A DNA stretch of 64,000 nucleotides, taken from positions 1 through 64,000 of the forward strand of contig NZ_CYSA01000008.1 of NCBI RefSeq assembly GCF_001458355.1. The letters are read 5' to 3'. The notes under the pieces are model-generated. The model ran no database searches. It was not told the DNA's origin and saw nothing but the letters and a program-made list of their open reading frames with translations. Positions 1 to 64,000 of the stretch are shown here, piece after piece; positions within the stretch are counted from its first letter, which is position 1, and each line of letters starts with the position of its first letter. Source of the stretch: Thalassovita gelatinovora (GTDB lineage: Bacteria > Pseudomonadota > Alphaproteobacteria > Rhodobacterales > Rhodobacteraceae). A program made the position numbers and the translations under genes.

Positions 1-302
1 AGGATGCTGGGCGTGAAGGTGATCTTGTCTTCGCCCGCTCCGCGATCCCGAACGCGCGGCACCTTCACGGACACAGGACCAATGCCGGTCATCACCTCGC
101 GTTCGGGTAAATGACCATGGCGCACCAGGCGCGCGCGGCCGTCATCCAGCCTGTCCCCCGAAAAGGCGGCCATGAGCGTAGACAGTTCCGCGTGGATCGC
201 CTGTTCGATCAGCTTGCGCGCGCCATCTCGGAGGATGTCAGTGAACGGGTCAGTGGAAAAACCCGATGGATCCGGCAGTTGGGTGATGGTAGTCTCTGGC
301 AT
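1..302 (-). CDS. IS256-family transposase, N-terminal part (cut by window edge)
   Basis: Reading leftward from the ATG at 302, 100 codons stay open to the window edge. The segment has the N-terminal signature of Mutator/IS256 DDE transposases: PFTDILRDGARKLIEQAI near residues 18-35, then ARLVRHGHLPERE and TGIGPVSVKVPRVRDRG. The DDE catalytic residues would lie off the left edge, so activity cannot be judged. A purine-rich GAAAGGGA lies about 10 bases before the ATG. The gene reads in the same direction as the IS3-family element to its right, whose orfB stops matching its family just upstream of this start, so this element probably inserted into it. Family call firm; intactness unknown. Confidence 0.85.
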   Translation of the reverse strand, partial: MPETTITQLPDPSGFSTDPFTDILRDGARKLIEQAIHAELSTLMAAFSGDRLDDGRARLVRHGHLPEREVMTGIGPVSVKVPRVRDRGAGEDKITFTPSI

Positions 303-370
303 GTGGCATATCCCTTTCTCGGCAGAGAATTGACGGCGTCTGAACACCGCCATGATATGTCGTCCCTCAG

Positions 371-715
371 GGCATCACCAACTTTCGCGCGTTTCTCGCC
401 ATACGTCCCAGGCCTGCGCTTGTAGCCGATCTGAGCCTGGACACCTGCCAAACGGGCCAGTCTGGCAATACGATTTGGGCAACTGGTTTCGCCTTGTTCA
501 ACGAGATCATCATGAAGCTTGCGATACCCATAAACCTTGCCACTATCCTTCCACGCATCTTTGAGCAGCCTGGTTTGGCGGGCATCCTCACGCGCACGGT
601 GGCTTAACGGATTCTTAATCCATGCATAGAACCCGCTGGGATGGATGTTGAGGCAACGACACATCCTGCGCACCGAATACTGAGGGCGATGCTCGGCCAC
701 GAACGCGTACTTCAT
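371..715 (-). pseudogene. IS3-family transposase OrfB, truncated
   Basis: Starts at the ATG at 715, overlapping the orfA stop. The first ~95 codons match the HTH_21 region of IS3 OrfB (EHRPQYSVRRMCRCLNIHPS, then GFYAWIK and KVYGYRKLHDDL). After IGYKRRPGTYGEKRA the family pattern ends, before the DDE integrase-core motifs such as the usual VTDITYI. The frame stays open to 209 through foreign sequence, giving a nonsense tail. The truncation coincides with the IS256-family element, so insertion is the likely cause. No catalytic domain remains. Confidence 0.75.
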
Positions 716-987
716 CTTGCATCCTTGGCGAAGTACGCGGCTGCCTTTTTTAGGATATCGCGCTCCTCCGTCATCCGCGCCAGTTCCCGTTTGAGCTGCC
801 GGTTCTCGGCCTCGTGGTCCACAGATGATGTCTGTGACGCTGCCTTCGCGTAAAGCTTCATCCATTTGTACAGCGAATGTGTGCTAACACCTAAACGCTC
901 GGAAACCTCCCGAACGGGATAACCCCGAACCGTAATTTGATGCACAGCATCGCGCTTGAAATCTTCACTGAAATTTGGCTTCCCCAT
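712..987 (-). CDS. IS3-family transposase OrfA
   Basis: A 91-residue protein with the helix-turn-helix of HTH_Tnp_1 OrfA proteins (FSEDFKRDAVHQITVRGYP, then VSERLGVSTHSLYKWMK) followed by a leucine-zipper-like coiled coil (ENRQLKRELARMTEERDIL) and the usual KKAAAYFAK ending. In intact elements OrfA binds the inverted repeats and is joined to OrfB by programmed frameshifting. Its stop overlaps the orfB start (ATGA). OrfA is complete, but without a full OrfB the element cannot move by itself. Confidence 0.85.
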   Translation of the reverse strand: MGKPNFSEDFKRDAVHQITVRGYPVREVSERLGVSTHSLYKWMKLYAKAASQTSSVDHEAENRQLKRELARMTEERDILKKAAAYFAKDAR

Positions 988-1039
988 AACGGCCTCCTTG
1001 CCTCAAAGTTAGGGAAGAAAGCGTCTACAAATCTAGGGG

Positions 1040-1186
1040 CTATTCATGTTGATGCTTTTGAACCCACTTGTTTAGCGGCGATAATCCCACCCCCAAATCG
1101 GATGAAACCTGCGGTCGCGTCAGGCCGCTGGTGGTTGCGATGCGCACAGCATCACGGCGAAACTCGTCTGTGTATCTCGGTGCCAT
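1040..1186 (-). pseudogene. Second IS3-family OrfA, truncated remnant
   Basis: A 48-codon frame from the ATG at 1186 to a TAG at 1040-1042. It reads as the start of a different IS3-type OrfA: YTDEFRRDAVRIATTSGLTR, then SSDLGVGLSPLNKWVQKHQ. Family members continue for another ~45 residues through a coiled coil, missing here. The break lies 11 bases from the end of the neighbouring IS3 element, so that insertion probably cut it. An AGGAGATAAAGA purine stretch before the ATG is a good ribosome-binding site, showing that this was once a real start. Confidence 0.7.
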
Positions 1187-1230
1187 TCTTTATCTCCTTC
1201 ATAGCAAACATTGCTCGAAAGAGACCGGAA

Positions 1231-1326
1231 CTAAACCGTGGCAAGACCATCTTTACGATCCACGCCCAGATACCGGACGGTACGGTCCATCTTCTTATAA
1301 ATTTGGGGGACCTTGGTTCTAGGCAT
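1231..1326 (-). pseudogene. Tyrosine recombinase (integrase) C-terminal remnant with internal deletion
   Basis: On the minus strand the frame reads MPRTKVPQIYKKMDRTVRYL then GVDRKDGLATV and stop. From memory, alphaproteobacterial phage-type integrases carry RRTK..LIYKK, then a ~15-residue stretch ending in the catalytic LLGH histidine box, then TVRYLGVDV.DAL. Here IYKK is joined almost directly to TVRYLGV, so the stretch with the catalytic His is gone; the Tyr of TVRYLG remains. No start or full domain exists. This is a decayed fragment and the identification rests on a short match. Confidence 0.5.
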
Positions 1327-1730
1327 TGATTGCTTTCCACAGGCCATGGCCTTTGATCCGCGACGGTATTTAGCAAAGTGCTCCGTCCTCCTCTGGCGCC
1401 GATGCGTCCGTATTTTTCAAGCGACCGGTGAAGTGGAACTCATCGAAATGGCGCGGTCGCTTTTAAACCAAAGCTTGACAGATGCCCGGCGCTCCCCCAT
1501 ATCGGCACTGTCGCTGCGCTGCCGCGTGAGCATGCCGTGCCCTCAATCGGGCAAACAGCGTACAAAATTTCCAGTTCCCCATCACGCAGGGTTCCTGACG
1601 CGAAGACCGGATGGCGCGGGAAACGCCCGCCTGTCCCGAGGTCCCGCGAACCCTCGCAAGCCGTGCAAGCACGGCCCAAGCAACACAGCCGTGTTTGGCA
1701 AAGGCCATGCGCGGTGACAAAGGATACGAC
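1327..1730. other. Intergenic stretch before the helicase gene, no gene seen
   Basis: About 400 bases between the mobile-element debris and the helicase start. Several frames are open but none has a convincing start, codon pattern or family match. A TTGACA at 1477-1482 is followed 17 bases later by CATATC, a weak candidate for the helicase promoter. Nothing else stands out. Confidence 0.4.
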
Positions 1731-3011
1731 TTGCTCGATTTTGATATGCTCGGTCTTGCACCGACACTGAACGACGCCCTGAAACGCGCCGGATTTACCG
1801 AACCTACCCCGATTCAGAACCAGGCGATTCCGCTGGCGATGCAGGGCCATGACATTCTGGGTCTGGCCCAGACCGGCACCGGCAAGACGCTGGCCTTTGG
1901 CCTGCCGTTGATCGACACTTTGCTGGCCCAGCCCGGCAAACCCGCCCCGAAAACTGCCAAGGCGCTGATTCTGGCCCCGACGCGCGAGTTGGTTAACCAG
2001 ATCGCCGATAGCCTGCGGGTGTTAACCGATGGGTCGAAAATTCGCGTGACCACCGTGGTCGGGGGCCAATCCATTGGCCGGCAAATCAACCTGCTGTCGC
2101 GCGGTACCGATATTCTGGTCGCGACGCCCGGACGTCTGATCGACCTGATGGACCGTCGCGCGGTTGATCTTCGGTCGGTCTGCCATCTGGTGCTGGACGA
2201 AGCCGATCAGATGCTGGACATGGGGTTCATCCATGCGCTGCGCAAGATCGCACCGCAACTGGGCACACCGCGCCAGACAATGCTGTTTTCGGCCACGATG
2301 CCGAAACAGATGGAAGAACTGAGCCGCGCGTATCTCGATAATCCGCGCCGGGTACAGGTGTCGCCGCCGGGCAAGGCAGCCGACAAGGTTACCCAGTCGG
2401 TCCATTTCCTTGAAAAACCGGCGAAACAGTCCAAGCTGCGCGAAATCCTGTCACGAGATACGGATGCTTTGACGCTGGTTTTTGCCCGCACCAAACATGG
2501 GGCGGAAAAGCTGATGAAGGGCCTGGTCGCCGATGGCTATAACGCTGCGTCGATCCACGGCAACAAAAGCCAAGGTCAGCGCGACCGCGCGATCAAGGCG
2601 TTCCGCGATGGCACGATAACGGTTCTGGTCGCCACCGATGTGGCTGCACGCGGCATCGACATTCCCGGTGTGGCCTATGTGGTCAATTACGAATTGCCGG
2701 AAGTGCCGGACAATTATGTTCACCGGATTGGGCGAACCGCGCGCGCCGGGCGCGAAGGCGAAGCGATTTCGTTTTGTGCGGCAGAAGAGGTCGATCGGCT
2801 ACACCAGATTCAAAAGCTGATGAAGATCGAAGTGCCGGTGGCCAGCGGCACCATGCCGAAATTCGTCGCCGAAGAGAAAAGCAAGGGCCGCTCGGGTGGA
2901 CAGCGCAACCGTGGACGCGGATATGGCGGTGGCGGTGGTGGAGCGAACAACGCTTCCAAACCCGGCGGAAATGCTAAGCGGCGTCGTCCCCGGCGCAGCC
3001 ACGCGGCTTGA
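1731..3011 (+). CDS. rhlE: DEAD-box ATP-dependent RNA helicase, RhlE type
   Basis: Unwinds short RNA duplexes with ATP; RhlE-type helicases act in ribosome assembly and RNA decay in the cytoplasm. All motifs are visible: Q motif GFTEPTPIQ, motif I AQTGTGKT, Ia PTRELVNQ, Ib TPGRLID, II DEAD, III SAT, IV LVFARTKHG, V ATDVAARGIDI, VI HRIGRTARAG. The C-terminal tail is rich in Arg and Gly, a typical non-specific RNA-binding extension. The TTG at 1731 was chosen because AAAGGA precedes it by six bases and it yields a normal-length N-terminus (426 residues); ATG at 1707 or 1746 are alternatives. Single-gene unit followed by a strong terminator. Confidence 0.88.
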   Translation: MLDFDMLGLAPTLNDALKRAGFTEPTPIQNQAIPLAMQGHDILGLAQTGTGKTLAFGLPLIDTLLAQPGKPAPKTAKALILAPTRELVNQIADSLRVLTDGSKIRVTTVVGGQSIGRQINLLSRGTDILVATPGRLIDLMDRRAVDLRSVCHLVLDEADQMLDMGFIHALRKIAPQLGTPRQTMLFSATMPKQMEELSRAYLDNPRRVQVSPPGKAADKVTQSVHFLEKPAKQSKLREILSRDTDALTLVFARTKHGAEKLMKGLVADGYNAASIHGNKSQGQRDRAIKAFRDGTITVLVATDVAARGIDIPGVAYVVNYELPEVPDNYVHRIGRTARAGREGEAISFCAAEEVDRLHQIQKLMKIEVPVASGTMPKFVAEEKSKGRSGGQRNRGRGYGGGGGGANNASKPGGNAKRRRPRRSHAA

Positions 3012-3032
3012 ACCGTGACAGAGTGATTGATG

Positions 3033-3064
3033 CAGCCGGAACAGTGTTCCGGCTGTTTTCGTTT
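3033..3064 (+). terminator. Rho-independent terminator of rhlE
   Basis: A perfect 10-bp stem (3033-3042 with 3046-3055) and a 3-base loop, followed by TTTTCGTTTT, 21 bases after the helicase stop. The 217 bases between it and 3282 hold no recognisable gene. Confidence 0.85.
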
Positions 3065-3281
3065 TGGGCTTTGGCCTGTTACGGGTCGTGATCGGGACCG
3101 TTGATCACTACCTTATGCGCTCTGGGAAGTGGGCAAGAGGCGGTTCGGTCCAATGGTCGGCACAGCATATCAGTAAACATACACAAACCACGATCTGGTT
3201 GTAGTATTCCGATTTTCACAAGCCGGCAGGACCGGCGCGGCTGTACCGGCTGCGGACTCGTTTAGATTGGCTGATGCCAGC

Positions 3282-3434
3282 CTATCCGGTGACTTTGATA
3301 CAGCTTTTGGTTTCGCTGTCCCAGACGGCACCATCAGCGCAGGACATCGCCTGCTGATGATCACCGAAACACTCGGCAAAAGCCGACAGCGGGGCAAGAG
3401 TGAGTACGAATGCTGTTAAAGCGATCCTGAACAT
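3282..3434 (-). CDS. Small secreted cysteine-containing protein, 50 aa
   Basis: The frame starts at the ATG at 3434 and encodes 50 residues. The N-terminus MFRIALTAFVLTLAPLSAFA is a good signal peptide with an AFA cleavage site. The mature ~30 residues start ECFGDHQQAMSCADGAVWD and hold three cysteines (residues 22, 32, 45), in a pattern I associate with tiny periplasmic proteins beside purB in this family. Function unknown. The gene lies directly after purB and its ribosome-binding site AGGGAG is inside the right arm of a perfect hairpin, so its expression may depend on read-through or hairpin opening. Single unpaired cysteine after any disulfide is notable. Confidence 0.7.
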   Translation of the reverse strand: MFRIALTAFVLTLAPLSAFAECFGDHQQAMSCADGAVWDSETKSCIKVTG

Positions 3435-3472
3435 AAAAAACTCCCTGTCATGCGTTGAAACATGACAGGGAG
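3435..3472 (-). terminator. purB terminator hairpin overlapping the RBS of the small gene
   Basis: On the minus strand a perfect 12-bp stem (3461-3472 with 3441-3452) encloses an 8-base loop and is followed by six T (3440-3435), then directly by the ATG at 3434. It is a textbook terminator for purB, yet its 3' arm contains AGGGAG six bases from that ATG, so it can also hide the ribosome-binding site of the 50-residue gene. Confidence 0.85.
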
Positions 3473-3500
3473 CTTAGCATAGGTTGCGATTCTTGCGAAA

Positions 3501-4814
3501 TCAGGCTTCGCCAAAGACCCGCTTGAAGATCGTGTCGACGTGCTTGGTGTGGTAATCCATGTCGAACTTGGCGTTGATCTGATCCGCGCCCAAGGCTGCG
3601 ACGACATCTTTGTCGGCCAGCAACTGTTCGCGGAAATCAACTCGGTCTTCCCAGACTTTCAGCGCGTTGCGCTGAACCATCGCATAGGCATCTTCGCGCG
3701 ACACACCGGCCTGTGTCAGCGCCAGCAACACCCGCTGAGACATCACCAGACCCGGAAATTTGTTCATGTTGTCCAACATGTTTTGCGGGAAAATCAGCAT
3801 TTTTTCGATTACGCCGGCCAGACGGTTCAGGGCGAAATCCAAAGTCACGGTGGCGTCCGGGGCGATCCCGCGTTCGACCGAGCTGTGCGAAATATCGCGT
3901 TCGTGCCACAGCGCCACGTTTTCCATCGCCGGGATCACGGTCATGCGCACCAGACGGGCCAGACCAGTCAGGTTTTCTGTTAGAACCGGGTTCTTTTTAT
4001 GCGGCATCGCTGACGAACCCTTTTGCCCCATCGAGAAGAATTCCGCACCTTCCAGCACCTCGGTACGCTGCATGTGGCGGATTTCGATGGCGACGTTTTC
4101 AATGCTCGAAGCAATGACGCCCAGAGTCGCAAAGAACATCGCGTGGCGGTCGCGCGGGATGACTTGGGTGCTGATCGGTTCGGGGGTCAGGCCCAGCATC
4201 TTGCACACATGGTCTTCGACGCGCGGGTCGATATTGGCGAAGGTGCCGACAGCGCCGGAAATCGCGCCGGTGGCGATTTCTTCACGGGCCAGTTTCAGGC
4301 GGGTCAGGTTGCGATCCATTTCGGCATAGAACCGGGCAAAGGTCAGACCCATGGTGGTGGGTTCGGCGTGGATGCCGTGGCTGCGACCAACGCGGACGGT
4401 CATTTTATGTTCCATCGCGCGGGTTTTCAGCGCGGCGAGAAGTTTTTCCAGCCCTTTGATCAGGATGTCCGCAGCGCGCACCAGTTGCACGTTCAGGCAG
4501 GTATCCAGCACATCCGACGATGTCATGCCCTGATGCACGAACCGGGCTTCTTCGGACCCGACATGTTCGGCTAGATGGGTCAGAAAGGCGATCACGTCAT
4601 GTTTGGTCACGGCTTCGATTTCGTCGATCCGGGCGACGTCGAATTCCACATCCTTTGCTTGCCAAACGGCATCGGCGTTTTCGCGCGGGATCACGCCCAG
4701 ATCGGCCATCGCGTCACAGGCATGGGCTTCGATCTCGTACCAGATCTTGAACTTGGTTTCAGGTGACCAGATGGCGACCATTTCGGGACGGGAATAGCGG
4801 GGGATCATCGTCAA
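3501..4814 (-). CDS. purB: Adenylosuccinate lyase
   Basis: Cleaves SAICAR to AICAR plus fumarate and adenylosuccinate to AMP plus fumarate in purine synthesis; cytosolic homotetramer. The 437-residue length is normal for the family. The fumarase/aspartase superfamily signature GSSAMPHKKNP is present in the flexible catalytic loop, with TSSDVLDTCLN (first conserved region) and GRSHGIHAEPTT (second region, holding the catalytic His). Start ATG at 4814 gives MIPRYSRPEM after a short MT, as expected. Followed 29 bases later by a strong hairpin and the small secreted-protein gene. Confidence 0.95.
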   Translation of the reverse strand: MTMIPRYSRPEMVAIWSPETKFKIWYEIEAHACDAMADLGVIPRENADAVWQAKDVEFDVARIDEIEAVTKHDVIAFLTHLAEHVGSEEARFVHQGMTSSDVLDTCLNVQLVRAADILIKGLEKLLAALKTRAMEHKMTVRVGRSHGIHAEPTTMGLTFARFYAEMDRNLTRLKLAREEIATGAISGAVGTFANIDPRVEDHVCKMLGLTPEPISTQVIPRDRHAMFFATLGVIASSIENVAIEIRHMQRTEVLEGAEFFSMGQKGSSAMPHKKNPVLTENLTGLARLVRMTVIPAMENVALWHERDISHSSVERGIAPDATVTLDFALNRLAGVIEKMLIFPQNMLDNMNKFPGLVMSQRVLLALTQAGVSREDAYAMVQRNALKVWEDRVDFREQLLADKDVVAALGADQINAKFDMDYHTKHVDTIFKRVFGEA

Positions 4815-5328
4815 ATTCCTTGGAAAGCTGGCGTTCTGGCTGTCTTTAGCGGCGCGAGCGCTTCACAGCAAGGGCAGGGGCCCGGATATGTCGCCGCATG
4901 GGCAGATATTGATCCGAAGCGAAGGCTTCGCAGGGGTGTGCATCTGAAATGGCAGAGCGAAAACCACCCGGACGGATACGGATCTACAAGGTGAAACACA
5001 TTCACAATAAAAGGAGGGTATTTAAAAGGGGGGCATTTCGCCAAAGGAAGCGGCCGTGCTTTCGGAGGGAGGGCGGGGGTAAACGCTAAATACGGTACAA
5101 TTATATCAAAGGTATGGGTCAGATTTGGACAGACTTGTGCGTTTTGAAAATGAGAGTGATTTTTCGGGGTCCTGCCGGAAAAATCAGTGCAAACAATTCG
5201 TTGGTGCACCCCGGATCGGTACCGCGTATCGCTGGATTTTTATACCAAGGCGCGAGGACCTGGAAAATCCTATGTCATGTGTTCGGCATATACCCGCCAG
5301 GATCATGTGGTCCGTTGAGGTTCTTGGA
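4815..5328. other. Intergenic region between purB and the glycosidase-like gene
   Basis: About 510 bases with no convincing gene on either strand. It holds the purB upstream region, a purine-rich AAAAGGAGGGTATTTAAAAG stretch near 5009-5028 with no following start codon, and an imperfect inverted repeat at 5158-5185 (GATTTTTC arms around a G/C-rich centre) which may be the terminator of the leftward glycosidase-like gene, though it is 140 bases from the stop. Confidence 0.35.
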
Positions 5329-7083
5329 TCAAAGGCCCCCAAGAAGGGCAAGAAATGGCAGGATGGCCAATGCCAGCCCCATTCCGCCTGAACCACCGCC
5401 ATCGCTGTCGCCGGCATCTGTCATTCCATCGTCTTCGCTGTCGTCACCAGCGTCAGCGGCGTCTGCTTCGTCTTCTGCCGCGGCGGGGACCTCGGGAATG
5501 ACGGGGGTTTCGATAAGGTCGTCGACGACTTCGTCTTCGGCTTTGGGGGCACCGTTGAGTGCGCTCATGAAATCCGCAGTATAATCAGGATTGTCGATTT
5601 CGACGCGGATGATTTCATAGCCATCCATCTGAGTTGTCAGGATGCCATTGTCGAAGACTTGATCGGGGTCAAGGGTGGTGACTTCGGCCAGAGATTCCGG
5701 CGAAGTGGGATTGTACCCATCCTTGACCCCAAGAACATCGATATGCATTTCCCCTGCGCCACTCATGATCTGTGACAGGTCGATCACGCTTTGCTGGGTG
5801 TCTTCGGTGTTTGAGGCGATGAACAGGACCATGCGGTCTTCGGCGTAAAAGCCGTGAACGCTGGTGTCTTCTTCGGCCAGTTCATGTTCGCGGTTGCCGC
5901 TTCCTTCGAAGGAAACCGGGCGGGTGTCGACCAAAGATTCATTCATCATACGGAACATTTCGCCGGGAACAGTCAGGCGACCATCATCGCCTTCGTTGCC
6001 GGCCAGGTTGGTCAGATTGTTCTGCTGTACGGCCCAGATATGCGCGGCCTCGACGTCATGTTCGACGAACACTTCGGTCATGTTCAGGATCTCATGCGCC
6101 TGACGCAGACCATATTGTTCCTCGGGGTCCCAATTGGTTCGGTTGGCGCGCAGGTTCCATTCGGTGACATAGGTATCAAGACCGTCGATCTGTTCACCCC
6201 AGGTCGAATCGATCACGTTCAGATCGTATTCGCGGCTGTTGGGGCTTCCATCGCCGCGCGAATAGATATGCGCGATCACGCCATCGACTGCGTCGCGTTC
6301 TTCGGCGGTGTCGAATTCGCTGAGGATGATTTCATTGGCGACCCGCGCCCATGAAATTTCGCCCGAATTGAAAACGAAGCTTTCATCAAGTTCGACATTA
6401 TAGTCTTCCATGATTGCTTCGAGTTGTTCTTCGGCAGTGTCGAGATGATCGTAATCGCCGATCAAACGGGCCGAGCCGTAATTCTGACCGTTCTGCACCA
6501 GAATATCGACTTCGGAATAGGCGGTGTCACCTTCGGAGTGATTGTCGATTTCTTCATTCAGGATCTGGGCCATCTGGCTGGAAACACGACCGTATTCCAG
6601 CGAATCCATTTCGCCGCTGCCCCAGTATTCGTTGCCGATCTCGAAGGCCCGGATGGTGGGAGACCCGTGTTCGCCGTTCAACGTGTCCTGAATGAACCCG
6701 CGTAGGGAGGCCTCGTCGACATTGGCGAAGCGATGACCGTTTGCATCGGTTTCTTCTGTCAGGAAATGGCGCGTCGGAAGAACGATGGTCACATCGATAT
6801 CGTTTTCTTCGGCGTAGGTCATGAATTCCGTATAAGGCAGCAATTCCACTTCTCTACCGGTATCGGGGTCGATTGCGGAAGTGTTGTCGGGATTTGACAG
6901 GTCGAAATAGTCCTCAGTCAACGATCCGCCGGGGTAGCGTACATGCTGAACCCCAAGTGCTGCGGCAGCATTGTCATAGGTGCCGTCTTCGCCAAGCTGG
7001 TCGCGGCTGGCCAGGATATTCGCTCCGAATATTTCCTGGTTATACTGCTGACCGCTAATTGTCTGTGCGTTTAGGTAAATCAT
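5329..7083 (-). CDS. Clan GH-A glycosidase-like protein with acidic linker and C-terminal hydrophobic segment
   Basis: A 584-residue protein with features of a retaining (beta/alpha)8 glycosidase of the GH39/GH51 type: HVRYPGGSLTEDYF near 48-60, EIGNEYWGSGE with the Asn-Glu pair (probable acid/base Glu at 152) and TYVTEWNLRANR (probable nucleophile Glu at 309). A beta-rich domain follows. The last ~70 residues form a strongly acidic Glu/Asp/Ala linker, a GGGSGG hinge, then GLALAILPFLALLGGL ending the protein with no basic tail. No N-terminal signal peptide is visible. Start at 7083 chosen for GAGGGAA five bases upstream. The tail resembles a sorting or anchoring signal, so a cell-surface role is inferred; substrate unknown. 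Confidence 0.6.
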   Translation of the reverse strand: MIYLNAQTISGQQYNQEIFGANILASRDQLGEDGTYDNAAAALGVQHVRYPGGSLTEDYFDLSNPDNTSAIDPDTGREVELLPYTEFMTYAEENDIDVTIVLPTRHFLTEETDANGHRFANVDEASLRGFIQDTLNGEHGSPTIRAFEIGNEYWGSGEMDSLEYGRVSSQMAQILNEEIDNHSEGDTAYSEVDILVQNGQNYGSARLIGDYDHLDTAEEQLEAIMEDYNVELDESFVFNSGEISWARVANEIILSEFDTAEERDAVDGVIAHIYSRGDGSPNSREYDLNVIDSTWGEQIDGLDTYVTEWNLRANRTNWDPEEQYGLRQAHEILNMTEVFVEHDVEAAHIWAVQQNNLTNLAGNEGDDGRLTVPGEMFRMMNESLVDTRPVSFEGSGNREHELAEEDTSVHGFYAEDRMVLFIASNTEDTQQSVIDLSQIMSGAGEMHIDVLGVKDGYNPTSPESLAEVTTLDPDQVFDNGILTTQMDGYEIIRVEIDNPDYTADFMSALNGAPKAEDEVVDDLIETPVIPEVPAAAEDEADAADAGDDSEDDGMTDAGDSDGGGSGGMGLALAILPFLALLGGL

Positions 7084-7593
7084 CTCTGTTCCCTCTTTTC
7101 CGTGGAAAAGGTGGTTGCTGGTTACGTGCTGCGTATTGGGTGGTTCCAACCGGGGCTGCCGCGTTGGCAGGCGGATCGGGGACCTTGTAGAGATGAGGGT
7201 GAGTTTGGCCGGGATCGAAGTCTATGAAATCGCCGGAACGCCGACTTTATCGACCTGCCGCCCCTTCAAAAGGGGGTAAGGATTGTCCGAAATTTCCAGA
7301 TATCAGCATATAAAATAGCCCGGGAAACCGGCACGGTTTTCCAGCCAACATCGGCGGAATCCGGACGGGCCGGATGCAGCGCGATATCGCGTACAGATGA
7401 TTCTATTACCCTTAAAAATAAGGACTAATCCCTGTCTTTCGGGGGCTACCCCGTATGGCTTAGGCAAGTACCAGCGAGAACTATACCAAATGGACGACCT
7501 TATTTGGGGCGTCATATAGGCCATACGTCATAAGCTTGGATCAGTTTAGGAAAGAATTGCGATTGTTTGCGGATTAGGTCAAATGTCTATGGT
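7084..7593. other. Divergent intergenic region, no gene seen
   Basis: About 510 bases separating the leftward glycosidase-like gene from the rightward DUF3445 gene. It should hold both promoters, but no consensus pair could be assigned with confidence. Short repeats such as GGGGGCTACCCC at 7440-7451 are present without clear meaning. Confidence 0.3.
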
Positions 7594-8340
7594 ATGATCC
7601 GGATTGTTCAGAAAACACTGCCCTATGACTTCAGATCCCGGCGTCCATTGCCGGGAATTGCGCCGCTGGACCCCGCCGAGTGGTTGTTGTTCGACGAGGC
7701 TTATAATGAACAGATGGCCTTGCGGGACGCATTGTTGGCGACCCGACGCGACGATGTCGTCGCAATGGCGCCCGAAGCGCACCCGGCGGCCGAGGAGTTG
7801 CTGGATCAGGTGCTGGATTTTCTGCGCGGGCATCCGACATTTTCGGTGCATTCCGATCATGTGATCCGTCCCGACGGCACAAAGGTGACGATCGACCTCG
7901 ACGATCCTATGGTCACTCTCGGACGGTTGGTGCAAGAAGATCTCTGCGTGATGCAAAAACAGGGCGACGAACACGTACTGACGGCAGCGGTGCTGTGCTT
8001 TCCTTCAAATTGGACGTTGCGGCAAAAATTCCTAAAGCCAATGACGGGCATCCATGTGCCGGTCGCTCCCTATGACGAAAATATCGCCAAACGGGTTCAG
8101 CGACTGCTTGACGGGATACAGGCCGAGCGGCCGCTGTGGCGCTTCAATGTGTTGTGGTATCATGAACCGACGCTTTTTAATCCGCGACTGGAAGGCGAAC
8201 ACGAACCCGTTTCAGAAGAGAAAGACGCCGCTTATCTGCGCAGCGAACGGCAGGTCCTGATGCGTTTGCCAGAAAGCCGTGCGGTGGTGTTTTCGATCCA
8301 TACCTACATGATCCCGGGCGCAGTCGCCCGAGCGTGGTGA
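7594..8340 (+). CDS. DUF3445 haem-dependent oxidative N-demethylase family protein
   Basis: The 248-residue protein matches DUF3445 / haem-dependent oxidative N-demethylase-like proteins. Recognisable stretches are LPGIAPLDPAEWLLFDEAY at the start, QEDLCVMQKQGDEHVLTAAV with the following CFPSNW in the middle, KPMTGIHVPVAPYDE, and RSERQVLMRLPESRAVVFSI near the C-terminus. Characterised relatives use a PAS-like fold with haem to remove an N-methyl group with release of formaldehyde. The ATG at 7594 lacks a good ribosome-binding site; a TTG at 7567 is the alternative. Substrate unknown, but it joins several demethylation-related genes farther right. Confidence 0.75.
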   Translation: MIRIVQKTLPYDFRSRRPLPGIAPLDPAEWLLFDEAYNEQMALRDALLATRRDDVVAMAPEAHPAAEELLDQVLDFLRGHPTFSVHSDHVIRPDGTKVTIDLDDPMVTLGRLVQEDLCVMQKQGDEHVLTAAVLCFPSNWTLRQKFLKPMTGIHVPVAPYDENIAKRVQRLLDGIQAERPLWRFNVLWYHEPTLFNPRLEGEHEPVSEEKDAAYLRSERQVLMRLPESRAVVFSIHTYMIPGAVARAW

Positions 8341-8346
8341 CGACGT

Positions 8347-9153
8347 TTAACGGTCGATGCCCGCACCCATGATCGCGATTGCCTTCTGATAGACACCAGC
8401 GGCATTCCATTCCTTGATCACTTCGAAATTGGGTTGCCCTTGTTGAAACCCCTTGCCGCGCTTCCAGCCCTTTTTGTTCAGGTAATGCGCGGTCGAAGCC
8501 AGAGCATCGGTTTCATTGGTCAGATCGACCCGGCCGTCGCCATTGCCGTCCACGCCGTAGCGCAGGATGTTGCCGGGCAGGAATTGGGTATGGCCCAGTT
8601 CGCCATGCTTGGCACCGATGGAACCGGCTGAAATCGCGCCCTCATCGACCAGTTTCAGCGCCGCCAGCGCATGCGGTGTGAAAAAATCCGAACGACGACA
8701 ATCATAGGCCAGCGTTGTGATCGCCGAAATGACATTGCTGTCGCCCATGAAATTGCCAAAGGCGGTTTCCATGCCGTGAATCGCCAACAGAACGCCTGCG
8801 GGTACGCCGTAGTGTTTTTCCAGACTCGTATAGAAAGCTGGGTTGCGCGCTTTGCGTTTACGGCCAAGCGCAACGATGGTGTCGGCACCGCGGACCTGCA
8901 TGAATTTTTCCAGCGAATACTTGAACGATTTCTGATTGCGGTCCGCCCAGATGGTTTTGGTAGCGTATTGCGCGCCCTTCAGCGCGGCAAGACCCTTTTG
9001 CCCGACCCCGGCGCTGCGGGCTTCGGTGACGAAGGCGGTTTTCCAGGCCGCAAAGCCTGCCGAAGTATTGCCGCAAGGGGCAGACAGGGCCGGGGCCGCG
9101 TAGAGGCCGGTCAACAGAGCGAAAAAAAGAGATTTGATAACACGTGAGGGCAT
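8347..9153 (-). CDS. Lytic murein transglycosylase, MltB/SLT_2 family
   Basis: Cuts the MurNAc-GlcNAc bond of peptidoglycan, leaving 1,6-anhydro ends, in the periplasm. Signal peptide MPSRVIKSLFFALLTGLYA with an ALSAP cleavage region. The catalytic segment HGMETAFGNFMGDSNVISAI contains the conserved Glu (MET), followed by TTLAYDCRRSDFF and GELGHTQFLPGNILRYGVD, all typical of MltB-type enzymes. Length 268 is somewhat short because the C-terminal peptidoglycan-binding domain seen in some members is absent. Ends 7 bases from the convergent DUF3445 gene. Confidence 0.88.
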   Translation of the reverse strand: MPSRVIKSLFFALLTGLYAAPALSAPCGNTSAGFAAWKTAFVTEARSAGVGQKGLAALKGAQYATKTIWADRNQKSFKYSLEKFMQVRGADTIVALGRKRKARNPAFYTSLEKHYGVPAGVLLAIHGMETAFGNFMGDSNVISAITTLAYDCRRSDFFTPHALAALKLVDEGAISAGSIGAKHGELGHTQFLPGNILRYGVDGNGDGRVDLTNETDALASTAHYLNKKGWKRGKGFQQGQPNFEVIKEWNAAGVYQKAIAIMGAGIDR

Positions 9154-9201
9154 GCGCCTGATCCGAGTGATTGAAATGAAGTTAGAGTATCGCACGAAAA
9201 A

Positions 9202-9230
9202 AACGCCGCCAAACAGTTTATGGCGGCGTT
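9202..9230 (-). terminator. Rho-independent terminator of the 266-aa hypothetical gene
   Basis: A 10-bp perfect stem (9202-9211 with 9221-9230) and a 9-base loop; on the minus strand it is followed by a run of T. The plus strand also has TTTT after it, but no rightward gene ends nearby. Confidence 0.85.
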
Positions 9231-9258
9231 TTGTGTTGGTTTTGTCAAAGGTTGCGGA

Positions 9259-10059
9259 TCACAACCCCAGCATCGTCATCGTTTCGGCGAAGGCACCAGA
9301 GGCGTTCAGGGTGATCGCGAACCCGGTCAGCGCCAATGTGTGTGCGGCCAGTCGGAGATCTTCGCCGCGTACGATGTTGATGATGCACAGTACAATTGCG
9401 AATGGCAGGTAGAACAATCCGATCGTCGTTACCATGGTCCAGCTTGCCGTGCGGAGCGCCAGGCTACCTTCAGTATCCATTGCTTTGTCTGCCGCTTTGC
9501 CAGCGGTTGTGGTGTCATAAACTTGTTCTGCTGTTTCAGAACATTGTCCGCGCGCCTGCATCATATCGCGCGGGGAAACGTCGGTTTTCGAGGGCATTAT
9601 CAGCGGTGCCGTTTCAATGAATTCCAAGGTTTCCAGAATCGCAGAGGCCCGCAACCACATCACGAAACAGGGCCTGCTGGCCAGCGCAAGCTGATAGGTG
9701 ATTTCCGCCAGATACGGTTTCAATTGACGCTTGATTGCTTGGGTTTCTGCCATGTCCGTTTGCTTTGAAACGGATATGGACAGGCCAATGATCATTTTCG
9801 CCCGTGCCAATATGCCATCGGGATCAGCCGAGATCGCGTTGGCGTTGCTGCCTGCGGTGATCAGGCGGGGGGACAAGTCCACAGACATCGTATCGGTGCA
9901 GATGCAGATATGATCGCCTTCAAGCGCCTTGATCGATCGAATACGATGGCCATGCGTTTCCAGGATTTCCTGAATTTCGTTTGATAGCTCTATTGTGTCG
10001 ACATGTTTCCGTTCGAGAAACACCAAACCCGCCGAATATCGGTACTCGTCCTTTTTCAT
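9259..10059 (-). CDS. Hypothetical protein with two C-terminal membrane helices
   Basis: A 266-residue protein I do not recognise. The N-terminal ~190 residues are soluble and mixed in composition, with no clear motif. Two hydrophobic segments follow: TIGLFYLPFAIVLCIINIV near 219-237 and the final ~25 residues LALTGFAITLNASGAFAETM. The start at 10059 is supported by GGAGATC seven bases before the ATG, and codon use looks genuine. Monocistronic: it has its own terminator and lies 180 bases from glnA. Probably a membrane-anchored cytoplasmic protein; function open. Confidence 0.6.
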   Translation of the reverse strand: MKKDEYRYSAGLVFLERKHVDTIELSNEIQEILETHGHRIRSIKALEGDHICICTDTMSVDLSPRLITAGSNANAISADPDGILARAKMIIGLSISVSKQTDMAETQAIKRQLKPYLAEITYQLALASRPCFVMWLRASAILETLEFIETAPLIMPSKTDVSPRDMMQARGQCSETAEQVYDTTTAGKAADKAMDTEGSLALRTASWTMVTTIGLFYLPFAIVLCIINIVRGEDLRLAAHTLALTGFAITLNASGAFAETMTMLGL

Positions 10060-10183
10060 GACAGATCTCCAGCTAACTGCTCATGACTTTGTGTGACGAA
10101 GAAAAACGGACATTCTATGGCGCAGGTTCACGCAAAGGTGGCATTCTTGTGAAATTATGTCGCCTTTCGGCGACGGAATTCCA

Positions 10184-10212
10184 AGAAAAAAAGGGCACCC
10201 GAAGGCGCCCTT
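10184..10212 (-). terminator. Rho-independent terminator of glnA
   Basis: On the minus strand a GGGCGCC / GGTGCCC stem (one G-T pair) extended by two A-T pairs, closed by a TTCG tetraloop and followed by seven T (10190-10184). It lies 27 bases after the glnA stop. Confidence 0.88.
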
Positions 10213-10238
10213 TTGTATTTTTAATTCCGTATTGGAAA

Positions 10239-11645
10239 TCAGCAGCTGTAGTACATTGCGAATTCCACCGGGTGCGGTGTGTGTTCGTAGGTTTGGATTT
10301 CTTCCATTTTCAGATCGATATAGCCGTCGATCTGATCCTTGGTGAACACGTCACCGGCGATCAGGAAGTCCATATCAGCCTGCAGTTCTACCAAAGCTTC
10401 GCGCAGCGAACCGCAAACCGTCGGGATGCCGGCCAGTTCTTCGGCAGGCAAATCGTACAGGTTCTTGTCCATGGCTTCGCCCGGATCGATCTTGTTCTTG
10501 ATTCCGTCGATGCCGGCCATCAGCAGCGCCGCGAAGCACAGGTAGGGGTTTGCCGCGGGGTCGGGGAAACGGGCCTCGACGCGCTTGGCTTTCGGGCTTT
10601 CGGCCCATGGGATACGGACACAACCGGACCGATTGCGCGCCGAATAGGCCCGCAGAACAGGCGCTTCGAAACCCGGGATCAGACGCTTGTAGGAGTTGGT
10701 CGACGGGTTGGTAAAGGCGTTCAGCGCCTTGGCGTGGGACAAGATACCGCCGATGAAATACAGCGCTTCCTGGCTCAGGTCGGCATATTTGTCGCCTGCG
10801 AATAGCGGCTTGCCGTCTTTCCAGATCGACATGTTCACATGCATGCCGGTGCCGTTGTCGCCCGCGATGGGCTTGGGCATGAAGGTTGCCGACTTGCCAT
10901 AGGCCTGAGCCACGTTATGGATGATGTACTTGTATTTCTGCAGCTCATCAGCCTGCTTGGTCAGGGTGCCGAAAATCAGGCCTAGTTCGTGCTGGCACGA
11001 CGCCACTTCGTGGTGATGCTTGTCGACCTTCATGCCGATGCGCTTCATCGTCGACAGCATTTCGGACCGCAGGTCTTGTGCGTCGTCAACCGGGTTGACC
11101 GGGAAATAGCCGCCCTTGACGCCCGGACGGTGGCCCGAGTTGCCCATTTCATAATCGGTGTCGGTGTTCCACGATGCGTCGATAGCGTCGACTTCGTAAG
11201 AAACTTTGTTGATCGAGTTCGAATATTTGACGTTGTCGAACAAGAAGAATTCAGCTTCCGGACCCATATAGGCGGTATCGCCGATACCTGTCGATTTCAG
11301 ATAGGCTTCGGCCTTTTCGGCAGTACCGCGCGGATCGCGTTCATAGGCTTCGCCAGTATCGGGTTCGACGACCGAGCAATGGATGCAAAGGGTCTTTTCC
11401 GCATAAAACGGATCGATATAGGCCGAGTCGGTGTCGGGCATCAGTTTCATGTCGGAGGCTTCGATCGATTTCCAGCCAGCGATGGAAGACCCGTCGAACA
11501 TGAAGCCTTCTTCGAGGAAGTCTTCATCGACCTCATCGGCAATCACGGTCACGTGCTGCAATGCGCCGCGCGGATCGGTGAAGCGGATATCGACATATTC
11601 GACGTCTTCATCCGCGATGGTCTTGAGAACTGCGTCCTTGCTCAT
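10239..11645 (-). CDS. glnA: Glutamine synthetase type I
   Basis: Makes glutamine from glutamate, ammonia and ATP; dodecamer in the cytosol. The 468-residue length is standard for GSI-beta. Seen: the beta-grasp region [23 protein letters not shown], metal-site stretches [10 protein letters not shown] and [43 protein letters not shown] and the adenylylation site NLYDLPAEE with its Tyr. Lies 28 bases after glnB with a terminator of its own, so glnB-glnA form one operon as in other alphaproteobacteria. Activity is probably set by adenylylation through PII signalling. Confidence 0.97.
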
Positions 11646-11673
11646 TCCCTTTATCCCTTTCGTTTATGGGTAA

Positions 11674-12126
<453 letters not shown>

Positions 12127-12185
12127 TTAAAAAAACATCAAAAAGATTAAAAGGTGTGCGAAATGAAAACTTTGTTGCTGAATTC

Positions 12186-13880
12186 ATGACAGAACTGCTG
12201 AGTGCTGCACAAATGCGCGCCATCGAACAAGCGGCAATCGAGTCGGGTGAAGTGACCGGGCTGGAGCTGATGGAACGCGCCGGGCAAGGCGTTGTCGAAG
12301 CGATTTTCGCGGAATGGCCGGAGCTTGCCGTTTCGCCTGCGGCGGGCGGGGAGGGGGGCGTTGCCCCCCGTCCGGCGGGGCCGGACTCCCCCCAGGATAT
12401 TTGTGAACAGAAGAAGTTGCGGGCGGTGGTGCTTTGCGGGCCGGGGAATAATGGCGGCGACGGGTTCGTGGTGGCGCGGCTGTTGAAAGAGCGCGGCTGG
12501 GAGGTGGAGGTTTTTCTTTACGGCGATGCGGGGAAGCTGCCGCCGGATGCGAAGGCGAATTATGAGCGGTGGTTGGAGATGGGGGAGGTGACAGAATATG
12601 ATGGTGAATTCTGGATGGATCCCTCGATCTATCGCGAAGACTCGGTGCTGGTTGATGCTTTGTTCGGCACAGGGCTGACCCGGCCTGTTGAGAATTTTAA
12701 TGCGTTCGGCTGGGTGACGCAGCTGACAGAGTGGCGCTTGTCGCCTGAAAATCGCGGCGCGGCATATCCCGCACCGCGTGTTGTTTCTGTGGATATGCCC
12801 AGCGGCGTTTGTGCGGATTCCGGCAGGAGGTTGTATAGCGCAGATCCTCCCTTCGATCTCGAAGAGATTAGCGCGGATTTAACTGTCACGTTCCATTCCA
12901 AGAAACTGGGGCATGTACTCGCCGTGGGGCCATATTACAGCGGCAAAGTGGTTGTGCAGGACATTGGGCTTTGCGAAGATCATGAGTGGCGAAAGGCCAA
13001 CTGGAAGCAAATTGCCAAGCAATTTGATGCGCCGTTTGTGGGTTTGTTGGCGAAAGGCTATGGCGGCCATAAATATTCCCATGGCCACGCCCTGATCCTT
13101 TCCGGCAGGCCCGGCCGGACCGGGGCGGCGCGGATGGCGGCGCGGGGGGCGCTGCGGATCGGGGCCGGGCTGGTGACGCTGGCGGTGCCGCCGGCGGCGC
13201 AAGCGGAGGTGGCGGCGCAGGTCACCGCGATCATGCTGCGGCGGGTGGGCGATGCCACCGCCTTGACCAAGGTGCTGGAGGATGCGCGGTTCAACGCGAT
13301 CGGGCTGGGGCCGGCGCTTGGGCTGGACGCGGGCGCGGCGGCGCTGGTGGCGGCGGCGCTGGAGGCGGGGCGGGCGAGCGTGCTGGATGCCGATGCGCTG
13401 ACCCTGCTGGCGCAGGACGCGGCGCTGTTTTCAAAGCTGCACGAAAACTGCGTGCTGACGCCGCATGCGGGCGAATTCAGGCGGCTGTTCCCGGATATTG
13501 CCGCGAAACTGGAGACCGCGCCGGTGCAGGGGCCTGCCTATTCCAAGGTGGATGCGGTGCGGGAGGCGGCGAAACGCGCGGGCTGCGTGGTGTTGTTCAA
13601 GGGGCCCGACACGGTGATCGCGGCGCCGGACGGGCGCTGCAGCATCAATTCGGCGCAGTATGAAAGGGCAGCGCCCTGGCTGGCGACGGCGGGGTCGGGG
13701 GACGTGCTGACCGGCTTCATCGCCGGCCTGCTGGCGCGGGGATTTGCGCCGCAAAGTGCTGCGGAAACCGCTGCCTGGTTGCATGTCGAATGCGCCTTAG
13801 AATTCGGTCCCGGGCTGATGGCCGAGGATTTGTCCGAACAGCTCCCCAAGGTGTTTAGGCGTCTGCTTAGTCAGCCATGA
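12186..13880 (+). CDS. nnrDE: Bifunctional NAD(P)H-hydrate epimerase / ADP-dependent NAD(P)H-hydrate dehydratase
   Basis: Repairs NAD(P)HX, a hydrated damaged form of NAD(P)H. The N-terminal YjeF_N epimerase half (~1-270) shows MTELLSAAQMRAIEQAAIE, GPGNNGGDGFVVARLL and VDALFGTGLTRP. The C-terminal carbohydrate-kinase-like dehydratase half (~285-564) shows KYSHGHALILSGRPGRTGAA, VLTPHAGEFRRLFPD, VVLFKGPDTVIAAPDG and ATAGSGDVLTGFIAGLLARG. The ATG at 12186 fits the family start. Residues about 52-77, between the first helix region and the GNNGGDG loop, come from an in-frame palindromic repeat. The dehydratase half is visibly richer in G and C than the epimerase half. The stop overlaps the convergent Hint gene by 14 bases. 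Confidence 0.93.
   Translation: MTELLSAAQMRAIEQAAIESGEVTGLELMERAGQGVVEAIFAEWPELAVSPAAGGEGGVAPRPAGPDSPQDICEQKKLRAVVLCGPGNNGGDGFVVARLLKERGWEVEVFLYGDAGKLPPDAKANYERWLEMGEVTEYDGEFWMDPSIYREDSVLVDALFGTGLTRPVENFNAFGWVTQLTEWRLSPENRGAAYPAPRVVSVDMPSGVCADSGRRLYSADPPFDLEEISADLTVTFHSKKLGHVLAVGPYYSGKVVVQDIGLCEDHEWRKANWKQIAKQFDAPFVGLLAKGYGGHKYSHGHALILSGRPGRTGAARMAARGALRIGAGLVTLAVPPAAQAEVAAQVTAIMLRRVGDATALTKVLEDARFNAIGLGPALGLDAGAAALVAAALEAGRASVLDADALTLLAQDAALFSKLHENCVLTPHAGEFRRLFPDIAAKLETAPVQGPAYSKVDAVREAAKRAGCVVLFKGPDTVIAAPDGRCSINSAQYERAAPWLATAGSGDVLTGFIAGLLARGFAPQSAAETAAWLHVECALEFGPGLMAEDLSEQLPKVFRRLLSQP
12353..12416 (+). repeat. Palindromic repeat inserted in frame inside nnrDE
   Basis: Two adjacent hairpins (GGGGGGC/GCCCCCC at 12353-12369; TCCGG/CCGGA at 12371-12385) followed by CTCCCCCCAGGATATTTGTG and an A-rich end. 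The layout (G/C hairpin, second hairpin, C-run, ATATTTG, A-rich tail) matches the intergenic copy at 56818-56890 read on the minus strand. It adds about 25 residues at a position where related epimerases have a short link. Confidence 0.65.
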
Positions 13881-14358
13881 CCGGTGCGGTGGCGCAGGCC
13901 AGTTCCAACCCGTCGGCATAGATCACCTGCGGGCTTTCGAAGCCGAGGCGGAACACCATGTGTTGGGCGCGCGGTTGCAACCGGACATATTCACCGTCCA
14001 CCAGGCGGCGGGCGTCGACCATGGCCTGATCGGCATAATAAAGCGCCTTGGCCCGCCAATCGCGGATCAGAACTTTCTGCCGCGAGGGCAGGATGGTGTC
14101 GCTGTCGGGGCGGTCATGGCCCAGCGATCCGGCGCGGATGCGCACGGTTTCGCAAATTTCGAGCTCATGACCGATCGCTTTCAGATCGACCAGTCCGGTG
14201 TTCCGAGTGATGATCTTGTCGCCTGGGACCAGTGTTTCCACTGGCAATGCGCCGTCCAATGTCAGGATCAGTGTCCCGGGCATTATTCCATTTCTGGATT
14301 CAACATGACGCCTTGCGGTCAATTGACCGTCATTGCGCCCGACCGTTTTCGGTTTCAT
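13867..14358 (-). CDS. Stand-alone Hint domain protein (Hint_2)
   Basis: A 163-residue protein formed largely of a Hedgehog/intein-type Hint_2 domain: GIMPGTLILTLDGALPVETL near 25-44, GDKIITRNTG, and SRQKVLIRDWRAKALYYADQ with the later LVDGEYVRLQP. Roseobacters carry many such proteins, often as tails of secreted RTX proteins; this one stands alone. The usual N-terminal nucleophilic Cys/Ser is not obvious (the block starts GIMPGT), so self-splicing is doubtful. ATG at 14358 chosen for AGGAT seven bases upstream. Convergent and overlapping the nnrDE stop. Function unknown. Confidence 0.75.
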   Translation of the reverse strand: MKPKTVGRNDGQLTARRHVESRNGIMPGTLILTLDGALPVETLVPGDKIITRNTGLVDLKAIGHELEICETVRIRAGSLGHDRPDSDTILPSRQKVLIRDWRAKALYYADQAMVDARRLVDGEYVRLQPRAQHMVFRLGFESPQVIYADGLELACATAPVMAD

Positions 14359-14700
14359 GGGCGATATCCTACTGCTCTGCCTGCTTTTTTGCTGGCAGAT
14401 TACTAAGGGGAACGTCGTTTGTCTTGCATTTTTTAGTGAATATTCGGTTTCGAGGGATGTTAAGTGTCCATTCGTATTGGGATTAGGGACACCGAAGCGA
14501 TAACTTTTGAGCGGGGACCGACCGTAATACGAGCAAGCCGCGGTGACAAAAAGGGGCGACAGCTTGGAGAGGGGATACCCCAAAGTGGCCAATGCTGCGC
14601 GTTGCTCAAATCGTCACGCAAACCCAAAATAAGACCGATAAGGGGCAGTTCTGACCCTGAGCAGCATTGAGGCGCTATCAATGTGATGTTCAGGAAGTAC
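14359..14700. other. Intergenic region before tRNA-Gln, no gene seen
   Basis: About 340 bases between the Hint gene start and the tRNA 3' end. Short open frames have no ribosome-binding site or family match. The Hint promoter should be near 14370-14450; no consensus could be assigned. Confidence 0.35.
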
Positions 14701-14775
14701 TGGCTGGGGTGGTAGGATTCGAACCTACGGTACACGCTACCAAAAAGCGTTGCCTTACCACTTGGCTACACCCCA
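14701..14775 (-). tRNA. tRNA-Gln (anticodon UUG)
   Basis: On the minus strand a full cloverleaf of 75 bases including encoded CCA: acceptor TGGGGTG pairing with CACCCCA, D-arm AGCCAAGTGGTAAGGC, anticodon stem ACGCT/AGCGT around the loop TTTTGGT with anticodon TTG, and T-arm GTAGGTTCGAATCCTAC. The 5' TGGGGT and 3' GCCA match bacterial glutamine tRNAs. Confidence 0.95.
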
Positions 14776-14839
14776 ACTGTGAGGCGCTATTTACGAAACG
14801 CTGCCGTCGGGTGCAAGAGCAGAAATGACAATTTTTTTA

Positions 14840-16150
14840 CTATTCCGTAGGGGCGGATTTCTGCAACAGATCATCGTTGCTCTTCGTTTCGCGTTCTTCT
14901 TTGACAATCTGTTCCAGTGCCTGTTCTTCGCGGGCCTCTACGTCCAGTGCGCGCGGGGTTTGCGCTGGAGCGACGGACGGTTTTCCCGCAGAGGTATCTT
15001 GGGTGATCAACCGGTAAGTCGGTTCGGGCATTTTGATTCCGGCCCCGGTGAAGGTGGCCATGAGAATGCGGATTGCTTCCGATCGCGCCGCAAGGAGCCC
15101 TGTCTTGGTCTGATCGATCCAGCCGGCCAGCCGCAGTGTTATCGTGCTGTCGCCGACTTCGTGTATCCAGACCGACGGGGCGGGACTGGCAACTGAAAAC
15201 GGCAGTTTGGCCAGAGTCTGTTCGCCCAGCCTGAGCGCAAGAGCCAGATCACTTTCAGGCGCAACGGCCAGATCAAATGTATAGCGCCGTTCGGCGTTGC
15301 TGGAGTAGTTGACGATTCGCGACTTGAATACGGTCGAATTGGGGATGCGAATATGGTTGCCGTCCCAGCTCAGCAGGATGGTGGCGCGGCTGGTCAGGCG
15401 AATGACCTTGCCTTCGTCGCCATTGATTTCGATGGCGTCATTGGGCCGGAACGGCTGCCGGATCGACAACATGATAGAAGCGATGAAATTTTCCACCGTG
15501 TCCTTCACCGCGAAACCAATTGCCAGCCCGACGATTCCCGCGGCACCGAGAATGGTCGACAGCAATGCCGTGGCCCCAAGGATATCCAGCGCCATGACGA
15601 GCCCTGCGATCAAGAATCCCAGCCGCACGATCACCCGGTAGATGTCAGCGATAAAGCTGTTTGGGGCCAGCCGGTTCCAAGGCTGTTTCATCCGCGCCAG
15701 CACCAGCCCGAAGGCAAAGATCAAGCCGAAAGCGATCAGCGCCACCGCCAGAAGCGGCAAATAGGCCACGAATTGCGCGGTGCGCTTGGTAAAACGGTCC
15801 ACTGCGGGGTTCAGCCGTTCAACGACATCGGTGGTTTCTGCCACTTCGTTACGGATCGCAACCACCCCATTGACCCGGGTGATCAGATCATTCAGCGCCT
15901 CGGCGTGGGCCAGATCGAGCGTGGTGCCTTTCAGCGTCACGATACCCGAAGTGACGGTGACGGTGACGTCGTCATACCCTTCCAATTCCGAAAGGATATC
16001 GCGGATACGAACGGCGATCGCGGCATCGGTGGTGGCGCTGTCTTCGACCGAGATCGGGCCCGACGGCTGTTCGGCACCATTCGGAGCGGCCGACTGGGAC
16101 CAGGCCGGGGATGTCAGGCAGAGTGCAAAAATAAGGATCAAGAAGCGCAT
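14840..16150 (-). CDS. MscS-family small mechanosensitive channel with periplasmic BON domain
   Basis: Opens under membrane tension to release solutes. Signal peptide MRFLILIFALCLTSPAWSQS, then a BON domain (~40-110) with SELEGYDDVTVTVTSGIVTL and LKGTTLDLAHAEAL. Several membrane helices follow: AYLPLLAVALIAFGLIFAFG, LGFLIAGLVMALDILGATAL and the pore helix STILGAAGIVGLAIGFAVKD, with the TVENFIASI segment typical of MscS. The cytoplasmic beta domain includes GDEGKVIRLTSRATILLSWD. The protein (436 residues) ends with a charged tail. Start at 16150 gives the signal peptide. BON domains usually bind membranes or peptidoglycan, suggesting coupling to the cell envelope. Confidence 0.9.
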   Translation of the reverse strand: MRFLILIFALCLTSPAWSQSAAPNGAEQPSGPISVEDSATTDAAIAVRIRDILSELEGYDDVTVTVTSGIVTLKGTTLDLAHAEALNDLITRVNGVVAIRNEVAETTDVVERLNPAVDRFTKRTAQFVAYLPLLAVALIAFGLIFAFGLVLARMKQPWNRLAPNSFIADIYRVIVRLGFLIAGLVMALDILGATALLSTILGAAGIVGLAIGFAVKDTVENFIASIMLSIRQPFRPNDAIEINGDEGKVIRLTSRATILLSWDGNHIRIPNSTVFKSRIVNYSSNAERRYTFDLAVAPESDLALALRLGEQTLAKLPFSVASPAPSVWIHEVGDSTITLRLAGWIDQTKTGLLAARSEAIRILMATFTGAGIKMPEPTYRLITQDTSAGKPSVAPAQTPRALDVEAREEQALEQIVKEERETKSNDDLLQKSAPTE

Positions 16151-16223
16151 GGATGAAATCTCGGCAAAATAAACTGACGTCAGCCTAGACCGCGATTTAT
16201 CCACCGCAAGATAAAAGACCGGA

Positions 16224-16724
16224 TCAGTCCCTGATTTCGACCGATTTTACGCCCCACAGCGCATCCTTGGGGGCCCAACCGCGATAGCCGCCTGCGCGCA
16301 GTTTGCACCATTCTTTGGTGCAGTCTTCCAGCTTGGCAATCACGCCGAGTTCCAGCCGGGCGGTGATTGCTGTATCGGCATCGGGACGAACATGCAGGGC
16401 CAGCATATCCTGGTCGATGATCACGTGCCGGACCCCGGACAGCAGCGAATAATGAACCCAGCCCCCAGCGCCGTCTCGGTCGCGAACTCGCCGCCAATGG
16501 CCGTATTCGGCGGTGATTTCCACCGGCATGTCGCGGCGTTTGAATACCCAATCAATCCGGTGGGTCAGGCTGGGCCCGCGCCGGACATTCGCTTCGGATG
16601 CCTTGACGGAAACGAAACGCGGCAGCGGCAGATTGGTCACCGGCCCGCGCTCTTCGGCGCGGAGCGGAGAAAACAGACACAGACCGCACAGGACGGCCGC
16701 GACGAAGCGATTGGTAATTTTCAT
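16224..16724 (-). CDS. Secreted SH3-domain protein
   Basis: A 166-residue exported protein with two bacterial SH3 repeats. Signal peptide MKITNRFVAAVLCGLCLFSP ending near LRAEE. The first repeat shows KASEANVRRGPSLTHRIDWV and GHWRRVRDRDGAGGWVHYSL; the second shows HVRPDADTAITARLELGVIA and WCKLRAGGYRGWAPKDALWG. The family (SH3_3/SH3_4, COG3807) probably binds cell-wall peptides in the periplasm. Start at 16724 gives the signal peptide. Lies 73 bases upstream of the MscS gene in the same direction and may be co-transcribed with it. Confidence 0.85.
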   Translation of the reverse strand: MKITNRFVAAVLCGLCLFSPLRAEERGPVTNLPLPRFVSVKASEANVRRGPSLTHRIDWVFKRRDMPVEITAEYGHWRRVRDRDGAGGWVHYSLLSGVRHVIIDQDMLALHVRPDADTAITARLELGVIAKLEDCTKEWCKLRAGGYRGWAPKDALWGVKSVEIRD

Positions 16725-16834
16725 CAATCTGCTCACTGCTCGTGAAATTTTATTGCGGGGGTTCTTGTGCCCCGGTTGGTCTTGCTCCACTCTGACATCA
16801 AGCCGTGCGGTTTGGAAGCAGGAGGAGGCCCGAG

Positions 16835-17821
16835 ATGCCATCTGGACGTCTGAGTGTTGTTGTTACGCGACGCTTGCCCGACGTGGTCGAAACGCGACTG
16901 AAGGAATTGTTCGACGTGCGGTTGCGCGACGACGATACCCCAATGACGCGGGAAGAACTGGTTGCCGCGCTCCGAGAGGCCGATATTCTGGTGCCGACGC
17001 TGAACGATCATCTTGATGCGAGCGTCATCGCTCAGGCCGGCGACCAGCTGCGGCTGATTGCGAATTACGGGGCAGGGGTGGATCATATCGATGTCGCCAC
17101 CGCCCGTCAGCGCGGCATTCAGGTGACCAACACGCCCGGCGTTCTAACCGAAGATACTGCGGACATGACAATGGCGCTGATTCTTGCCGTGACCCGCCGT
17201 ATCCCCGAAGGTTTGGCCGTCATTGAGACGGGTCAATGGAAGGGCTGGTCGCCCACCGCTTTACTGGGTGGTCGGGTCAGTGGCCGTCGTTTGGGCATTC
17301 TGGGCATGGGGCGGATCGGGCAAGCGGTCGCGCGGCGCGCCAGTGTTTTTGGTATGCAGGTGCATTATCACAATCGCCGTCGCCTGCGCGAAGAAACGGA
17401 AGACGCGTTGCAGGCCACCTATTGGGAAAGCCTGGATCAGATGGTGGCGCGGATGGACGTTTTGTCGATCAACTGCCCGCATACGCCTTCGACCTTCCAT
17501 CTGATGAATGCCCGCAGACTGAAGCTGATGAAGCCATCGGCAGTGATCGTGAACACATCGCGTGGTGAAGTGATCGATGAAAACGCTTTGACCCGGATGC
17601 TGAAGGCTGGCGAACTAGCGGGCGCGGGGCTGGATGTTTATGAACATGGCTCCGAAACCAATGCCGACCTGCGCGCATTGACCAATGTGGTGATGCTGCC
17701 TCATATGGGATCGGCCACCGTAGAAGGACGGCTTGAAATGGGTGAAAAAGTTATCATCAATATCAAGACCTTCGCAGACGGGCACCGGCCGCCCGATCTG
17801 GTGCTGCAGTCGATGGATTGA
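16835..17821 (+). CDS. D-isomer-specific 2-hydroxyacid dehydrogenase (glyoxylate/hydroxypyruvate reductase type)
   Basis: NAD(P)H-dependent reduction of 2-oxoacids such as glyoxylate. The 328-residue protein has the substrate domain (LIANYGAGVDHIDVATARQR, then GIQVTNTPGVLTEDTADMTM), the dinucleotide fold GRRLGILGMGRIGQAVARRA, the catalytic Arg in VNTSRGEVIDENAL, the Glu region GAGLDVYEHG, and the catalytic His in LPHMGSAT. ATG at 16835 follows AGGAGGAGG. Three bases separate it from the ggt ATG, so the two may share a transcript. Exact substrate not decidable. Confidence 0.9.
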   Translation: MPSGRLSVVVTRRLPDVVETRLKELFDVRLRDDDTPMTREELVAALREADILVPTLNDHLDASVIAQAGDQLRLIANYGAGVDHIDVATARQRGIQVTNTPGVLTEDTADMTMALILAVTRRIPEGLAVIETGQWKGWSPTALLGGRVSGRRLGILGMGRIGQAVARRASVFGMQVHYHNRRRLREETEDALQATYWESLDQMVARMDVLSINCPHTPSTFHLMNARRLKLMKPSAVIVNTSRGEVIDENALTRMLKAGELAGAGLDVYEHGSETNADLRALTNVVMLPHMGSATVEGRLEMGEKVIINIKTFADGHRPPDLVLQSMD

Positions 17822-17824
17822 TTG

Positions 17825-19633
17825 ATGCGTCGGGGCGTTGAAAAGGGACTTCGCTCTCTGACACTCGCGGCGCTGACCTGTTGGTCTGTGACCGCCCATG
17901 CGCAACAGGCGGCCGATGCGGTTGCCCCGGAGGCCGAATCCGACCTATCTGTCTTGTGGCCAAACGCATCCGAAGACATCTTGGCTTCGCTGCGGGCGAA
18001 AGCGAACGGCCTGCCGGTAGAAGCACAAGATTGGATGATTGCTGCGGCCAATCCGCTTGCGGTGCAAGCCGGTGCCAAGATCCTGCAAAACGGCGGTACG
18101 GCGGCGGATGCGATTGTCGCCGTTCAGGCCGTTTTGGGGTTGGTGGAACCGCAATCCTCGGGATTGGGCGGTGGAGCGTTCCTGCTTTGGTATGATGCCA
18201 AAACCGGCAAACTGACCACGCTGGATGGTCGTGAAACCGCGCCACTGGCGTTGACGCCGCGCCTGTTTCAGACCGACGCGGGCGAGCCGCTGAAATTCTT
18301 CGACGCGGTCGTCGGGGGACTTTCGGTGGGCACGCCCGGCACGCCTGCCTTATTGGCCGAAGCGCAGCGCCGATGGGGGAAACGTCCCTGGGTCGGGCTG
18401 TTTGGCGATGCTATCCGGCTGGCCGAAGATGGGTTTCCCGTTTCCCCGCGTCTGGCATCGCTGGTGGCGCGTGATCACGACAGGCTGGCACGATTTGAAG
18501 AAACCGCAGCCTATTTCCTGCCGGCTGGCGCGCCGCTCGAAGCGGGGCAGGTTTTACGCAATCCGGCATATGCCGAGACCTTGAGAACGATTTCAGATCA
18601 AGGTGTTGGGGTGTTTTATTCAGGCGATATTGCGGCGGATATCGCGACCTCAGTTCAAACAGCGCCGGGCAATCCAGGCAAACTTGCGCCGCTCGATCTG
18701 GCGATATACCGTGTGGTCGAACGTGATCCGGTCTGTGTTTCCTATCGCGGGCACGATGTCTGCGGCATGGGGCCTCCGTCTTCGGGCGGTTTGGCCGTGG
18801 GGCAAATCCTCGGCCTGTTGCGCCATTCCGATTTGTCCGGGTTGGGACCGGAAAGTCCGGAAAGTTGGCGATTGATCGGTGATGCCAGTCGTTTGGCTTT
18901 TGCCGATCGGGGTCGCTATGTGGCCGATAATGACTTTTTACCCGTCCCGGTCAAAGGTATGCTGGACGATGGATATCTAATTGATCGCAATAAATTGCTG
19001 GGCGGAGATGATGCGTTGCCTGAGGTCGCGCCGGGGACTCCGGCTTTCGATCACGCGCTGAACTGGGCCGATGACGACGCGATCGAATTTCCCTCGACAT
19101 CACATATCTCGATCGTTGATGGCTATGGTAACGCATTGTCGATGACCACCACGATCGAAAACGCGTTTGGGTCGCGGTTGATGGTGCGCGGGTTTCTTCT
19201 GAACAATGAATTGACCGATTTTTCTTTCCGAACCCACCGCGATGGCCGACCCATTGCCAATGCGGTTGCCCCCGGTAAACGGCCCAGATCCTCGATGGCT
19301 CCGACGATCGTTCTGAAGGATGGCAAGCCGGTTTTGGTGATTGGGTCTCCCGGTGGCAGCCGGATCATAGGCTATGTCGCGCAGGCAATCATTGCGCATC
19401 TCGATTGGGGCATGGATGTGCAGCAAGCGGTCGCCATGAGGCATCTGGTCAATCGTTTTGGCACTTATGACGTAGAAGACGGTATTACGGCTTCCCTTAC
19501 CACGTCGCTTGAACAGATGGGCTATGACGTCAAACTTGGAACCCTGAATTCCGGGCTGCACGCGATTGCGATCGGAACCAACTTGCAGGGCGGGGCCGAT
19601 CCGCGCCGAGAAGGGATCGCACTCGGCCGCTAG
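17825..19633 (+). CDS. ggt: Gamma-glutamyltransferase
   Basis: Periplasmic N-terminal-nucleophile hydrolase that splits gamma-glutamyl bonds of glutathione and related compounds. Signal peptide MRRGVEKGLRSLTLAALTCW ending VTAHAQQ. Family landmarks: GGTAADAIVAVQAVLGLVEP, SSGLGGGAFLLWYD, DGRETAP, and the self-processing site STSHISIVDGYGNALSMTT, where the Thr of TSHIS is the expected nucleophile of the small subunit; GSRLMVRGFLLNNELTDFS and GSPGGSRIIGYVAQAI follow. Length 602 is normal. A second TTG at 17822 is possible. The stop overlaps the convergent pirin stop by four bases. Confidence 0.93.
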   Translation: MRRGVEKGLRSLTLAALTCWSVTAHAQQAADAVAPEAESDLSVLWPNASEDILASLRAKANGLPVEAQDWMIAAANPLAVQAGAKILQNGGTAADAIVAVQAVLGLVEPQSSGLGGGAFLLWYDAKTGKLTTLDGRETAPLALTPRLFQTDAGEPLKFFDAVVGGLSVGTPGTPALLAEAQRRWGKRPWVGLFGDAIRLAEDGFPVSPRLASLVARDHDRLARFEETAAYFLPAGAPLEAGQVLRNPAYAETLRTISDQGVGVFYSGDIAADIATSVQTAPGNPGKLAPLDLAIYRVVERDPVCVSYRGHDVCGMGPPSSGGLAVGQILGLLRHSDLSGLGPESPESWRLIGDASRLAFADRGRYVADNDFLPVPVKGMLDDGYLIDRNKLLGGDDALPEVAPGTPAFDHALNWADDDAIEFPSTSHISIVDGYGNALSMTTTIENAFGSRLMVRGFLLNNELTDFSFRTHRDGRPIANAVAPGKRPRSSMAPTIVLKDGKPVLVIGSPGGSRIIGYVAQAIIAHLDWGMDVQQAVAMRHLVNRFGTYDVEDGITASLTTSLEQMGYDVKLGTLNSGLHAIAIGTNLQGGADPRREGIALGR

Positions 19634-20547
19634 GACGCGGCCTTGTGCTTGATGAATGTCCCATTGTTCAGCTCTGCAAACGCCTGCCTCAGTTCGGCCC
19701 GTGTATTCATCACAATGGGGCCGTGCCAGGCAACGGGTTCCTGAATTGGTCGTCCGGTCATCAGCAGAAAACGAATACCGTCCTCGCCCGCCTGAACGAT
19801 GATTTCGTCGCCCGATCCGAACCGGACCAAGGTGCGGTTGCCGGTCATGTCACGAATGTTCAGTTCCTGACCGCCGAATTCCTTTTCGACCTTGATCCCG
19901 ACCGGGTCGCTGGCATCGCGGAACGTGCCCGATCCGGCAAAGACATACGCCAAGGCGTTTGCCCTTGTATCGACCTTCAGCAGTTTGCGCCGGCCTGCCG
20001 GTACGGACACGTCCAGCATCATAGGATCAGCGGCGATGCCGTCGACCGGTCCGTTCAGACCCCAGAATTTTCCGATGATCACCTTAATGGCGGTGCCGTC
20101 GTCATCCACTTCGACCGGAATGTCGCTGCCGCTGATATCCTGATATCGCGGTGCCGTCATTTTCAAACTGGAAGGCAGGTTGGCCCAAAGCTGAAATCCG
20201 TGCATCTGTCCCTTGGTGTCGCCCCTAGGCATTTCCTGATGCACGATGCCAGACCCGGCGGTCATCCATTGCACCCCGCCGGGGCGCAACACGCCCTTGT
20301 TGCCCAAACTGTCGGAATGTTCCACCGATCCTTCCAGCACATAGGTGATGGTTTCGATGCCGCGATGCGGATGCCAAGGGAACCCTTTGGCATAAAGCCT
20401 TGGGTCGTCATTGCGGAAATCGTCCATCATCAAGAACGGATCGGTCAGCGTCGGATCATCAAAGCCGAAAACACGGTGCAGTTGCACCCCGGCGCCTTCC
20501 ATCGTCGGTTGGGCCTGGCTGGTGGCGGCAACGGGTCTGAAAGTCAT
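19630..20547 (-). CDS. Pirin-family bicupin protein
   Basis: A 305-residue two-cupin protein. The N-terminal cupin carries the metal ligands and conserved signature PFLMMDDFRNDDPRLYAKGF then PWHPHRGIETITYVLEG, HSDSLGNKG, and GIVHQEMPRGD. The C-terminal cupin is more degenerate. Pirins bind Fe and some show quercetinase activity or act as redox-sensitive partners; the substrate here is unknown. ATG at 20547 follows AGGAGGTTCCA. It is monocistronic and tail-to-tail with ggt. Confidence 0.9.
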   Translation of the reverse strand: MTFRPVAATSQAQPTMEGAGVQLHRVFGFDDPTLTDPFLMMDDFRNDDPRLYAKGFPWHPHRGIETITYVLEGSVEHSDSLGNKGVLRPGGVQWMTAGSGIVHQEMPRGDTKGQMHGFQLWANLPSSLKMTAPRYQDISGSDIPVEVDDDGTAIKVIIGKFWGLNGPVDGIAADPMMLDVSVPAGRRKLLKVDTRANALAYVFAGSGTFRDASDPVGIKVEKEFGGQELNIRDMTGNRTLVRFGSGDEIIVQAGEDGIRFLLMTGRPIQEPVAWHGPIVMNTRAELRQAFAELNNGTFIKHKAAS

Positions 20548-21147
20548 TGGAACCTCCTGTTTGCTAGCGATAATCTGGTGCAAACGCGGCAAGAAGCAAA
20601 GTGCAGCTTATCGAACAACGCATGTGCAGAATTGCAAGTCGTCAATAGGCTTTAGTCCCGGTCGGGGCGTAAACGAAACTCAGGAAAAGGTCTGAAGCCT
20701 TTTCGGTAAGGGATAATCCTATCCTTAATAATGGAGCATAGAGGTGGGCACTACGCGATGTCGCGATCTGCTGTGTGGATGAACTCGTGCCAGTTTGACC
20801 GCTGATCCTTTCGTGTCGTCAGTAACAAAAGGATAGACATCCGATGTTGTGGACGTTCATTGTGTGCGATATTGCATCATATGGTGCATAAAACTTACGC
20901 TATTGGGCGGTTGGTTGCCGGATGTCTTTTCTTGCGCAGGGGATTGTCATCGACGCAGTGCAAAGCCTGGGGCATGCTTCATCGGTACAAAACTATGCTG
21001 CTCTGTGTGCGGGACCAGATATCTGAATGACATCAACGGGGCGTATATTTTAGCACGATTAAAGAGCCCAAACCCAAGCGAGTACCGCGCTTGTGATCCA
21101 TGTCCGCGCGGCAACGGACGCAGCCTCTCACATTTAACGGAGTCAAA
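20548..21147. other. Long intergenic region upstream of the hydantoinase operon
   Basis: About 600 bases between the divergent pirin and ureidoglycolate-lyase genes. No open frame has both a ribosome-binding site and a recognisable product. The region is more AT-rich than its flanks and holds the palindrome at 20873-20888. It marks the change from housekeeping genes to the accessory catabolic region. Confidence 0.35.
20873..20888. promoter_or_regulatory. Candidate operator upstream of the hydantoinase operon
   Basis: Imperfect palindrome TGCATCAT/ATGGTGCA (one mismatched pair position) about 260 bases before the ureidoglycolate-lyase start. The form resembles sites of GntR- or IclR-type regulators, but no regulator gene is adjacent, so the assignment is a guess. 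Confidence 0.35.
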
Positions 21148-21681
21148 GTGCAACACCCTCCTTCTGAACCAGAATTTGCCGGCACAGCGCGGTATTTTGC
21201 AAAACCGTTGACGCCGGAAAACTTTACCAATTATGGCGATGTTTCTCGGCCGAACCTTGGTGAAAGCAAACTTATCCGGAACGGCGAAGTGCGACTGTCC
21301 AAAAGCGCCGCAGCCTTCTCGCACTTACCTGAAGCACCTGCTGCAGCATTGGACTTCTATGAAGTGCAGCCAACAACAAACACGCTGCACGCCATCTCCG
21401 TTGAACGTCACCCCAGATCGACACAGATGTTCTGTCCGATGGAAGCAGGGCGATGGCTGGTTGTCATTTGGCCCAACGGTCCGGATGGCCCACCCGAAGC
21501 CTTCGTTGCAGCACCGGATGACGTGGTCACTTACAAGCCAGGAATATGGCATCACGGTATCGTCGCCCTAGACCGCCCCGCCAAATTCGCATCAATCATG
21601 TGGAAGTCGGAAACCGGTCTAGGTGACACCGAGTTTGCACCTCTCAACAGTCCTGTAGACATCGAATGGAGCCAGCCATGA
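21148..21681 (+). CDS. Ureidoglycolate lyase family protein
   Basis: Ureidoglycolate lyase (AllA) splits ureidoglycolate to glyoxylate and urea; it is a cupin-fold homodimer. The 177-residue protein shows KPLTPENFTNYGDV at the start, then ISVERHPRSTQMFCPMEAGR with the following WLVVIW, AAPDDVVTYKPGIWHHGIVA and FASIMWKS, all family hallmarks. GTG at 21148 is chosen because GGAG lies five bases upstream; an ATG at 21100 has no such site. The stop overlaps hyuA by ATGA. No allantoinase or allantoicase is near, so the true role may be on a related ureido compound made by the hydantoinase. Confidence 0.8.
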   Translation: MQHPPSEPEFAGTARYFAKPLTPENFTNYGDVSRPNLGESKLIRNGEVRLSKSAAAFSHLPEAPAAALDFYEVQPTTNTLHAISVERHPRSTQMFCPMEAGRWLVVIWPNGPDGPPEAFVAAPDDVVTYKPGIWHHGIVALDRPAKFASIMWKSETGLGDTEFAPLNSPVDIEWSQP

Positions 21682-23474
21682 CCGGACATTTGTCCATCGA
21701 CTTTGGAGCCCGTTTCGCAGATTTTGTCGCCTGGGATGAAGAGCGGTTGTCCGTCGCAAAAATCCCAAATGGCCCGAATGTCGCTGACGTCTTTCGTAAG
21801 GGGCTTGCGGAGCTCGCGATCGACACCGCTTTGCTTGGGGATATCCGCATGGTGACGACCACGCCGCTGAACGCCTTGCTGGACCGTCGCGTCGCAAAGG
21901 TGGCTTTGCTTACCACCGAGGGTTTCGGCGACACACTCCGACTCGGGCGTCAGAACCGGGTGGCTCTATATGATCCTGTGGCAAAATCTCCGGCGCCAAG
22001 CTTTCTTGTGTCACCTGAGGATATTCACGAAATCAGCGGGCGGCTTGACGCGCAAGGAACAGAACTCAGCAGCTTAAGCGAAGACGATCTCGACCGCGCC
22101 ATTTCCGCGCTCAAGGACGGTGGGATCGAAGCTGTGGCGATATGTTTCTTGTTCTCGCACATGAACCCGATCCATGAACGCCGCGCAGCCGAGGCAATCC
22201 GCGCGGCTTTGCCAAATATCTCGATCAGCCTTTCGCATATTGTTGATCCGGCGCCTCGTGAATATGACCGGACTGTTTCAGCCCTAGTCGATGCTTGGAT
22301 TGCGGCCACTTCTGAAAACGATCTGAGACGGCTTGAGGCGGCTTTGCCGGACGACTTTACTGGACAGTTTCTGTTGGGTGAAGGCCGGGGGGTGCTGGTT
22401 CCAGCCAAGGTGTTCGACACGCGACGAATGGTTCTTCTAACCGGTGGGCCCGCTGCTGCGGCTCGTGCTGGGGCGCGGCGATCAAACGCACGGACCACTT
22501 TGGCTGTCGATATAGGATCGCAAAGCGCTGACATCGCGCTGATCCAAGCCGGCGACCCGGTGACGGCTGATTTCACTCGCTTCGCGGGTGTCGAACTGCG
22601 GGCCCCGGTGGTTGATATGGCCAGCGTTAGTCTGGGCGGTGCGCGTCGCGCACGGCGGGATGAAACCGGTATCCGCTTTGATGCAACCGACACCACCGCG
22701 CCGTGTCTGGATGATGCGCTGGCGGTGTTGGGGTTGCTGCCGGACCCTTCATCTGAAGGACTCCGACGCATTTCGGCATTTGGGTCTAGCGAAACAGGTC
22801 AAGACGTATCCCGCGAAATCGTTCGCGCGGCAGCCAAAGTCATGGCGCTGGAATTGACGCGCTATGCAACCCGCCGCAACGTGGACCCAACACGGGCAGA
22901 CTTGCTGGTAATGGGGGGCACGGGTCCATTGCTTGCAACAGAAATTGCCGAACAAATGGGGCTTGAGGCTGTCATCATCCCGCGTGCTCCGGCTGTGTCC
23001 GGCGCGATCGGTCTGGCACAAGCACCGCAGCGATACGAAGCGTCTCGACGCATCGATCGTGGGCTCGATAACCTCAGCGATGATTTACTTGTGCAAACCT
23101 GCGAGGCTCTCGACGCCGAAATATCTGGCAATAGCGCGCCAGTCTTTACGCTGACATTGGCCGCTTTGGAACAAATGCACCCCATCCAACTGACGCTGAC
23201 GGAATGCCCTGCAACGGTTGCTGACCTTCGCCGTAAATTGATCTGCGTCTATGTTGAGCGCTTTGGTATCTCACCGCCGGGGACGGGGCACCTGTTTGAA
23301 ATCAAGATACACCGGGACGAAATCGTTGCGCTGCCGCCTTCGCCCTTTGTCGAGGATGGTCTGCGCAATGAACTCGGTTTGTTGGAAACCGAAGCTGGTA
23401 TGATCTACTTGCCGGCTTCTTGGACGATGGACCGCAGTTCAGATGCCTACTACCTGAAAAGGGTCGAATTATGA
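21678..23474 (+). CDS. hyuA: Hydantoinase/oxoprolinase subunit A (HyuA)
   Basis: ATP-dependent opening of cyclic amides such as hydantoins or 5-oxoproline, together with HyuB. The N-terminal half is the Hydant_A_N actin-like fold: TTTPLNALLDRRVAKVALLT, then EGFGDTLRLGRQNRVALYDP. The catalytic half has LSHIVDPAPREYDRTVSALV, LLTGGPAAAARAG and LAVDIGSQSADIALI. At 598 residues it is shorter than common ~680-residue members. The phosphate-binding GGTFTD motif is altered: SIDFGARFADFV at the start and IGSQSAD inside. Overlaps allA and hyuB by ATGA at both ends, so translational coupling is likely. Confidence 0.88.
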   Translation: MTGHLSIDFGARFADFVAWDEERLSVAKIPNGPNVADVFRKGLAELAIDTALLGDIRMVTTTPLNALLDRRVAKVALLTTEGFGDTLRLGRQNRVALYDPVAKSPAPSFLVSPEDIHEISGRLDAQGTELSSLSEDDLDRAISALKDGGIEAVAICFLFSHMNPIHERRAAEAIRAALPNISISLSHIVDPAPREYDRTVSALVDAWIAATSENDLRRLEAALPDDFTGQFLLGEGRGVLVPAKVFDTRRMVLLTGGPAAAARAGARRSNARTTLAVDIGSQSADIALIQAGDPVTADFTRFAGVELRAPVVDMASVSLGGARRARRDETGIRFDATDTTAPCLDDALAVLGLLPDPSSEGLRRISAFGSSETGQDVSREIVRAAAKVMALELTRYATRRNVDPTRADLLVMGGTGPLLATEIAEQMGLEAVIIPRAPAVSGAIGLAQAPQRYEASRRIDRGLDNLSDDLLVQTCEALDAEISGNSAPVFTLTLAALEQMHPIQLTLTECPATVADLRRKLICVYVERFGISPPGTGHLFEIKIHRDEIVALPPSPFVEDGLRNELGLLETEAGMIYLPASWTMDRSSDAYYLKRVEL

Positions 23475-25036
23475 GCGACGATTTGAAAATTTTACAACTT
23501 CGGCTCGACGGGCTGGCGGAAACGATGCAACAGACGCTGCTGCGCTGTGCCGTTTCTCCGGTTGTCCGCGAAGGCGCGGATGCGTCATGTGCGCTGTTTT
23601 CCTACCGTGGTGAAGTGCTGGCCCTTGCAGAAGCGATCCCTTTGTTGCTTGGTGCCTTGCCGGGGTCGGTCAACGCGATCCTTGAAGCTTATCCGACACA
23701 GAACATGCGGCCGGGCGATGTATTCGTATCCAACGACCCTTTTGCAGGTGGCACCCATTTGCCAGATATTGCCGTGGTGCAACCAGTCTTCATCGACGGC
23801 GTTCTTGTTGCTTTTACGGCGAGCCTGCTACACCATCAGGATATTGGCAGCACACGCCCCGGATCGGTGCCGCCCGATGCAACTGAAATTTACCATGAGG
23901 GGCTGCGCCTTCCACCGTTGCAAGCCGGAAGAGACGGGGTGTTTGATCGTGAATTCCTGACCCTGATCCGTGCGGCGTCGCGCGTACCAGATGTGGTGGT
24001 CGGGGATCTTGAAACTCAGCTTGCCGCTGGTTTCCGCGCTGCCGAAGGGCTTAAACAGTTGGCCACTGAAACGGGGGCGGCTGCGTTTTTGACTGCTACT
24101 GACGCGCTGCTCGACCGGGCTGAGGAAGAAACAGTCAAACGTCTTGCGTCCCTCACTCCGGGCCCTTTTCACGGCTTTGATGAACTTGACCCCGTTGAAG
24201 GGCTTGGCCCCTGTGCCGCGCAGGTCGCACTTCGTTTCACCAATGGTCGGATGGTCGCGGATTTCGAAGGCTCTTCGCCGCAGGTCGCGGCACCGGTGAA
24301 TTGCGTGCGTTCGGGGCCACTTTCGGCTACGTTCTACGGTCTTTTAACGCTTGTTGGCGACGACGCTCTGCGCAATGGCGGTGTTTTGCGGTGTCTGGAT
24401 CTGAACCTGCCGGAAGCCAGTGTTGTCAACGCGTCGTTGCCCGCTGCGGTGAATGCCCGCATGAACATGGTGCGCTGTGTCACGTCTGCATTGCTTCAAG
24501 CTCTCGCCGAGGCAGATGGAGACAGGATGCCAGCCGCAAATTCGGGTATGTCCTTTGTTATCGCCTTCTCGGGGCGAGATGGCACTGGGAACCCCTTTTT
24601 GTCGACCGAGATCGTCGCCGGTGGTGCGGGTGGCGGGCCGACGGCCGATGGGTGTTCGGCGATTTCAACCGATGTGGGCAACGCCATGAATACGTCTGCC
24701 GAAGCGCTGGAAGCATTGGTGCCGATGCGGTTGGTCTCAGCAAAGATCCGGAGCGGTTCCGGTGGAGCAGGACGGTTTCGTGGAGGAGAGGGTGTTTGCC
24801 GCACCTACGAGGCGCTGGTTGACGGTATTTCTGCATCGATCCGCGGCGAGCGTTTTTCACGGGTGGCCAAAGGGGCACATGGCGGCGGGGCACCAAAAGG
24901 ATCCGCTGCAACCGTTTTGCGCGCCGATGGTGAAAAGATTTGTCTGACTGCACGGTCAGCAGTGGTGCTGAATCAGGGTGACCATTTGGTCATCGAAAGT
25001 TCCGGCGGTGCAGGATATGGCGTTCCGGACGCCTGA
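23471..25036 (+). CDS. hyuB: Hydantoinase/oxoprolinase subunit B (HyuB)
   Basis: Partner of HyuA in ATP-dependent hydantoin or oxoproline hydrolysis. The 521-residue protein is a complete Hydantoinase_B: RLDGLAETMQQTLLRCAVSP, SNDPFAGGTHLPDIAVVQPV, HHQDIGSTRPGSVPPDATEI with YHEGLRLPP, VNARMNMVRCVTSALLQALA and GSGGAGRFRGGEGVCRTYEA. The start ATG at 23471 overlaps the hyuA stop. The 3' end meets a leftward TctA gene and both ends share a hairpin. Confidence 0.92.
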   Translation: MSDDLKILQLRLDGLAETMQQTLLRCAVSPVVREGADASCALFSYRGEVLALAEAIPLLLGALPGSVNAILEAYPTQNMRPGDVFVSNDPFAGGTHLPDIAVVQPVFIDGVLVAFTASLLHHQDIGSTRPGSVPPDATEIYHEGLRLPPLQAGRDGVFDREFLTLIRAASRVPDVVVGDLETQLAAGFRAAEGLKQLATETGAAAFLTATDALLDRAEEETVKRLASLTPGPFHGFDELDPVEGLGPCAAQVALRFTNGRMVADFEGSSPQVAAPVNCVRSGPLSATFYGLLTLVGDDALRNGGVLRCLDLNLPEASVVNASLPAAVNARMNMVRCVTSALLQALAEADGDRMPAANSGMSFVIAFSGRDGTGNPFLSTEIVAGGAGGGPTADGCSAISTDVGNAMNTSAEALEALVPMRLVSAKIRSGSGGAGRFRGGEGVCRTYEALVDGISASIRGERFSRVAKGAHGGGAPKGSAATVLRADGEKICLTARSAVVLNQGDHLVIESSGGAGYGVPDA

Positions 25037-25045
25037 ACGTAATTG

Positions 25046-25078
25046 GTCGAAGACCCCAGATTATTCGGGGTCTTCGAC
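25046..25078. terminator. Hairpin shared by the convergent ends of hyuB and tctA
   Basis: Perfect 12-bp stem (25046-25057 with 25067-25078) and 9-base loop, 10 bases past the hyuB stop. No T-run follows on either strand, so it may act as a bidirectional stop with Rho or as an mRNA end protector. It overlaps the last codons of tctA. Confidence 0.5.
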
Positions 25079-26584
25079 GACCTCAGGACGCTTGCGCGCC
25101 AAACGGTCCCTGAGCCCCGGCACAAAGACCGAAGAGATGAAGATAAGGCTCAAAACCATGAACACAGCGCTTATCGGGCTCGTGAAGAAGACCGTGGCGT
25201 CGCCTTTGGACAAAAGCATGGCCCGGCGAAAATTCTCTTCTAGAAGCGGGCCGAGGATAAAGCCCAAAAGCACTGGCGTGGCCGGAAATCCCGTCCGCCG
25301 CATGATATATCCAAGAACGCCAAAACCCAGCACCACAAAGATATCAAAGACGTTGTTGTCAGCCGAATAAACGCCAATGCAAATGAACACCAATATCCCC
25401 GGATAGAGCAGGTGATAGGGGATGCTTAGCAGTTTTACCCACATGCCAATCAGTGGAATGTTCAAAATAAGCAGCATCAGGTTTCCGACCCAAAAGCTCA
25501 TGATCAAGCCCCAGAACATCTGCGGTTCCTGATTGATCAGGTTCGGTCCCGGGGTGATGCCATGCAGGATCATTGCCCCCATAAGCACCGCCACGATAGC
25601 GTCGCCCGGAATGCCTAGACTAAGCATCGGGATGAATGCCGATTGCACGCTGGCGTTGTTCGCGGCCTCGGGGGCGGAAATGCCTTCCAGCGCGCCGTTT
25701 CCGAACCGTTCCGGGGTCTTCGACAAACGAAGTTCGGTGGCATATGCCATCAACGAAGCGATCCCCGGTCCGGTTCCGGGAAGCGCGCCAACGAAAGAAC
25801 CGATGCCAGAGCCGCGCAGCGTCGGCCAGATGATTTGGCGCCATTCGGCGCGCGTGGGCAGCATGTCCCGGAACCGAATGTGGCCCACCTTTTGAATCAC
25901 TGATTGTGATTGCCCGATATTGGCGATGATTTCGGAGACGCCGAACAGCCCCATGGCGACGGCCACAATGCTGAACCCATCCGCCAGTTCGAAAAAACCG
26001 AAGGTAAATCGGAACTGGCCTGTATTGACGTCTGTTCCCACCATACCCAACAGCAGCCCGAGAGCGACCATTGACAAGGCTTTGAACGGTGAACCGATCG
26101 TTAGGGTAGAGGCAGCGACCAATCCCAGCAAGATGACCGCAAAATAGTCCTCTGCGCCGAATTCAAGCGCAAATTCGGCAATGACCGGGGCGAAGCCCAT
26201 AACCAACAAGATGGCAATCGAAGAACCCACGAAGCTGTTGATCGCAGTCACAAAAATCGCCAGAGGCGCCTTACCCTGTTGAGCCAATGGATAGCCATCC
26301 AAACAGGTGATCGCGGCCGTCGCCGTGCCGGGCAGATTGAGCAGGATCGAAGCTGTCGATCCTCCGTATTGCGCCCCGTAAAAGATACCAGCGAGCATGA
26401 TCAGCGCGTCGGTTGGATCAAGGTAGTAGGTCAATGGCAAGGCCAACGAAATCGCGGCCAAGGCCCCGATGCCGGGAAGCACGCCAACAAATGTACCGAC
26501 CGAAACGCCGATGAAACAATAAAGCAACGCATGCCACGACAGGGCGGTTAGCAAACCGGTTTGAATGCCTTCAAGAAGCTCCAT
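25061..26584 (-). CDS. tctA: Tripartite tricarboxylate transporter, large permease TctA
   Basis: Large membrane subunit of a TTT-family secondary transporter that works with a periplasmic binding protein. The 507-residue protein has about 12 hydrophobic segments. Family motifs: GVLPGIGALAAISLALPLTY, GIFYGAQYGGSTASILLNLP with GTATAAITCLDGYPLAQQG, GALPGTGPGIASLMAY and APEAANNASVQSAFIPMLSL with GIPGDAIVAVLMGAM. The start is fused to the tctB stop (TAATG). Last gene of the dadA-tctCBA operon. Confidence 0.95.
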   Translation of the reverse strand: MELLEGIQTGLLTALSWHALLYCFIGVSVGTFVGVLPGIGALAAISLALPLTYYLDPTDALIMLAGIFYGAQYGGSTASILLNLPGTATAAITCLDGYPLAQQGKAPLAIFVTAINSFVGSSIAILLVMGFAPVIAEFALEFGAEDYFAVILLGLVAASTLTIGSPFKALSMVALGLLLGMVGTDVNTGQFRFTFGFFELADGFSIVAVAMGLFGVSEIIANIGQSQSVIQKVGHIRFRDMLPTRAEWRQIIWPTLRGSGIGSFVGALPGTGPGIASLMAYATELRLSKTPERFGNGALEGISAPEAANNASVQSAFIPMLSLGIPGDAIVAVLMGAMILHGITPGPNLINQEPQMFWGLIMSFWVGNLMLLILNIPLIGMWVKLLSIPYHLLYPGILVFICIGVYSADNNVFDIFVVLGFGVLGYIMRRTGFPATPVLLGFILGPLLEENFRRAMLLSKGDATVFFTSPISAVFMVLSLIFISSVFVPGLRDRLARKRPEVVEDPE

Positions 26585-27051
26585 TACGATCCCCCAAAGG
26601 CACTAATCGGAAGTCCGAGGCCCCAGATAAAGACAACGCTGCCGAGAACCGATATGCAGATCGCCACCAGAACAAGCTTCTGCCAGTCGCGGCCGCGTTC
26701 AACCAGGCCGCAGATAGCGATCAAGATCATTGTGGCCGGCACAAAGCCAATACGTTCAACGCTTAAGGCAAAGACCAAAAGGCTGACAAATGTACAGCCC
26801 AAAGCCCCCCACGCGAAGCGTGTGTCGGTTGCGGGCGTTTCTGTCGTAGTGGCGCGTGTTTTGACGTAAGTTTCGACCAGAACACCAACCCCCATCACCA
26901 TCAAGGCAATTGCGAGAATCAGCGGAAAGAAACCCGGTCCCGGACGCACGAGCGAACCGAGCGGATAGCTGGTCGCTCCGACGGCGGCAGCCGCGCCAGT
27001 GGCAACTACCACTGCACCGGGGGTGAAGGAAAATAAGTCACTTCTGGTCAA
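26584..27051 (-). CDS. tctB: Tripartite tricarboxylate transporter, small permease TctB
   Basis: Small membrane subunit of the TTT transporter. The protein has four hydrophobic segments, beginning TPGAVVVATGAAAAVGATSY and followed by the typical PLGSLVRPGPGFFPLILAIA. The TTG at 27051 is chosen because AGGA lies 9 bases before it and because the upstream in-frame ATG at 27102 sits inside the tctC-tctB hairpin with no ribosome-binding site; a GTG at 27057 is another option. Length 155 fits the family. The stop overlaps the tctA ATG. Confidence 0.85.
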   Translation of the reverse strand: MTRSDLFSFTPGAVVVATGAAAAVGATSYPLGSLVRPGPGFFPLILAIALMVMGVGVLVETYVKTRATTTETPATDTRFAWGALGCTFVSLLVFALSVERIGFVPATMILIAICGLVERGRDWQKLVLVAICISVLGSVVFIWGLGLPISAFGGS

Positions 27052-27094
27052 GATCACTGTCCTAAAAGAGGAGAAGGGCGCATTTTGGGAGAAA

Positions 27095-27116
27095 CCGGCC
27101 ACCCGAAGGTGGCCGG
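27095..27116 (-). promoter_or_regulatory. Intercistronic hairpin between tctC and tctB
   Basis: Perfect 9-bp G/C-rich stem (27095-27103 with 27108-27116) closed by a very stable TTCG loop on the minus strand, 12 bases past the tctC stop and without a T-run. Such hairpins commonly protect the abundant binding-protein mRNA and lower expression of the membrane genes after it. Confidence 0.6.
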
Positions 27117-27128
27117 CATTGTCAAAGT

Positions 27129-28112
27129 TTACTTCTTAAGACCCGCAGCATCGACAACAGCGGTCCATTTCTCGACTTCCGAAGCGATAAAGGCTTTGGA
27201 GTCGGCAGGCGTCATCCCTTCGACCAAGAAGCCTCTTTCGCGGAACAAGCTTTGAAGGTCATCACTTCCCAGTGCAGTCGAAATCGCATCATAGAGTTTC
27301 GCCAGATTTTCAGGAGGGGTTCCTGCCGGGGCAAATACACCCTGCCATGAGAACGCCGCATAATCAGGCAATCCGGCTTCGGCGATTGTGGGAACGTCTT
27401 CCAACAGGAAATGCTCTTGCGTGCCAGTCACGCCGAGGGCGGTCAATCGGCCGGAATTGATGTATTCCGAAGTTACCAGAATATCACCAAACATTGCGTC
27501 GATCCGGCCGCCCAACAAATCCTGAAGCGCGGCTGCGCTGCCTTTGTAGGGAACGTGAACCAATTTGGTGCCCGATTTCAGTCCGAACAATTCGCCCGCC
27601 ATATGCATCGAGGTACCGACACCAGGAGTGCCGTGGGTAAAGGTATCAGGATTTTCTGTGGCGTAGGTCAGCACGTCCTGAACCGACTTGAAATCGCTGT
27701 CTGCGTTGACCACCAAAGCCAATGGCGACGAAATCACGATGCTGACTGGATCGAAATCGGTGACGGGATTATATGGCAGATCATCGCGCAGCGCTGCGCT
27801 GATCGCGTTCGACCCGGTAACGCCCATAAGCAAGGTATAGCCGTCAGCATCCGAGCTCGCGACATAGTTGGCACCGACAGTGCCGCCCGCACCACCGCGG
27901 TTTTCAACCACGACCGGCTGCCCCAACTGTTCCCCGATCGACTCGCCCAATTTGCGGGCCAATAGATCGGTCGAACCGCCCGGTGGGAACGGGACTACAA
28001 TCGTAACTGGCTTTTCGGGATAGGTGTCAGCCGCTAGTGCCGCAGAGCCGGAAAACCCCGTTGCAAGCGCCAGCATTGCGGCAGCTGTTGCCAGTAAAAC
28101 TCTTCTATGCAT
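27129..28112 (-). CDS. tctC: Tripartite tricarboxylate transporter substrate-binding protein TctC
   Basis: Periplasmic solute-binding protein (Bug family). Signal peptide MHRRVLLATAAAMLALATGF ending in ALAAD. Typical Bug motifs: YPEKPVTIVVPFPPGGSTDL, VVENRGGAGGTVGANYVASS with DADGYTLLMG, HVPYKGSAAALQDLLGGRID, and PTIAEAGLPDY. Length 327 is usual. ATG at 28112 follows GAGAGG. Bug proteins bind carboxylates, amides and many other small acids; the ligand cannot be told, but the neighbours (dadA, hydantoinase) suggest a nitrogen-containing acid or its cyclic form. Confidence 0.92.
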   Translation of the reverse strand: MHRRVLLATAAAMLALATGFSGSAALAADTYPEKPVTIVVPFPPGGSTDLLARKLGESIGEQLGQPVVVENRGGAGGTVGANYVASSDADGYTLLMGVTGSNAISAALRDDLPYNPVTDFDPVSIVISSPLALVVNADSDFKSVQDVLTYATENPDTFTHGTPGVGTSMHMAGELFGLKSGTKLVHVPYKGSAAALQDLLGGRIDAMFGDILVTSEYINSGRLTALGVTGTQEHFLLEDVPTIAEAGLPDYAAFSWQGVFAPAGTPPENLAKLYDAISTALGSDDLQSLFRERGFLVEGMTPADSKAFIASEVEKWTAVVDAAGLKK

Positions 28113-28197
28113 GGTATAACCTCTCGTCTGTTGGTGGGTCGGCCTTTCGCGGGCCTGTTTGGAATTCACTTTACGTTCTGGTTGCTTGCCCTGATTG

Positions 28198-29451
28198 TTA
28201 TTTGCCGAAGCCAAGCCGGAATCGTTCGGGGTTGAATGCGGACAAATCAATCTCGGTTGATCGTCCAGCCACTAGATTGGCCAGCTCCCGCCCTGTGGTT
28301 GCACCACCGCACATGCCGACATGACCGTGGCCGAATCCAAGCCAGGCGTTTTCGACTTTTGGGGCACGACCGATCACCGGCATGGAATCCGGCATACAGG
28401 GACGGTGTCCCATCCAGGTCGAATATTTTTCGGTGCGCATATTCGGGAACATGGTTTTTCCGACAGTCAGAAGCGATTCTGCGCGGGCATAATTCGGAGG
28501 CTGCTTTAGCCCAGCGAGTTCCACTGTCCCGGCAAGACGCATTCCCATTGCCATGGGGTTAACCATTATATTCTGTTCCACGGCCATAACGTTTCGATTA
28601 AGCGTGATGCCCGGCGTCTCGACTGTCACATGATACCCACGTTGGCTTTCCAACGGTACATTTGTACCCAGCATTCGGGTCAGTTGCCCGGACCATGCGC
28701 CTGCGGCAACAACGATACCGTCAACCGCCACGCTTTCATTTGAATCGAGCTGAATCGCTTCGACACCGTTGTCGCGTATATTGAAGCCAGTTACGCGCTC
28801 TCTTACGTGGGTCGCACCATCCTTGATGGCCTGTTCGTAGATCGCTTTGACCAATGCGGACGGATCCGGGGTGGATCCATTGTCAGGGGCAAATTGCCCA
28901 AACCCGAAAGAGCCGCGCAGGTCTGGTTCCAGATCGAACAGTTCTTCTGCGTCGAGTTCTTGCATTTCGACACCGAGACTGCGGCGAAGATTGGCACCCC
29001 AAGCCCATTTCTGGGCCATCTCCCGTGACGAATACACATAAAGGCACCCGTTTTGACGCATTAAAGACATCGCGCCTGCACGTTGTAGCAGGGGAGTATA
29101 CGCGTCGAATACAGGGCTTAGAAGTCCTCGCATGGCGGTCGCAATTCGGGTGACTTCAGCTTCGGTAGAATGTCGCAGGAATCGCATCAACCAGGGTAGC
29201 ACAACGGGAAGATATTGGCTGCGGATGACGAGTGGTCCATCTGGATCGAGCAGCCATTTGGGAACCTTTTTCCACATGCCCGGCATAGATACAGGCAAAA
29301 CTGCACTGGGGGAAAGCGAACCCGCATTGCCAAAAGAACAAGCTTCGCCGGCCTCTTTGGGATCAAAAAATATGACCTCGTGCCCGTCGCGCTGCAGCCA
29401 GCCGGCCGTGGCTGTTCCAACAATCCCGGCTCCGATGATTCCGATGCGCAT
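28198..29451 (-). CDS. D-amino-acid dehydrogenase family FAD enzyme (DadA-like)
   Basis: Oxidises D-amino acids to 2-oxoacids and ammonia, passing electrons to the quinone pool. The 417-residue protein has the FAD-binding GIIGAGIVGTATAGWLQRDG, the second strand VIFFDPKEAGEACSFGNAGS, typical of DadA, and the C-terminal MGHRPCMPDSMPVIGRAP with WLGFGHGHVGMCGGATTGRE. First gene of a minus-strand operon with tctCBA and divergent from a LysR gene. With the facing HyuAB operon it suggests a route from hydantoin to N-carbamoyl-D-amino acid to D-amino acid to oxoacid, but no carbamoylase is present. Confidence 0.85.
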   Translation of the reverse strand: MRIGIIGAGIVGTATAGWLQRDGHEVIFFDPKEAGEACSFGNAGSLSPSAVLPVSMPGMWKKVPKWLLDPDGPLVIRSQYLPVVLPWLMRFLRHSTEAEVTRIATAMRGLLSPVFDAYTPLLQRAGAMSLMRQNGCLYVYSSREMAQKWAWGANLRRSLGVEMQELDAEELFDLEPDLRGSFGFGQFAPDNGSTPDPSALVKAIYEQAIKDGATHVRERVTGFNIRDNGVEAIQLDSNESVAVDGIVVAAGAWSGQLTRMLGTNVPLESQRGYHVTVETPGITLNRNVMAVEQNIMVNPMAMGMRLAGTVELAGLKQPPNYARAESLLTVGKTMFPNMRTEKYSTWMGHRPCMPDSMPVIGRAPKVENAWLGFGHGHVGMCGGATTGRELANLVAGRSTEIDLSAFNPERFRLGFGK

Positions 29452-29510
29452 TAGCTGTGACGTCCTTATTTATTGCCGTTTCAGGGATTGTCGAAGGAAA
29501 GATGCAACAA

Positions 29511-29531
29511 TACAAACAAAATGAATTTGTA
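29511..29531. promoter_or_regulatory. Candidate LysR-type binding site between dadA and lysR
   Basis: Perfect inverted repeat TACAAA-N9-TTTGTA containing the T-N11-A core of LysR-type sites, centred about 70 bases from the dadA start and just before the lysR start, in the divergent region. Fits the usual place for autoregulation and activation of the divergent operon. Confidence 0.55.
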
Positions 29532-29535
29532 ATTC

Positions 29536-29552
29536 CATAAGGAAACCTTATG
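29536..29552 (+). promoter_or_regulatory. Palindrome covering the RBS and start codon of lysR
   Basis: Perfect CATAAGG-AAA-CCTTATG. It includes the only purine-rich ribosome-binding stretch (AAGGAA) and the ATG itself, so either a protein bound here or an RNA hairpin would limit translation of the regulator. Confidence 0.5.
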
Positions 29553-30458
29553 TCTCTTTCTCTTCGCCAACTGCGTGCATTTCTGGCTGTGGCCGATGCT
29601 CAAAGCTTTACCGGAGCGGCTGATCAGCTAAATCTCACTCAATCGGCGGTTAGTATGCTGATCCGTCAGTTGGAGGCAGATTTGAACATCGCGCTTTTTG
29701 TGCGATCCGGACGCGGCGCGCATCTGACGGAGTTCGGAACGAGCATACGCCCCACCGCGATGAGGGTGCTGTCCGATGTGCAAAACATCAACGATGCTGC
29801 AGCCGACCTTCGATCGCTACAGCGGGGGCATTTGCGGATTGCGATTCCTCAAGTGCTGGGGTGTTGTTGGCTTCCAAGCGTTCTGGGGGCGTTCCGACAG
29901 CAGTACCCGGATGTAGAAGTCAGTATTTCCGAGACAGCAGGCGACGGGGTGACAGATTTGGTGGGGCGGGGCGATGTGGAAATAGGTATTGGCCCGGAGC
30001 GCCCCTTGGTCAACGGAGTTGTTGCCGATAAAATGTGGGATGTTCCTATGCAGTTGATCGTCTCTCGGCACGCTTCCCATCTACGAGACAATAAACCGCC
30101 TACGCTGCGTGAGCTTCAGAAAATGTACTGGATCAACTACTCGGACGATTTCAGCGAATTGTTGCACCGCACGCTCCTTGGCAATCCTGGCAGTCCCCGC
30201 ACGCAGGACATTCGCGTTCTCGGCTTGATGAGTGCGATGGCTATCATCGGACAGGAAAACTACGTCACGGCCGCGCCAGCCTACGCTAATATATTCGCTG
30301 GTGTTTTTGGTGTTCGTTTTCTTCCTCTTGCAGGACCGGCAAGCAAGCGCCGTTTCCTGCATTACGTTCGAGACAAGCACGACCTTTCTCCTGCAGCCGC
30401 CACATTCCTTGAGATGGCACGAAATTCCGGTCCGGTTGAATCGATGTTGGACCGTTAG
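29550..30458 (+). CDS. LysR-family transcriptional regulator
   Basis: A 302-residue regulator. N-terminal winged helix-turn-helix SLRQLRAFLAVADAQSFTGA with AADQLNLTQSAVSMLIRQLE; C-terminal LysR substrate domain with LRIAIPQVLGCCWLPSVLGA and DVEIGIGPERPLV. Divergent from dadA-tctCBA, with LysR-like inverted repeats in the 98-base gap, so it most likely controls that operon in response to the transported compound or a product. Confidence 0.9.
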   Translation: MSLSLRQLRAFLAVADAQSFTGAADQLNLTQSAVSMLIRQLEADLNIALFVRSGRGAHLTEFGTSIRPTAMRVLSDVQNINDAAADLRSLQRGHLRIAIPQVLGCCWLPSVLGAFRQQYPDVEVSISETAGDGVTDLVGRGDVEIGIGPERPLVNGVVADKMWDVPMQLIVSRHASHLRDNKPPTLRELQKMYWINYSDDFSELLHRTLLGNPGSPRTQDIRVLGLMSAMAIIGQENYVTAAPAYANIFAGVFGVRFLPLAGPASKRRFLHYVRDKHDLSPAAATFLEMARNSGPVESMLDR

Positions 30459-30576
30459 GTGCGATCAAAACGCGCAAATGCTTTTCAGTCTGAACTCAGG
30501 GTGTTCAGGATTGCATTTTTCTCAACAGGCACACATTCGGTTTTTGGGACGACCTAACGTGTTTCTGTAAATCATA

Positions 30577-31350
30577 CTACCTCAGCGCGTTGGCAATCTG
30601 TCCGGCGTGGCGCTGTAATATTTCTGTCAGTCTCGGGTAATCTTCGGCAGCGATCTCGCTCATCGGTTCTGAAACGCCAAGAGCGGCATCTGCGCTGCCC
30701 ATTGGCCCAACCGGGACCGAAATTCCGACTGCGCCAGCTTCGAATTCTCCCTCGACAATTGAAACGCCCGAAAGACGGATGGCCCGGACTTCGGCTGCGA
30801 TCTGGTCACGGTCTATGATCGTTTCCGAAGTGAAGCGTTCGACCGGAAGGGTTTCTATCATCTCTTGAGCCCAGGCTTCGTCGCCCCAGGCCAACAGCAT
30901 TCGACCCATAGAGGTGCTGAGCAATGACAGGTGGCTGCCGACGGTAAATCCGAACGTATAGCGTGCGTTCTGTTGCGAAGACTGGGCCACATAAACCGGG
31001 GCGGCCCCGTCGCGCATTGCAAGACTAACACTATACCCCAACTCTCGGGCGCAAAGTTCGATTATCGGCTGGACCAAGCGCCCAAACTGATTTCCGCGCA
31101 AGAACCCACTACCCAATACTAAAACATGTGGTGTCAGCGAATAACGGTTTTCTTCTTTGCGGACATAGCCGAGATGCACAAGCGTCAACACCAGTCTTCG
31201 CACAGCCGCGCGTTCAATGTTGGTCAGACGCGCTATTTCCGCGAGGGACATTTGGCTATGTGATTCGTCAAACGCCCTCAGGACCGTCATGCCTTTCATG
31301 AATGTAAGGGAGAGGTCTTTGGTTAGAATTTCTGGCTGCACGTTTTCCAA
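30577..31350 (-). CDS. IclR-family transcriptional regulator (first copy)
   Basis: A 257-residue IclR protein of the PcaR/PobR/PcaU type: DLSLTFMKGMTVLRAFDESH at the start, helix-turn-helix SLAEIARLTNIERAAVRRLV, and effector domain with STSMGRMLLAW and AVGISVPVGPMGSADAALGV. It resembles the second IclR (42614-43390) in the same N-terminal pattern, which supports a start upstream of the internal ATG at 31299; the TTG at 31350 or GTG at 31341 are the candidates. Divergent from the TRAP operon across 588 bases, its likely target. Confidence 0.88.
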   Translation of the reverse strand: MENVQPEILTKDLSLTFMKGMTVLRAFDESHSQMSLAEIARLTNIERAAVRRLVLTLVHLGYVRKEENRYSLTPHVLVLGSGFLRGNQFGRLVQPIIELCARELGYSVSLAMRDGAAPVYVAQSSQQNARYTFGFTVGSHLSLLSTSMGRMLLAWGDEAWAQEMIETLPVERFTSETIIDRDQIAAEVRAIRLSGVSIVEGEFEAGAVGISVPVGPMGSADAALGVSEPMSEIAAEDYPRLTEILQRHAGQIANALR

Positions 31351-31938
31351 TCCAGTCTATCAGATAGTGTACCTGTGTAGTGTAACTATGTCTTCCGCAC
31401 TTGGTTTGGCTGAGAATTCAGTGGCACAGCTATCACCGGGTCCATGGGGCACTGTCGCAAATGGTGGCGTGGGTTTCCAGTGTCAAAAAGCGCTTGTTGC
31501 TAACCATTTAGGCGTTAAATTTCAAATTTAGGGCACCGACGAGGCGGGGGCGGTGTTCTCGTTTGGAAAGATATCCACGGCATCGGGAATGGTTGAGCTC
31601 CTTGTTCTGCAGGTCCTGATCAAACCAATCCTGATCTAAAGACTGTCCATGGCGGCAATGCGTCTCGACGGTGCTGTTCAGACCCCAAATCAGTCCGTGG
31701 TTTTATGCAGGTTTGAGCATTCACACAGGCACAGCCGCCCCACGGCGTCGAAGCTCAGCGCACAAAATTTGGGCTCATTGCAGATTGCCTCTCCAATCCG
31801 TCGTTTGAAAGGCCAGCGTGGCTTGACATGGCAATATCGGATTGACCAGATGGTGCATTATCGCGCAAAAGGCGCGATAAGCAAACGCCATCCTCGAAAC
31901 GGCCCCGCAGCCGATCCAAAACGGAGAGACCGATAGCC
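31351..31938. other. Divergent control region between iclR and the TRAP operon
   Basis: About 590 bases without a supported gene. It holds a short palindrome CTATC-A-GATAG at 31357-31367 close to the iclR start, a perfect TAAATTT-C-AAATTTA palindrome at 31516-31530, and a hairpin at 31858-31880 close to dctP. Unusually long for a bacterial divergent promoter region; short frames inside look like chance. Confidence 0.4.
31858..31880 (+). promoter_or_regulatory. Hairpin/operator upstream of dctP
   Basis: Perfect 9-bp inverted repeat TTATCGCGC / GCGCGATAA with a 5-base loop, 58 bases before the dctP ATG. A TTGACA at 31823-31828 and a TTGACC at 31842-31847 lie just upstream, so the repeat could overlap the transcription start as an operator or form a 5' leader hairpin. 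Confidence 0.45.
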
Positions 31939-32949
31939 ATGCTAAGATCAATCACCATTTCCGGTATTGCCGCCCTTGGGCTTACCGCATCCGCGCAGGC
32001 AGAAACGCTGAGATATGCGCATTTCATGTCTGCAAATAGCTGGCAGAATCAGGTCATTTTTGAAGACTGGGCCTCGGCGGTTGAAGCAGAGTCAGGCGAA
32101 GAGCTTGATGTTCAGGTCTTCCCTGCTCAAACTCTGGGCAAAGCAACCGCGGGTTATGACAACGCCATGACCGGAATTGCCGATATTGCCTGGGCTGTTC
32201 CTGGCTATACCGCTGGGCGCTTTCCACTAAGCCAGATTTTGGAATTGCCGGGTCTTTTTGACACCGGGGCAGTCGGGTCTTGCGCGTTCCAAAAACTGTA
32301 TGATTCCGGTGCATTGGACGAAGAATATGACGAAACTCACGTTCTCTTCGTTCACACTCATGATCCGGGGCATCTTCACACATCTGACACGCCAGTTCGG
32401 ACTCTCGATGACATGAAGGGGCTCAAGCTGCGTCGCCCGACACAGGTTGTGGGGGATCTTCTGGAAAACCTCGGGGCCGAACCCGTGGGTATGCCAGCTC
32501 CGAACACTTATGAAGCCCTTCAGCGTGGTGCGATTGATGGCTACATGTTGCCGTGGGAAAGCGTCGAAAGCTTTCGGCTTGCTGAATTGTCCGACTATCA
32601 CACTGTCTTTGGCTTCTACGCCTTGGCTTTCGTCGCAACGATGAACAAGGCCAAGTACGACTCGCTGTCGCCCCAGGCGAAGGCGGCCGTCGATGCCAAT
32701 AGCGGACAGAAATGGGCTGTAACTGCCGGGCGTGGGTATGACGAAGCGGGGGCAGAGGTTCTTGCGCAATTGCGTGAAGAGTCCACTGTCATCGAACTGT
32801 CGGCCGAAGAGCGTGCCAAGTGGAACGTAGAGGCACAGAAAGCCTCTGACAGTTATATCGCTGCTCTCGATGCGCAGGGTCTTCCTGGCACTGCAACCTA
32901 TGCGGCGGTACAGGGCTATGTGAGTGAATGTGAAGCTGAACTTCACTAA
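31939..32949 (+). CDS. dctP: TRAP transporter solute-binding protein
   Basis: Periplasmic receptor of a TRAP uptake system. The 336-residue protein has signal peptide MLRSITISGIAALGLTASAQ ending QAET, then the DctP pattern LRYAHFMSANSWQNQVIFED, DVQVFPAQTLGKATAGYDNA, DDMKGLKLRRPTQVVGDLLE and ALQRGAIDGYMLPWESV. The conserved Arg region LKLRRP that pairs with a carboxylate is present, so an organic acid ligand is likely. GGAGAGACC precedes the ATG. First gene of dctPQM-GS-CHMI. Confidence 0.92.
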   Translation: MLRSITISGIAALGLTASAQAETLRYAHFMSANSWQNQVIFEDWASAVEAESGEELDVQVFPAQTLGKATAGYDNAMTGIADIAWAVPGYTAGRFPLSQILELPGLFDTGAVGSCAFQKLYDSGALDEEYDETHVLFVHTHDPGHLHTSDTPVRTLDDMKGLKLRRPTQVVGDLLENLGAEPVGMPAPNTYEALQRGAIDGYMLPWESVESFRLAELSDYHTVFGFYALAFVATMNKAKYDSLSPQAKAAVDANSGQKWAVTAGRGYDEAGAEVLAQLREESTVIELSAEERAKWNVEAQKASDSYIAALDAQGLPGTATYAAVQGYVSECEAELH

Positions 32950-32966
32950 ACCGACATTTCTAAAAG

Positions 32967-32999
32967 ATTTGGCGGGCCGATTCATTCGGTTCGCCAAAT
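32967..32999 (+). promoter_or_regulatory. Intercistronic hairpin between dctP and dctQ
   Basis: A 14-bp stem with two G-T pairs (32967-32980 with 32986-32999) and 5-base loop, 17 bases past the dctP stop and without a T-run. Likely reduces expression of the membrane subunits relative to the binding protein, as the tctC-tctB hairpin does. Confidence 0.55.
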
Positions 33000-33026
33000 A
33001 TTGCAACGTTACCGTCAGGAACTGAG

Positions 33027-33542
33027 ATGATAAAAACATCAATCCAACGGGTCGCCCGTGTGATGGAAGCTGCCTGCCTGCTTATTGCGGTGCTGTGCCT
33101 GCTCTACATGGTGTTCGTCGTTGGCTTCAATGTGCTGGCCCGCATCATCTTTGATTTCAGCGATACGGCAATCAACCTGATGATACCGGGGGCCATCGAG
33201 CAGGTTTCCTATTTGTTGGGAATTATCGCGCTCGCCGCTCTGTCGGCATCCATGGCGCAGGGTATGATTGCGGTGGATTTTGTGATCGGCCGTCTGCCGT
33301 CCCGGTGGCAATCGCTGGCCGCCCGGTTTTGGTTCGTCGGGATTTTTGCCTTTGCGCTGGTGCTTTGCAGTCTTTTTTACGAAGACATGATCGCGACGTT
33401 TGCACGTGGCGAGGCAACGCAGGATTTGCGCATACCAATGTTTTTAATCTACGGGCTCTATGCGGTTGAATGCCTCGCACTTGCAGTGGTGGCACTGCGC
33501 GAAGCGTTGACCAACGATGGCCAACATGCGGAGCTTTCATGA
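33027..33542 (+). CDS. dctQ: TRAP transporter small permease subunit
   Basis: Small membrane protein of the TRAP system, 171 residues, four hydrophobic segments: AACLLIAVLCLLYMVFVVGF, VSYLLGIIALAALSASMAQG, FWFVGIFAFALVLCSLFYED and FLIYGLYAVECLALAVVALR. The family pattern VGFNVLARIIFDF after the first helix is present. Stop overlaps dctM by ATGA. Confidence 0.88.
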   Translation: MIKTSIQRVARVMEAACLLIAVLCLLYMVFVVGFNVLARIIFDFSDTAINLMIPGAIEQVSYLLGIIALAALSASMAQGMIAVDFVIGRLPSRWQSLAARFWFVGIFAFALVLCSLFYEDMIATFARGEATQDLRIPMFLIYGLYAVECLALAVVALREALTNDGQHAELS

Positions 33543-34849
33543 TGACGCCTTTGGTGATTGGATACATCTCAATTGCAGCGATGTTTGTCATTGTGATCCT
33601 TGGTGCCCCGATCGGGTTTGCCATGATCGCTATTGGATTTGCTGGGTTTTCGGCCATTATCGGCGTCGCGCCAGCCTTGAGCGTGCTAAAAACAGCTACG
33701 TTCGAAACGATCACGAACTATTCGTTTACCCTGATTCCGCTGTTCCTGCTGATGGGCAACTTGATCTCTCGGTCGGGCGTTGCTTCAGACCTGTTTCGAG
33801 GGGCGCTTTTGTTGACTCGCGGATGGGCTGGCGGGTTGGCGGCCGCAGGGATGACTGCAAGTGCCGTGTTTTCCACCGTTTCCGGTTCGTCATTGGCAAC
33901 CGCTTCGACCATGACCCGCGTGGCGTATCCAGAAATGAAGGCGCATGGTTATGATGCTCGGCTTGCCACCGGGTCACTGGCCGCAGGCGGTACATTGGGA
34001 ATCTTGATCCCGCCCTCCATTGCTCTCATGCTATATGCGTTGATCACCGAACAATCGGTGGGGACGATGTTCTTGGCCGGGATTTTGCCGGGTATCCTTG
34101 CCTTCGTTCTCTATACTCTCACGATCATATTGATGGCGCGGATTTGGCCGCCCAAAGCGGTTGCAGAGCCGACGCCGAATGAAGAACCTTCGCCTACGGG
34201 ACGGTTCGAAATCCTGCGGCTGTTCGCGCCCGCCTTCGTTTTGTTCGGGCTGGTCATGGGCGGGCTCTACGGCAATTTCTTTACGCCAACCGAGGCTGGC
34301 GGTGTCGGTGCCGCGTTGGCGTTGGTTTTCGCGCTTTGGCGCAGAGTGCCTCGGGCTGCTTTGGTTGCGGCTTTTGTCGAGACGATTGTGACCAGCGGAT
34401 CCATTTTTCTCATCCTGATCGGGGCCGAAGTGTTCGGCTTTGTGTTATCCACGTCGCAACTTTCAAACGCCTTGGTTGATTTTCTGGGCAATAGTGGTTT
34501 CGGGCCGTGGCAAGTCTTGTTCGCCATTTTGATTTTCTACGTGGTGCTAGGGTGCTTCATGGAGAGTCTCGCGATGATCCTGCTGACAGTCCCGATTTTT
34601 TTCCCGGTGGTTCTTGCGAATGGGTTCGATCCGATCTGGTTTGGGGTGATTGCCGTGGTGACTGTTGAGCTAGGCATGATCACACCGCCTGTTGGCATGA
34701 ACCTGTTTATGGTCAAAAGCGCCTCTCGTGGCACGTCTCTGAGCACGATCATGGTCGGTGTAATTCCGTTTGTGGTGACCGATATTGTCCGTCTCGGAAT
34801 TCTGTTGGCGTTCCCGGCAATCTCTCTTTTATTGACGGGGCGGCTTTGA
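33539..34849 (+). CDS. dctM: TRAP transporter large permease subunit
   Basis: Main channel subunit of the TRAP transporter, 436 residues with about 12 hydrophobic segments. DctM signatures: LGAPIGFAMIAIGFAGFSAI, SFTLIPLFLLMGNLISRSGV, GWAGGLAAAGMTASAVFSTV with SGSSLATASTMTRVAYPEM, LAAGGTLGILIPPSIALMLY and ELGMITPPVGMNLFMVKS. ATG at 33539 overlaps the dctQ stop. Confidence 0.95.
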   Translation: MMTPLVIGYISIAAMFVIVILGAPIGFAMIAIGFAGFSAIIGVAPALSVLKTATFETITNYSFTLIPLFLLMGNLISRSGVASDLFRGALLLTRGWAGGLAAAGMTASAVFSTVSGSSLATASTMTRVAYPEMKAHGYDARLATGSLAAGGTLGILIPPSIALMLYALITEQSVGTMFLAGILPGILAFVLYTLTIILMARIWPPKAVAEPTPNEEPSPTGRFEILRLFAPAFVLFGLVMGGLYGNFFTPTEAGGVGAALALVFALWRRVPRAALVAAFVETIVTSGSIFLILIGAEVFGFVLSTSQLSNALVDFLGNSGFGPWQVLFAILIFYVVLGCFMESLAMILLTVPIFFPVVLANGFDPIWFGVIAVVTVELGMITPPVGMNLFMVKSASRGTSLSTIMVGVIPFVVTDIVRLGILLAFPAISLLLTGRL

Positions 34850-34912
34850 CAGGCATCAATTCTTTCGTTCCGCCTTCGGCTGGAACATCGTGGTAGTAAG
34901 GAACTCTTACGA

Positions 34913-36373
34913 ATGACATCTTCTTTTCTGACGCAAATATCCTCTGGTCGTTTGGCGCAGGATGGGCTTTTGAATGACAACGCGCTTCGCGAAGCGGCCG
35001 AGCTGCTGGCCCGGATTGATGGCAGCGATCTTGAGACTGTCCGCATTGTCTTTGCAGATCAGCATGGGTTGCTGCGCGGCAAAACGGTAACCGCAGCTAG
35101 CCTCGCTTCGGTGTTTCGATCCGGCTTGAATCTACCGGCGACCTTGCTGCTCAAGGACACGTCGAACCGTACTGTTTTTCCGATCTGGGATGGAAGCACA
35201 CCGGGCGTCATGGCTACGATGGCCGGGGCAGGGGATATGCTTTTGGTTCCTGACCCGCTCACCTTCCGAATTCTGCCTTGGTCACCACATTCCGCATGGC
35301 TGTTCTGCGATCCGTATACCCGCGACGGTCAATCCCTGCCTTTCGCGCCGCGCCCGGTGTTGCGTCGCGCGGTTGAAATGTTGGATCAAAGGGGGCTTGG
35401 GCTGACGGTTGGGCTAGAGGTCGAGTTTCACGTTTTTACACGCAAGGAAGAATCCCTTAGCCATCATCATGCAGGCATGCCGGGGCAGCCGCCGCAGACT
35501 GAATTGCTGGATCAAGGCTATCAGTATTTGTCTGAGACGAATTACGACCGGCTGGAACCCGTCATGGACATGTTGCGCCGCAATGCACAGGCGCTTGGCC
35601 TTCCGGTGCGGTCGACCGAGGTAGAGATGGGGCCAAGCCAGTTCGAATTCACGTTTGAACCGGCAAGCGCCATGGCGCACGCTGATAACATGATCATGTT
35701 CCGCACCATGGTCAAAGAGGTCTGTGCGCGAGAAGGGCTGCACGCTACTTTTATGTGTCGGCCAAAAACCGCAAACAGCGCCTCTAGCGGTTGGCATTTA
35801 CATCAATCACTGACGGATGCCGAAGGAAAAAACGTCTTTATCCCATCTGAACAGGGCCAGTTGACGCCGGAAGCAAGTGCGTGGATCGCCGGGCTTTTGG
35901 CACATGCGCCGGAAAGTTGCTTGCTGACCACCCCCACCGTCAATGGCTACAAGCGGTATCAACCCTTCCAGCTTGCGCCGGACCGGATCGAATGGGGCTA
36001 TGATAATCGCGGAGCGATGGTACGCGCGTTGATGGCGCCAGGCGACGGGGCGAGCCGTGTTGAAAACCGGGTAGCCGAACCGGCTGCCAACCCCTACTTC
36101 TATTTTGCGTCACAGATCCTGTCTGGCATTTCCGGTCTGGACAAGGGCATGACCGCTCCAAGCCCGGTGGAGACGCCCTACAACAACGCTGCCGAAGCGC
36201 TGCCGCCCAGTCTGATTGCCGCAATCGAAGCGTTCGAGCGCGGCGGCCTGTTTCGCGACGTATTGGGGGACGATTTCGCCGACTATATGTCCACCCTGAA
36301 ACGGGCAGAGTGGAAGCGATATCTCAGCATCGTCACCGAATGGGAGCAACACGAATATTTCGGGATCTTTTGA
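34913..36373 (+). CDS. Glutamine-synthetase-like ligase (gamma-glutamyl-amine synthetase type)
   Basis: A 486-residue GS-fold enzyme distinct from glnA at 10239. Catalytic blocks are intact: GLTVGLEVEFHVF, VEMGPSQFEFTFEP, ASSGWHLHQSL, NGYKRYQPFQLAPDRIEWGY, and VENRVAEPAANPYFYFA. The adenylylation-site region of GlnA is absent. Relatives such as PuuA, IpuC and the aniline gamma-glutamylation enzymes ligate glutamate to an amine other than ammonia. Located right after the TRAP transporter, 3 bases from the CHMI gene, it probably activates or traps an imported amine; the amine is unknown. AAGGA precedes the ATG by 9 bases. Confidence 0.85.
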   Translation: MTSSFLTQISSGRLAQDGLLNDNALREAAELLARIDGSDLETVRIVFADQHGLLRGKTVTAASLASVFRSGLNLPATLLLKDTSNRTVFPIWDGSTPGVMATMAGAGDMLLVPDPLTFRILPWSPHSAWLFCDPYTRDGQSLPFAPRPVLRRAVEMLDQRGLGLTVGLEVEFHVFTRKEESLSHHHAGMPGQPPQTELLDQGYQYLSETNYDRLEPVMDMLRRNAQALGLPVRSTEVEMGPSQFEFTFEPASAMAHADNMIMFRTMVKEVCAREGLHATFMCRPKTANSASSGWHLHQSLTDAEGKNVFIPSEQGQLTPEASAWIAGLLAHAPESCLLTTPTVNGYKRYQPFQLAPDRIEWGYDNRGAMVRALMAPGDGASRVENRVAEPAANPYFYFASQILSGISGLDKGMTAPSPVETPYNNAAEALPPSLIAAIEAFERGGLFRDVLGDDFADYMSTLKRAEWKRYLSIVTEWEQHEYFGIF

Positions 36374-36375
36374 CC

Positions 36376-36720
36376 ATGCCGCATGTCGTGATCGAATACT
36401 ATGTTGCCGACGGGTTTGAGCGCGCGGCCGTTTTAGAAGCAGCGCTCGAAACGGCGTCGCAGAGCGGCGTCATGCAACGCGAAGATATCAAGGTACGACT
36501 ACTGCCGTCCGAGGCGATCCTTTTCGGAGATGGACGGCAGTCATTCATCCATCTGACGATCTCGCTCTTGGCTGGTCGGTCGTCCGAGGCGAAATTGGCG
36601 CTGGCCCAGGCCATGACAGCGCGCCTGCGCACGCTCTGCCCAGGGATTGATGCCATCAGCGCTGATATCCGGGACATGGACCCGACTTGTTACAAGAAAT
36701 CCTTGCGGTCCGTAGACTAG
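36376..36720 (+). CDS. 5-carboxymethyl-2-hydroxymuconate isomerase (CHMI) family protein
   Basis: A 114-residue tautomerase-superfamily protein: MPHVVIEYYVADGFERAAVL at the start with the catalytic Pro2, then REDIKVRLLPSEAILFGDGR and FIHLTISLLAGRSSEAKLAL, as in HpaF-type CHMI. The known reaction shifts a double bond in a ring-cleavage product of homoprotocatechuate. No extradiol dioxygenase or other hpa gene is present here, so it may act on another enol acid. Starts 3 bases after the GS-like stop and ends 28 bases from a convergent gene. Confidence 0.8.
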   Translation: MPHVVIEYYVADGFERAAVLEAALETASQSGVMQREDIKVRLLPSEAILFGDGRQSFIHLTISLLAGRSSEAKLALAQAMTARLRTLCPGIDAISADIRDMDPTCYKKSLRSVD

Positions 36721-36747
36721 GCATAAGGCCACGCATGGCCCCATGCT

Positions 36748-37236
36748 TTACGCTGAAAAGGGGCGCAGTCGACCAAAATCCGCGAGTGACGCCGGGACGT
36801 CAGCCAACACGTCGCTCGCGGCAATGCGTTTGGGGTCTGGCATCTTCTTTGTAGACAGACCGAACCCACTAAAATAGGCAGGTTCCCCCAGCCTGATGTC
36901 TTTGGGAAGGTCGGTATGGGCACGGTTATCCAGCCACTGCCATTCCCCTATTCCAATCAGAACAAACTCATCGGATCCCTGCGTACCGGGTCGCAACACC
37001 GTCAACATCATGGTGTCGATCAGGCCAGCATAACCATCGCGCAGGTGCAATGGCACTGGTTCGTCCGGAGCCAACCCGCTTATATCCATGACCGGGGCCT
37101 GATGCAGCGTCAGCCACGCCCAAGAAAAGTCGTGGCGCGCCATCATCTGGCGCACCGATTCCTTGAGGGTGAAATACCCATCCAGAATATCTTGAAACGG
37201 TTCGGCTAACCCGTCAGGTGTCTCTTCTATTGGCAT
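36748..37236 (-). CDS. Unknown 162-aa protein, third gene of the split Rieske operon
   Basis: I do not recognise this protein. It begins MPIEETPDGLAEPFQDILDG, is acidic and soluble-looking, and has no cysteine or metal motif. Histidines and tryptophans cluster in RHDFSWAWLTLHQAP and GIGEWQWLDNRAHTDL. Start at 37236 chosen as the first ATG with a shorter gap (34 bases) after the catalytic-subunit stop. Its size is near that of Rieske oxygenase beta subunits (~160-180 residues), but I see no clear match to that family. A structural or accessory subunit of the split oxygenase is inferred from its place only. Confidence 0.6.
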   Translation of the reverse strand: MPIEETPDGLAEPFQDILDGYFTLKESVRQMMARHDFSWAWLTLHQAPVMDISGLAPDEPVPLHLRDGYAGLIDTMMLTVLRPGTQGSDEFVLIGIGEWQWLDNRAHTDLPKDIRLGEPAYFSGFGLSTKKMPDPKRIAASDVLADVPASLADFGRLRPFSA

Positions 37237-37270
37237 GAAGAGACTCCGATTGTGAGGGGGGCGCCCATGG

Positions 37271-38500
37271 TCATACCGTAGCGTCCCAAGGGCACGCGGT
37301 ACGGCGTTGCATGTCGGATCGTTGGCTCGCGGCAAGCCAATCTTCACTGTCAGCAATCGCATCATTGGAAAGGGGGCCGATGATCTGGGGCGTTTCCTGA
37401 CGATCCTGCATTGGAAGCCGTTCGAGCTTCCCGGTTTCAACGGCCTTGATCGCCTTGCGCAGCATCAGACGATAGCGAACGATAGCTGCATCTCCGCGTC
37501 CCAAGTGTTCGCGAGTCCGGTCTTGGATCGCCCCCATACTTTCAACAGCCCATTGATCATGCACGTTGATGTCCAAACCCATGCCCGTGTAGGTCTTCGT
37601 TTTTTGTTCTTCGGGGTCATAATTATAGTTGTTCGACCGGTTTTTGAGCGGGGCGTAGTCGGGCAGACTGTGTTCTTTGAGCCGCTGCGCGCGCATGATT
37701 TCTTTGTCCACCGGATTCTGGAAGCTGGTAAACATCGTGAACCAATAGCAATTTTCATCATCGATGGGGACGTGCCACTGGGTGATGATCATTTCGCGGG
37801 ACATTGGGATGCAGATGGCTGAAGGAAAAATTTGATTGGTCACCCGGACATGGGTCAGACCGTTGGTCATGTGGCGCAACGATGTGATTTTCAGGCCGAA
37901 TGGCGTTTCATCGACGTTGATATCGGGTCGGGGATATTCGCGCAGAACCTGCGTTATCGGCATGTTGGTGTCGGCCGCCATATCCCGAAACTGCTTGCCG
38001 TAGCTGTCACTCGGGTCTTCGTCCTGAAGGAACCGGTGCAGGAACGACGCATGGCCGGGATCGATCCCAATTTCCAGCGCTTGAAGCCAATTGCATTCCC
38101 AGAGACCCTTGAACGCAAAGACATGACTTTCCGGTGCGCGGAAGCAATCAAAATTTGGGAACGCTGGCGGTTCGCCACCGCCAAGGTAGGCAAACATAAT
38201 TCCGTTCTTTTCGACCACCGGATAGATCGGTGCGCCGTCCACAACGCGGATGTCCTCAGGGGCTGGATGATGGGTCGGTGCCTCATCAGGCGAAGCGACG
38301 CGCGCAGTGAGAACAAGATCGCCCGATGCGCCCCGCATCAAGACAAGTCGTTCGCCCAGCAGGTTGACGGGCACAAGTGGCTCATCATTCGTGACCTCAT
38401 CCGAGAGCGCTGCAGGTTGCCAATAATGCCGGTGAACCGCCCCTGCAGGCGTGTTCGGGCCAATACGAGTGATCTGGTCGTTCAGTTTTTGAGTGATCAT
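37271..38500 (-). CDS. Rieske-type oxygenase catalytic subunit lacking the [2Fe-2S] ligands
   Basis: A 409-residue protein aligned with VanA/phthalate-dioxygenase-type alpha subunits: IGPNTPAGAVHRHYWQPAAL at the start, then VNLLGERLVLMRGASGDLVL, then LWECNWLQALEIGIDPGHAS and FLH. Asp147, His150 and His155 reproduce the D-x2-H-x4-H spacing of the mononuclear iron site and electron-bridging Asp. But the segment between the LVLMRGASGDL strand and GIMFAYLG, where C-x-H and C-x2-H normally sit, has no cysteine; the first Cys in the protein is residue 119. The cluster must come in trans, most likely from the preceding gene, whose stop overlaps this start (ATGA). Probable N- or O-demethylase or ring hydroxylase; substrate unknown. 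Confidence 0.85.
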   Translation of the reverse strand: MITQKLNDQITRIGPNTPAGAVHRHYWQPAALSDEVTNDEPLVPVNLLGERLVLMRGASGDLVLTARVASPDEAPTHHPAPEDIRVVDGAPIYPVVEKNGIMFAYLGGGEPPAFPNFDCFRAPESHVFAFKGLWECNWLQALEIGIDPGHASFLHRFLQDEDPSDSYGKQFRDMAADTNMPITQVLREYPRPDINVDETPFGLKITSLRHMTNGLTHVRVTNQIFPSAICIPMSREMIITQWHVPIDDENCYWFTMFTSFQNPVDKEIMRAQRLKEHSLPDYAPLKNRSNNYNYDPEEQKTKTYTGMGLDINVHDQWAVESMGAIQDRTREHLGRGDAAIVRYRLMLRKAIKAVETGKLERLPMQDRQETPQIIGPLSNDAIADSEDWLAASQRSDMQRRTACPWDATV

Positions 38501-38937
38501 GCGTTTGGTCCTTTGGGAAGTGATTGGTTCGATTCGTCATTGTTCTCGATGGCAGGGGCAGACCCTTCGCCAAACCATGCCAGAATATCCCCATTCTGCT
38601 CGATGACAGTGTAGCTTGGCAAACGGATCGCCTTGTACATGGTCGAATCCTCGGGTTCGGCGGGTTGTTCGGTGCATTGACCCGAGCGGTCGAAATGCCA
38701 GCCGTGGAACGGGCAGCGCAGACCATTGTCTTCATGTCGACCAAAGCAGAGATCGGCACCGCGATGGGGGCAATATCTTCCGATCAGGCCGAGCTGGCCT
38801 TCTTCGTCACGGAAAAGAACAAGGTCCTGACCGAATGCTGTAACCGCTGCGACGGGGCGGGTGCCCTGCAACGCTTCTGCGCTTGCGATCTTGACCCAAG
38901 TCGTTGGCGAAGCTTCGGTTCGCATCGTTTGGCTCAT
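38497..38937 (-). CDS. Stand-alone Rieske [2Fe-2S] domain protein
   Basis: A 146-residue protein formed by a single Rieske domain. Ligands: Cys56 and His58 in CPHRGADLCFG, Cys75 and His78 in CPFHGWHF. The flanks (LVLFRDEEGQLGLIGRYCPH and SGQCTEQPAEPEDSTMYKAI) look like the Rieske part of a VanA-type oxygenase alpha subunit, not a separate ferredoxin. It is the first gene of the operon, start codon after GAGGAGAAAACC, and overlaps the catalytic gene by ATGA, suggesting 1:1 production. It probably forms the missing half of the oxygenase and takes electrons from the flavodoxin encoded divergently. Confidence 0.88.
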   Translation of the reverse strand: MSQTMRTEASPTTWVKIASAEALQGTRPVAAVTAFGQDLVLFRDEEGQLGLIGRYCPHRGADLCFGRHEDNGLRCPFHGWHFDRSGQCTEQPAEPEDSTMYKAIRLPSYTVIEQNGDILAWFGEGSAPAIENNDESNQSLPKGPNA

Positions 38938-38948
38938 GGTTTTCTCCT

Positions 38949-38969
38949 CTGCCAAATATAGTATGGCAG
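38949..38969. promoter_or_regulatory. Candidate operator close to the Rieske gene start
   Basis: Perfect inverted repeat CTGCCA-N9-TGGCAG, 12 bases before the start codon of the Rieske gene on the minus strand. The minus-strand centre TACTATATT could be part of a -10 element, so a bound protein would block transcription. Confidence 0.45.
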
Positions 38970-38997
38970 CAGAAGCCACCATTGAGGCAAAATAATT

Positions 38998-39012
38998 GGT
39001 CGACTATCGACC
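38998..39012. promoter_or_regulatory. Second palindrome in the divergent oxygenase/reductase region
   Basis: Perfect GGTCGA-CTA-TCGACC, 61 bases upstream of the Rieske gene start and about 250 bases before the reductase start. The 320-base divergent region contains no gene and is AT-rich between 39020 and 39100, where promoters are likely. Confidence 0.4.
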
Positions 39013-39261
39013 GTTTGTGCTTTATTCAAACTTCTCATTGATTTTTTGCACAGTCAATGCAAATGATCTTTGCAACGAATTAAAATGGGTGAAAGCCGGT
39101 GAAAATGTCAGGACATCGCGGTGTGCCGTTTAAAAAAGCGTCATTCTCCCTCGCATTTCGCGGGCGATGCTCTGAGGTTCCTGTGGTCCCGATGACGTTG
39201 GTCGACGGGCGCCCAGGGCAGACATTATTGTCTTTTGTCGAAGCTATTCATGGGGGATCGC

Positions 39262-40482
39262 ATGACCGCTAAAGTCGCCATAATAGGTGCTGGTCCGTCT
39301 GGATGTTATACTGCGCAAGCGTTGTTGAAAATGGATCCCGATCTAGAGGTTGATGTCATTGACGCGCAGCCAACGCCCTTTGGGCTGGTGCGCTATGGCG
39401 TGGCGGCTGATCATCAGGGAACCAAGGGGGTGGCACGGCAGTTTGCCCGGATTTTTATCCGCCAGAAAGCGCGTTTCTTCGGCAATATCCGGATCGGGGA
39501 GCAGGTGACGCTTGGTGAATTGCAGGATGCCTATGACGCGGTCGTCATTGCCGCGGGGCTCTCCGGGGACCGTCGCCTTGGTATTCCCGGCGATGACCTT
39601 CCCGGCATCATCGGATCAGGATCGTTGACACGCGCGCTTTATGAACACCCCGATGCAGCCGCTTTGCCCGAACTTGGCCAAGATCCGGTAATCATCGGCA
39701 CAGGGAACGTGGCCATTGATGTTCTCCGGCTGTTAGCCAAAACTCCCGAAGAGCTAAGGGGCAGTGATTTGGGCGACGGGCCGACGGCGTGGCTGGCGGC
39801 GCATAAGTTTCGTAAAATCACTGTCGTTGGCCGATCTTCCGCTGGGGCAGCGCGGTTCTCCCCGGTGCTGCTTAAGGAATTGGCGGATTTGTCGGCTATA
39901 GACGTAAGCGTCATGCATCCGGGATCGGCCAATGACGAAGAAGGCAAGCGTCGTTTAGAGGCGCTGGCTGAGTTGGTAGCGGCAACATCCGGACCAGTTC
40001 AGGTTGATTTCCACTTTGATAGCTGTCCGATTGCGATCGAAGACGTTTCGACCGGTTTGAAGCTAGATGTCGAAACGCCAGAGGGCAGGCAAAGCCTTTT
40101 GGCCTCTTCGATTATCACGGCCATCGGTTTTACCTCGGATGGTTCGCTGGACCGCGATACCATGTTGGACAGCGCCCAAGATCGCATGCGGCCAGAAAAT
40201 CGGACCTATACAATCGGTTGGTTCCGAAATGGCCCAGTCGGGGCAATCCCGAAATGTCGTGAAGATGCACAAGCCTTGGCCCAACGGGTCATGTCAGAGC
40301 TTCAGCCCGATCCCGACCGAATTGGGCGCAACCTGTTCGAAACAGTGCCAGACATCGTCGGCTTTGATCATTGGCAACGGGTCGACGCTCTGGAGCTGTC
40401 AACGGCCCCAGACGACCGCTGTCGTCGCAAAATTTTCCACAAGGCGGAGCTGCTTCGCCCTTCTAACCTTCAGGACGCTTGA
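39262..40482 (+). CDS. Adrenodoxin-reductase-type NADPH:ferredoxin/flavodoxin reductase
   Basis: A 406-residue FAD protein of the FprA/adrenodoxin reductase family: VAIIGAGPSGCYTAQALLKM for FAD, QPTPFGLVRYGVAADHQGTK, then VIIGTGNVAIDVLRLLAKTP for NADPH, and the C-terminal GWFRNGPVGAIPKCREDAQA. It should move electrons from NADPH to a small carrier, here presumably the flavodoxin encoded 3 bases downstream. The ATG at 39262 is chosen because GGGGGA lies just upstream; ATG at 39250 is possible. Divergent from the split oxygenase operon, so it is the likely source of reducing power for it. Confidence 0.88.
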   Translation: MTAKVAIIGAGPSGCYTAQALLKMDPDLEVDVIDAQPTPFGLVRYGVAADHQGTKGVARQFARIFIRQKARFFGNIRIGEQVTLGELQDAYDAVVIAAGLSGDRRLGIPGDDLPGIIGSGSLTRALYEHPDAAALPELGQDPVIIGTGNVAIDVLRLLAKTPEELRGSDLGDGPTAWLAAHKFRKITVVGRSSAGAARFSPVLLKELADLSAIDVSVMHPGSANDEEGKRRLEALAELVAATSGPVQVDFHFDSCPIAIEDVSTGLKLDVETPEGRQSLLASSIITAIGFTSDGSLDRDTMLDSAQDRMRPENRTYTIGWFRNGPVGAIPKCREDAQALAQRVMSELQPDPDRIGRNLFETVPDIVGFDHWQRVDALELSTAPDDRCRRKIFHKAELLRPSNLQDA

Positions 40483-40485
40483 AAC

Positions 40486-40956
40486 ATGAACATCGCAATT
40501 CTGTTCGGGACCGAAACCGGCAACGCCGAAATGTTGGCCGAAGATATTTCTTCTGCACTGGAGGACGAACACCAGACCCGTTTTGCCAATTTGCAAGATA
40601 CCGGTCCCAGTGAGTTGCGCGATGCAGAGCTGAACATCATCGTATGCTCCTCCTACGGAGATGGAGAATTGCCTGCATCCGCCAAGCCTTTTGCTGATCG
40701 CTTGCGAGAAGAGCAAACCGATCTGGATGGTGTGCGTTTTGCCATGTTTGGATTGGGCGATGGGGAATATGCCACCACCTTCGGTCATGGGTCCATGAAG
40801 TTGGCCGAAATGCTGATCGGGCGAGGCGCTGAAATTGTCGGCGAAAGGTTGGTCCATGATGCATCTGGGGATGATCTGCCCGAAGACATCGCTATTCCTT
40901 GGGCAGAGGCGATTTTGGCAAGCGGCAACGCCGCTGCTGCATCGACTGCTGAGTAG
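40486..40956 (+). CDS. Flavodoxin
   Basis: A 156-residue FMN electron carrier. The FMN phosphate loop FGTETGNAEMLAEDI is at the start; SSYGDGELPASAKPFADRL and FAMFGLGDGEYATTFGHGSM give the loops that stack on the flavin. Immediately follows the FprA-like reductase and is probably translated with it. Flavodoxin-like domains serve some P450 systems (cindoxin for P450cin); a flavodoxin serving a Rieske oxygenase would be unusual, and here the separate Rieske protein could be the next carrier. Confidence 0.9.
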   Translation: MNIAILFGTETGNAEMLAEDISSALEDEHQTRFANLQDTGPSELRDAELNIIVCSSYGDGELPASAKPFADRLREEQTDLDGVRFAMFGLGDGEYATTFGHGSMKLAEMLIGRGAEIVGERLVHDASGDDLPEDIAIPWAEAILASGNAAAASTAE

Positions 40957-41152
40957 CCTGCGTTTTTCTGGCCGCTTTCTTTGATGATCTTGTATCACTG
41001 ATCGTCCGGTAGACCGCGAAACCATTTGTAGAGTTACAGAAGAAATCGGTTCCGATACCTTGTCGGTGCAGGTTCGCGGATGGCCCGTAGTTGTTTCGCA
41101 ATGGGCGGCGTGCTAGCTCTCGACATGGCCTTTCTGTCGGTAAGGAACCACA

Positions 41153-41533
41153 ATGACACCTCTCGTCCCCAAAAGCATTTCCGCCCCGTTTGGAAATTAT
41201 TCCCATGGTATCGCCGCCGGTCCCTTGGTGGCGACTTCGGGACAGTTGGGCCTGAAGGCGGACGGTACGATCCCGCAAAGTGTCACTGAACAAGCCGAGG
41301 TTTGTTTCGCCGCGATCGGGGCGATCCTTGCCGAGGACGGTTTGGATTTTTCGGATGTGGTGCGCTTTTCGGCCTTCGTTACAAAACGAGAAGATATGGC
41401 GCCCTATATGGCGGTGCGTGACCGAATCTGTGCCGATCTGGCGGTGAAGCCAGCGTCGACATTGGTGATCGTATCGGGTTTTACCAAGCCCGAGTTTCTG
41501 GTCGAAATCGAGGCGCTCGCTCTGCGTCGCTGA
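41153..41533 (+). CDS. RidA/YjgF-family protein lacking the catalytic arginine
   Basis: A 126-residue Rid-superfamily protein: PFGNYSHGIAAGPLVATSGQ at the start, FSDVVRFSAFVTKREDMAPY, and EFLVEIEALALRR at the end. Canonical RidA hydrolyses reactive enamines and imines using an Arg in a PARS motif; the aligned segment here is KPASTLVIVSG, with Ser in place of Arg. It therefore belongs with non-archetypal Rid groups, often found in catabolic operons. AAGGA lies six bases before the ATG. Stands alone between flavodoxin and the convergent folD-like gene. Confidence 0.82.
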   Translation: MTPLVPKSISAPFGNYSHGIAAGPLVATSGQLGLKADGTIPQSVTEQAEVCFAAIGAILAEDGLDFSDVVRFSAFVTKREDMAPYMAVRDRICADLAVKPASTLVIVSGFTKPEFLVEIEALALRR

Positions 41534-41775
41534 AGTTCGTGAAAAACCGCGCCGAGGCAGTCCTCGACGCGGCGATGTTGCCGTCGGGTTTACGGGCCGA
41601 TGTTGATCGGTGCTGCTTTGACGCTTGGGGAACAGTTTTCCCAAGCTGGCGTGTGCGCGGGCCGGGGGCAGGGTCTTTTGAGTGAAGGCAACATAATCCG
41701 TCTTCAGCACTTAGTAATGTTCGGTGCAGGTGAGCAGTCCCGTACCACCATGAGTGCTGACTGTGGCTGAGTGCT

Positions 41776-42633
41776 TTATTTTTGCGCGGAAATCGCTGCA
41801 TCTGCGACATTTTTAAACAGCAACGCGGTGGTGACCGGGCCGACGCCATCGGGGACATCGGTCACGGTCAGATCCATCCCGGCGCAGGCTGCTAGGTCGA
41901 GATCGCCGACAAGCCCCTCTGAGCCGCGGTTGATCGATACGTCTAGAACCACAGTGCCCGGCGCGAGGTGAGCAGGAGTGATCAGTCCGGGAACGCCGGC
42001 GGCAGTCACCACGATTTCGGCGCGCCTTGTATGGGCAACCAGATCCTTGGTGTCGACATGGGTGACGGTGACGGTGGCACCGGCGTCGAGCAGCAGATGG
42101 GCAAGTGGCCGCCCGACGATGCGCGAAGCCCCAACCAGCGTGACTTCGCGACCAGTAAGGGAACCGGCCAGTTCTTCGGCGATTAGTCGGCAGGCCATTG
42201 CCGTTGCCGGGGGGCGCGCCGGGGCACCGAGGGCGAGCAGACCGGCGTTCAGCGGGTGCTGTCCGTCAATGTCTTTGGCAGCGCCCAGCGTCAGGGCGGC
42301 TTCCAGCGGATCAAGCCCGGTGGGAAGCGGGTGGAGCGCCGCCACTGCATCGATCTCGGCGTTGCTGCTATTCTCTTTTAGCTGCGCAAGAGTGGCGGCG
42401 GCGGTCGCAGGGTAGGGGACGAGCGTTAGCTTGATCCCGGCCTCGGCCGCCAAGCTCTGTTGCCGCCGTCCATAGGCCGCCATACCCGCATTCGTTGGAT
42501 CCTGAAGGACTCGAAGGTGTGGTGCGCGGGTAAGTGTGACAAGCGTTGCTCGTGTTTCGGCATTGATCCGGGCGGCAAGATCGATGCCGGTCCAAATTCT
42601 TGGGGCGGATTGTTCAGAGGGTTGAAGAGACAT
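41776..42633 (-). CDS. FolD-like methylenetetrahydrofolate dehydrogenase, cyclohydrolase lysine missing
   Basis: A 285-residue FolD homologue. The dinucleotide domain VTLVGASRIVGRPLAHLLLD and the KDIDGQHPLNAGLL segment are intact. The catalytic Tyr-x3-Lys of bifunctional FolD is altered: Tyr54 is kept but the Lys position is Gln58 (AAYGRRQQSL). That Lys is needed for cyclohydrolase activity, so a dehydrogenase-only role is inferred. The N-terminus also differs from typical FolD. It overlaps the upstream iclR by 20 bases and so shares its transcript. A normal FolD lies at 50555 in the divergent operon. Confidence 0.82.
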   Translation of the reverse strand: MSLQPSEQSAPRIWTGIDLAARINAETRATLVTLTRAPHLRVLQDPTNAGMAAYGRRQQSLAAEAGIKLTLVPYPATAAATLAQLKENSSNAEIDAVAALHPLPTGLDPLEAALTLGAAKDIDGQHPLNAGLLALGAPARPPATAMACRLIAEELAGSLTGREVTLVGASRIVGRPLAHLLLDAGATVTVTHVDTKDLVAHTRRAEIVVTAAGVPGLITPAHLAPGTVVLDVSINRGSEGLVGDLDLAACAGMDLTVTDVPDGVGPVTTALLFKNVADAAISAQK

Positions 42634-43390
42634 GCTTGGCGCAGGCTTTCAGGTGGGGAATGATGTTGGCCCGGTCTTCGGCGCTGTAGCGTGCGCGTTC
42701 AAAGATAATTGAAACGGCGCCAATCACTTCGCCCATACCTGGGGTGAAAACCGGCGCGGCAAGCGAGGCGACGTCAGACACGTAGTCACCTTCACTCTCG
42801 GCAAAACCACGCTCGTGTGTTTCGCGCAATATGTCATCGAAACGCGCGCGGTCCATGCCGGTCTTCTGAATGAAGTCCGCGAATTCCGAGCCTGCAAGGA
42901 TACGTTCGCGCCGTGCTTCGTCGAGATAAGCCAACATGGCTCGCCCGGCGGCAGTTTGCGGCAGGGGCAGGCGGGTTCCTACGGCGACACGGTTCAGGGT
43001 GAAACCTGCGGGCAAGAAGGCATGGGCGACATAGACAGCATCCACGTGGTCAAGCATCGCAAAGGAAATCGCCTCGCCAATTTCTTCGGCGGCTTTGCGC
43101 AGGATCGGTTGGATCATCTGGGTGATCCCACGCCCTTCGATGAATCCTTGCGACAGGTTCAAGACGTGTGGCGTTAGTTCGTATCGGCCGCGATCTACGT
43201 TCAGGTAGCCCAGTTGTTCAAGTGTACGCACGAGACGGCGCACCACGGCGCGGTTCAGGTTTACCTTCTCGGCGATTTCGGAAATGGTGATCGAACGGTC
43301 CTTGGCGTCGAAAGCCAGAAGCACCGACAGCCCCTTGGCGAAGGTGAGCGATATTTCCTTGTCGTTCCCGTTCAGCATCGTAGTTCTCAT
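42614..43390 (-). CDS. IclR-family transcriptional regulator (second copy)
   Basis: A 258-residue IclR protein with helix-turn-helix TISEIAEKVNLNRAVVRRLV, YELTPHVLNLSQGFIEGRGI, and effector domain LPLPQTAAGRAMLAYLDEAR. Similar layout to the first IclR (30577-31350). ATG at 43390 or 43378 (GAGAA six bases upstream of the latter). Divergent from the nine-gene operon at 43657 and co-transcribed with the folD-like gene, it most likely controls both. A strong inverted repeat lies 39 bases before its start. Confidence 0.88.
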   Translation of the reverse strand: MRTTMLNGNDKEISLTFAKGLSVLLAFDAKDRSITISEIAEKVNLNRAVVRRLVRTLEQLGYLNVDRGRYELTPHVLNLSQGFIEGRGITQMIQPILRKAAEEIGEAISFAMLDHVDAVYVAHAFLPAGFTLNRVAVGTRLPLPQTAAGRAMLAYLDEARRERILAGSEFADFIQKTGMDRARFDDILRETHERGFAESEGDYVSDVASLAAPVFTPGMGEVIGAVSIIFERARYSAEDRANIIPHLKACAKHVSSTL

Positions 43391-43428
43391 CTCGCTGGCA
43401 TTTCAGTCTGAGTAGCACCTTAATTTGT

Positions 43429-43458
43429 CCGATAGTAGAGATGAAAGTCTATTATCGG
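43429..43458. promoter_or_regulatory. Candidate IclR operator in the divergent region
   Basis: Inverted repeat CCGATAGTAGA-N8-TCTATTATCGG, 10 of 11 positions symmetrical, between the iclR start and the creatininase-family gene (265-base gap). Size and place fit an IclR-family operator for autoregulation and control of the divergent operon. Confidence 0.55.
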
Positions 43459-43656
43459 CTGTCCGTTCGATAGATGATTCGAATGTGGCGCAGGTGAATG
43501 CATTGCATGACCGCCTAAATAATGGGCGGTGCGCTTTGAATCCCGTTACATATTAGGCCTCCTGCTGTGCGCACTCGTTTTGTGGATTGACGCTGACTTG
43601 ATGTCGGCGTCACCTGAACGAACAAATGATCGATAAACGAACGAAACTGACGCGCA

Positions 43657-44442
43657 ATGCCTCTCACCATCTGGTCCGACCTTAAAACAACTGATTTCGC
43701 TAGGATAAACCCGGCGACCGCCGTGGCGCTTCTACCCGTCGGCGCGACCGAACAGCATGGTCCACACCTGCCGCTATCTACGGATTCGATTTTGGGCGAA
43801 GGCGTGGCCCGGCTGGCAGCGGCCAAGACCGGAGCGGATGTTTACCTCCTGCCGACCGTGACCTATACGAAATCAGACGAACACTTGTCCTATCCGGGCA
43901 CGCTGACTCTGGATGCCGAGACTTTACTGGCAACGCTGACACAGATCGGAAAAAGCGTGGCGCGCTCAGGGGTGCGAAAGCTGGTAATCCTGAACGCCCA
44001 TGGCGGAAATGTGCCGGTTTTGGGGATTCTTGCCCGAAAGCTTCGAATTGAAGACGGTCTACTGGTGGTGACTGCTGGCTGGATGTCGATGGGCTTTCCT
44101 GATGGGCTTATTTCGGCGGAAGAACGACGCGACGGGATCCACGGAGGCTTGGTCGAGACTGCGGCCATGCTGCATTTCCGCCCCGATCTGGTGGATATGG
44201 GCGCAGCGCAGGATTTTGTTCCTGCTTCGCGTGCAGTGGCCGAAAACAATCAGATCCTTCGTATTCTGGGCCCGGTGGGCACCGGTTGGATTTCAGAGGA
44301 CCTGCATCCGGCAGGGGTGGCGGGCAATGCCGCCGCCGCAACGTCCGAGATAGGGTCCGCGTTGGTAGAGCATGCCGCCGAACGCTATGCGCTGCTTCTG
44401 GAAGAAGTGGCGGCGCATCCGCAGCCGGGAGACGGGGTATGA
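43657..44442 (+). CDS. Creatininase-family amidohydrolase
   Basis: A 261-residue metal-dependent enzyme. The signature LLPVGATEQHGPHLPLSTDS holds the Glu, His and Asp metal ligands; LNAHGGNVPVLGIL and GIHGGLVETAAMLHFRPDLV are also conserved. Family members open creatinine to creatine or hydrolyse other cyclic or formamide-type amides. The known creatininase residues for creatinine cannot be checked by eye, so the substrate is open. First gene of the nine-gene operon; the stop overlaps the next gene (ATGA). Confidence 0.85.
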   Translation: MPLTIWSDLKTTDFARINPATAVALLPVGATEQHGPHLPLSTDSILGEGVARLAAAKTGADVYLLPTVTYTKSDEHLSYPGTLTLDAETLLATLTQIGKSVARSGVRKLVILNAHGGNVPVLGILARKLRIEDGLLVVTAGWMSMGFPDGLISAEERRDGIHGGLVETAAMLHFRPDLVDMGAAQDFVPASRAVAENNQILRILGPVGTGWISEDLHPAGVAGNAAAATSEIGSALVEHAAERYALLLEEVAAHPQPGDGV

Positions 44443-45716
44443 CGATGAACCGAGCAACGGTGGGCGATACCGTTTTGCGAAATCTTCATGTGCCGGCGAC
44501 TTTGTTGGATGGGTTTTCCGGGTCAAAAGCCGAAAAGTCAGGATTGGTTCCGGTGGATTTGGCGATACGCGACGGCCGTTTCTTTCCGGCGGTGCCCGGA
44601 AAGGACGGACAGGATATGGGCGGGCGCATTCTGTTGCCCGGTTTCGTGGATATGCATGTTCATATCGATAAAGCTTACACTGTGCATCGTACCGGGTTTT
44701 CCCAACGCGGGTTGGGGCATGCTGTAGAATTGTCGATGAGCGACAGTCCGAACCGGACAGTTGACGACATGATCGAACGGATGGAACGTTCGTTGGTTGC
44801 GGCCGAAAAACATGGCACCGTGGCTATGCGTACCCATCTGGACACGCTTGATGCCCCCGAACAGAGCCCCGCATGGATCGCCTATGGCGAGATGAAGCGC
44901 GCCTGGAAGGGCCGGATCAAGCTTCAAGCTGTGGCGCTGATGGCGCTTTCACGGGTCGAAGAAGAAGCCTTTGCCCACCGCTGTGCTCAGGTCGCGGAGA
45001 GGGGGGGCATTCTGGGGGCCTTCATCGACACCAAGATGGCGACGCCAGAACGGCTGGATATCTATCTGGGTCATGCGATGGATCACGGGCTCGATCTGGA
45101 TCTACATTTGGACGAAACGGTGGATCCCGACGCAGATGGGCTTGGCCGATTGCTCGAGGGGGTCGTGCGCAAGGGCTATCAAGGCCGGATCGTCGCAGGC
45201 CATTGTTGCGCACTGGCGCAAAAAACAGTGACTGAGCAGAATGCGTTGATTGCTAAAGTGGCAGAGGCGGGAGTGCACGTGGTGTCTCTGCCGCTTTCGA
45301 ACGGGTTTCTTCAGGATCGCGCGCCGCACCGAACCAAGCGGATGGTCGGTCTTGCCCCGGTGCAAGAACTGGCGGCGGCAGGCGTTAATGTTGCTTTCGC
45401 CTCTGACAATGTGCGCGACGCGTTCTACCCCTATGGGACTTATGACATGCTCGAAGTGCAACGGTCGGGCACGTTCCTTGGACAGCTGGAAGCCGATCCA
45501 GGGCGCTGGATCGAAGCCGTGACACGCGCTCCGGCTCTGGCGATGGGGCTCGCGGATGCCGGGTGTATCCGTGCCGGTGGTCCGGCGGATGGGGTGATCT
45601 TCGAGGCATGGGACTGGGCTGACCTTTACAGCGGCATCGGGCTTGAACGCTCGGTCTTCCGAGGCGGACGGATGCTGAGTGCCGCTGCCGGATTCAAGAC
45701 AAGGGAGCATGCCTGA
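44439..45716 (+). CDS. Cytosine-deaminase-type amidohydrolase
   Basis: A 425-residue amidohydrolase-superfamily protein: LLPGFVDMHVHIDKAYTVHR (HVHIDK metal site), TVAMRTHLDTLDAPE, LDLDLHLDETVDPDADGLGR with the catalytic HLDE, RIVAGHCCALAQK and NVAFASDNVRDAFYPYGTYD for the last metal ligand. This pattern is that of the cytosine/creatinine deaminase and isopropylammelide hydrolase group, which remove amino groups from N-heterocycles. With the creatininase before it, a creatinine- or hydantoin-like ring is possible but unproven. ATG at 44439 overlaps the previous stop; ATG at 44445 is an alternative. Confidence 0.85.
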   Translation: MTMNRATVGDTVLRNLHVPATLLDGFSGSKAEKSGLVPVDLAIRDGRFFPAVPGKDGQDMGGRILLPGFVDMHVHIDKAYTVHRTGFSQRGLGHAVELSMSDSPNRTVDDMIERMERSLVAAEKHGTVAMRTHLDTLDAPEQSPAWIAYGEMKRAWKGRIKLQAVALMALSRVEEEAFAHRCAQVAERGGILGAFIDTKMATPERLDIYLGHAMDHGLDLDLHLDETVDPDADGLGRLLEGVVRKGYQGRIVAGHCCALAQKTVTEQNALIAKVAEAGVHVVSLPLSNGFLQDRAPHRTKRMVGLAPVQELAAAGVNVAFASDNVRDAFYPYGTYDMLEVQRSGTFLGQLEADPGRWIEAVTRAPALAMGLADAGCIRAGGPADGVIFEAWDWADLYSGIGLERSVFRGGRMLSAAAGFKTREHA

Positions 45717-47101
45717 TGGCGGATTTGATCGCTTTACGCGACGCGCTGTCCGGATTCGATCTGGACGAAAACCCGAATTCCGTGCAGCGGAAAAGCCGGG
45801 ATTTCTATTGGTATAGCCCGGTCCTGATGGAGCAGTTAAAAGATGTCTGCGCCGATCTGGTGGTGACGCCGAAGGACGAGGCCGAGCTGATCGAGATCCT
45901 GAAAATCTGCTATGCCCATGACGTGCCGGTTACGACGCGCGGGGCAGGAACGGGCAATTATGGCCAGGCGATGCCGCTTGAGGGCGGGGTGGTTCTACAC
46001 ATGAAGCACATGACCGCGATCAAGAGCATTGCGGATGGCGTATTGGTGGCCGAGGCTGGCGCCATCATAAAGAATCTGGAAATTGCCGCGCGCGAGGCAG
46101 GAACGGAGCTGCGGCTGTTTCCGTCGACTACCGCGATGGCCACGCTGGGCGGCTTCATCGCCGGCGGTTCTTCGGGGATCGGAGCGATCCGCTGGGGTGG
46201 ACTGCGCACACCGGGCAATATCCTTCGGGTGCGGCTGGTCACGATGGAGGCCGAGCCACGCATCATCGAGCTGACTGGTGACGATGTTTTCAAGGCGGCC
46301 CATGCATATGGGGTGAATGGGGTGATCACCGAAATCGAGATACCGGTTGATCCCGCTGTCGACTGGTGTGACGTGCTGATTGGGGCGCCGGATTTTACCA
46401 CCGCCACGAAGATTTCTTTCGCAATTGGCGAGGCCGAGACGATCACAAAACGCATGGTTTCGACCTTCGAGGCCGAGATCCCGGCAGCCTATTTCAACCG
46501 CTACACCGAATTCACCGTGCCCGGCGAAGCTGTGGTCGCCGTGATCGTGGCGCGCGCGGATCTGGAAAAGCTGGAAACTCTGATCGACGAAACGGGTGGC
46601 AGCATGCGGTTTCGGGCCGACCGTGACATCGGAGATCGAAGACTTCCTGCGGTCTATGAATATTGCTGGAACCATACGACGTTGCGCGCGCTCAAGGTGG
46701 ATCCGTCGCTATCTTATCTGCAAATGATGCTGCCCCATGACGACCTTTACAGCGCGATTGCGCGGGTAAAGGCCGATTTCGGGGACGAATTGATCCTGCA
46801 TTTCGAAATGACGATCTTCGCTGGCAAGGTAACCGCCATGTGTATGCCGGTTCTACGCTATACCAGCGCCGAAAGGCTGGAACAGCTGATAGTCACGCTG
46901 GAACACGATTATGGCGTGATCGTCTTTAATCCGCACCGTGTAACCCTGGAAGAAGGCGGGATGAAAAAGACCGACCCCTCCCAGCTGCAATTCAAGCGCG
47001 AAACCGATCCTAAGGGACTGCTCAATCCCGGCAAGATGATTGCCTGGACTGATCCAGACTGGCGGCCGGAACCGGGTCGCGCCTACCTGTTTAACCGCTA
47101 A
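45716..47101 (+). CDS. FAD-linked oxidase (FAD_binding_4, GlcD-like)
   Basis: A 461-residue VAO-fold flavoenzyme. FAD site: VVTPKDEAELIEILKICYAH, VTTRGAGTGNYGQAMPLEGG and FPSTTAMATLGGFIAGGSSG. The C-terminal part, ending KETDPK-like GLLNPGKMIAW, matches glycolate/lactate oxidase-type proteins. It probably oxidises a hydroxy- or amino-acid intermediate of the pathway. Its start shares a base with the amidohydrolase stop (TGATG), so translation is coupled. Confidence 0.82.
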   Translation: MADLIALRDALSGFDLDENPNSVQRKSRDFYWYSPVLMEQLKDVCADLVVTPKDEAELIEILKICYAHDVPVTTRGAGTGNYGQAMPLEGGVVLHMKHMTAIKSIADGVLVAEAGAIIKNLEIAAREAGTELRLFPSTTAMATLGGFIAGGSSGIGAIRWGGLRTPGNILRVRLVTMEAEPRIIELTGDDVFKAAHAYGVNGVITEIEIPVDPAVDWCDVLIGAPDFTTATKISFAIGEAETITKRMVSTFEAEIPAAYFNRYTEFTVPGEAVVAVIVARADLEKLETLIDETGGSMRFRADRDIGDRRLPAVYEYCWNHTTLRALKVDPSLSYLQMMLPHDDLYSAIARVKADFGDELILHFEMTIFAGKVTAMCMPVLRYTSAERLEQLIVTLEHDYGVIVFNPHRVTLEEGGMKKTDPSQLQFKRETDPKGLLNPGKMIAWTDPDWRPEPGRAYLFNR

Positions 47102-47114
47102 TTCGAGGCGCACC

Positions 47115-47696
47115 ATGAAAGTACACGTCATCTACGCCCATCCGCTTGAGGACAGTCTTGCTGGCACGCTCCACAAAACCGTTGTCGACAGCCTGACCGA
47201 AGCCGGTCATCAGGTGGACGATCTCAATCTCTATGCAGAGCATTTTGATCCGGTCCTATCGGCCGAGGATCGCAAGGAATACCACGATGTCAGCATCAAC
47301 CGCATCAAAGTCGCCGCTTATGTAGATCGGTTGGAAAGCTGCGACGCGCTGGTTTTGTGCCATCCGGTGTGGAATTTTGGCTGGCCAGCGATCCTGAAGG
47401 GCTACTTTGACCGGATATTCCTGCCGGACGTGTCCTTCAAGTTGCGCGACGGCGAACTTCGTCCGGGGCTGACGAATATCAAGAAACTCGCAACGGTCAC
47501 GACTTATGGAGCAAAACGCCATCGGGCATTCGTTCTGGGCGACCCGCCGCGCAAGAATGGCACCCGCTTTCTACGTGTGGTTTGCGACCCGCGCGTGAAG
47601 GTACAGTATCACGCGCTCTATGACATGAACAATGTCACCGAAGCGCGCGCCGGTGCCTTCATCAAAAAAGTTCGTCAGGCCATGCTGAAGTTCTGA
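47115..47696 (+). CDS. NAD(P)H:quinone oxidoreductase (Flavodoxin_2 fold)
   Basis: A 193-residue FMN/FAD reductase: MKVHVIYAHPLEDSLAGTLH with HQVDDLNLYAEHFDP, SCDALVLCHPVWNFGWPAIL and KGYFDRIFLPDVSFKL. The family (MdaB/NQO1/KefF-like) reduces quinones or feeds electrons to partner enzymes. In this operon it may re-oxidise NAD(P)H with a quinoid intermediate or assist the FAD-linked oxidase; not decidable. GAGGCGCACC before ATG at 47115. Confidence 0.82.
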   Translation: MKVHVIYAHPLEDSLAGTLHKTVVDSLTEAGHQVDDLNLYAEHFDPVLSAEDRKEYHDVSINRIKVAAYVDRLESCDALVLCHPVWNFGWPAILKGYFDRIFLPDVSFKLRDGELRPGLTNIKKLATVTTYGAKRHRAFVLGDPPRKNGTRFLRVVCDPRVKVQYHALYDMNNVTEARAGAFIKKVRQAMLKF

Positions 47697-47716
47697 GCTG
47701 TAGAAAGGAACCAGCT

Positions 47717-48496
47717 ATGTCCTCATCACCTCAGACACCGATGGAAGCGCCCGCGCCGGGCGGAAACGCCATCGTTTTTGATAATGTCTCGATGACTTTT
47801 CCGGACGGAACCGAGGGGCTGAAAGGCACCGACCTCGCGATCCGACCTGGTGAGTTCGTTTCGGTTGTCGGGCCTTCTGGCTGCGGAAAATCGACACTCC
47901 TGAAGGTCGCCTCGGGGCTTGTGAGGCATACCGGCGGAGAGGTCTGGGTAGACCGAGCGCAGCTGGGGTATACCTTTCAGGATGCGACACTGCTGCCTTG
48001 GCGCAAGGTGATCGATAATGTTGCGTTGCTGATGGAACTGCGTGGCTATCCTGCCGCCGAGCGCCGACGTATCGCACAAGAGAAGATCGAGTTGGTCGGG
48101 CTGAAAGGCTTCGAGAACTCCTACCCGCAGCGGCTCTCTGGCGGCATGAAGATGCGTGCATCTCTGGCTCGTTCCCTGGCATTGAATCCGGCCGTTTTCA
48201 TGTTTGATGAACCTTTTGGCGCCCTCGACGAAATCACGCGGGAACGGCTCAACGACGAGGTGATCGAGTTCTACACGCGTGAAGGCTTCACCGGGATATT
48301 CATAACCCACTCCATCCCGGAAGCTGTCTATATGTCGTCCAAAGTGGTCGTCATGTCGGCTCGTCCGGGCCGGATCGTGGCCCAGTTCGATATTCCCTTC
48401 GCCTATCCGCGTCACCCTGATCTTCGCTACGAACCTGAATTTTCAAAACTCAGCGGAGAGGTTTCTAAAGCCCTTCGCGCCGCTATCGAGGGATGA
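47717..48496 (+). CDS. ABC transporter ATP-binding protein, nitrate/taurine type
   Basis: A 259-residue ATPase of the SsuB/TauB/NrtD class: Walker A GPSGCGKST, Q-loop YTFQDATLLPWRKV, signature LSGGMKMRASLARSL, Walker B VFMFDEPFGALDE and switch His in FITHSIPEAV. Stop overlaps the permease start by ATGA. Together with the permease and binding protein it imports the substrate of this operon. Confidence 0.94.
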   Translation: MSSSPQTPMEAPAPGGNAIVFDNVSMTFPDGTEGLKGTDLAIRPGEFVSVVGPSGCGKSTLLKVASGLVRHTGGEVWVDRAQLGYTFQDATLLPWRKVIDNVALLMELRGYPAAERRRIAQEKIELVGLKGFENSYPQRLSGGMKMRASLARSLALNPAVFMFDEPFGALDEITRERLNDEVIEFYTREGFTGIFITHSIPEAVYMSSKVVVMSARPGRIVAQFDIPFAYPRHPDLRYEPEFSKLSGEVSKALRAAIEG

Positions 48497-49353
48497 CCAT
48501 GTCCGAAATCGCCAAAAAGGCCAAGGTCGAGGTCTATCCGCCGCAGCCGGTGCCGACACCCCCGACGCTGACCAAGAGGCTGATACTCAATCTGATGCCA
48601 CCAGTGATCCTGGGGATCGGGGTTATTATCGCCTATGCACTGGTGCGCAATTCGCTACCACCGCACCGGCAGTTCCTGATGCCCTCGGCCGGGGGGCTTT
48701 GGGAACTGGCGCTCGGGCTGCCGGATTTCCGCCGCGAACTTCTTGCGCGGACCGGGGTGACAATTGGGATTGCTTTGACCGGTTTGGCCGTGACTATTCC
48801 CACGGCGATCGCCGTAGGCATCATCATGTTTCGCTTCTATACGCTTGAAAAGGCTATATTTCCTTTCCTTGTTGCTCTGCAATCCGTCCCGGTCATGGCG
48901 ATCATCCCACTGATTCAAAGCGCGCTTGGTTTCGGGCTGGCACCAAAGGTTTTGATCGTCGTTTTGTTCACATTCTTTGCGATCCCGACGACTCTTCTTC
49001 TGGGGCTGAAAAGCGTTGATAAGAACATCCTAAACCTGTTCCGTTTGCAGGGGGCGAGTTGGTGGGTGATGCTGCGCAAAGCCTGTTTTCCTTCGGCAGC
49101 CCCAACGCTTTTTGCTGGATTAAAGATTTCGGGATCATTGGCGGTGATTGCTGCGATCGTGTCGGAGCTTTTCTTCCTGTCTGGCGAGGGTGGCCTCGGG
49201 CAGCTTCTGATGAATTCGAAAATCGATTTCAAATACGAGCAGATGTATGCCGCTCTGATCGCGTCCTCGATACTGTCGATTTCCGTCTATCTCCTCTTCA
49301 ACTGGCTGGGGAACCGGCTTTTTTCACACTGGCATGAATCATCTGAGAAGTAG
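48493..49353 (+). CDS. ABC transporter permease, nitrate/taurine type
   Basis: A 286-residue BPD_transp_1 membrane protein with six hydrophobic segments, including LILNLMPPVILGIGVIIAYA, FPFLVALQSVPVMAIIPLIQ, and KVLIVVLFTFFAIPTTLLLG. The coupling region GLKSVDKNILNLFRLQGASW with WVMLRKACFPSAAP matches the EAA loop. ATG at 48493 overlaps the ATPase stop; ATG at 48499 is possible. Confidence 0.92.
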   Translation: MTMSEIAKKAKVEVYPPQPVPTPPTLTKRLILNLMPPVILGIGVIIAYALVRNSLPPHRQFLMPSAGGLWELALGLPDFRRELLARTGVTIGIALTGLAVTIPTAIAVGIIMFRFYTLEKAIFPFLVALQSVPVMAIIPLIQSALGFGLAPKVLIVVLFTFFAIPTTLLLGLKSVDKNILNLFRLQGASWWVMLRKACFPSAAPTLFAGLKISGSLAVIAAIVSELFFLSGEGGLGQLLMNSKIDFKYEQMYAALIASSILSISVYLLFNWLGNRLFSHWHESSEK

Positions 49354-49406
49354 CGGCAGGCTACCGTCATCCCTCCAACCCATTCTTAGCAACAGGGGCA
49401 CTTTCC

Positions 49407-50549
49407 ATGAAAACGACTCTTAAGACAGCGACCGCACTTGTCGCCTTGGCCGCTTCGCCGGCTCTGGCTGGCGATTTTGCCGAAACCCATTACACGACGC
49501 CGTTGGCTGACGTCTGTCCAAGTCCGCTGATCATTCAGAAAGACTGGCTGGCACAGGCCGAACAAGGCCCGATTTATCAGATGATTGGCGCAGGCGGCGA
49601 AATGGTTTCGGGACAATACACCGGTCCGCTGGGATCGACCGGGATCGATCTGACGATCCTCGAAGGCGGCGGGGGCATTGGTCTTGGCGATGGCGAGACG
49701 GCTTATTCAGCGCTTTTCACCGGCAACTCGAAAGCCGGTGTCATGCCGCACCTTGGTTATCAAGAGTTGGACAATGCTTTTATCTTCTCCAAGCGCTTTC
49801 CCGTGACGGGCATATTCGCGCCGCTCGATGCCGCGCCGACTTCGTTGTTTTGGGACGAAGCTACATATCCCGACGGGTTCTCATCGATCGAAGATCTGGC
49901 CGCTCTCGAAGGTACTGATGCCAAGATCTATGTCTCCACCATCAAACGTACCTTCGGCCTATATCTGGCTGAAAACGGCGTACCGTCCGATCTTTTCGTC
50001 GAAGGTTACCGGGGGGATCTGGAAAACTTCGTGACGAACAACGGCGCATGGTTGAACCAAGGTTTCGTTACTTCGGAACCCTACAAGCTGGAAAACGGCA
50101 TGAACTGGGCGAAGCCAATCAATGCGCTTCTGATCAACGATCTGGGTTATGGCAACTACACCGGTATGCTGTCGGTCGCGACCTCCCGGATGGATGAATT
50201 GTCGCCCTGTTTTGAAAAGCTGGTGCCGATAATGCAACAAGCAACTGTCGACTATGCCAAGGATCCAACCGAAGTGAATCAACTCATTCTCGAATTCCTT
50301 GACGCTGGCATGGCTGTTGGTTGGTGGACTTCGACCCCGGAACTGATGACATATGCTTCGGAAACCATGGTCGATCTAGGGATCCTCGGGAATGGATCGA
50401 ACGAAACGATCGGTGACTTTGACATGGACCGCGTTGCCTCGATTCTTGAAATCGTGGCACCCCAGTTTGATGAACGCGCTGATCCCGAAGTAACCCCCGG
50501 AATGATCGTGACAAACAAGTTCATCGACCCTTCCATCGGTCTGGAGTAA
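49407..50549 (+). CDS. ABC transporter substrate-binding protein (NMT1/THI5-like)
   Basis: A 380-residue exported binding protein with signal peptide MKTTLKTATALVALAASPAL ending ALAGD. The mature protein has the low-complexity GSTGIDLTILEGGGGIGLGD stretch and later DLENFVTNNGAWLNQGFVTS and NGMNWAKPINALLINDLGYG, seen in NMT1-like receptors for pyrimidine precursors, taurine, nitrate and riboflavin. It is longer than SsuA/TauA. Ligand unknown. In the middle of the operon, 53 bases after the permease and 5 bases before folD. Confidence 0.85.
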   Translation: MKTTLKTATALVALAASPALAGDFAETHYTTPLADVCPSPLIIQKDWLAQAEQGPIYQMIGAGGEMVSGQYTGPLGSTGIDLTILEGGGGIGLGDGETAYSALFTGNSKAGVMPHLGYQELDNAFIFSKRFPVTGIFAPLDAAPTSLFWDEATYPDGFSSIEDLAALEGTDAKIYVSTIKRTFGLYLAENGVPSDLFVEGYRGDLENFVTNNGAWLNQGFVTSEPYKLENGMNWAKPINALLINDLGYGNYTGMLSVATSRMDELSPCFEKLVPIMQQATVDYAKDPTEVNQLILEFLDAGMAVGWWTSTPELMTYASETMVDLGILGNGSNETIGDFDMDRVASILEIVAPQFDERADPEVTPGMIVTNKFIDPSIGLE

Positions 50550-50554
50550 TTGCG

Positions 50555-51409
50555 ATGCGCGGCATAATGCAGGCACGGATTCTGGACGGGGACGCGTTGG
50601 CCGCGCGATTGCGGGAAAATATGAAAACGGAGGTCGCGGGACTGAAATCCCGCGGTATCCAGCCCAAATTGGTAACGATCTTGGTCGGCGATAATCCCGA
50701 CAGCGCCACTTATATCGGGCGCAAACATGCTGATTGCACCGAGCTGGGGATCGATTCTGTCGATATACGGCTGCAAGAAACAACCACCGAGGTCGAATTG
50801 ATGGCGCTGGTGGCTGACTTCAACGCTGACCCGGCGGTGCAAGGGTTGATGGTGCAAATACCGCTGCCGGAACATCTTGATGACGATGCGGTCAAGGCAG
50901 CGGTTCTACCGGAAAAAGACATCGACGGATTGCACCCGGAAAACCTCGGTCGATTGTTGGCTGGCAATCCGGGTCTGATATCTTGCACGCCGGATGCGAT
51001 CCTGACGCTTCTGCGCGCCTATGACGTGCCGCTTGCCGGTCGTAACGTGACGATTGTCGGGCGTGGCCAATTGGTCGGCCGACCACTTGCGATGCTGTTG
51101 TCGATGAAAGGCATAGATGCGGATGTGACGCTGCTACATTCCCATTCCACAGATATTCCAGCGCGACTGCGCGAAGCTGATGTGATCGTTGCGGCCTGTG
51201 GCCAACCCGGATTCGTCACGGCCGATATGGTTAAACCCGGAGCTGCGGTGGTAGGTGTCGGCATCACTTATGATGCTAGCGGTGCGATGATGTCGGATGT
51301 GGCACAAGACGTGGCCGGGGTCGCGGGCTGGGTCACGCCGCCCCATGGTTCGGTCGGGCCGCTGACAAGGGCTATGCTGCTCAAGAACCTTCTGATTGCG
51401 GCAGGTTGA
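50555..51409 (+). CDS. folD: Bifunctional methylenetetrahydrofolate dehydrogenase / cyclohydrolase FolD
   Basis: Interconverts 5,10-methylene-THF, methenyl-THF and 10-formyl-THF in the cytosol. The 284-residue protein keeps the catalytic Tyr-x3-Lys (ATYIGRKHADCTELGI), the LMVQIPLPEHLDD and PEKDIDGLHPENLGRL motifs, and the dinucleotide domain RNVTIVGRGQLVGRPLAMLL; note GRGQLVG where GRSxIVG is common. GGAG lies eight bases before the ATG. Placed between the transporter and a MetF-like gene, it probably processes C1 units released by this pathway rather than serving general metabolism. Confidence 0.92.
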   Translation: MRGIMQARILDGDALAARLRENMKTEVAGLKSRGIQPKLVTILVGDNPDSATYIGRKHADCTELGIDSVDIRLQETTTEVELMALVADFNADPAVQGLMVQIPLPEHLDDDAVKAAVLPEKDIDGLHPENLGRLLAGNPGLISCTPDAILTLLRAYDVPLAGRNVTIVGRGQLVGRPLAMLLSMKGIDADVTLLHSHSTDIPARLREADVIVAACGQPGFVTADMVKPGAAVVGVGITYDASGAMMSDVAQDVAGVAGWVTPPHGSVGPLTRAMLLKNLLIAAG

Positions 51410-51411
51410 AC

Positions 51412-52251
51412 GTGGCTGTCGCTGCTTCGATAGAAATCCCGCCAGCACGCGTGCTGGAAATGCAGGATCTGGCTGCGGTGCTGCCCAAGGGCGTACGTGT
51501 TTATCTGCCCGAATTGGGTACGGACAATAACGAAACTTTCGTTGCCGCAGCCTGCGCCTTGCGCGCAATCGGGGCCGAACCGGTGCCGCATCTTGCCGCG
51601 CGCCGGATCGCCTCGCACGCTGCCCTTGAGGCAAGGGTCGCGCGGCTTGCAAGTGAGGCAGGGGTGACGGATGTGCTGGTTCTGGCCGGTAGCCCGCCTT
51701 CGCCGGAAGGCCCGTTTGCCGATTCCATGAAAATCTTGGAAACAGGTGTGTTGGATCGGCATGGGATCACCCATATCGGGGTCGCAGGCCATCCGGAAGG
51801 AAGCCCGCATTTTACAGATGAGGTGGTTCAGAACGCGATGCGCTGGAAGGCGGATTTCGCCATGCGCAGTGACGCCGAGATGCGCATTGTCACCCAGTTT
51901 GGTTTTGATGTGGCGGGGATGGTCCGCTGGTCAGAAGAGATAGCCGCATCAGGGATCACCCTACCTGTACATCTGGGGTTTGCCGGGCCTACAAAACTGC
52001 GTGCGATGCTGCGCTATGCTCGGTCCTGCGGGGTTGGGCCTTCAATGCAGGTGCTGACATCTCGCGGCAATGCGCTGTTGCGTCTTTTTGCAGGCTATGC
52101 CCCCGAACCGTTGGTGCGGGAACTTGAAACTGCATTGGCCAGAATGAAGACGGGCAATATCGCTCAGATCCACCTTTACCCTTTTGGCGGATCCGAGCGC
52201 ACGGCCAACTGGCTGCGCGCCCGGGGAAGCTGGCCCGAGATAAGCGCCTAG
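51412..52251 (+). CDS. Methylenetetrahydrofolate reductase family protein (MetF-like)
   Basis: A 279-residue MTHFR-fold protein: SIEIPPARVLEMQDLAAVLP, where Glu corresponds to the active-site Glu of the SFEFFPP motif; then PHLAARRI, DVLVLAGSPPSPEGPFADS and HIGVAGHPEGSPHFTDEVVQ. Classic MetF uses FAD to make 5-methyl-THF; here several segments diverge, so it might instead run as an oxidase of methyl-THF or bind another folate. GTG at 51412 is chosen for AGG six bases upstream; the TTG at 51406 would overlap the folD stop. Last gene of the operon. Confidence 0.8.
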   Translation: MAVAASIEIPPARVLEMQDLAAVLPKGVRVYLPELGTDNNETFVAAACALRAIGAEPVPHLAARRIASHAALEARVARLASEAGVTDVLVLAGSPPSPEGPFADSMKILETGVLDRHGITHIGVAGHPEGSPHFTDEVVQNAMRWKADFAMRSDAEMRIVTQFGFDVAGMVRWSEEIAASGITLPVHLGFAGPTKLRAMLRYARSCGVGPSMQVLTSRGNALLRLFAGYAPEPLVRELETALARMKTGNIAQIHLYPFGGSERTANWLRARGSWPEISA

Positions 52252-52363
52252 AGGGATGCAGGATGAGCGTTCGATTTCACAGACATTCGTCTTTGCGTAA
52301 TGCGCGCCTTTCTGGGCCGATTTCGACGAAAGTCTTGTAAACAGGACAGAACCTTGTAGGTTT

Positions 52364-53173
52364 TTACCGGTAGACCTGATCAGGACCGGGGAAATTGCGT
52401 GATTTCACATCCTCGGCATAATCCGATACCGCATTTTCAATGGCCGGCCCCAGATTGCCATAGGTCTTGACGAATTTCGGGGTCCACTCATTCAGCCCCA
52501 GCATGTCTTCCAAGACCAGAATCTGACCATCGCAATCGGCGCTGGCACCGATGCCGATGGTGGGGATACCGATCTGTTTGGTGATCTTGGCCGCCAGCGG
52601 TTCGACCATGCCTTCAAGCACGATGGCAAAGGCACCAGCCTCGGTCACGGCCTTGGCGTCAACTTCGTGCAGCGGCCAGCTGTCTTGATCGCGGCCTTGG
52701 GTCTTGAAGCCACCTATCACATGGCTTGACTGCGGGGTCAGTCCGATATGGGCCATCACCGGGATACCGCGTTCGGTCAGAAATCGGATGGTTTCGGCCA
52801 TCCGTGCGCCGCCTTCCAGCTTCACCGCGCCGCAGCCGGTTTCCTTCATGATCCTGGCGGCGTTACGGAACGCCATGGCAGGGCTTTCCTCGTAGGTGCC
52901 AAACGGCATATCGACCACGATCAGCGCTTTCTGAGTGCCGCGCACCACCGCCTTGCCATGCATGATCATCAGGTCCAAGGACACGCCCAACGTGCTTTCC
53001 ATCCCATGCATCACCATGCCAAGACTGTCACCGACCAGAATGAAATCGGCGTATTTGTCGACGATTGCTGCGGTATGGGCGTGGTAAGATGTTAGCGACA
53101 CGATTGGGTCGCCCCCTTTGCGCGCGACGATCTGAGGAACGGTGATACGGCGGATCTGGTTTTGTGCGCTCAT
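52364..53173 (-). CDS. panB: 3-methyl-2-oxobutanoate hydroxymethyltransferase
   Basis: Adds a hydroxymethyl group from 5,10-methylene-THF to 2-oxoisovalerate, first step of pantothenate synthesis. The 269-residue protein shows [80 protein letters not shown], and the catalytic-loop [13 protein letters not shown]. Start overlaps the panC stop by ATGA. Confidence 0.95.
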
Positions 53174-54018
53174 GGCTGGATTACCCTTTGGTCGATCAAA
53201 AGAATGTCGGAAAACTGGACCGATATCATGATGGCCAGCGGTTCAATTATGACCCCGTGAAGACTGTTCAGCCCGTCGGCGGTTACTGTATCCAGACCGC
53301 ACAACTTTGCCCTTGGTTCTGCGGCAATTGTATCGATGATCACATTGCGGATATCGTCAACGGTCGCGCCCGTGCTGCATGCGCGAGCTTCGGCCAGATC
53401 AAGCGACCTGTTCAGCACCACTGCCGCCAAGCGATCAGCTGGTGACAGGCGCTGATTGCGCGAAGACATGGCAAGACCATCTGCTTCGCGTCGCGTCGGC
53501 CCGCCGATGATACCGACCGGCATATGCAGGTCGTGCACCATCTGCCGGATCACCATGAGTTGCTGATAATCCTTTTCGCCGAAAACAGCGACATCGGGTT
53601 GGGCGATGTTGAAAAGCCGGTTCACCACAGAGGTCACGCCACGGAAATGGCCCGGCCGCACCTTGCCATGCAGCATGTTGGCGAGCCGGGTGGTTTCAAC
53701 GATGGTTTCGTCACCGGGGGGATAGATGGTGTCTGCATCGGGCAGAAACACGATGTCGACGCCTGCTTTGTGCAACAGCGCCAGATCGCGATCTTCGTCG
53801 CGTGGATAGAGGTCCAGATCCGCAGCATCGCCGAACTGTGTCGGATTCACGAAGATCGAGACAACGCTGCTGGTCGCATTGGCCTGGGCCAGCCGGACCA
53901 GCGACAGATGGCCGTCATGCAATGCGCCCATGGTCGGTACGAAACCGATGCTTCTGTCCTGACGGCGCAAATCCGCGACGGCGACGCGGCAGTCTTTGAT
54001 GCTGCGACAGATTTTCAT
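53170..54018 (-). CDS. panC: Pantothenate synthetase
   Basis: Joins pantoate and beta-alanine using ATP. The 282-residue protein has [20 protein letters not shown] (HxGH nucleotide site), [51 protein letters not shown] and [12 protein letters not shown] at 54018 is chosen as the family start, with GGGAGGGG upstream; the in-frame TTG at 54039 is not needed. First gene of the panC-panB pair. Confidence 0.95.
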
Positions 54019-54207
54019 GCCGATTGGCCCCTCCCTCAATATACCGTATATTTACGGTAGTCGTTGCGCAGCAGCAAGGGGGAAAGTCGCGGGGGGAATT
54101 TCATCCATGTGTCGGTTTCACGCGCTCATGGGTCGGCTGGTTCTCGCACGCCGCAGCGCAATCGGTAAAACTCGCAACAACGCAAGGTCCAACGGAGTCG
54201 TCCCGCA

Positions 54208-56703
54208 ATGAAAACCCATGTCAAAGCTCTGGTTGTCGGCGGTGGGGCCGTCGGCGCTTCGATCGCCTATCATCTGGCGCGCGCCGGCTGGTCCGATGTG
54301 ATGCTGCTGGAACGCGACGAGTTGACCTCGGGCTCGACCTGGCACGCGGCCGGGTTGTTGCCGCTGTTCAACATGAGCTATGCCACCACCCATATCCACA
54401 AATATTCTGTCGATTTCTACAAGACGCTGGAGCAGGAAACCGGGCTCAATGCCGGGTTTTCGGTGGTGGGCAACCTGCGCATGGCGCAGACGCAGGACCG
54501 GATGGACGAATACATGCTGTATGCGTCGACGGCGGAAACCTGCGATGTGCCTTTTGAATGGCTCAGCCCGGCACAGATCAAGGACCGTTGGCCGCTGGTG
54601 CGAACCGAGGATCTGAAAGGCGCGATTTTCCACCCGACCGACGGCTATATCAACCCGGCCGACGTCACGATGGCGATGGCCAAGGGCGCGCGGCAGCGCG
54701 GCGTGACCATTGAGCGCAAATGGCAGGTCGACGGCTATGAATGGACAGGGGCCGACTGGAAGGTCACCTGCACCAAGATGGTCGAAAAGGGCGGCAACCT
54801 TGTGTCGAGCGAGGAACAGGTGGTGATCACTGCCGAGCATGTGGTGACCGCCACCGGCAACCACGCACAGCGCACCGCGCGCCTGCTGGGCATCAAGATC
54901 CCGGCGATCCCGGTCGAACACCAGTTCATCGTCACCGAACCCGACCCGGCGCTGGTCGAATACCGCAAGCAGGGCGGCGCCGAACATCCGGTGCTGCGCG
55001 ATGCCGATGCCAAATGGTATGTGCGTGAAGAACGTGGAGGCTGGATTCTCGGCCCGTATGAACGCAATGCCCCGGCGCGGTTCGCTTATGGCGTGCCCGA
55101 CAGTTTCCGCGCCGATCTGTTCCCGCTTGATCTGGACCGGATCGAAGAAGAATACATGTCGATGATCCACCGGCTGCCCAGCTCCGAAACGGTCGGGCTG
55201 AAGGACGATTTCAACGGTCCGATCTGTTACACACCGGATGGCAATCCGTTGGTCGGTCCGGCGCCGGGGTTGCGTAATATGTGGTTGGCAGAAGGTTTCA
55301 GCTTCGGCATTACCGCGGCTGGTGGAACTGGCTATTACTTGGCGCAGATGATGGTCGAAGGCGAGGCCGAGATCGACATGGCAAGCCTCGATCCCAAACG
55401 CTACGGGTCTTGGATGACCACTGAATATGCCGTCCGCAAGAACGAAGAAGCTTACGAACACGTCTTTATCCTGCATCACCCGGATGAGGAACGCGAAGCC
55501 TGCCGCCCCCTGCGAACCTCGCCCGCCTATGACCGGCAGGCTGCGCGTGGCGCACAGTTTGGAAGCGTGAATGGCTGGGAACGTCCCAATTATTACGCCC
55601 CCGAAGGGTTCAAAGATCATGCCGCGCGCAGCTTTCGTCGCGGCGGTTGGTGGCAATATGCGGTCGAGGAAGCCAAGGCGATCCGCGAAGGGGTGGGGCT
55701 AATTGATGCGACCGCCTTTACCAAACACGTGGTCAAAGGACCCGGCGCGACCGCCTTTGTCGATTGGTTCACATGTAATAAATTACCCAAGGTGGGCCGG
55801 ATCAACCTGACCTATGCCTTGACCGATGCAGGCACCACCCGGACTGAATATACCATCGTGCGACTGGGCGAAGACGAATATTACATGGTCTCGGCTGGAG
55901 CCTGGACCGCGTATGATGCCGATTACCTGAAAAAGGCGGCTGCGGATAAAGTGGATGAATTCGGGTATGTCGAAATTCAGGATGTCACCACACAATGGGG
56001 CGTTTTTGCCATCGCCGGACCGAAATCCCGCGATGTGCTGAAAGCGGTGATCAAGGATGGTGACCCCGAAACGGCGCTGTCGAACAAACGTTTCCCATGG
56101 CTCAGCGCGCGACAGATCGAATTGGGCATGTGCCCGGTGAACGCGATCCGGGTCGCCTATACCGGCGAATTGGGCTGGGAACTGCATCACCCGATCGAGA
56201 TGCAGAATTACCTGTTCGATCTGTTGGAACAGGCGGGCGAACAGCACGGCATGAAACTGGTAGGCGCAAGGGCGCAGAATTGGCTGCGGCAGGAAAAGTC
56301 CTACCGCGCGTTCGGCACCGAACTGGGCCGCGATGCGACGCCGCTGGAAGCCGACCTGCCACGGTTCGTGGATCTGTCCAAGGATTTCCATGGCAAGGCG
56401 GCGATGGAAGCCAAGGGTATCCGTTCCAAATGTTGTACCTTGCTGATCGACGGGCCGGCAGACGCTGATCCTTGGGGGCGCGAAGCCCTGTATCTGGGCG
56501 ATGGAACGCGGGTAGGGCGTTTGACCTCGGGAGGGTACTCGGTGGCGTTCAGCAAAAGCATCGGTATGGGCTATGTTCGTCCCGATCTGGCGGTGGACGG
56601 CCAGAGACTCAAAGTCCGGATGTTCGATCAGCTGTGGGATGCAATCGTGGTTTGCGACAGCCCCTACGATCCCAAGAACGAAGCCATCCGCAAGGACGGT
56701 TGA
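54208..56703 (+). CDS. Dimethylglycine/sarcosine dehydrogenase-like FAD and folate enzyme
   Basis: An 831-residue protein with domains in the order DAO (FAD), FAO_M, GCV_T and GCV_T_C. FAD site: ALVVGGGAVGASIAYHLARA; GSTWHAAGLLPLFN contains the His that carries covalent FAD in DMGDH. The C-terminal aminomethyltransferase-like half has GLIDATAFTKHVVKGPGATA, TELGWELHHPIEMQ-type segment ending LGWELHHPIE, and TSGGYSVAFSKSIGMGYVRP. Such enzymes oxidise N-methyl groups and hand the methylene to THF in the second domain. GGTCCAACGGAG precedes the ATG. It ends the catabolic region and fits the folate theme of its neighbours. Confidence 0.88.
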   Translation: MKTHVKALVVGGGAVGASIAYHLARAGWSDVMLLERDELTSGSTWHAAGLLPLFNMSYATTHIHKYSVDFYKTLEQETGLNAGFSVVGNLRMAQTQDRMDEYMLYASTAETCDVPFEWLSPAQIKDRWPLVRTEDLKGAIFHPTDGYINPADVTMAMAKGARQRGVTIERKWQVDGYEWTGADWKVTCTKMVEKGGNLVSSEEQVVITAEHVVTATGNHAQRTARLLGIKIPAIPVEHQFIVTEPDPALVEYRKQGGAEHPVLRDADAKWYVREERGGWILGPYERNAPARFAYGVPDSFRADLFPLDLDRIEEEYMSMIHRLPSSETVGLKDDFNGPICYTPDGNPLVGPAPGLRNMWLAEGFSFGITAAGGTGYYLAQMMVEGEAEIDMASLDPKRYGSWMTTEYAVRKNEEAYEHVFILHHPDEEREACRPLRTSPAYDRQAARGAQFGSVNGWERPNYYAPEGFKDHAARSFRRGGWWQYAVEEAKAIREGVGLIDATAFTKHVVKGPGATAFVDWFTCNKLPKVGRINLTYALTDAGTTRTEYTIVRLGEDEYYMVSAGAWTAYDADYLKKAAADKVDEFGYVEIQDVTTQWGVFAIAGPKSRDVLKAVIKDGDPETALSNKRFPWLSARQIELGMCPVNAIRVAYTGELGWELHHPIEMQNYLFDLLEQAGEQHGMKLVGARAQNWLRQEKSYRAFGTELGRDATPLEADLPRFVDLSKDFHGKAAMEAKGIRSKCCTLLIDGPADADPWGREALYLGDGTRVGRLTSGGYSVAFSKSIGMGYVRPDLAVDGQRLKVRMFDQLWDAIVVCDSPYDPKNEAIRKDG

Positions 56704-56787
56704 TCCAAAACCGCACAGGCGCGCCCATTTAAGTCGTTCTTCGCCTGCCGCTCCGCTCTCCGATTGCCTCCGGCGGGAGTGCTTCAG

Positions 56788-56890
56788 CCAAGATGAAACA
56801 TCAAAGGATTGCTAAATTTCATCTTGGCCCAAATACGCCGGGGTGAATTGGCCGAAGGCCAAGAGGGGCTGGGCCCCTGCCACCCGGCGA
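56788..56890 (-). repeat. Intergenic palindromic repeat, same type as in nnrDE
   Basis: Read on the minus strand: G/C-rich CAGGGGCCCAGCCCCT, a TTGGCC-TTC-GGCCAA hairpin, CCCCGGCGTATTTGGGCCAA, then an A-rich GATGAAA end, as in the copy inside nnrDE (12353-12416). In addition CCAAGATGAAA at 56788-56798 and TTTCATCTTGG at 56817-56827 form an 11-base perfect inverted repeat. It lies in the 245-base gap after the DMGDH-like gene, which holds no other feature. Confidence 0.6.
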
Positions 56891-56948
56891 CTGGCACCTG
56901 AAGTGCCTGTCAGAGAGGTCTTGTGCGCCTGAAACGCGCTCTTGTCGA

Positions 56949-57287
56949 CTACGCCGCGCTCAGTTCGTCAAAGCATTCCAATGCTTTGCCGGCATACATC
57001 GTGGCTGGCCCGCCACCCATCTGGATGGACATTGCCAGAACATCGGACAATTCTTCCCGGGTTGTCCCGGCTTTGATCAGCGCTTCGACATGTAATCCGA
57101 TACAGGCTTCGCAGCGGATTGCCACAGCGATGCCAAGCGCGATGAATTCCTTGGTTTTGAAATCAAGAACGCCTTCTTCTTTCACCGCCTTGGACATCGC
57201 ACCGAACCCTTTGGTTACGTTGGGGATCGTCTTGTAAAGCGTACGTAGGCGGTTGCGGGTTTCAGTCAGGTTTTCGGTCCAGGCCAT
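56949..57287 (-). CDS. Carboxymuconolactone-decarboxylase-family protein (AhpD-like)
   Basis: A 112-residue CMD-fold protein: MAWTENLTETRNRLRTLYKT at the start, then EFIALGIAVAIRCEACIGLH with the CxxC redox pair, and HVEALIKAGTTREELSDVLA. Members with this CEAC motif act as peroxidase or thiol-disulfide partners (AhpD) rather than decarboxylases. ATG at 57287 follows AGGAGCCG. Monocistronic between the repeat and the DUF938 gene. Confidence 0.85.
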   Translation of the reverse strand: MAWTENLTETRNRLRTLYKTIPNVTKGFGAMSKAVKEEGVLDFKTKEFIALGIAVAIRCEACIGLHVEALIKAGTTREELSDVLAMSIQMGGGPATMYAGKALECFDELSAA

Positions 57288-57379
57288 GCTTTCGGCTCCT
57301 TGAATGTGAATTGAGCCCAGCCAAACCATGCCGCAACGCGGCGCGCTTTGATCAAGATCAGATTGACGTCAGGTCCGGA

Positions 57380-58036
57380 TCAGGGGCGGCGGCTAACAAA
57401 GGCCAGATTGTTTGCCGGCATCTCCATCACCCGCACCAGTTCAAGCCCGGCTTGCTGTACCCATTCGATTACATCCCAATCGTCCTTGTATCCGATGTCG
57501 GGGTTCTGGCGGCGCAGGTTGGCATCAAATTCGGCATCGCCTTCAGAGGTGGTTTCCCCGTCGCGCAAAAAAGGACCATAGAGGATGAAAACCCCGTCTT
57601 GGTTCAGGGCCTGCGCAGCCTCAGAAATTACGGTTTGCACCGATTGCGTCGGGATCAGGTGCAGAAGGTTGACCAGCACGATCAGGTCGTGTCCCGCATG
57701 ACTCTTGGACCAGCCGGATACGGCGGCATCAAGGTCGATTGCTGGGCTGATATTACCCAGTTTCATGGCTTTTGCGTGCAGGTCGATGGACCGGCGCCGG
57801 TCTGGCGCAGGATCGCTGGGCTGCCATTGCAAATTCGAAAGACATGCGGCCAACGCACAGGCATGTTCGCCGGTGCCAGACGCGATTTCCAGCGCACGGC
57901 CAGAAAGCGGCGCATGTGCCGACACCAGGGTACAAATAGCATCCTTATTCCGCGCGGCAGAAGGCGCGTACATCCTGCCATCGTTCGATGACTCTGCCAG
58001 AGAATGGGTGTCGGGCAGGGAGAGTTTGTGTGTCAT
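57380..58036 (-). CDS. DUF938 SAM-methyltransferase-like protein
   Basis: A 218-residue Rossmann-fold protein of the DUF938 family. Motif I is ALEIASGTGEHACALA, with WQPSDPAPDRRRSIDL, DLIVLVNLLHLIP and GVFILYGPFLRDGETTSEGD, all typical of the family. DUF938 proteins have no fixed function; SAM binding is inferred from the GTGEH loop. Downstream of the TadE-like genes in the same direction, 72 bases away, so it could be read with them, but has no obvious pilus role. Confidence 0.8.
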   Translation of the reverse strand: MTHKLSLPDTHSLAESSNDGRMYAPSAARNKDAICTLVSAHAPLSGRALEIASGTGEHACALAACLSNLQWQPSDPAPDRRRSIDLHAKAMKLGNISPAIDLDAAVSGWSKSHAGHDLIVLVNLLHLIPTQSVQTVISEAAQALNQDGVFILYGPFLRDGETTSEGDAEFDANLRRQNPDIGYKDDWDVIEWVQQAGLELVRVMEMPANNLAFVSRRP

Positions 58037-58108
58037 GACAGATTTCCTGATCGCGGGCGATGCGGCCCGGTTGGAAAGGTGCCATCCACAGGGACGGAAA
58101 TAAAGAGG

Positions 58109-58507
58109 TCAATTCGAGATGGGGACCAGACGATTGATTTGCAAATCGACCAGATCGATATGCAGCAACGGTGTCGCCATCGACATCGGGTAATAGAGCG
58201 TCAGGTTTTGAAAATCTTTGCCCGCGATGGTCAACTGTTGTGTAACGACCTCCAGCAGGTCGGGATCGAAACCGTCCAGCGATGGCGGCATGTCGACTGT
58301 ATTTGCGTTTGCATTCGGATCCATCAAAATCTGTCGGGCGATTTTGTCAGCGGCGAACCCCAGCTTGTTGTGCAGGTAAAATCCCCGCGCCACATCCAGC
58401 AGTACCACCAACATCACCAGATAGACGCTGCCGACGATGGCAAATTCCAACGCTGCGGCACCGTCTTCTTTGCGGATGAACCGGGATATGAATCGTGACA
58501 GTTTCAT
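58109..58507 (-). CDS. TadE-like minor pseudopilin (second)
   Basis: A 132-residue membrane-anchored protein: RKEDGAAALEFAIVGSVYLV, the TadE/TadG N-terminal helix motif in which the conserved Glu follows AALEF. The rest is periplasmic. TadE and TadF are minor pseudopilins of the Flp/Tad pilus. ATG at 58507 overlaps the stop of the preceding TadE-like gene (ATGA). Confidence 0.82.
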   Translation of the reverse strand: MKLSRFISRFIRKEDGAAALEFAIVGSVYLVMLVVLLDVARGFYLHNKLGFAADKIARQILMDPNANANTVDMPPSLDGFDPDLLEVVTQQLTIAGKDFQNLTLYYPMSMATPLLHIDLVDLQINRLVPISN

Positions 58508-58980
58508 CTTTGTTGCAAGAAAAGAGTTGGAGTGAATTGGATGTTGGGCATGAGCCAACCGTTGTGATGAAACTGACCGTCAAGTTTCAGGAACACGCTG
58601 GTCGGGTCGGTCCCGTTGCAGATGTTGGTGCAAGACACCTGGGACGCACTGACCGTGCCACACGTGCAGAATTGAGTAACCTGAAACGAGGCCTGATCCG
58701 TGCCGAGTCCGGATTCGGCTGTGGTTTCCATCATTTCCAGCGTATCATCGATCGACCCTGTCATCATCGCGACTTGCAAGCCGTTGCGTAGCGCTGCATC
58801 CATGGCCATCCGGTCGGAAATTGATTTACCAACATCAAAAGTCGCCAATGTCATCAGCAACATAATCGGCGCAAGCAGCGCGAATTCCACCACCGAGCTA
58901 CCATTGGTTTCACGCCCAAAGCGGTGCAGAAACGCACGCATTCGCACCCGATACCCCCGGTTTTTTGTGGCAGCGCTCAT
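58504..58980 (-). CDS. TadE-like minor pseudopilin (first)
   Basis: A 158-residue protein with basic start and the TadE helix ETNGSSVVEFALLAPIMLLM, then a periplasmic part with four cysteines in FCTCGTVSASQVSCTNICNG, likely forming disulfides. Directly follows cpaE (3 bases) and overlaps the second TadE-like gene. Part of the Tad pilus operon. Confidence 0.82.
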   Translation of the reverse strand: MSAATKNRGYRVRMRAFLHRFGRETNGSSVVEFALLAPIMLLMTLATFDVGKSISDRMAMDAALRNGLQVAMMTGSIDDTLEMMETTAESGLGTDQASFQVTQFCTCGTVSASQVSCTNICNGTDPTSVFLKLDGQFHHNGWLMPNIQFTPTLFLQQR

Positions 58981-58983
58981 CGT

Positions 58984-60264
58984 TTAACCCGCCCGCGAAC
59001 GCTTCAGCCATTTAGTGGGCTTGAAGCGGGAACTGCTATGTTTTGCCGGGGGAGCACCGGTCAGGGTATAGGCCAGCTTTTCAAACGTATTGCGTTGCTG
59101 ACGGTTGCGCCTGTGCTGGGCGACAAGTGTGCCGTTATTGTCGGCCGCCCCGTATTTTGCGGCGTCGAAATAAAGCAGGTTCGGATCGTTCACATTCAAC
59201 GCGTTGATGAAATCGGACGGTTTGATTTCGGGCCGTTTGGGCTGATTGATCTGGTTCAGTACCAGATGCGGTTTCTTATCTCCGACCCGGATGGTCGACA
59301 GGATGTCGATCACGCTGCGGGTATTGCGCAGGCTGGCCAGATCAGGTGTGGCGGTCAGGATGACTTCATCGGCCAGATGCATCGCTTTGCGGGTCAATGG
59401 GCATATCGTCGAAGGCAGGTCCAGCACCACATAGGGTGACAGAAGCCGCAACAGGTCGATGGCATGGCCCAAAGCTTCGGGTTCAAGATTGTGTTGATGC
59501 TTGGGGAGGTTCGGCCCCGCCAACAGCTTCAGGTGGTCGTCGTAAGGGATCAGCAGCCGTTCCAGTTTCTGATCATCGAGCTTGTCGGTGTTGGATATCG
59601 TACCGATCAGATCCTGTTCGGGTGTTCGGTTCAGACACAGACCCGCCGTGCCATATTCGAAATCGAGATCGGCGAGAATGGCGTGACTGCGGGTTTGCCC
59701 CCCCATCATCCAGGCGATGTTATGGGCCACACTTGACGAGCCGGCCCCGCCGCGGGTGCTGATGAAAGCAAAGACCCGGCCAAGATTCACCTTGTCGGGA
59801 TCGCGAAACATTTCAAACAATGCGGTGATCAGCAGCGGTGCGGTGACCGGAGTTTGAAGGTAATCCGCAACCCCTTGCCGGGTCAGTGCCCGGTAAAGGG
59901 TAATATCGTTCGATGGTCCCACCAGAACCAGTTCGGTTTCTACACGGCAGATTTCAGCGAGGGCGGCCAAACTGGCAAACAGGGTCGAGGCGTCTTCACC
60001 TACCTCGACGATCAACAGATCTGGACTGTCGGTTTCTTCATAGAAATCGAGCGCGGCGTCGATCCCGCCGTTGAACACCTGACAGCGCACCCGCGACATA
60101 TGTCGCGAAGCCTGCATTTGTTCAACGGCAGCCCGAGTAGGACGGGTTGCGACGAAGACGTCGCAAGACATCGAAGGCAGTCGTCCCATTGCCGGCCGCA
60201 TACCATGCGCACCAACCCCTTGTTCAGCATCCAAGTCTGCTGTGAATTTCGAGAAAAATTTCAT
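58984..60264 (-). CDS. cpaE: Tad pilus localisation ATPase CpaE/TadZ
   Basis: A 426-residue protein with an N-terminal receiver-like domain (~60-150, LLIVEVGEDASTLFASLAAL) and a C-terminal ParA/MinD-type domain starting FISTRGGAGSSSVAHNIAW. The deviant Walker A reads RGGAGSSS, lacking the usual GK[ST] lysine, as is common in TadZ proteins, so ATP hydrolysis may be weak or lost. Other ParA landmarks: ILADLDFEYGTAGLCLN and YVVLDLPSTICPLTRKAM. Positions the pilus machine at the pole. Located between cpaB and the TadE-like genes. Confidence 0.9.
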   Translation of the reverse strand: MKFFSKFTADLDAEQGVGAHGMRPAMGRLPSMSCDVFVATRPTRAAVEQMQASRHMSRVRCQVFNGGIDAALDFYEETDSPDLLIVEVGEDASTLFASLAALAEICRVETELVLVGPSNDITLYRALTRQGVADYLQTPVTAPLLITALFEMFRDPDKVNLGRVFAFISTRGGAGSSSVAHNIAWMMGGQTRSHAILADLDFEYGTAGLCLNRTPEQDLIGTISNTDKLDDQKLERLLIPYDDHLKLLAGPNLPKHQHNLEPEALGHAIDLLRLLSPYVVLDLPSTICPLTRKAMHLADEVILTATPDLASLRNTRSVIDILSTIRVGDKKPHLVLNQINQPKRPEIKPSDFINALNVNDPNLLYFDAAKYGAADNNGTLVAQHRRNRQQRNTFEKLAYTLTGAPPAKHSSSRFKPTKWLKRSRAG

Positions 60265-60282
60265 CGTTCAAGCTCCGTCCGT

Positions 60283-61104
60283 TCAGTTCAACACGACGAC
60301 TTCGCTGACCCCGCCCCGGTTCACCTTGACGGTGCGGATTGGTTCGACCTCGGCGGTTGCCTCGGGCAGTGCGAAAATCGGTTCGGATTGAGCAAGTTCC
60401 TTGATTTCATTGTCATCAACCGAACGCAGCAGCAGCGAAATAGATCCACTGGCTTCGGCGGCGATGATGGTTTCGGCATCTTCGGGCGCCATTTCCAGTG
60501 TCGCGGTCTTGCCGATGATCACGGCACTCTCGGAATTCGGGGATGATCCTGATTGGTCAATGGCCAGTACCCGAACATTTTGCAAAATGGTTTCGGTCTT
60601 CATGGCGTGTTTACAGGCGATTCCAGAGGTACAGTTGGTGGTCAGCAAAACATCGACCCGATTATTGGGAAGGATGAAGCCGCCCGCAGTCTGCGCGGCG
60701 GACACTTCAATCGCCACAGCGCGCATACCGGCGCTCAGAAGTGCTGACAGGTAACCTTCGCGGCTGTTGGACAGGCTGCCTGACAGGATCGGTTGTCCGG
60801 GGGCGAAATTGTGCCGAAGGATCATGCCGGTGAACTGTTCAAGTTCGTCATCGGCCCCGGTTCTGATGTGATAGGATTCAGACGCGGCGTCTTTGGGCCA
60901 TGTCGCCCAGGCCAAAAGTTCGGGTTTGGTTTCCGTTCCTTCGGTCAACTCGGTCGCGGCAACCAAAACCTGAACGATCGGGACTGGTGCGTGATCTGGG
61001 TCGATTGACGCGCTCGAAATACCGGCGGGCGCAACCGTTTTGACAAGCACTGCTGCGGAGCCTCCGCAGACAAGAGCGATAGCGATGATAAGAGATCTGA
61101 GCAT
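60283..61104 (-). CDS. cpaB: Tad pilus assembly protein CpaB/RcpC
   Basis: A 273-residue periplasmic protein with N-terminal membrane helix MLRSLIIAIALVCGGSAAVL and a SAF domain: VPIVQVLVAATELTEGTETK, with LLAWATWP and GMILRHNFAPGQPILSGSLS, then AVAIEVSAAQTAGGFILPNN and RVDVLLTT. CpaB works with the secretin CpaC, which is not encoded next to it here. ATG at 61104. Ends 18 bases before cpaE. Confidence 0.9.
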   Translation of the reverse strand: MLRSLIIAIALVCGGSAAVLVKTVAPAGISSASIDPDHAPVPIVQVLVAATELTEGTETKPELLAWATWPKDAASESYHIRTGADDELEQFTGMILRHNFAPGQPILSGSLSNSREGYLSALLSAGMRAVAIEVSAAQTAGGFILPNNRVDVLLTTNCTSGIACKHAMKTETILQNVRVLAIDQSGSSPNSESAVIIGKTATLEMAPEDAETIIAAEASGSISLLLRSVDDNEIKELAQSEPIFALPEATAEVEPIRTVKVNRGGVSEVVVLN

Positions 61105-61151
61105 GATGCGCCCCCAAACTGGGAGGATGAAAACAACAATACGGGAGGGCC

Positions 61152-61667
61152 TCAGAACAAGGCCGACACCCAAGGTGTCCGAGGCAGGACGAAAAGAGCG
61201 GCAGCAGAAATCGCGAACCCATAAGGAACCGTGACTTGTCGTGTAACCGTTCCCGCGCCCGTTTCACGGATCGCCGGTGACAGGGGGGACCATCCAAATC
61301 GGTTGGCCCCCAGCATTGTCAAAGTGAAAAACGCACCGAACACTGTCGTTACAAACAGAAAATCAAGTGCATTTTGGGCACCGACCCAGATCGAACAGAC
61401 GGCAGCGTATTTACCATCGCCGGCCCCCGCCCAGCCCAGTGCAAAGGCCGTGAGACCTACAAACACTACGATCGAACCAACCAGCAGGCTTCCCGAGATA
61501 TCGGCCTGGCTCCATCCTGACCCGGGTGCCAGGATCATAAATCCGGCGAGGAGGGTCAGGATCAAACCATTCGGGATCGTCTTGCGCTTGAAATCCCAAA
61601 ATGCAGCGAAAAGGATTGCGGTAATGAAACCGGATACCGACAGTAGCGAAAGATCGAACATCGGCAT
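61152..61667 (-). CDS. cpaA: Prepilin peptidase CpaA/TadV
   Basis: A 171-residue inner-membrane aspartic protease (A24 family) that cleaves the Flp prepilin leader. The two catalytic Asp regions are FWDFKRKTIPNGLIL and GWAGAGDGKYAAVCS (GxGDxK). Six hydrophobic segments. Located right after the flp gene, 54 bases downstream. Confidence 0.9.
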   Translation of the reverse strand: MPMFDLSLLSVSGFITAILFAAFWDFKRKTIPNGLILTLLAGFMILAPGSGWSQADISGSLLVGSIVVFVGLTAFALGWAGAGDGKYAAVCSIWVGAQNALDFLFVTTVFGAFFTLTMLGANRFGWSPLSPAIRETGAGTVTRQVTVPYGFAISAAALFVLPRTPWVSALF

Positions 61668-61721
61668 GTCGGTTGAACCTTTTCCCCTGGGATTGCGCAG
61701 GCTGGTTACGTCAAGACAAGC

Positions 61722-61883
61722 TTACAACGAGTTGGAGATTGTCGTGAAGGTAGATGTCAGGTCCGTACCGAGGGTGGTCAGGGCGGTGATCAGAACCACG
61801 GAAATCAGGCCAGCGATCAGTGCGTATTCAATCGCGGTGGCACCGGATTCTTCTTTTGCGAATTTGGTCAGGAACTTTTTCAT
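61722..61883 (-). CDS. flp: Flp-type pilin
   Basis: A 53-residue major pilin precursor, too short for most gene scans. The sequence starts MKKFLTKFAKEESGATAIEY and continues ALIAGLISVVLITALTTLGT. The leader is cut by CpaA between Gly and Ala of ESG-ATAIEYALIAGL, leaving the Glu-Tyr pair typical of Flp. AAGGAAAG lies four bases before the ATG. First gene of the cpaA-cpaB-cpaE-tadE operon and probably strongly expressed. Confidence 0.93.
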   Translation of the reverse strand: MKKFLTKFAKEESGATAIEYALIAGLISVVLITALTTLGTDLTSTFTTISNSL

Positions 61884-62138
61884 GGGACTTTCCTTTCAGG
61901 TTTGTTGGCATTGTAGCCGGGGTAGGAGTGCCCTTTGGAGGGCGAGGCCGGTCTAGCAGCAACGGATGAGCGGCCTATGAACTGAGAATGACTCGAAACT
62001 TCCGCGCCACAAATTCGGTCGGATGCCCTAGGACAAAATGGTGGTTTTTGTGGGATGGCCTACATACCAAAGCATTTGGCACCCTAAGCTTTGGGGGAGG
62101 GTAGGTATTCTATGGAATTGGGATTCAGAAATGCCATT
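61884..62138. other. Upstream region of the flp operon, no gene seen
   Basis: About 255 bases between the pilin start and the terminator of the TadG-like gene. It should hold the flp promoter and untranslated leader, but I could not assign -35/-10 elements with confidence. No open frame of interest. Confidence 0.35.
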
Positions 62139-62166
62139 AAAAAACCCGGTCGAAACCGGGCTTTTT
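62139..62166 (-). terminator. Bidirectional Rho-independent terminator after the TadG-like gene
   Basis: CCCGGT/ACCGGG stem with a four-base loop (62145-62160) flanked by A-runs on one side and T-runs on the other, so it can stop transcription in both directions. It closes the tadC/tadG-like transcript 53 bases after its stop. Confidence 0.85.
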
Positions 62167-62218
62167 AATTGAGACAAGGCGGATTTTTTCATCGAAATTT
62201 GGCAGTTCAGGACATAGC

Positions 62219-63556
62219 TCATTCCACGACGGAAGCCGATTCGCCTGCCATGATCTGTTCGGTTCCGGTGTTTTCACACGTGACTGACAGGTCTGAATTT
62301 CCACTGAACTTGATGGTGTCGGCGATCACCTGGGTACAGCCGTTTTGAGCATTGGAATTGCCATTGAACGTGACCTCGGAGACCGGCAAATAAATTGCGC
62401 CCTGCAACGACACGCTGGACCCGCCGTTGAATTTATGTGACGTCCCGACGCTGCCGCTGCTCCCCCCGCCACAGCCGCTATGGCCGCTGCTGGAAGAATA
62501 TTTCGATTCCCAGAACAGCATCCCAGAGGTAGGCCCGCTTGTCGGTGCATCCATTTCAATGGTGGAACCGCCGTTGAATTTGACATCGGCCCCGTTGGTC
62601 AAAAAGAAGGTCACGCCGCCGGACTGGTTTGAAATGACGGATTGGGAATTGACCGAAAAAGTGCCGCCATCAATGATGTAAAGCCCCGGTTCAAAGGTCA
62701 CATTGCCCTTGAGTGTCAGCCCATCGCAGAACCTTTTGCTTTGCATGCCATTCGGATGGGTGGTGGTCGCACTGACGGTTGTGCTTCTGTTCGGGCGTCC
62801 GATTCTGCCGCTGCTGCATGATCCCCATGACACCGGTTCGGTTCGATCCGCATAAGGATCCCGGGTTTTTGCCTGCATGGTTTTTGGGGCGCTGCAATCA
62901 TTCAAAGTCAGATTGGACGTATAAGTGGCGCCCCCCACGGTGTGAACGCAATCGGTGGTCATGTGCGATGCGGAATTGTGCATAGAAAACGCATCCGACG
63001 AAGTTGAATTCGATGTCACAACGCAATTGGTCAAATTGACATTTGTCGATCCCGTGACGGTGATCGCACCGGATGCGGTTTCAGACAGCGCCAAAATGCA
63101 GGCTGGGTTGCCACCATCGATCAGACTGACCGATCTGGCAGTCAGGTTGACGTCACCTTGCATGAATATCGCCGAAAACCAGCGCGGTCGGGTTTCGGTC
63201 AAAATGACTTCAACCGCAGAGCTATTGCCAGTATATTCCCCCGATATGGGCGGACTGTGAACCTCAATATTGCCGATTTGCTGTTCGAACCCGGATCCCG
63301 AAGCAATGGTCAGGGCGGTCGTATAAAGAGCGTTGTCATCATCCCCGGCGCGCAGTCGCACTGCAGCGGAGTTCGACGCCAGATCGGAAATATGCTGAAG
63401 CTGTCTTTGCTTTTGATACCAGTGTCCGGTTTCAACACCCAAGCCCAGTCCGCCCATCACAAGAGGCGACAAAATCGCAGTCATAATAAGCACAGAGCCC
63501 GTGTCGTCACGGGCAAATTGGGACAAACACGATGGCAGCGGCAGTCGTTTAAGCAT
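62219..63556 (-). CDS. TadG-like pilus assembly protein
   Basis: A 445-residue protein with one N-terminal helix in the TadG motif DDTGSVLIMTAILSPLVMGG followed by GLGVETGHWYQKQRQLQHIS and SDLASNSAAVRLRAG. The long exported part is rich in Ser, Thr, Asn and Gly, with repeated short blocks such as VTFNGNSNAQNGCTQVIADT and SGGVTFFLTNGADVKFNGGS that suggest a beta-helix-like fold. TadG-family proteins belong to the Tad system, but this extended low-complexity region differs from the usual von Willebrand type A domain. Start at 63556, 17 bases after the tadC stop. Confidence 0.8.
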   Translation of the reverse strand: MLKRLPLPSCLSQFARDDTGSVLIMTAILSPLVMGGLGLGVETGHWYQKQRQLQHISDLASNSAAVRLRAGDDDNALYTTALTIASGSGFEQQIGNIEVHSPPISGEYTGNSSAVEVILTETRPRWFSAIFMQGDVNLTARSVSLIDGGNPACILALSETASGAITVTGSTNVNLTNCVVTSNSTSSDAFSMHNSASHMTTDCVHTVGGATYTSNLTLNDCSAPKTMQAKTRDPYADRTEPVSWGSCSSGRIGRPNRSTTVSATTTHPNGMQSKRFCDGLTLKGNVTFEPGLYIIDGGTFSVNSQSVISNQSGGVTFFLTNGADVKFNGGSTIEMDAPTSGPTSGMLFWESKYSSSSGHSGCGGGSSGSVGTSHKFNGGSSVSLQGAIYLPVSEVTFNGNSNAQNGCTQVIADTIKFSGNSDLSVTCENTGTEQIMAGESASVVE

Positions 63557-63573
63557 AGCGCACCTCTTCGGTT

Positions 63574-64000
63574 TCAGTCGTACATGATTTGGATGATCGC
63601 CGGAGCGATGATGATGACAAAGAGAATAGGCAGGAAAAACAGGATCATCGGCACGGTCAGCTTGGGCGGCAGTGCGGCGGCTTTTTGCTTGGCACGTTCC
63701 AGCCGCAGATCGCGGCTTTCCTTGGCATGCACGCGCAGCGCCCGACCCAGATCGGTGCCGTATTTTTCGGTTTGTTTCAGCGACCCGACCACATGGCGGA
63801 TCTGTTCCAATCCAGTCCGGTCGACCAGATTGTCCAACGCTTGCGACCGGTCTTGCAGATAGGACAGCTCAAGGGCGGTCAGCGAAATTTCTTCGGCCAG
63901 TTCGGTTGATTGCATACCGATTTCTTCCGCTAAACGCATCAGGGCGGCATCAATGCCATAGCCCGATTCAATACATATCAACATCAGATCCAGCGCATCC
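63574..64000 (-). CDS. tadC: Tad pilus inner-membrane protein TadC, C-terminal part (cut by window edge)
   Basis: The frame is open to the right edge and reads DALDLMLICIESGYGIDAAL, the start of the T2SSF domain of TadC, then MRLAEEIGMQSTELAEEISL, the SLKQTEKYGTDLGRALRVHA segment and C-terminal helix TVPMILFFLPILFVIIIAPA. TadC and TadB form the platform of the Tad pilus machine. About two-thirds of the protein lies beyond the window, as would tadB and cpaF in the usual order. Confidence 0.9.
   Translation of the reverse strand, partial: DALDLMLICIESGYGIDAALMRLAEEIGMQSTELAEEISLTALELSYLQDRSQALDNLVDRTGLEQIRHVVGSLKQTEKYGTDLGRALRVHAKESRDLRLERAKQKAAALPPKLTVPMILFFLPILFVIIIAPAIIQIMYD

Follow-up and report, generated by a model that had tools for sequence, protein, structure and literature searches.

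A putative division of the Rieske oxygenase alpha subunit into a cluster-less catalytic protein and a free Rieske protein in Thalassovita gelatinovora and related bacteria

Introduction

Rieske oxygenases carry their cluster and their catalytic iron in one chain and work across the subunit boundary, with electrons crossing from one subunit's cluster to the iron of its neighbor, an arrangement in which the two centers are hard to vary separately. Three-component oxygenases of the naphthalene and carbazole type additionally have a small free Rieske ferredoxin, which serves a terminal oxygenase with its own cluster. Among aniline degradation genes, a glutamine-synthetase-like ligase is found with a Rieske oxygenase, and the oxygenase of such aromatic-amine systems is not known to be divided. 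The same association of ligase and oxygenase is described for 1-naphthylamine degradation (PMC11335346). For isophthalate dioxygenase IPDO-KF1 of Comamonas testosteroni KF1 (PDB 9INA), PMC12445078 gives a cluster-to-iron distance of 12.5 Å between neighboring subunits and of 45 Å within one subunit, and a review describes an aspartate as connecting the neighboring subunit's Rieske cluster with the iron site (PMC12445004). In the caffeine N7-demethylase NdmCDE of Pseudomonas putida CBB5 (PMC4408171), NdmC has no Rieske cluster, the reductase NdmD bears an extra Rieske domain, and the GST-like NdmE is required for solubility and activity and is postulated to align NdmC and NdmD.

A 64,000-nucleotide stretch of DNA from Thalassovita gelatinovora (the window) was analyzed here, and it holds three neighboring genes encoding a small Rieske protein (P0001), a large catalytic protein (P0002), and a third protein (P0003). 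With IPDO-KF1 and the alpha subunits of the phthalate-dioxygenase type, the large protein shares the catalytic domain, the iron ligands, and the bridging aspartate; in contrast, the Rieske ligands of IPDO-KF1 lie in the same chain. As in the three-component oxygenases, a small free Rieske protein stands beside a terminal oxygenase, but the ferredoxin is an extra component there, whereas here the small protein would be, by descent, the oxygenase's own Rieske domain. A glutamine-synthetase-like ligase adjoins the oxygenase, as described for 1-naphthylamine degradation. The closest likeness is to NdmCDE, whose NdmC and NdmD had been named as precedent in a preliminary description of the locus: a cluster-less catalytic protein and a Rieske domain on another polypeptide (both recognized here by sequence), together with a third protein, fill the same roles with other parts. 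The two systems differ in the Rieske domain, which is free here and fused to the reductase NdmD there, and in the third protein, which appears PCC-derived here and is GST-like there. By analogy, the split system would work like NdmCDE, although two defining features of NdmCDE are lacking.

Results

The small protein P0001 (38497..38937, minus strand; ATG at 38937, stop at 38497) has 146 aa and consists of a complete oxygenase-type Rieske [2Fe-2S] domain with the ligands C56, H58, C75, and H78, spaced as C-x-H-x16-C-x2-H; the ligand stretch from C56 to H78 (CPHRGADLCFGRHEDNGLRCPFH) occupies 38704..38772 on the minus strand. Both statements of the preliminary description on this gene hold, namely that these four residues are encoded by the overlapping upstream gene and that the domain is a free small protein, the reductase being encoded separately. 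P0001 ends and P0002 begins within a shared ATGA, a 4-bp overlap. Pfam assigned P0001 to Rieske PF00355 (1.5e-21), and its top PDB matches were oxygenase alpha subunits (7fhr, 1.9e-31), with the ferredoxin 2qpz at 1.9e-4. The small proteins of the split loci formed one clade (SH-aLRT 99) in a tree in which they made up 26 of 85 rows, on 120 columns only. Judged from the PDB ranking and this tree, P0001 is a descendant of an oxygenase and not of ferredoxins.

The large protein P0002 (37271..38500, minus strand; 409 aa) is a predicted catalytic oxygenase subunit that lacks the cluster ligands and keeps the Rieske base together with the catalytic domain. Its first cysteine is residue 119, and neither C-x-H nor C-x2-H occurs anywhere in the chain. 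Pfam matched it to LigXa_C PF19301 (1.4e-26, 93.8 bits against a cut-off of 27), with weaker matches to Aromatic_hydrox and VanA_C and with no Rieske model; the Rieske model is thus confined to the small protein, as the preliminary description had expected, and the possibility it had raised that P0002 might not be a Rieske-oxygenase catalytic domain is answered by the LigXa_C match. The nearest solved relative is 9INA (2.5e-44) and the full-length relatives are of the phthalate-dioxygenase type; by these matches, P0002 is a catalytic protein of the isophthalate/phthalate-dioxygenase type. When P0002 was compared to 9INA, phmmer returned two separate aligned segments: residues 4-67 matched the beginning of the Rieske domain, and residues 93-390 matched the catalytic domain. 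Between residues 67 and 93, it is 26 residues shorter than 9INA, in which all four cluster ligands sit in that stretch, and by a MAFFT alignment it is about 29 residues shorter there than its full-length relatives. The site of the missing residues, placed by phmmer and MAFFT, corresponds to 38222..38302 on the minus strand, its exact edges being uncertain. MAFFT puts the C-x2-H pair of the full-length proteins and the GWHFDRTGQC that follows it into the gap, again with uncertain edges, and sets their C-x-H pair opposite the unrelated P0002 residues A69 and P71; in a joint alignment of small and large proteins, it also placed the small ones onto the Rieske remnant of P0002, which makes that alignment unsuitable. 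P0002 looks like an alpha subunit of about 438 aa that retains its Rieske base but is about 29 residues short and has none of the four cluster ligands. Loss of the whole Rieske domain was considered and is ruled out, since its base can still be aligned. The earlier view of P0002 as a protein without a Rieske domain consequently stands with respect to the ligands and to the absence of cysteine before residue 119, and gives way with respect to residues 4-67.

Regarding the iron site, the published ligands of 9INA were mapped onto P0002 with the chain and paper numbering taken to differ by 23 throughout, an inferred offset that fits all four positions. H150 and H155 (codons within 38036..38053, minus strand) correspond to the iron ligands H177 and H182 of 9INA, and D315 (37556..37558, minus strand) corresponds to the third ligand, D337. 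The preliminary description had assigned Asp147, His150, and His155 to the iron site; the two histidines are retained, whereas D147 (38060..38062, minus strand) aligns with D174 of 9INA, the aspartate bridging the Rieske histidine and an iron ligand (PMC12445078), and the third ligand is D315. D147, H150, H155, and D315 were invariant in 36 chosen aligned rows (19 split, 17 full-length). Of the hints in the sequence for a cluster docking at the normal position on P0002, the best is that the bridging aspartate stays invariant although the protein has no cluster of its own.

When compared to related loci, the division proved to be conserved. The preliminary description had suggested looking for the gene pair in other genomes, and the same division was found at 29 of 29 split loci, which hold 26 distinct large proteins: every small protein has C-x-H-x16-C-x2-H, and every large protein lacks the Rieske ligands and keeps D-x2-H-x4-H. 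The motif comparison set comprised 109 full-length loci, duplicates included. A sequencing error or a lost segment that would restore the ligands, raised beforehand as a way in which the reading could fail, is ruled out by their absence from all 29 loci. By record title, the split contigs among the best 80 of 589 relatives were mainly Rhodobacterales, besides a single Mesorhizobium and a single Granulosicoccaceae MAG. Cultured hosts of the operon include Pseudooceanicola marinus and Alloyangia pacifica. At the family level (394 genomes), 46 genomes had a P0002 relative at 1e-60, one each, of which 10 were of split and 36 of full-length shape; the loci were read for 30 of these (10 split, 20 full-length), and for the remaining 16, the full-length assignment comes from match shape and frame length only. 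Both forms together occurred in none of the 394 genomes, which is weak evidence by itself because only about one co-occurrence would be expected by chance. At the class level (385 genomes), 34 genomes matched: the window's own, 28 with the full-length form, one with a fragment, and four without a locus read (three of them weak). Additionally, 23 plasmid records matched, and of three that were examined, two carried the split form (Pseudooceanicola algae and Palleronia) and one the full-length form. In the Palleronia plasmid, the small gene was missing from the PLSDB gene table and was found by tblastn. In the records of Pseudooceanicola algae and Palleronia, the large protein bears the label of an ordinary ring-hydroxylating dioxygenase alpha subunit and P0003 is entered as a hypothetical protein, and since both split records carry the former label, annotations of such proteins should be read with caution.

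The third protein, P0003 (36748..37236, minus strand; 162 aa), which the preliminary description had overlooked, was found only with the split form. It was detected at 1e-5 in 10 of the 394 family genomes, the same 10 that have the split form and none of the 36 with full-length shape; among loci of at least 5 kb, it was present in 20/20 split and 0/56 full-length loci, and at 1e-3 the only one of the 385 class genomes to have it was the window's own. P0003 had no significant Pfam, NCBIfam, or PDB profile match, nor any Pfam match at E 10 (PF03479 included), and PCC was not among the Pfam matches of 20 P0003 relatives at E 1. When 390 order genomes were searched with a profile of these 20 relatives, six matched at 1e-5. 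Four of these were split genomes (G000, G222, G240, G926), the fifth (G875) is a candidate match whose locus ends short of the oxygenase, and the sixth (G969) encodes a two-domain, tandem PCC protein of 288 aa with no split oxygenase within 19.9 kb. The G969 protein matched tandem proteins of four genomes that had been found with PF03479 (tblastn 3.7e-28 to 8.6e-52, single loci); four of these five tandem proteins match PCC PF03479 in Pfam, the G969 protein being the exception. The P0003 profile aligned with the five tandem proteins in hhalign (94.1%, 1.3e-7, 131 columns), and, in a single comparison, the Mesorhizobium relative of P0003 aligned with the G969 protein at 6e-13 over 192 columns, reaching into the second domain. 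Because of this profile alignment and the match of the Mesorhizobium relative, P0003 is best described as a shortened, diverged PCC protein derived from tandem PCC-domain proteins, a kinship established through profile comparison and relatives. H110 and H112 are invariant in the five tandem proteins, and each is kept in 1/20 P0003 relatives, a loss that argues for a structural role of P0003. PCC proteins are typically trimers; of the five PDB sequences matched for PCC, 2h6l and 3htn have three chains per entry and the other three have one.

Two further observations concern this protein family. Tandem PCC proteins are encoded in Alphaproteobacteria (L148/L149:9638-10501, L151-L155), with lengths of about 275-293 aa and scores just above or below the Pfam cut-off, one lying below detection, and by eye their genes adjoin apparent acyl-CoA ligases (L148, L152-L155) or, in L149, a TRAP permease. 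Separately, P0003 was considered as a relic of a duplicated oxygenase, a candidate ruled out by an hhalign probability of 0.2% against the oxygenase alignment.

A gene of the glutamine-synthetase family (34913..36373, plus strand), convergent in the window, neighbors both forms of the oxygenase: it was found beside 20/20 split and 55/56 full-length loci, the one exception ending near a contig end. In a glutamine-synthetase tree of 75 rows, the loci change between split and full-length five times, at least four of these changes being forced by the starred branches, compared to one change in the oxygenase tree. Full-length oxygenases occupy window-like operons in Celeribacter ethanolicus (L091:8001-11200) and Thalassovita taeanensis (L097:8001-10845), whose genes are 83% and 82% (glutamine synthetase), 85% (TRAP permease), and 76% (IclR) identical to those of the window. 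This exchange in place suggests that both forms do the same job. On the other side of the pair, a divergent FAD/NAD(P) pyridine-nucleotide reductase (39262..40482, plus strand) and a flavodoxin (40486..40956, plus strand), the proposed electron source and the proposed carrier to P0001 in the window's subclade, stand beside the window's pair and 6/20 other split loci (two of them Pseudooceanicola marinus strains) and beside 0/56 full-length loci. A plant-type ferredoxin accompanies 5/56 full-length loci (one being the query source) and 0/20 split loci. At most, these distributions hint that the split is accompanied by a different electron donor in the window's subclade.

As for the wider surroundings, two genes resembling FolD and one resembling MTHFR lie at 41776-42633 and 50555-52251 of the window, and they suggest release of C1 units, bound to folate, from a demethylation step; one of the FolD-like genes, when searched in the other loci, was found in 1/20 split and 0/56 full-length loci. 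At 43657-49353, a creatininase-family protein, an amidohydrolase, and an FAD-linked oxidase are encoded in a row, followed by ABC transporter genes, possibly a catabolic operon for a nitrogen-containing compound. Homarine, considered as the substrate, was dropped, as a literature search gave it no support.

Concerning origin, the large proteins of the split loci form one clade nested among the full-length ones (support 100/100, 100% of 200 bootstrap trees; 26 of 74 rows), in a tree computed without the cluster block, with L138 as a long-branched outgroup and with poor support for the nearest sister of the split clade. A single nested clade indicates that the split is one old, maintained event. 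The large and the small proteins each form one clade, a pattern that fits one duplication with complementary loss in the two copies. The rates at loci L031-L034 (dN/dS about 0.16 for the small, 0.12 for the large, and 0.21 for the P0003 gene) point to purifying selection on each of the three genes, the ratios being rough because several dS values, above all those of pairs with the window, far exceed 1 or could not be computed.

Discussion

It is very likely that the cluster is supplied to P0002 in trans, whether within a stable complex or by a shuttling protein. Within that reading, we lean towards a three-protein Rieske oxygenase whose alpha subunit is divided and whose small protein supplies the cluster in trans as part of a complex; complex formation, its geometry, the electron route, and the role of P0003 are all inferred from the sequences and their comparison. 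One copy of a duplicated gene would have kept the catalytic domain and the Rieske base, lost the cluster-binding part, and become the large gene, and the second copy would have kept only the complete Rieske domain and become the small gene. The large protein would most likely still build the C3 ring of its oxygenase family with the cluster position empty. Three small proteins would fill the cluster positions, so that the [2Fe-2S] cluster would come to lie where the Rieske domain of the neighboring subunit normally sits, about 12 Å from the iron, and electrons would pass from it to the iron through D147. P0003 probably fastens the small protein to the ring, a part like the one postulated for NdmE between NdmC and NdmD. 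Electrons would run, in the window's subclade, from NAD(P)H through the FAD reductase, the flavodoxin, and the small protein to the iron. Some points count against parts of this proposal: P0002 keeps its own Rieske base, and a whole small protein must fit without clash; P0003 itself does not match PF03479; and the low share of split loci that have the reductase and flavodoxin beside them speaks against the electron route. The fullest version, in which cluster-less subunits form an alpha3 ring, three Rieske proteins plug into it, a PCC-derived trimer caps and holds them, and flavodoxin feeds the whole, is possible but less likely than not, although a P0003 trimer capping a C3 ring is an appealing idea. 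If this plug-in architecture were true, Rieske modules could be exchanged, with the cap taking the part of the beta subunits in alpha3-beta3 enzymes.

The small protein could alternatively be a diffusing carrier that resembles a Rieske ferredoxin and docks briefly on the large protein, with P0003 having another task, such as maturation or stability. We regard this as possible but unlikely. The small protein is indeed free, and within the window's subclade the genes have the soluble flavodoxin and FAD reductase as neighbors. Outside the cluster stretch, the small protein also drifts faster than the corresponding parts of the full-length proteins: mean identities of the two flanking base parts are 0.60 and 0.48 among small proteins, compared to 0.72 and 0.63 among full-length proteins and 0.54 and 0.36 between the sets. 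The cluster stretch itself has mean identities of 0.87 among small proteins, 0.80 among full-length proteins, and 0.80 between small and full-length proteins, the higher value of the small proteins being partly due to the wider range of hosts in the full-length set; the faster drift of the base parts runs against that bias. Descent from an oxygenase and not from ferredoxins speaks against the carrier, as does the 4-bp overlap of the small and large genes in 18/29 split loci (15/26 distinct), and the constant presence of P0003 suggests assembly.

A division of labor in which the large protein is independent of any Rieske cluster, either taking electrons directly from the flavodoxin or carrying out another reaction while the small protein serves a different oxygenase, is considerably less probable than the in-trans supply of the cluster. 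It would agree with the missing cluster, with the nearby flavodoxin, and with the six PF00355 matches in the window's genome, P0001 included, which show that other Rieske proteins are at hand. These others are only 25-35% identical to P0001, however, and the small and large genes are adjacent in 29/29 split loci with gaps of -4 to 66 bp; moreover, D147, at the position known to link the Rieske histidine to the iron, is invariant. Finally, the large protein could be a dead paralogue or scaffold in an operon that has lost its oxygenase activity, decay being commonly marked by the loss of a cofactor-binding part. This is scarcely credible given the kept iron ligands, the purifying selection, the presence of P0003 in every split locus examined for it, and a single origin followed by spread to several host families and several glutamine-synthetase lineages.

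The divided enzyme that we favor would give biology a second answer, possibly an independent one, to the problem solved by NdmCDE. An exact-phrase search of the open-access literature returned no paper on a split or cluster-less Rieske oxygenase with a free Rieske subunit, an absence that weighs little. The split system also suggests that a PCC-derived protein may take part in assembling an oxygenase. With a natural split, the redox state of the cluster, its docking, and the stoichiometry could be set independently, and the model of electron transfer between subunits would become directly testable.
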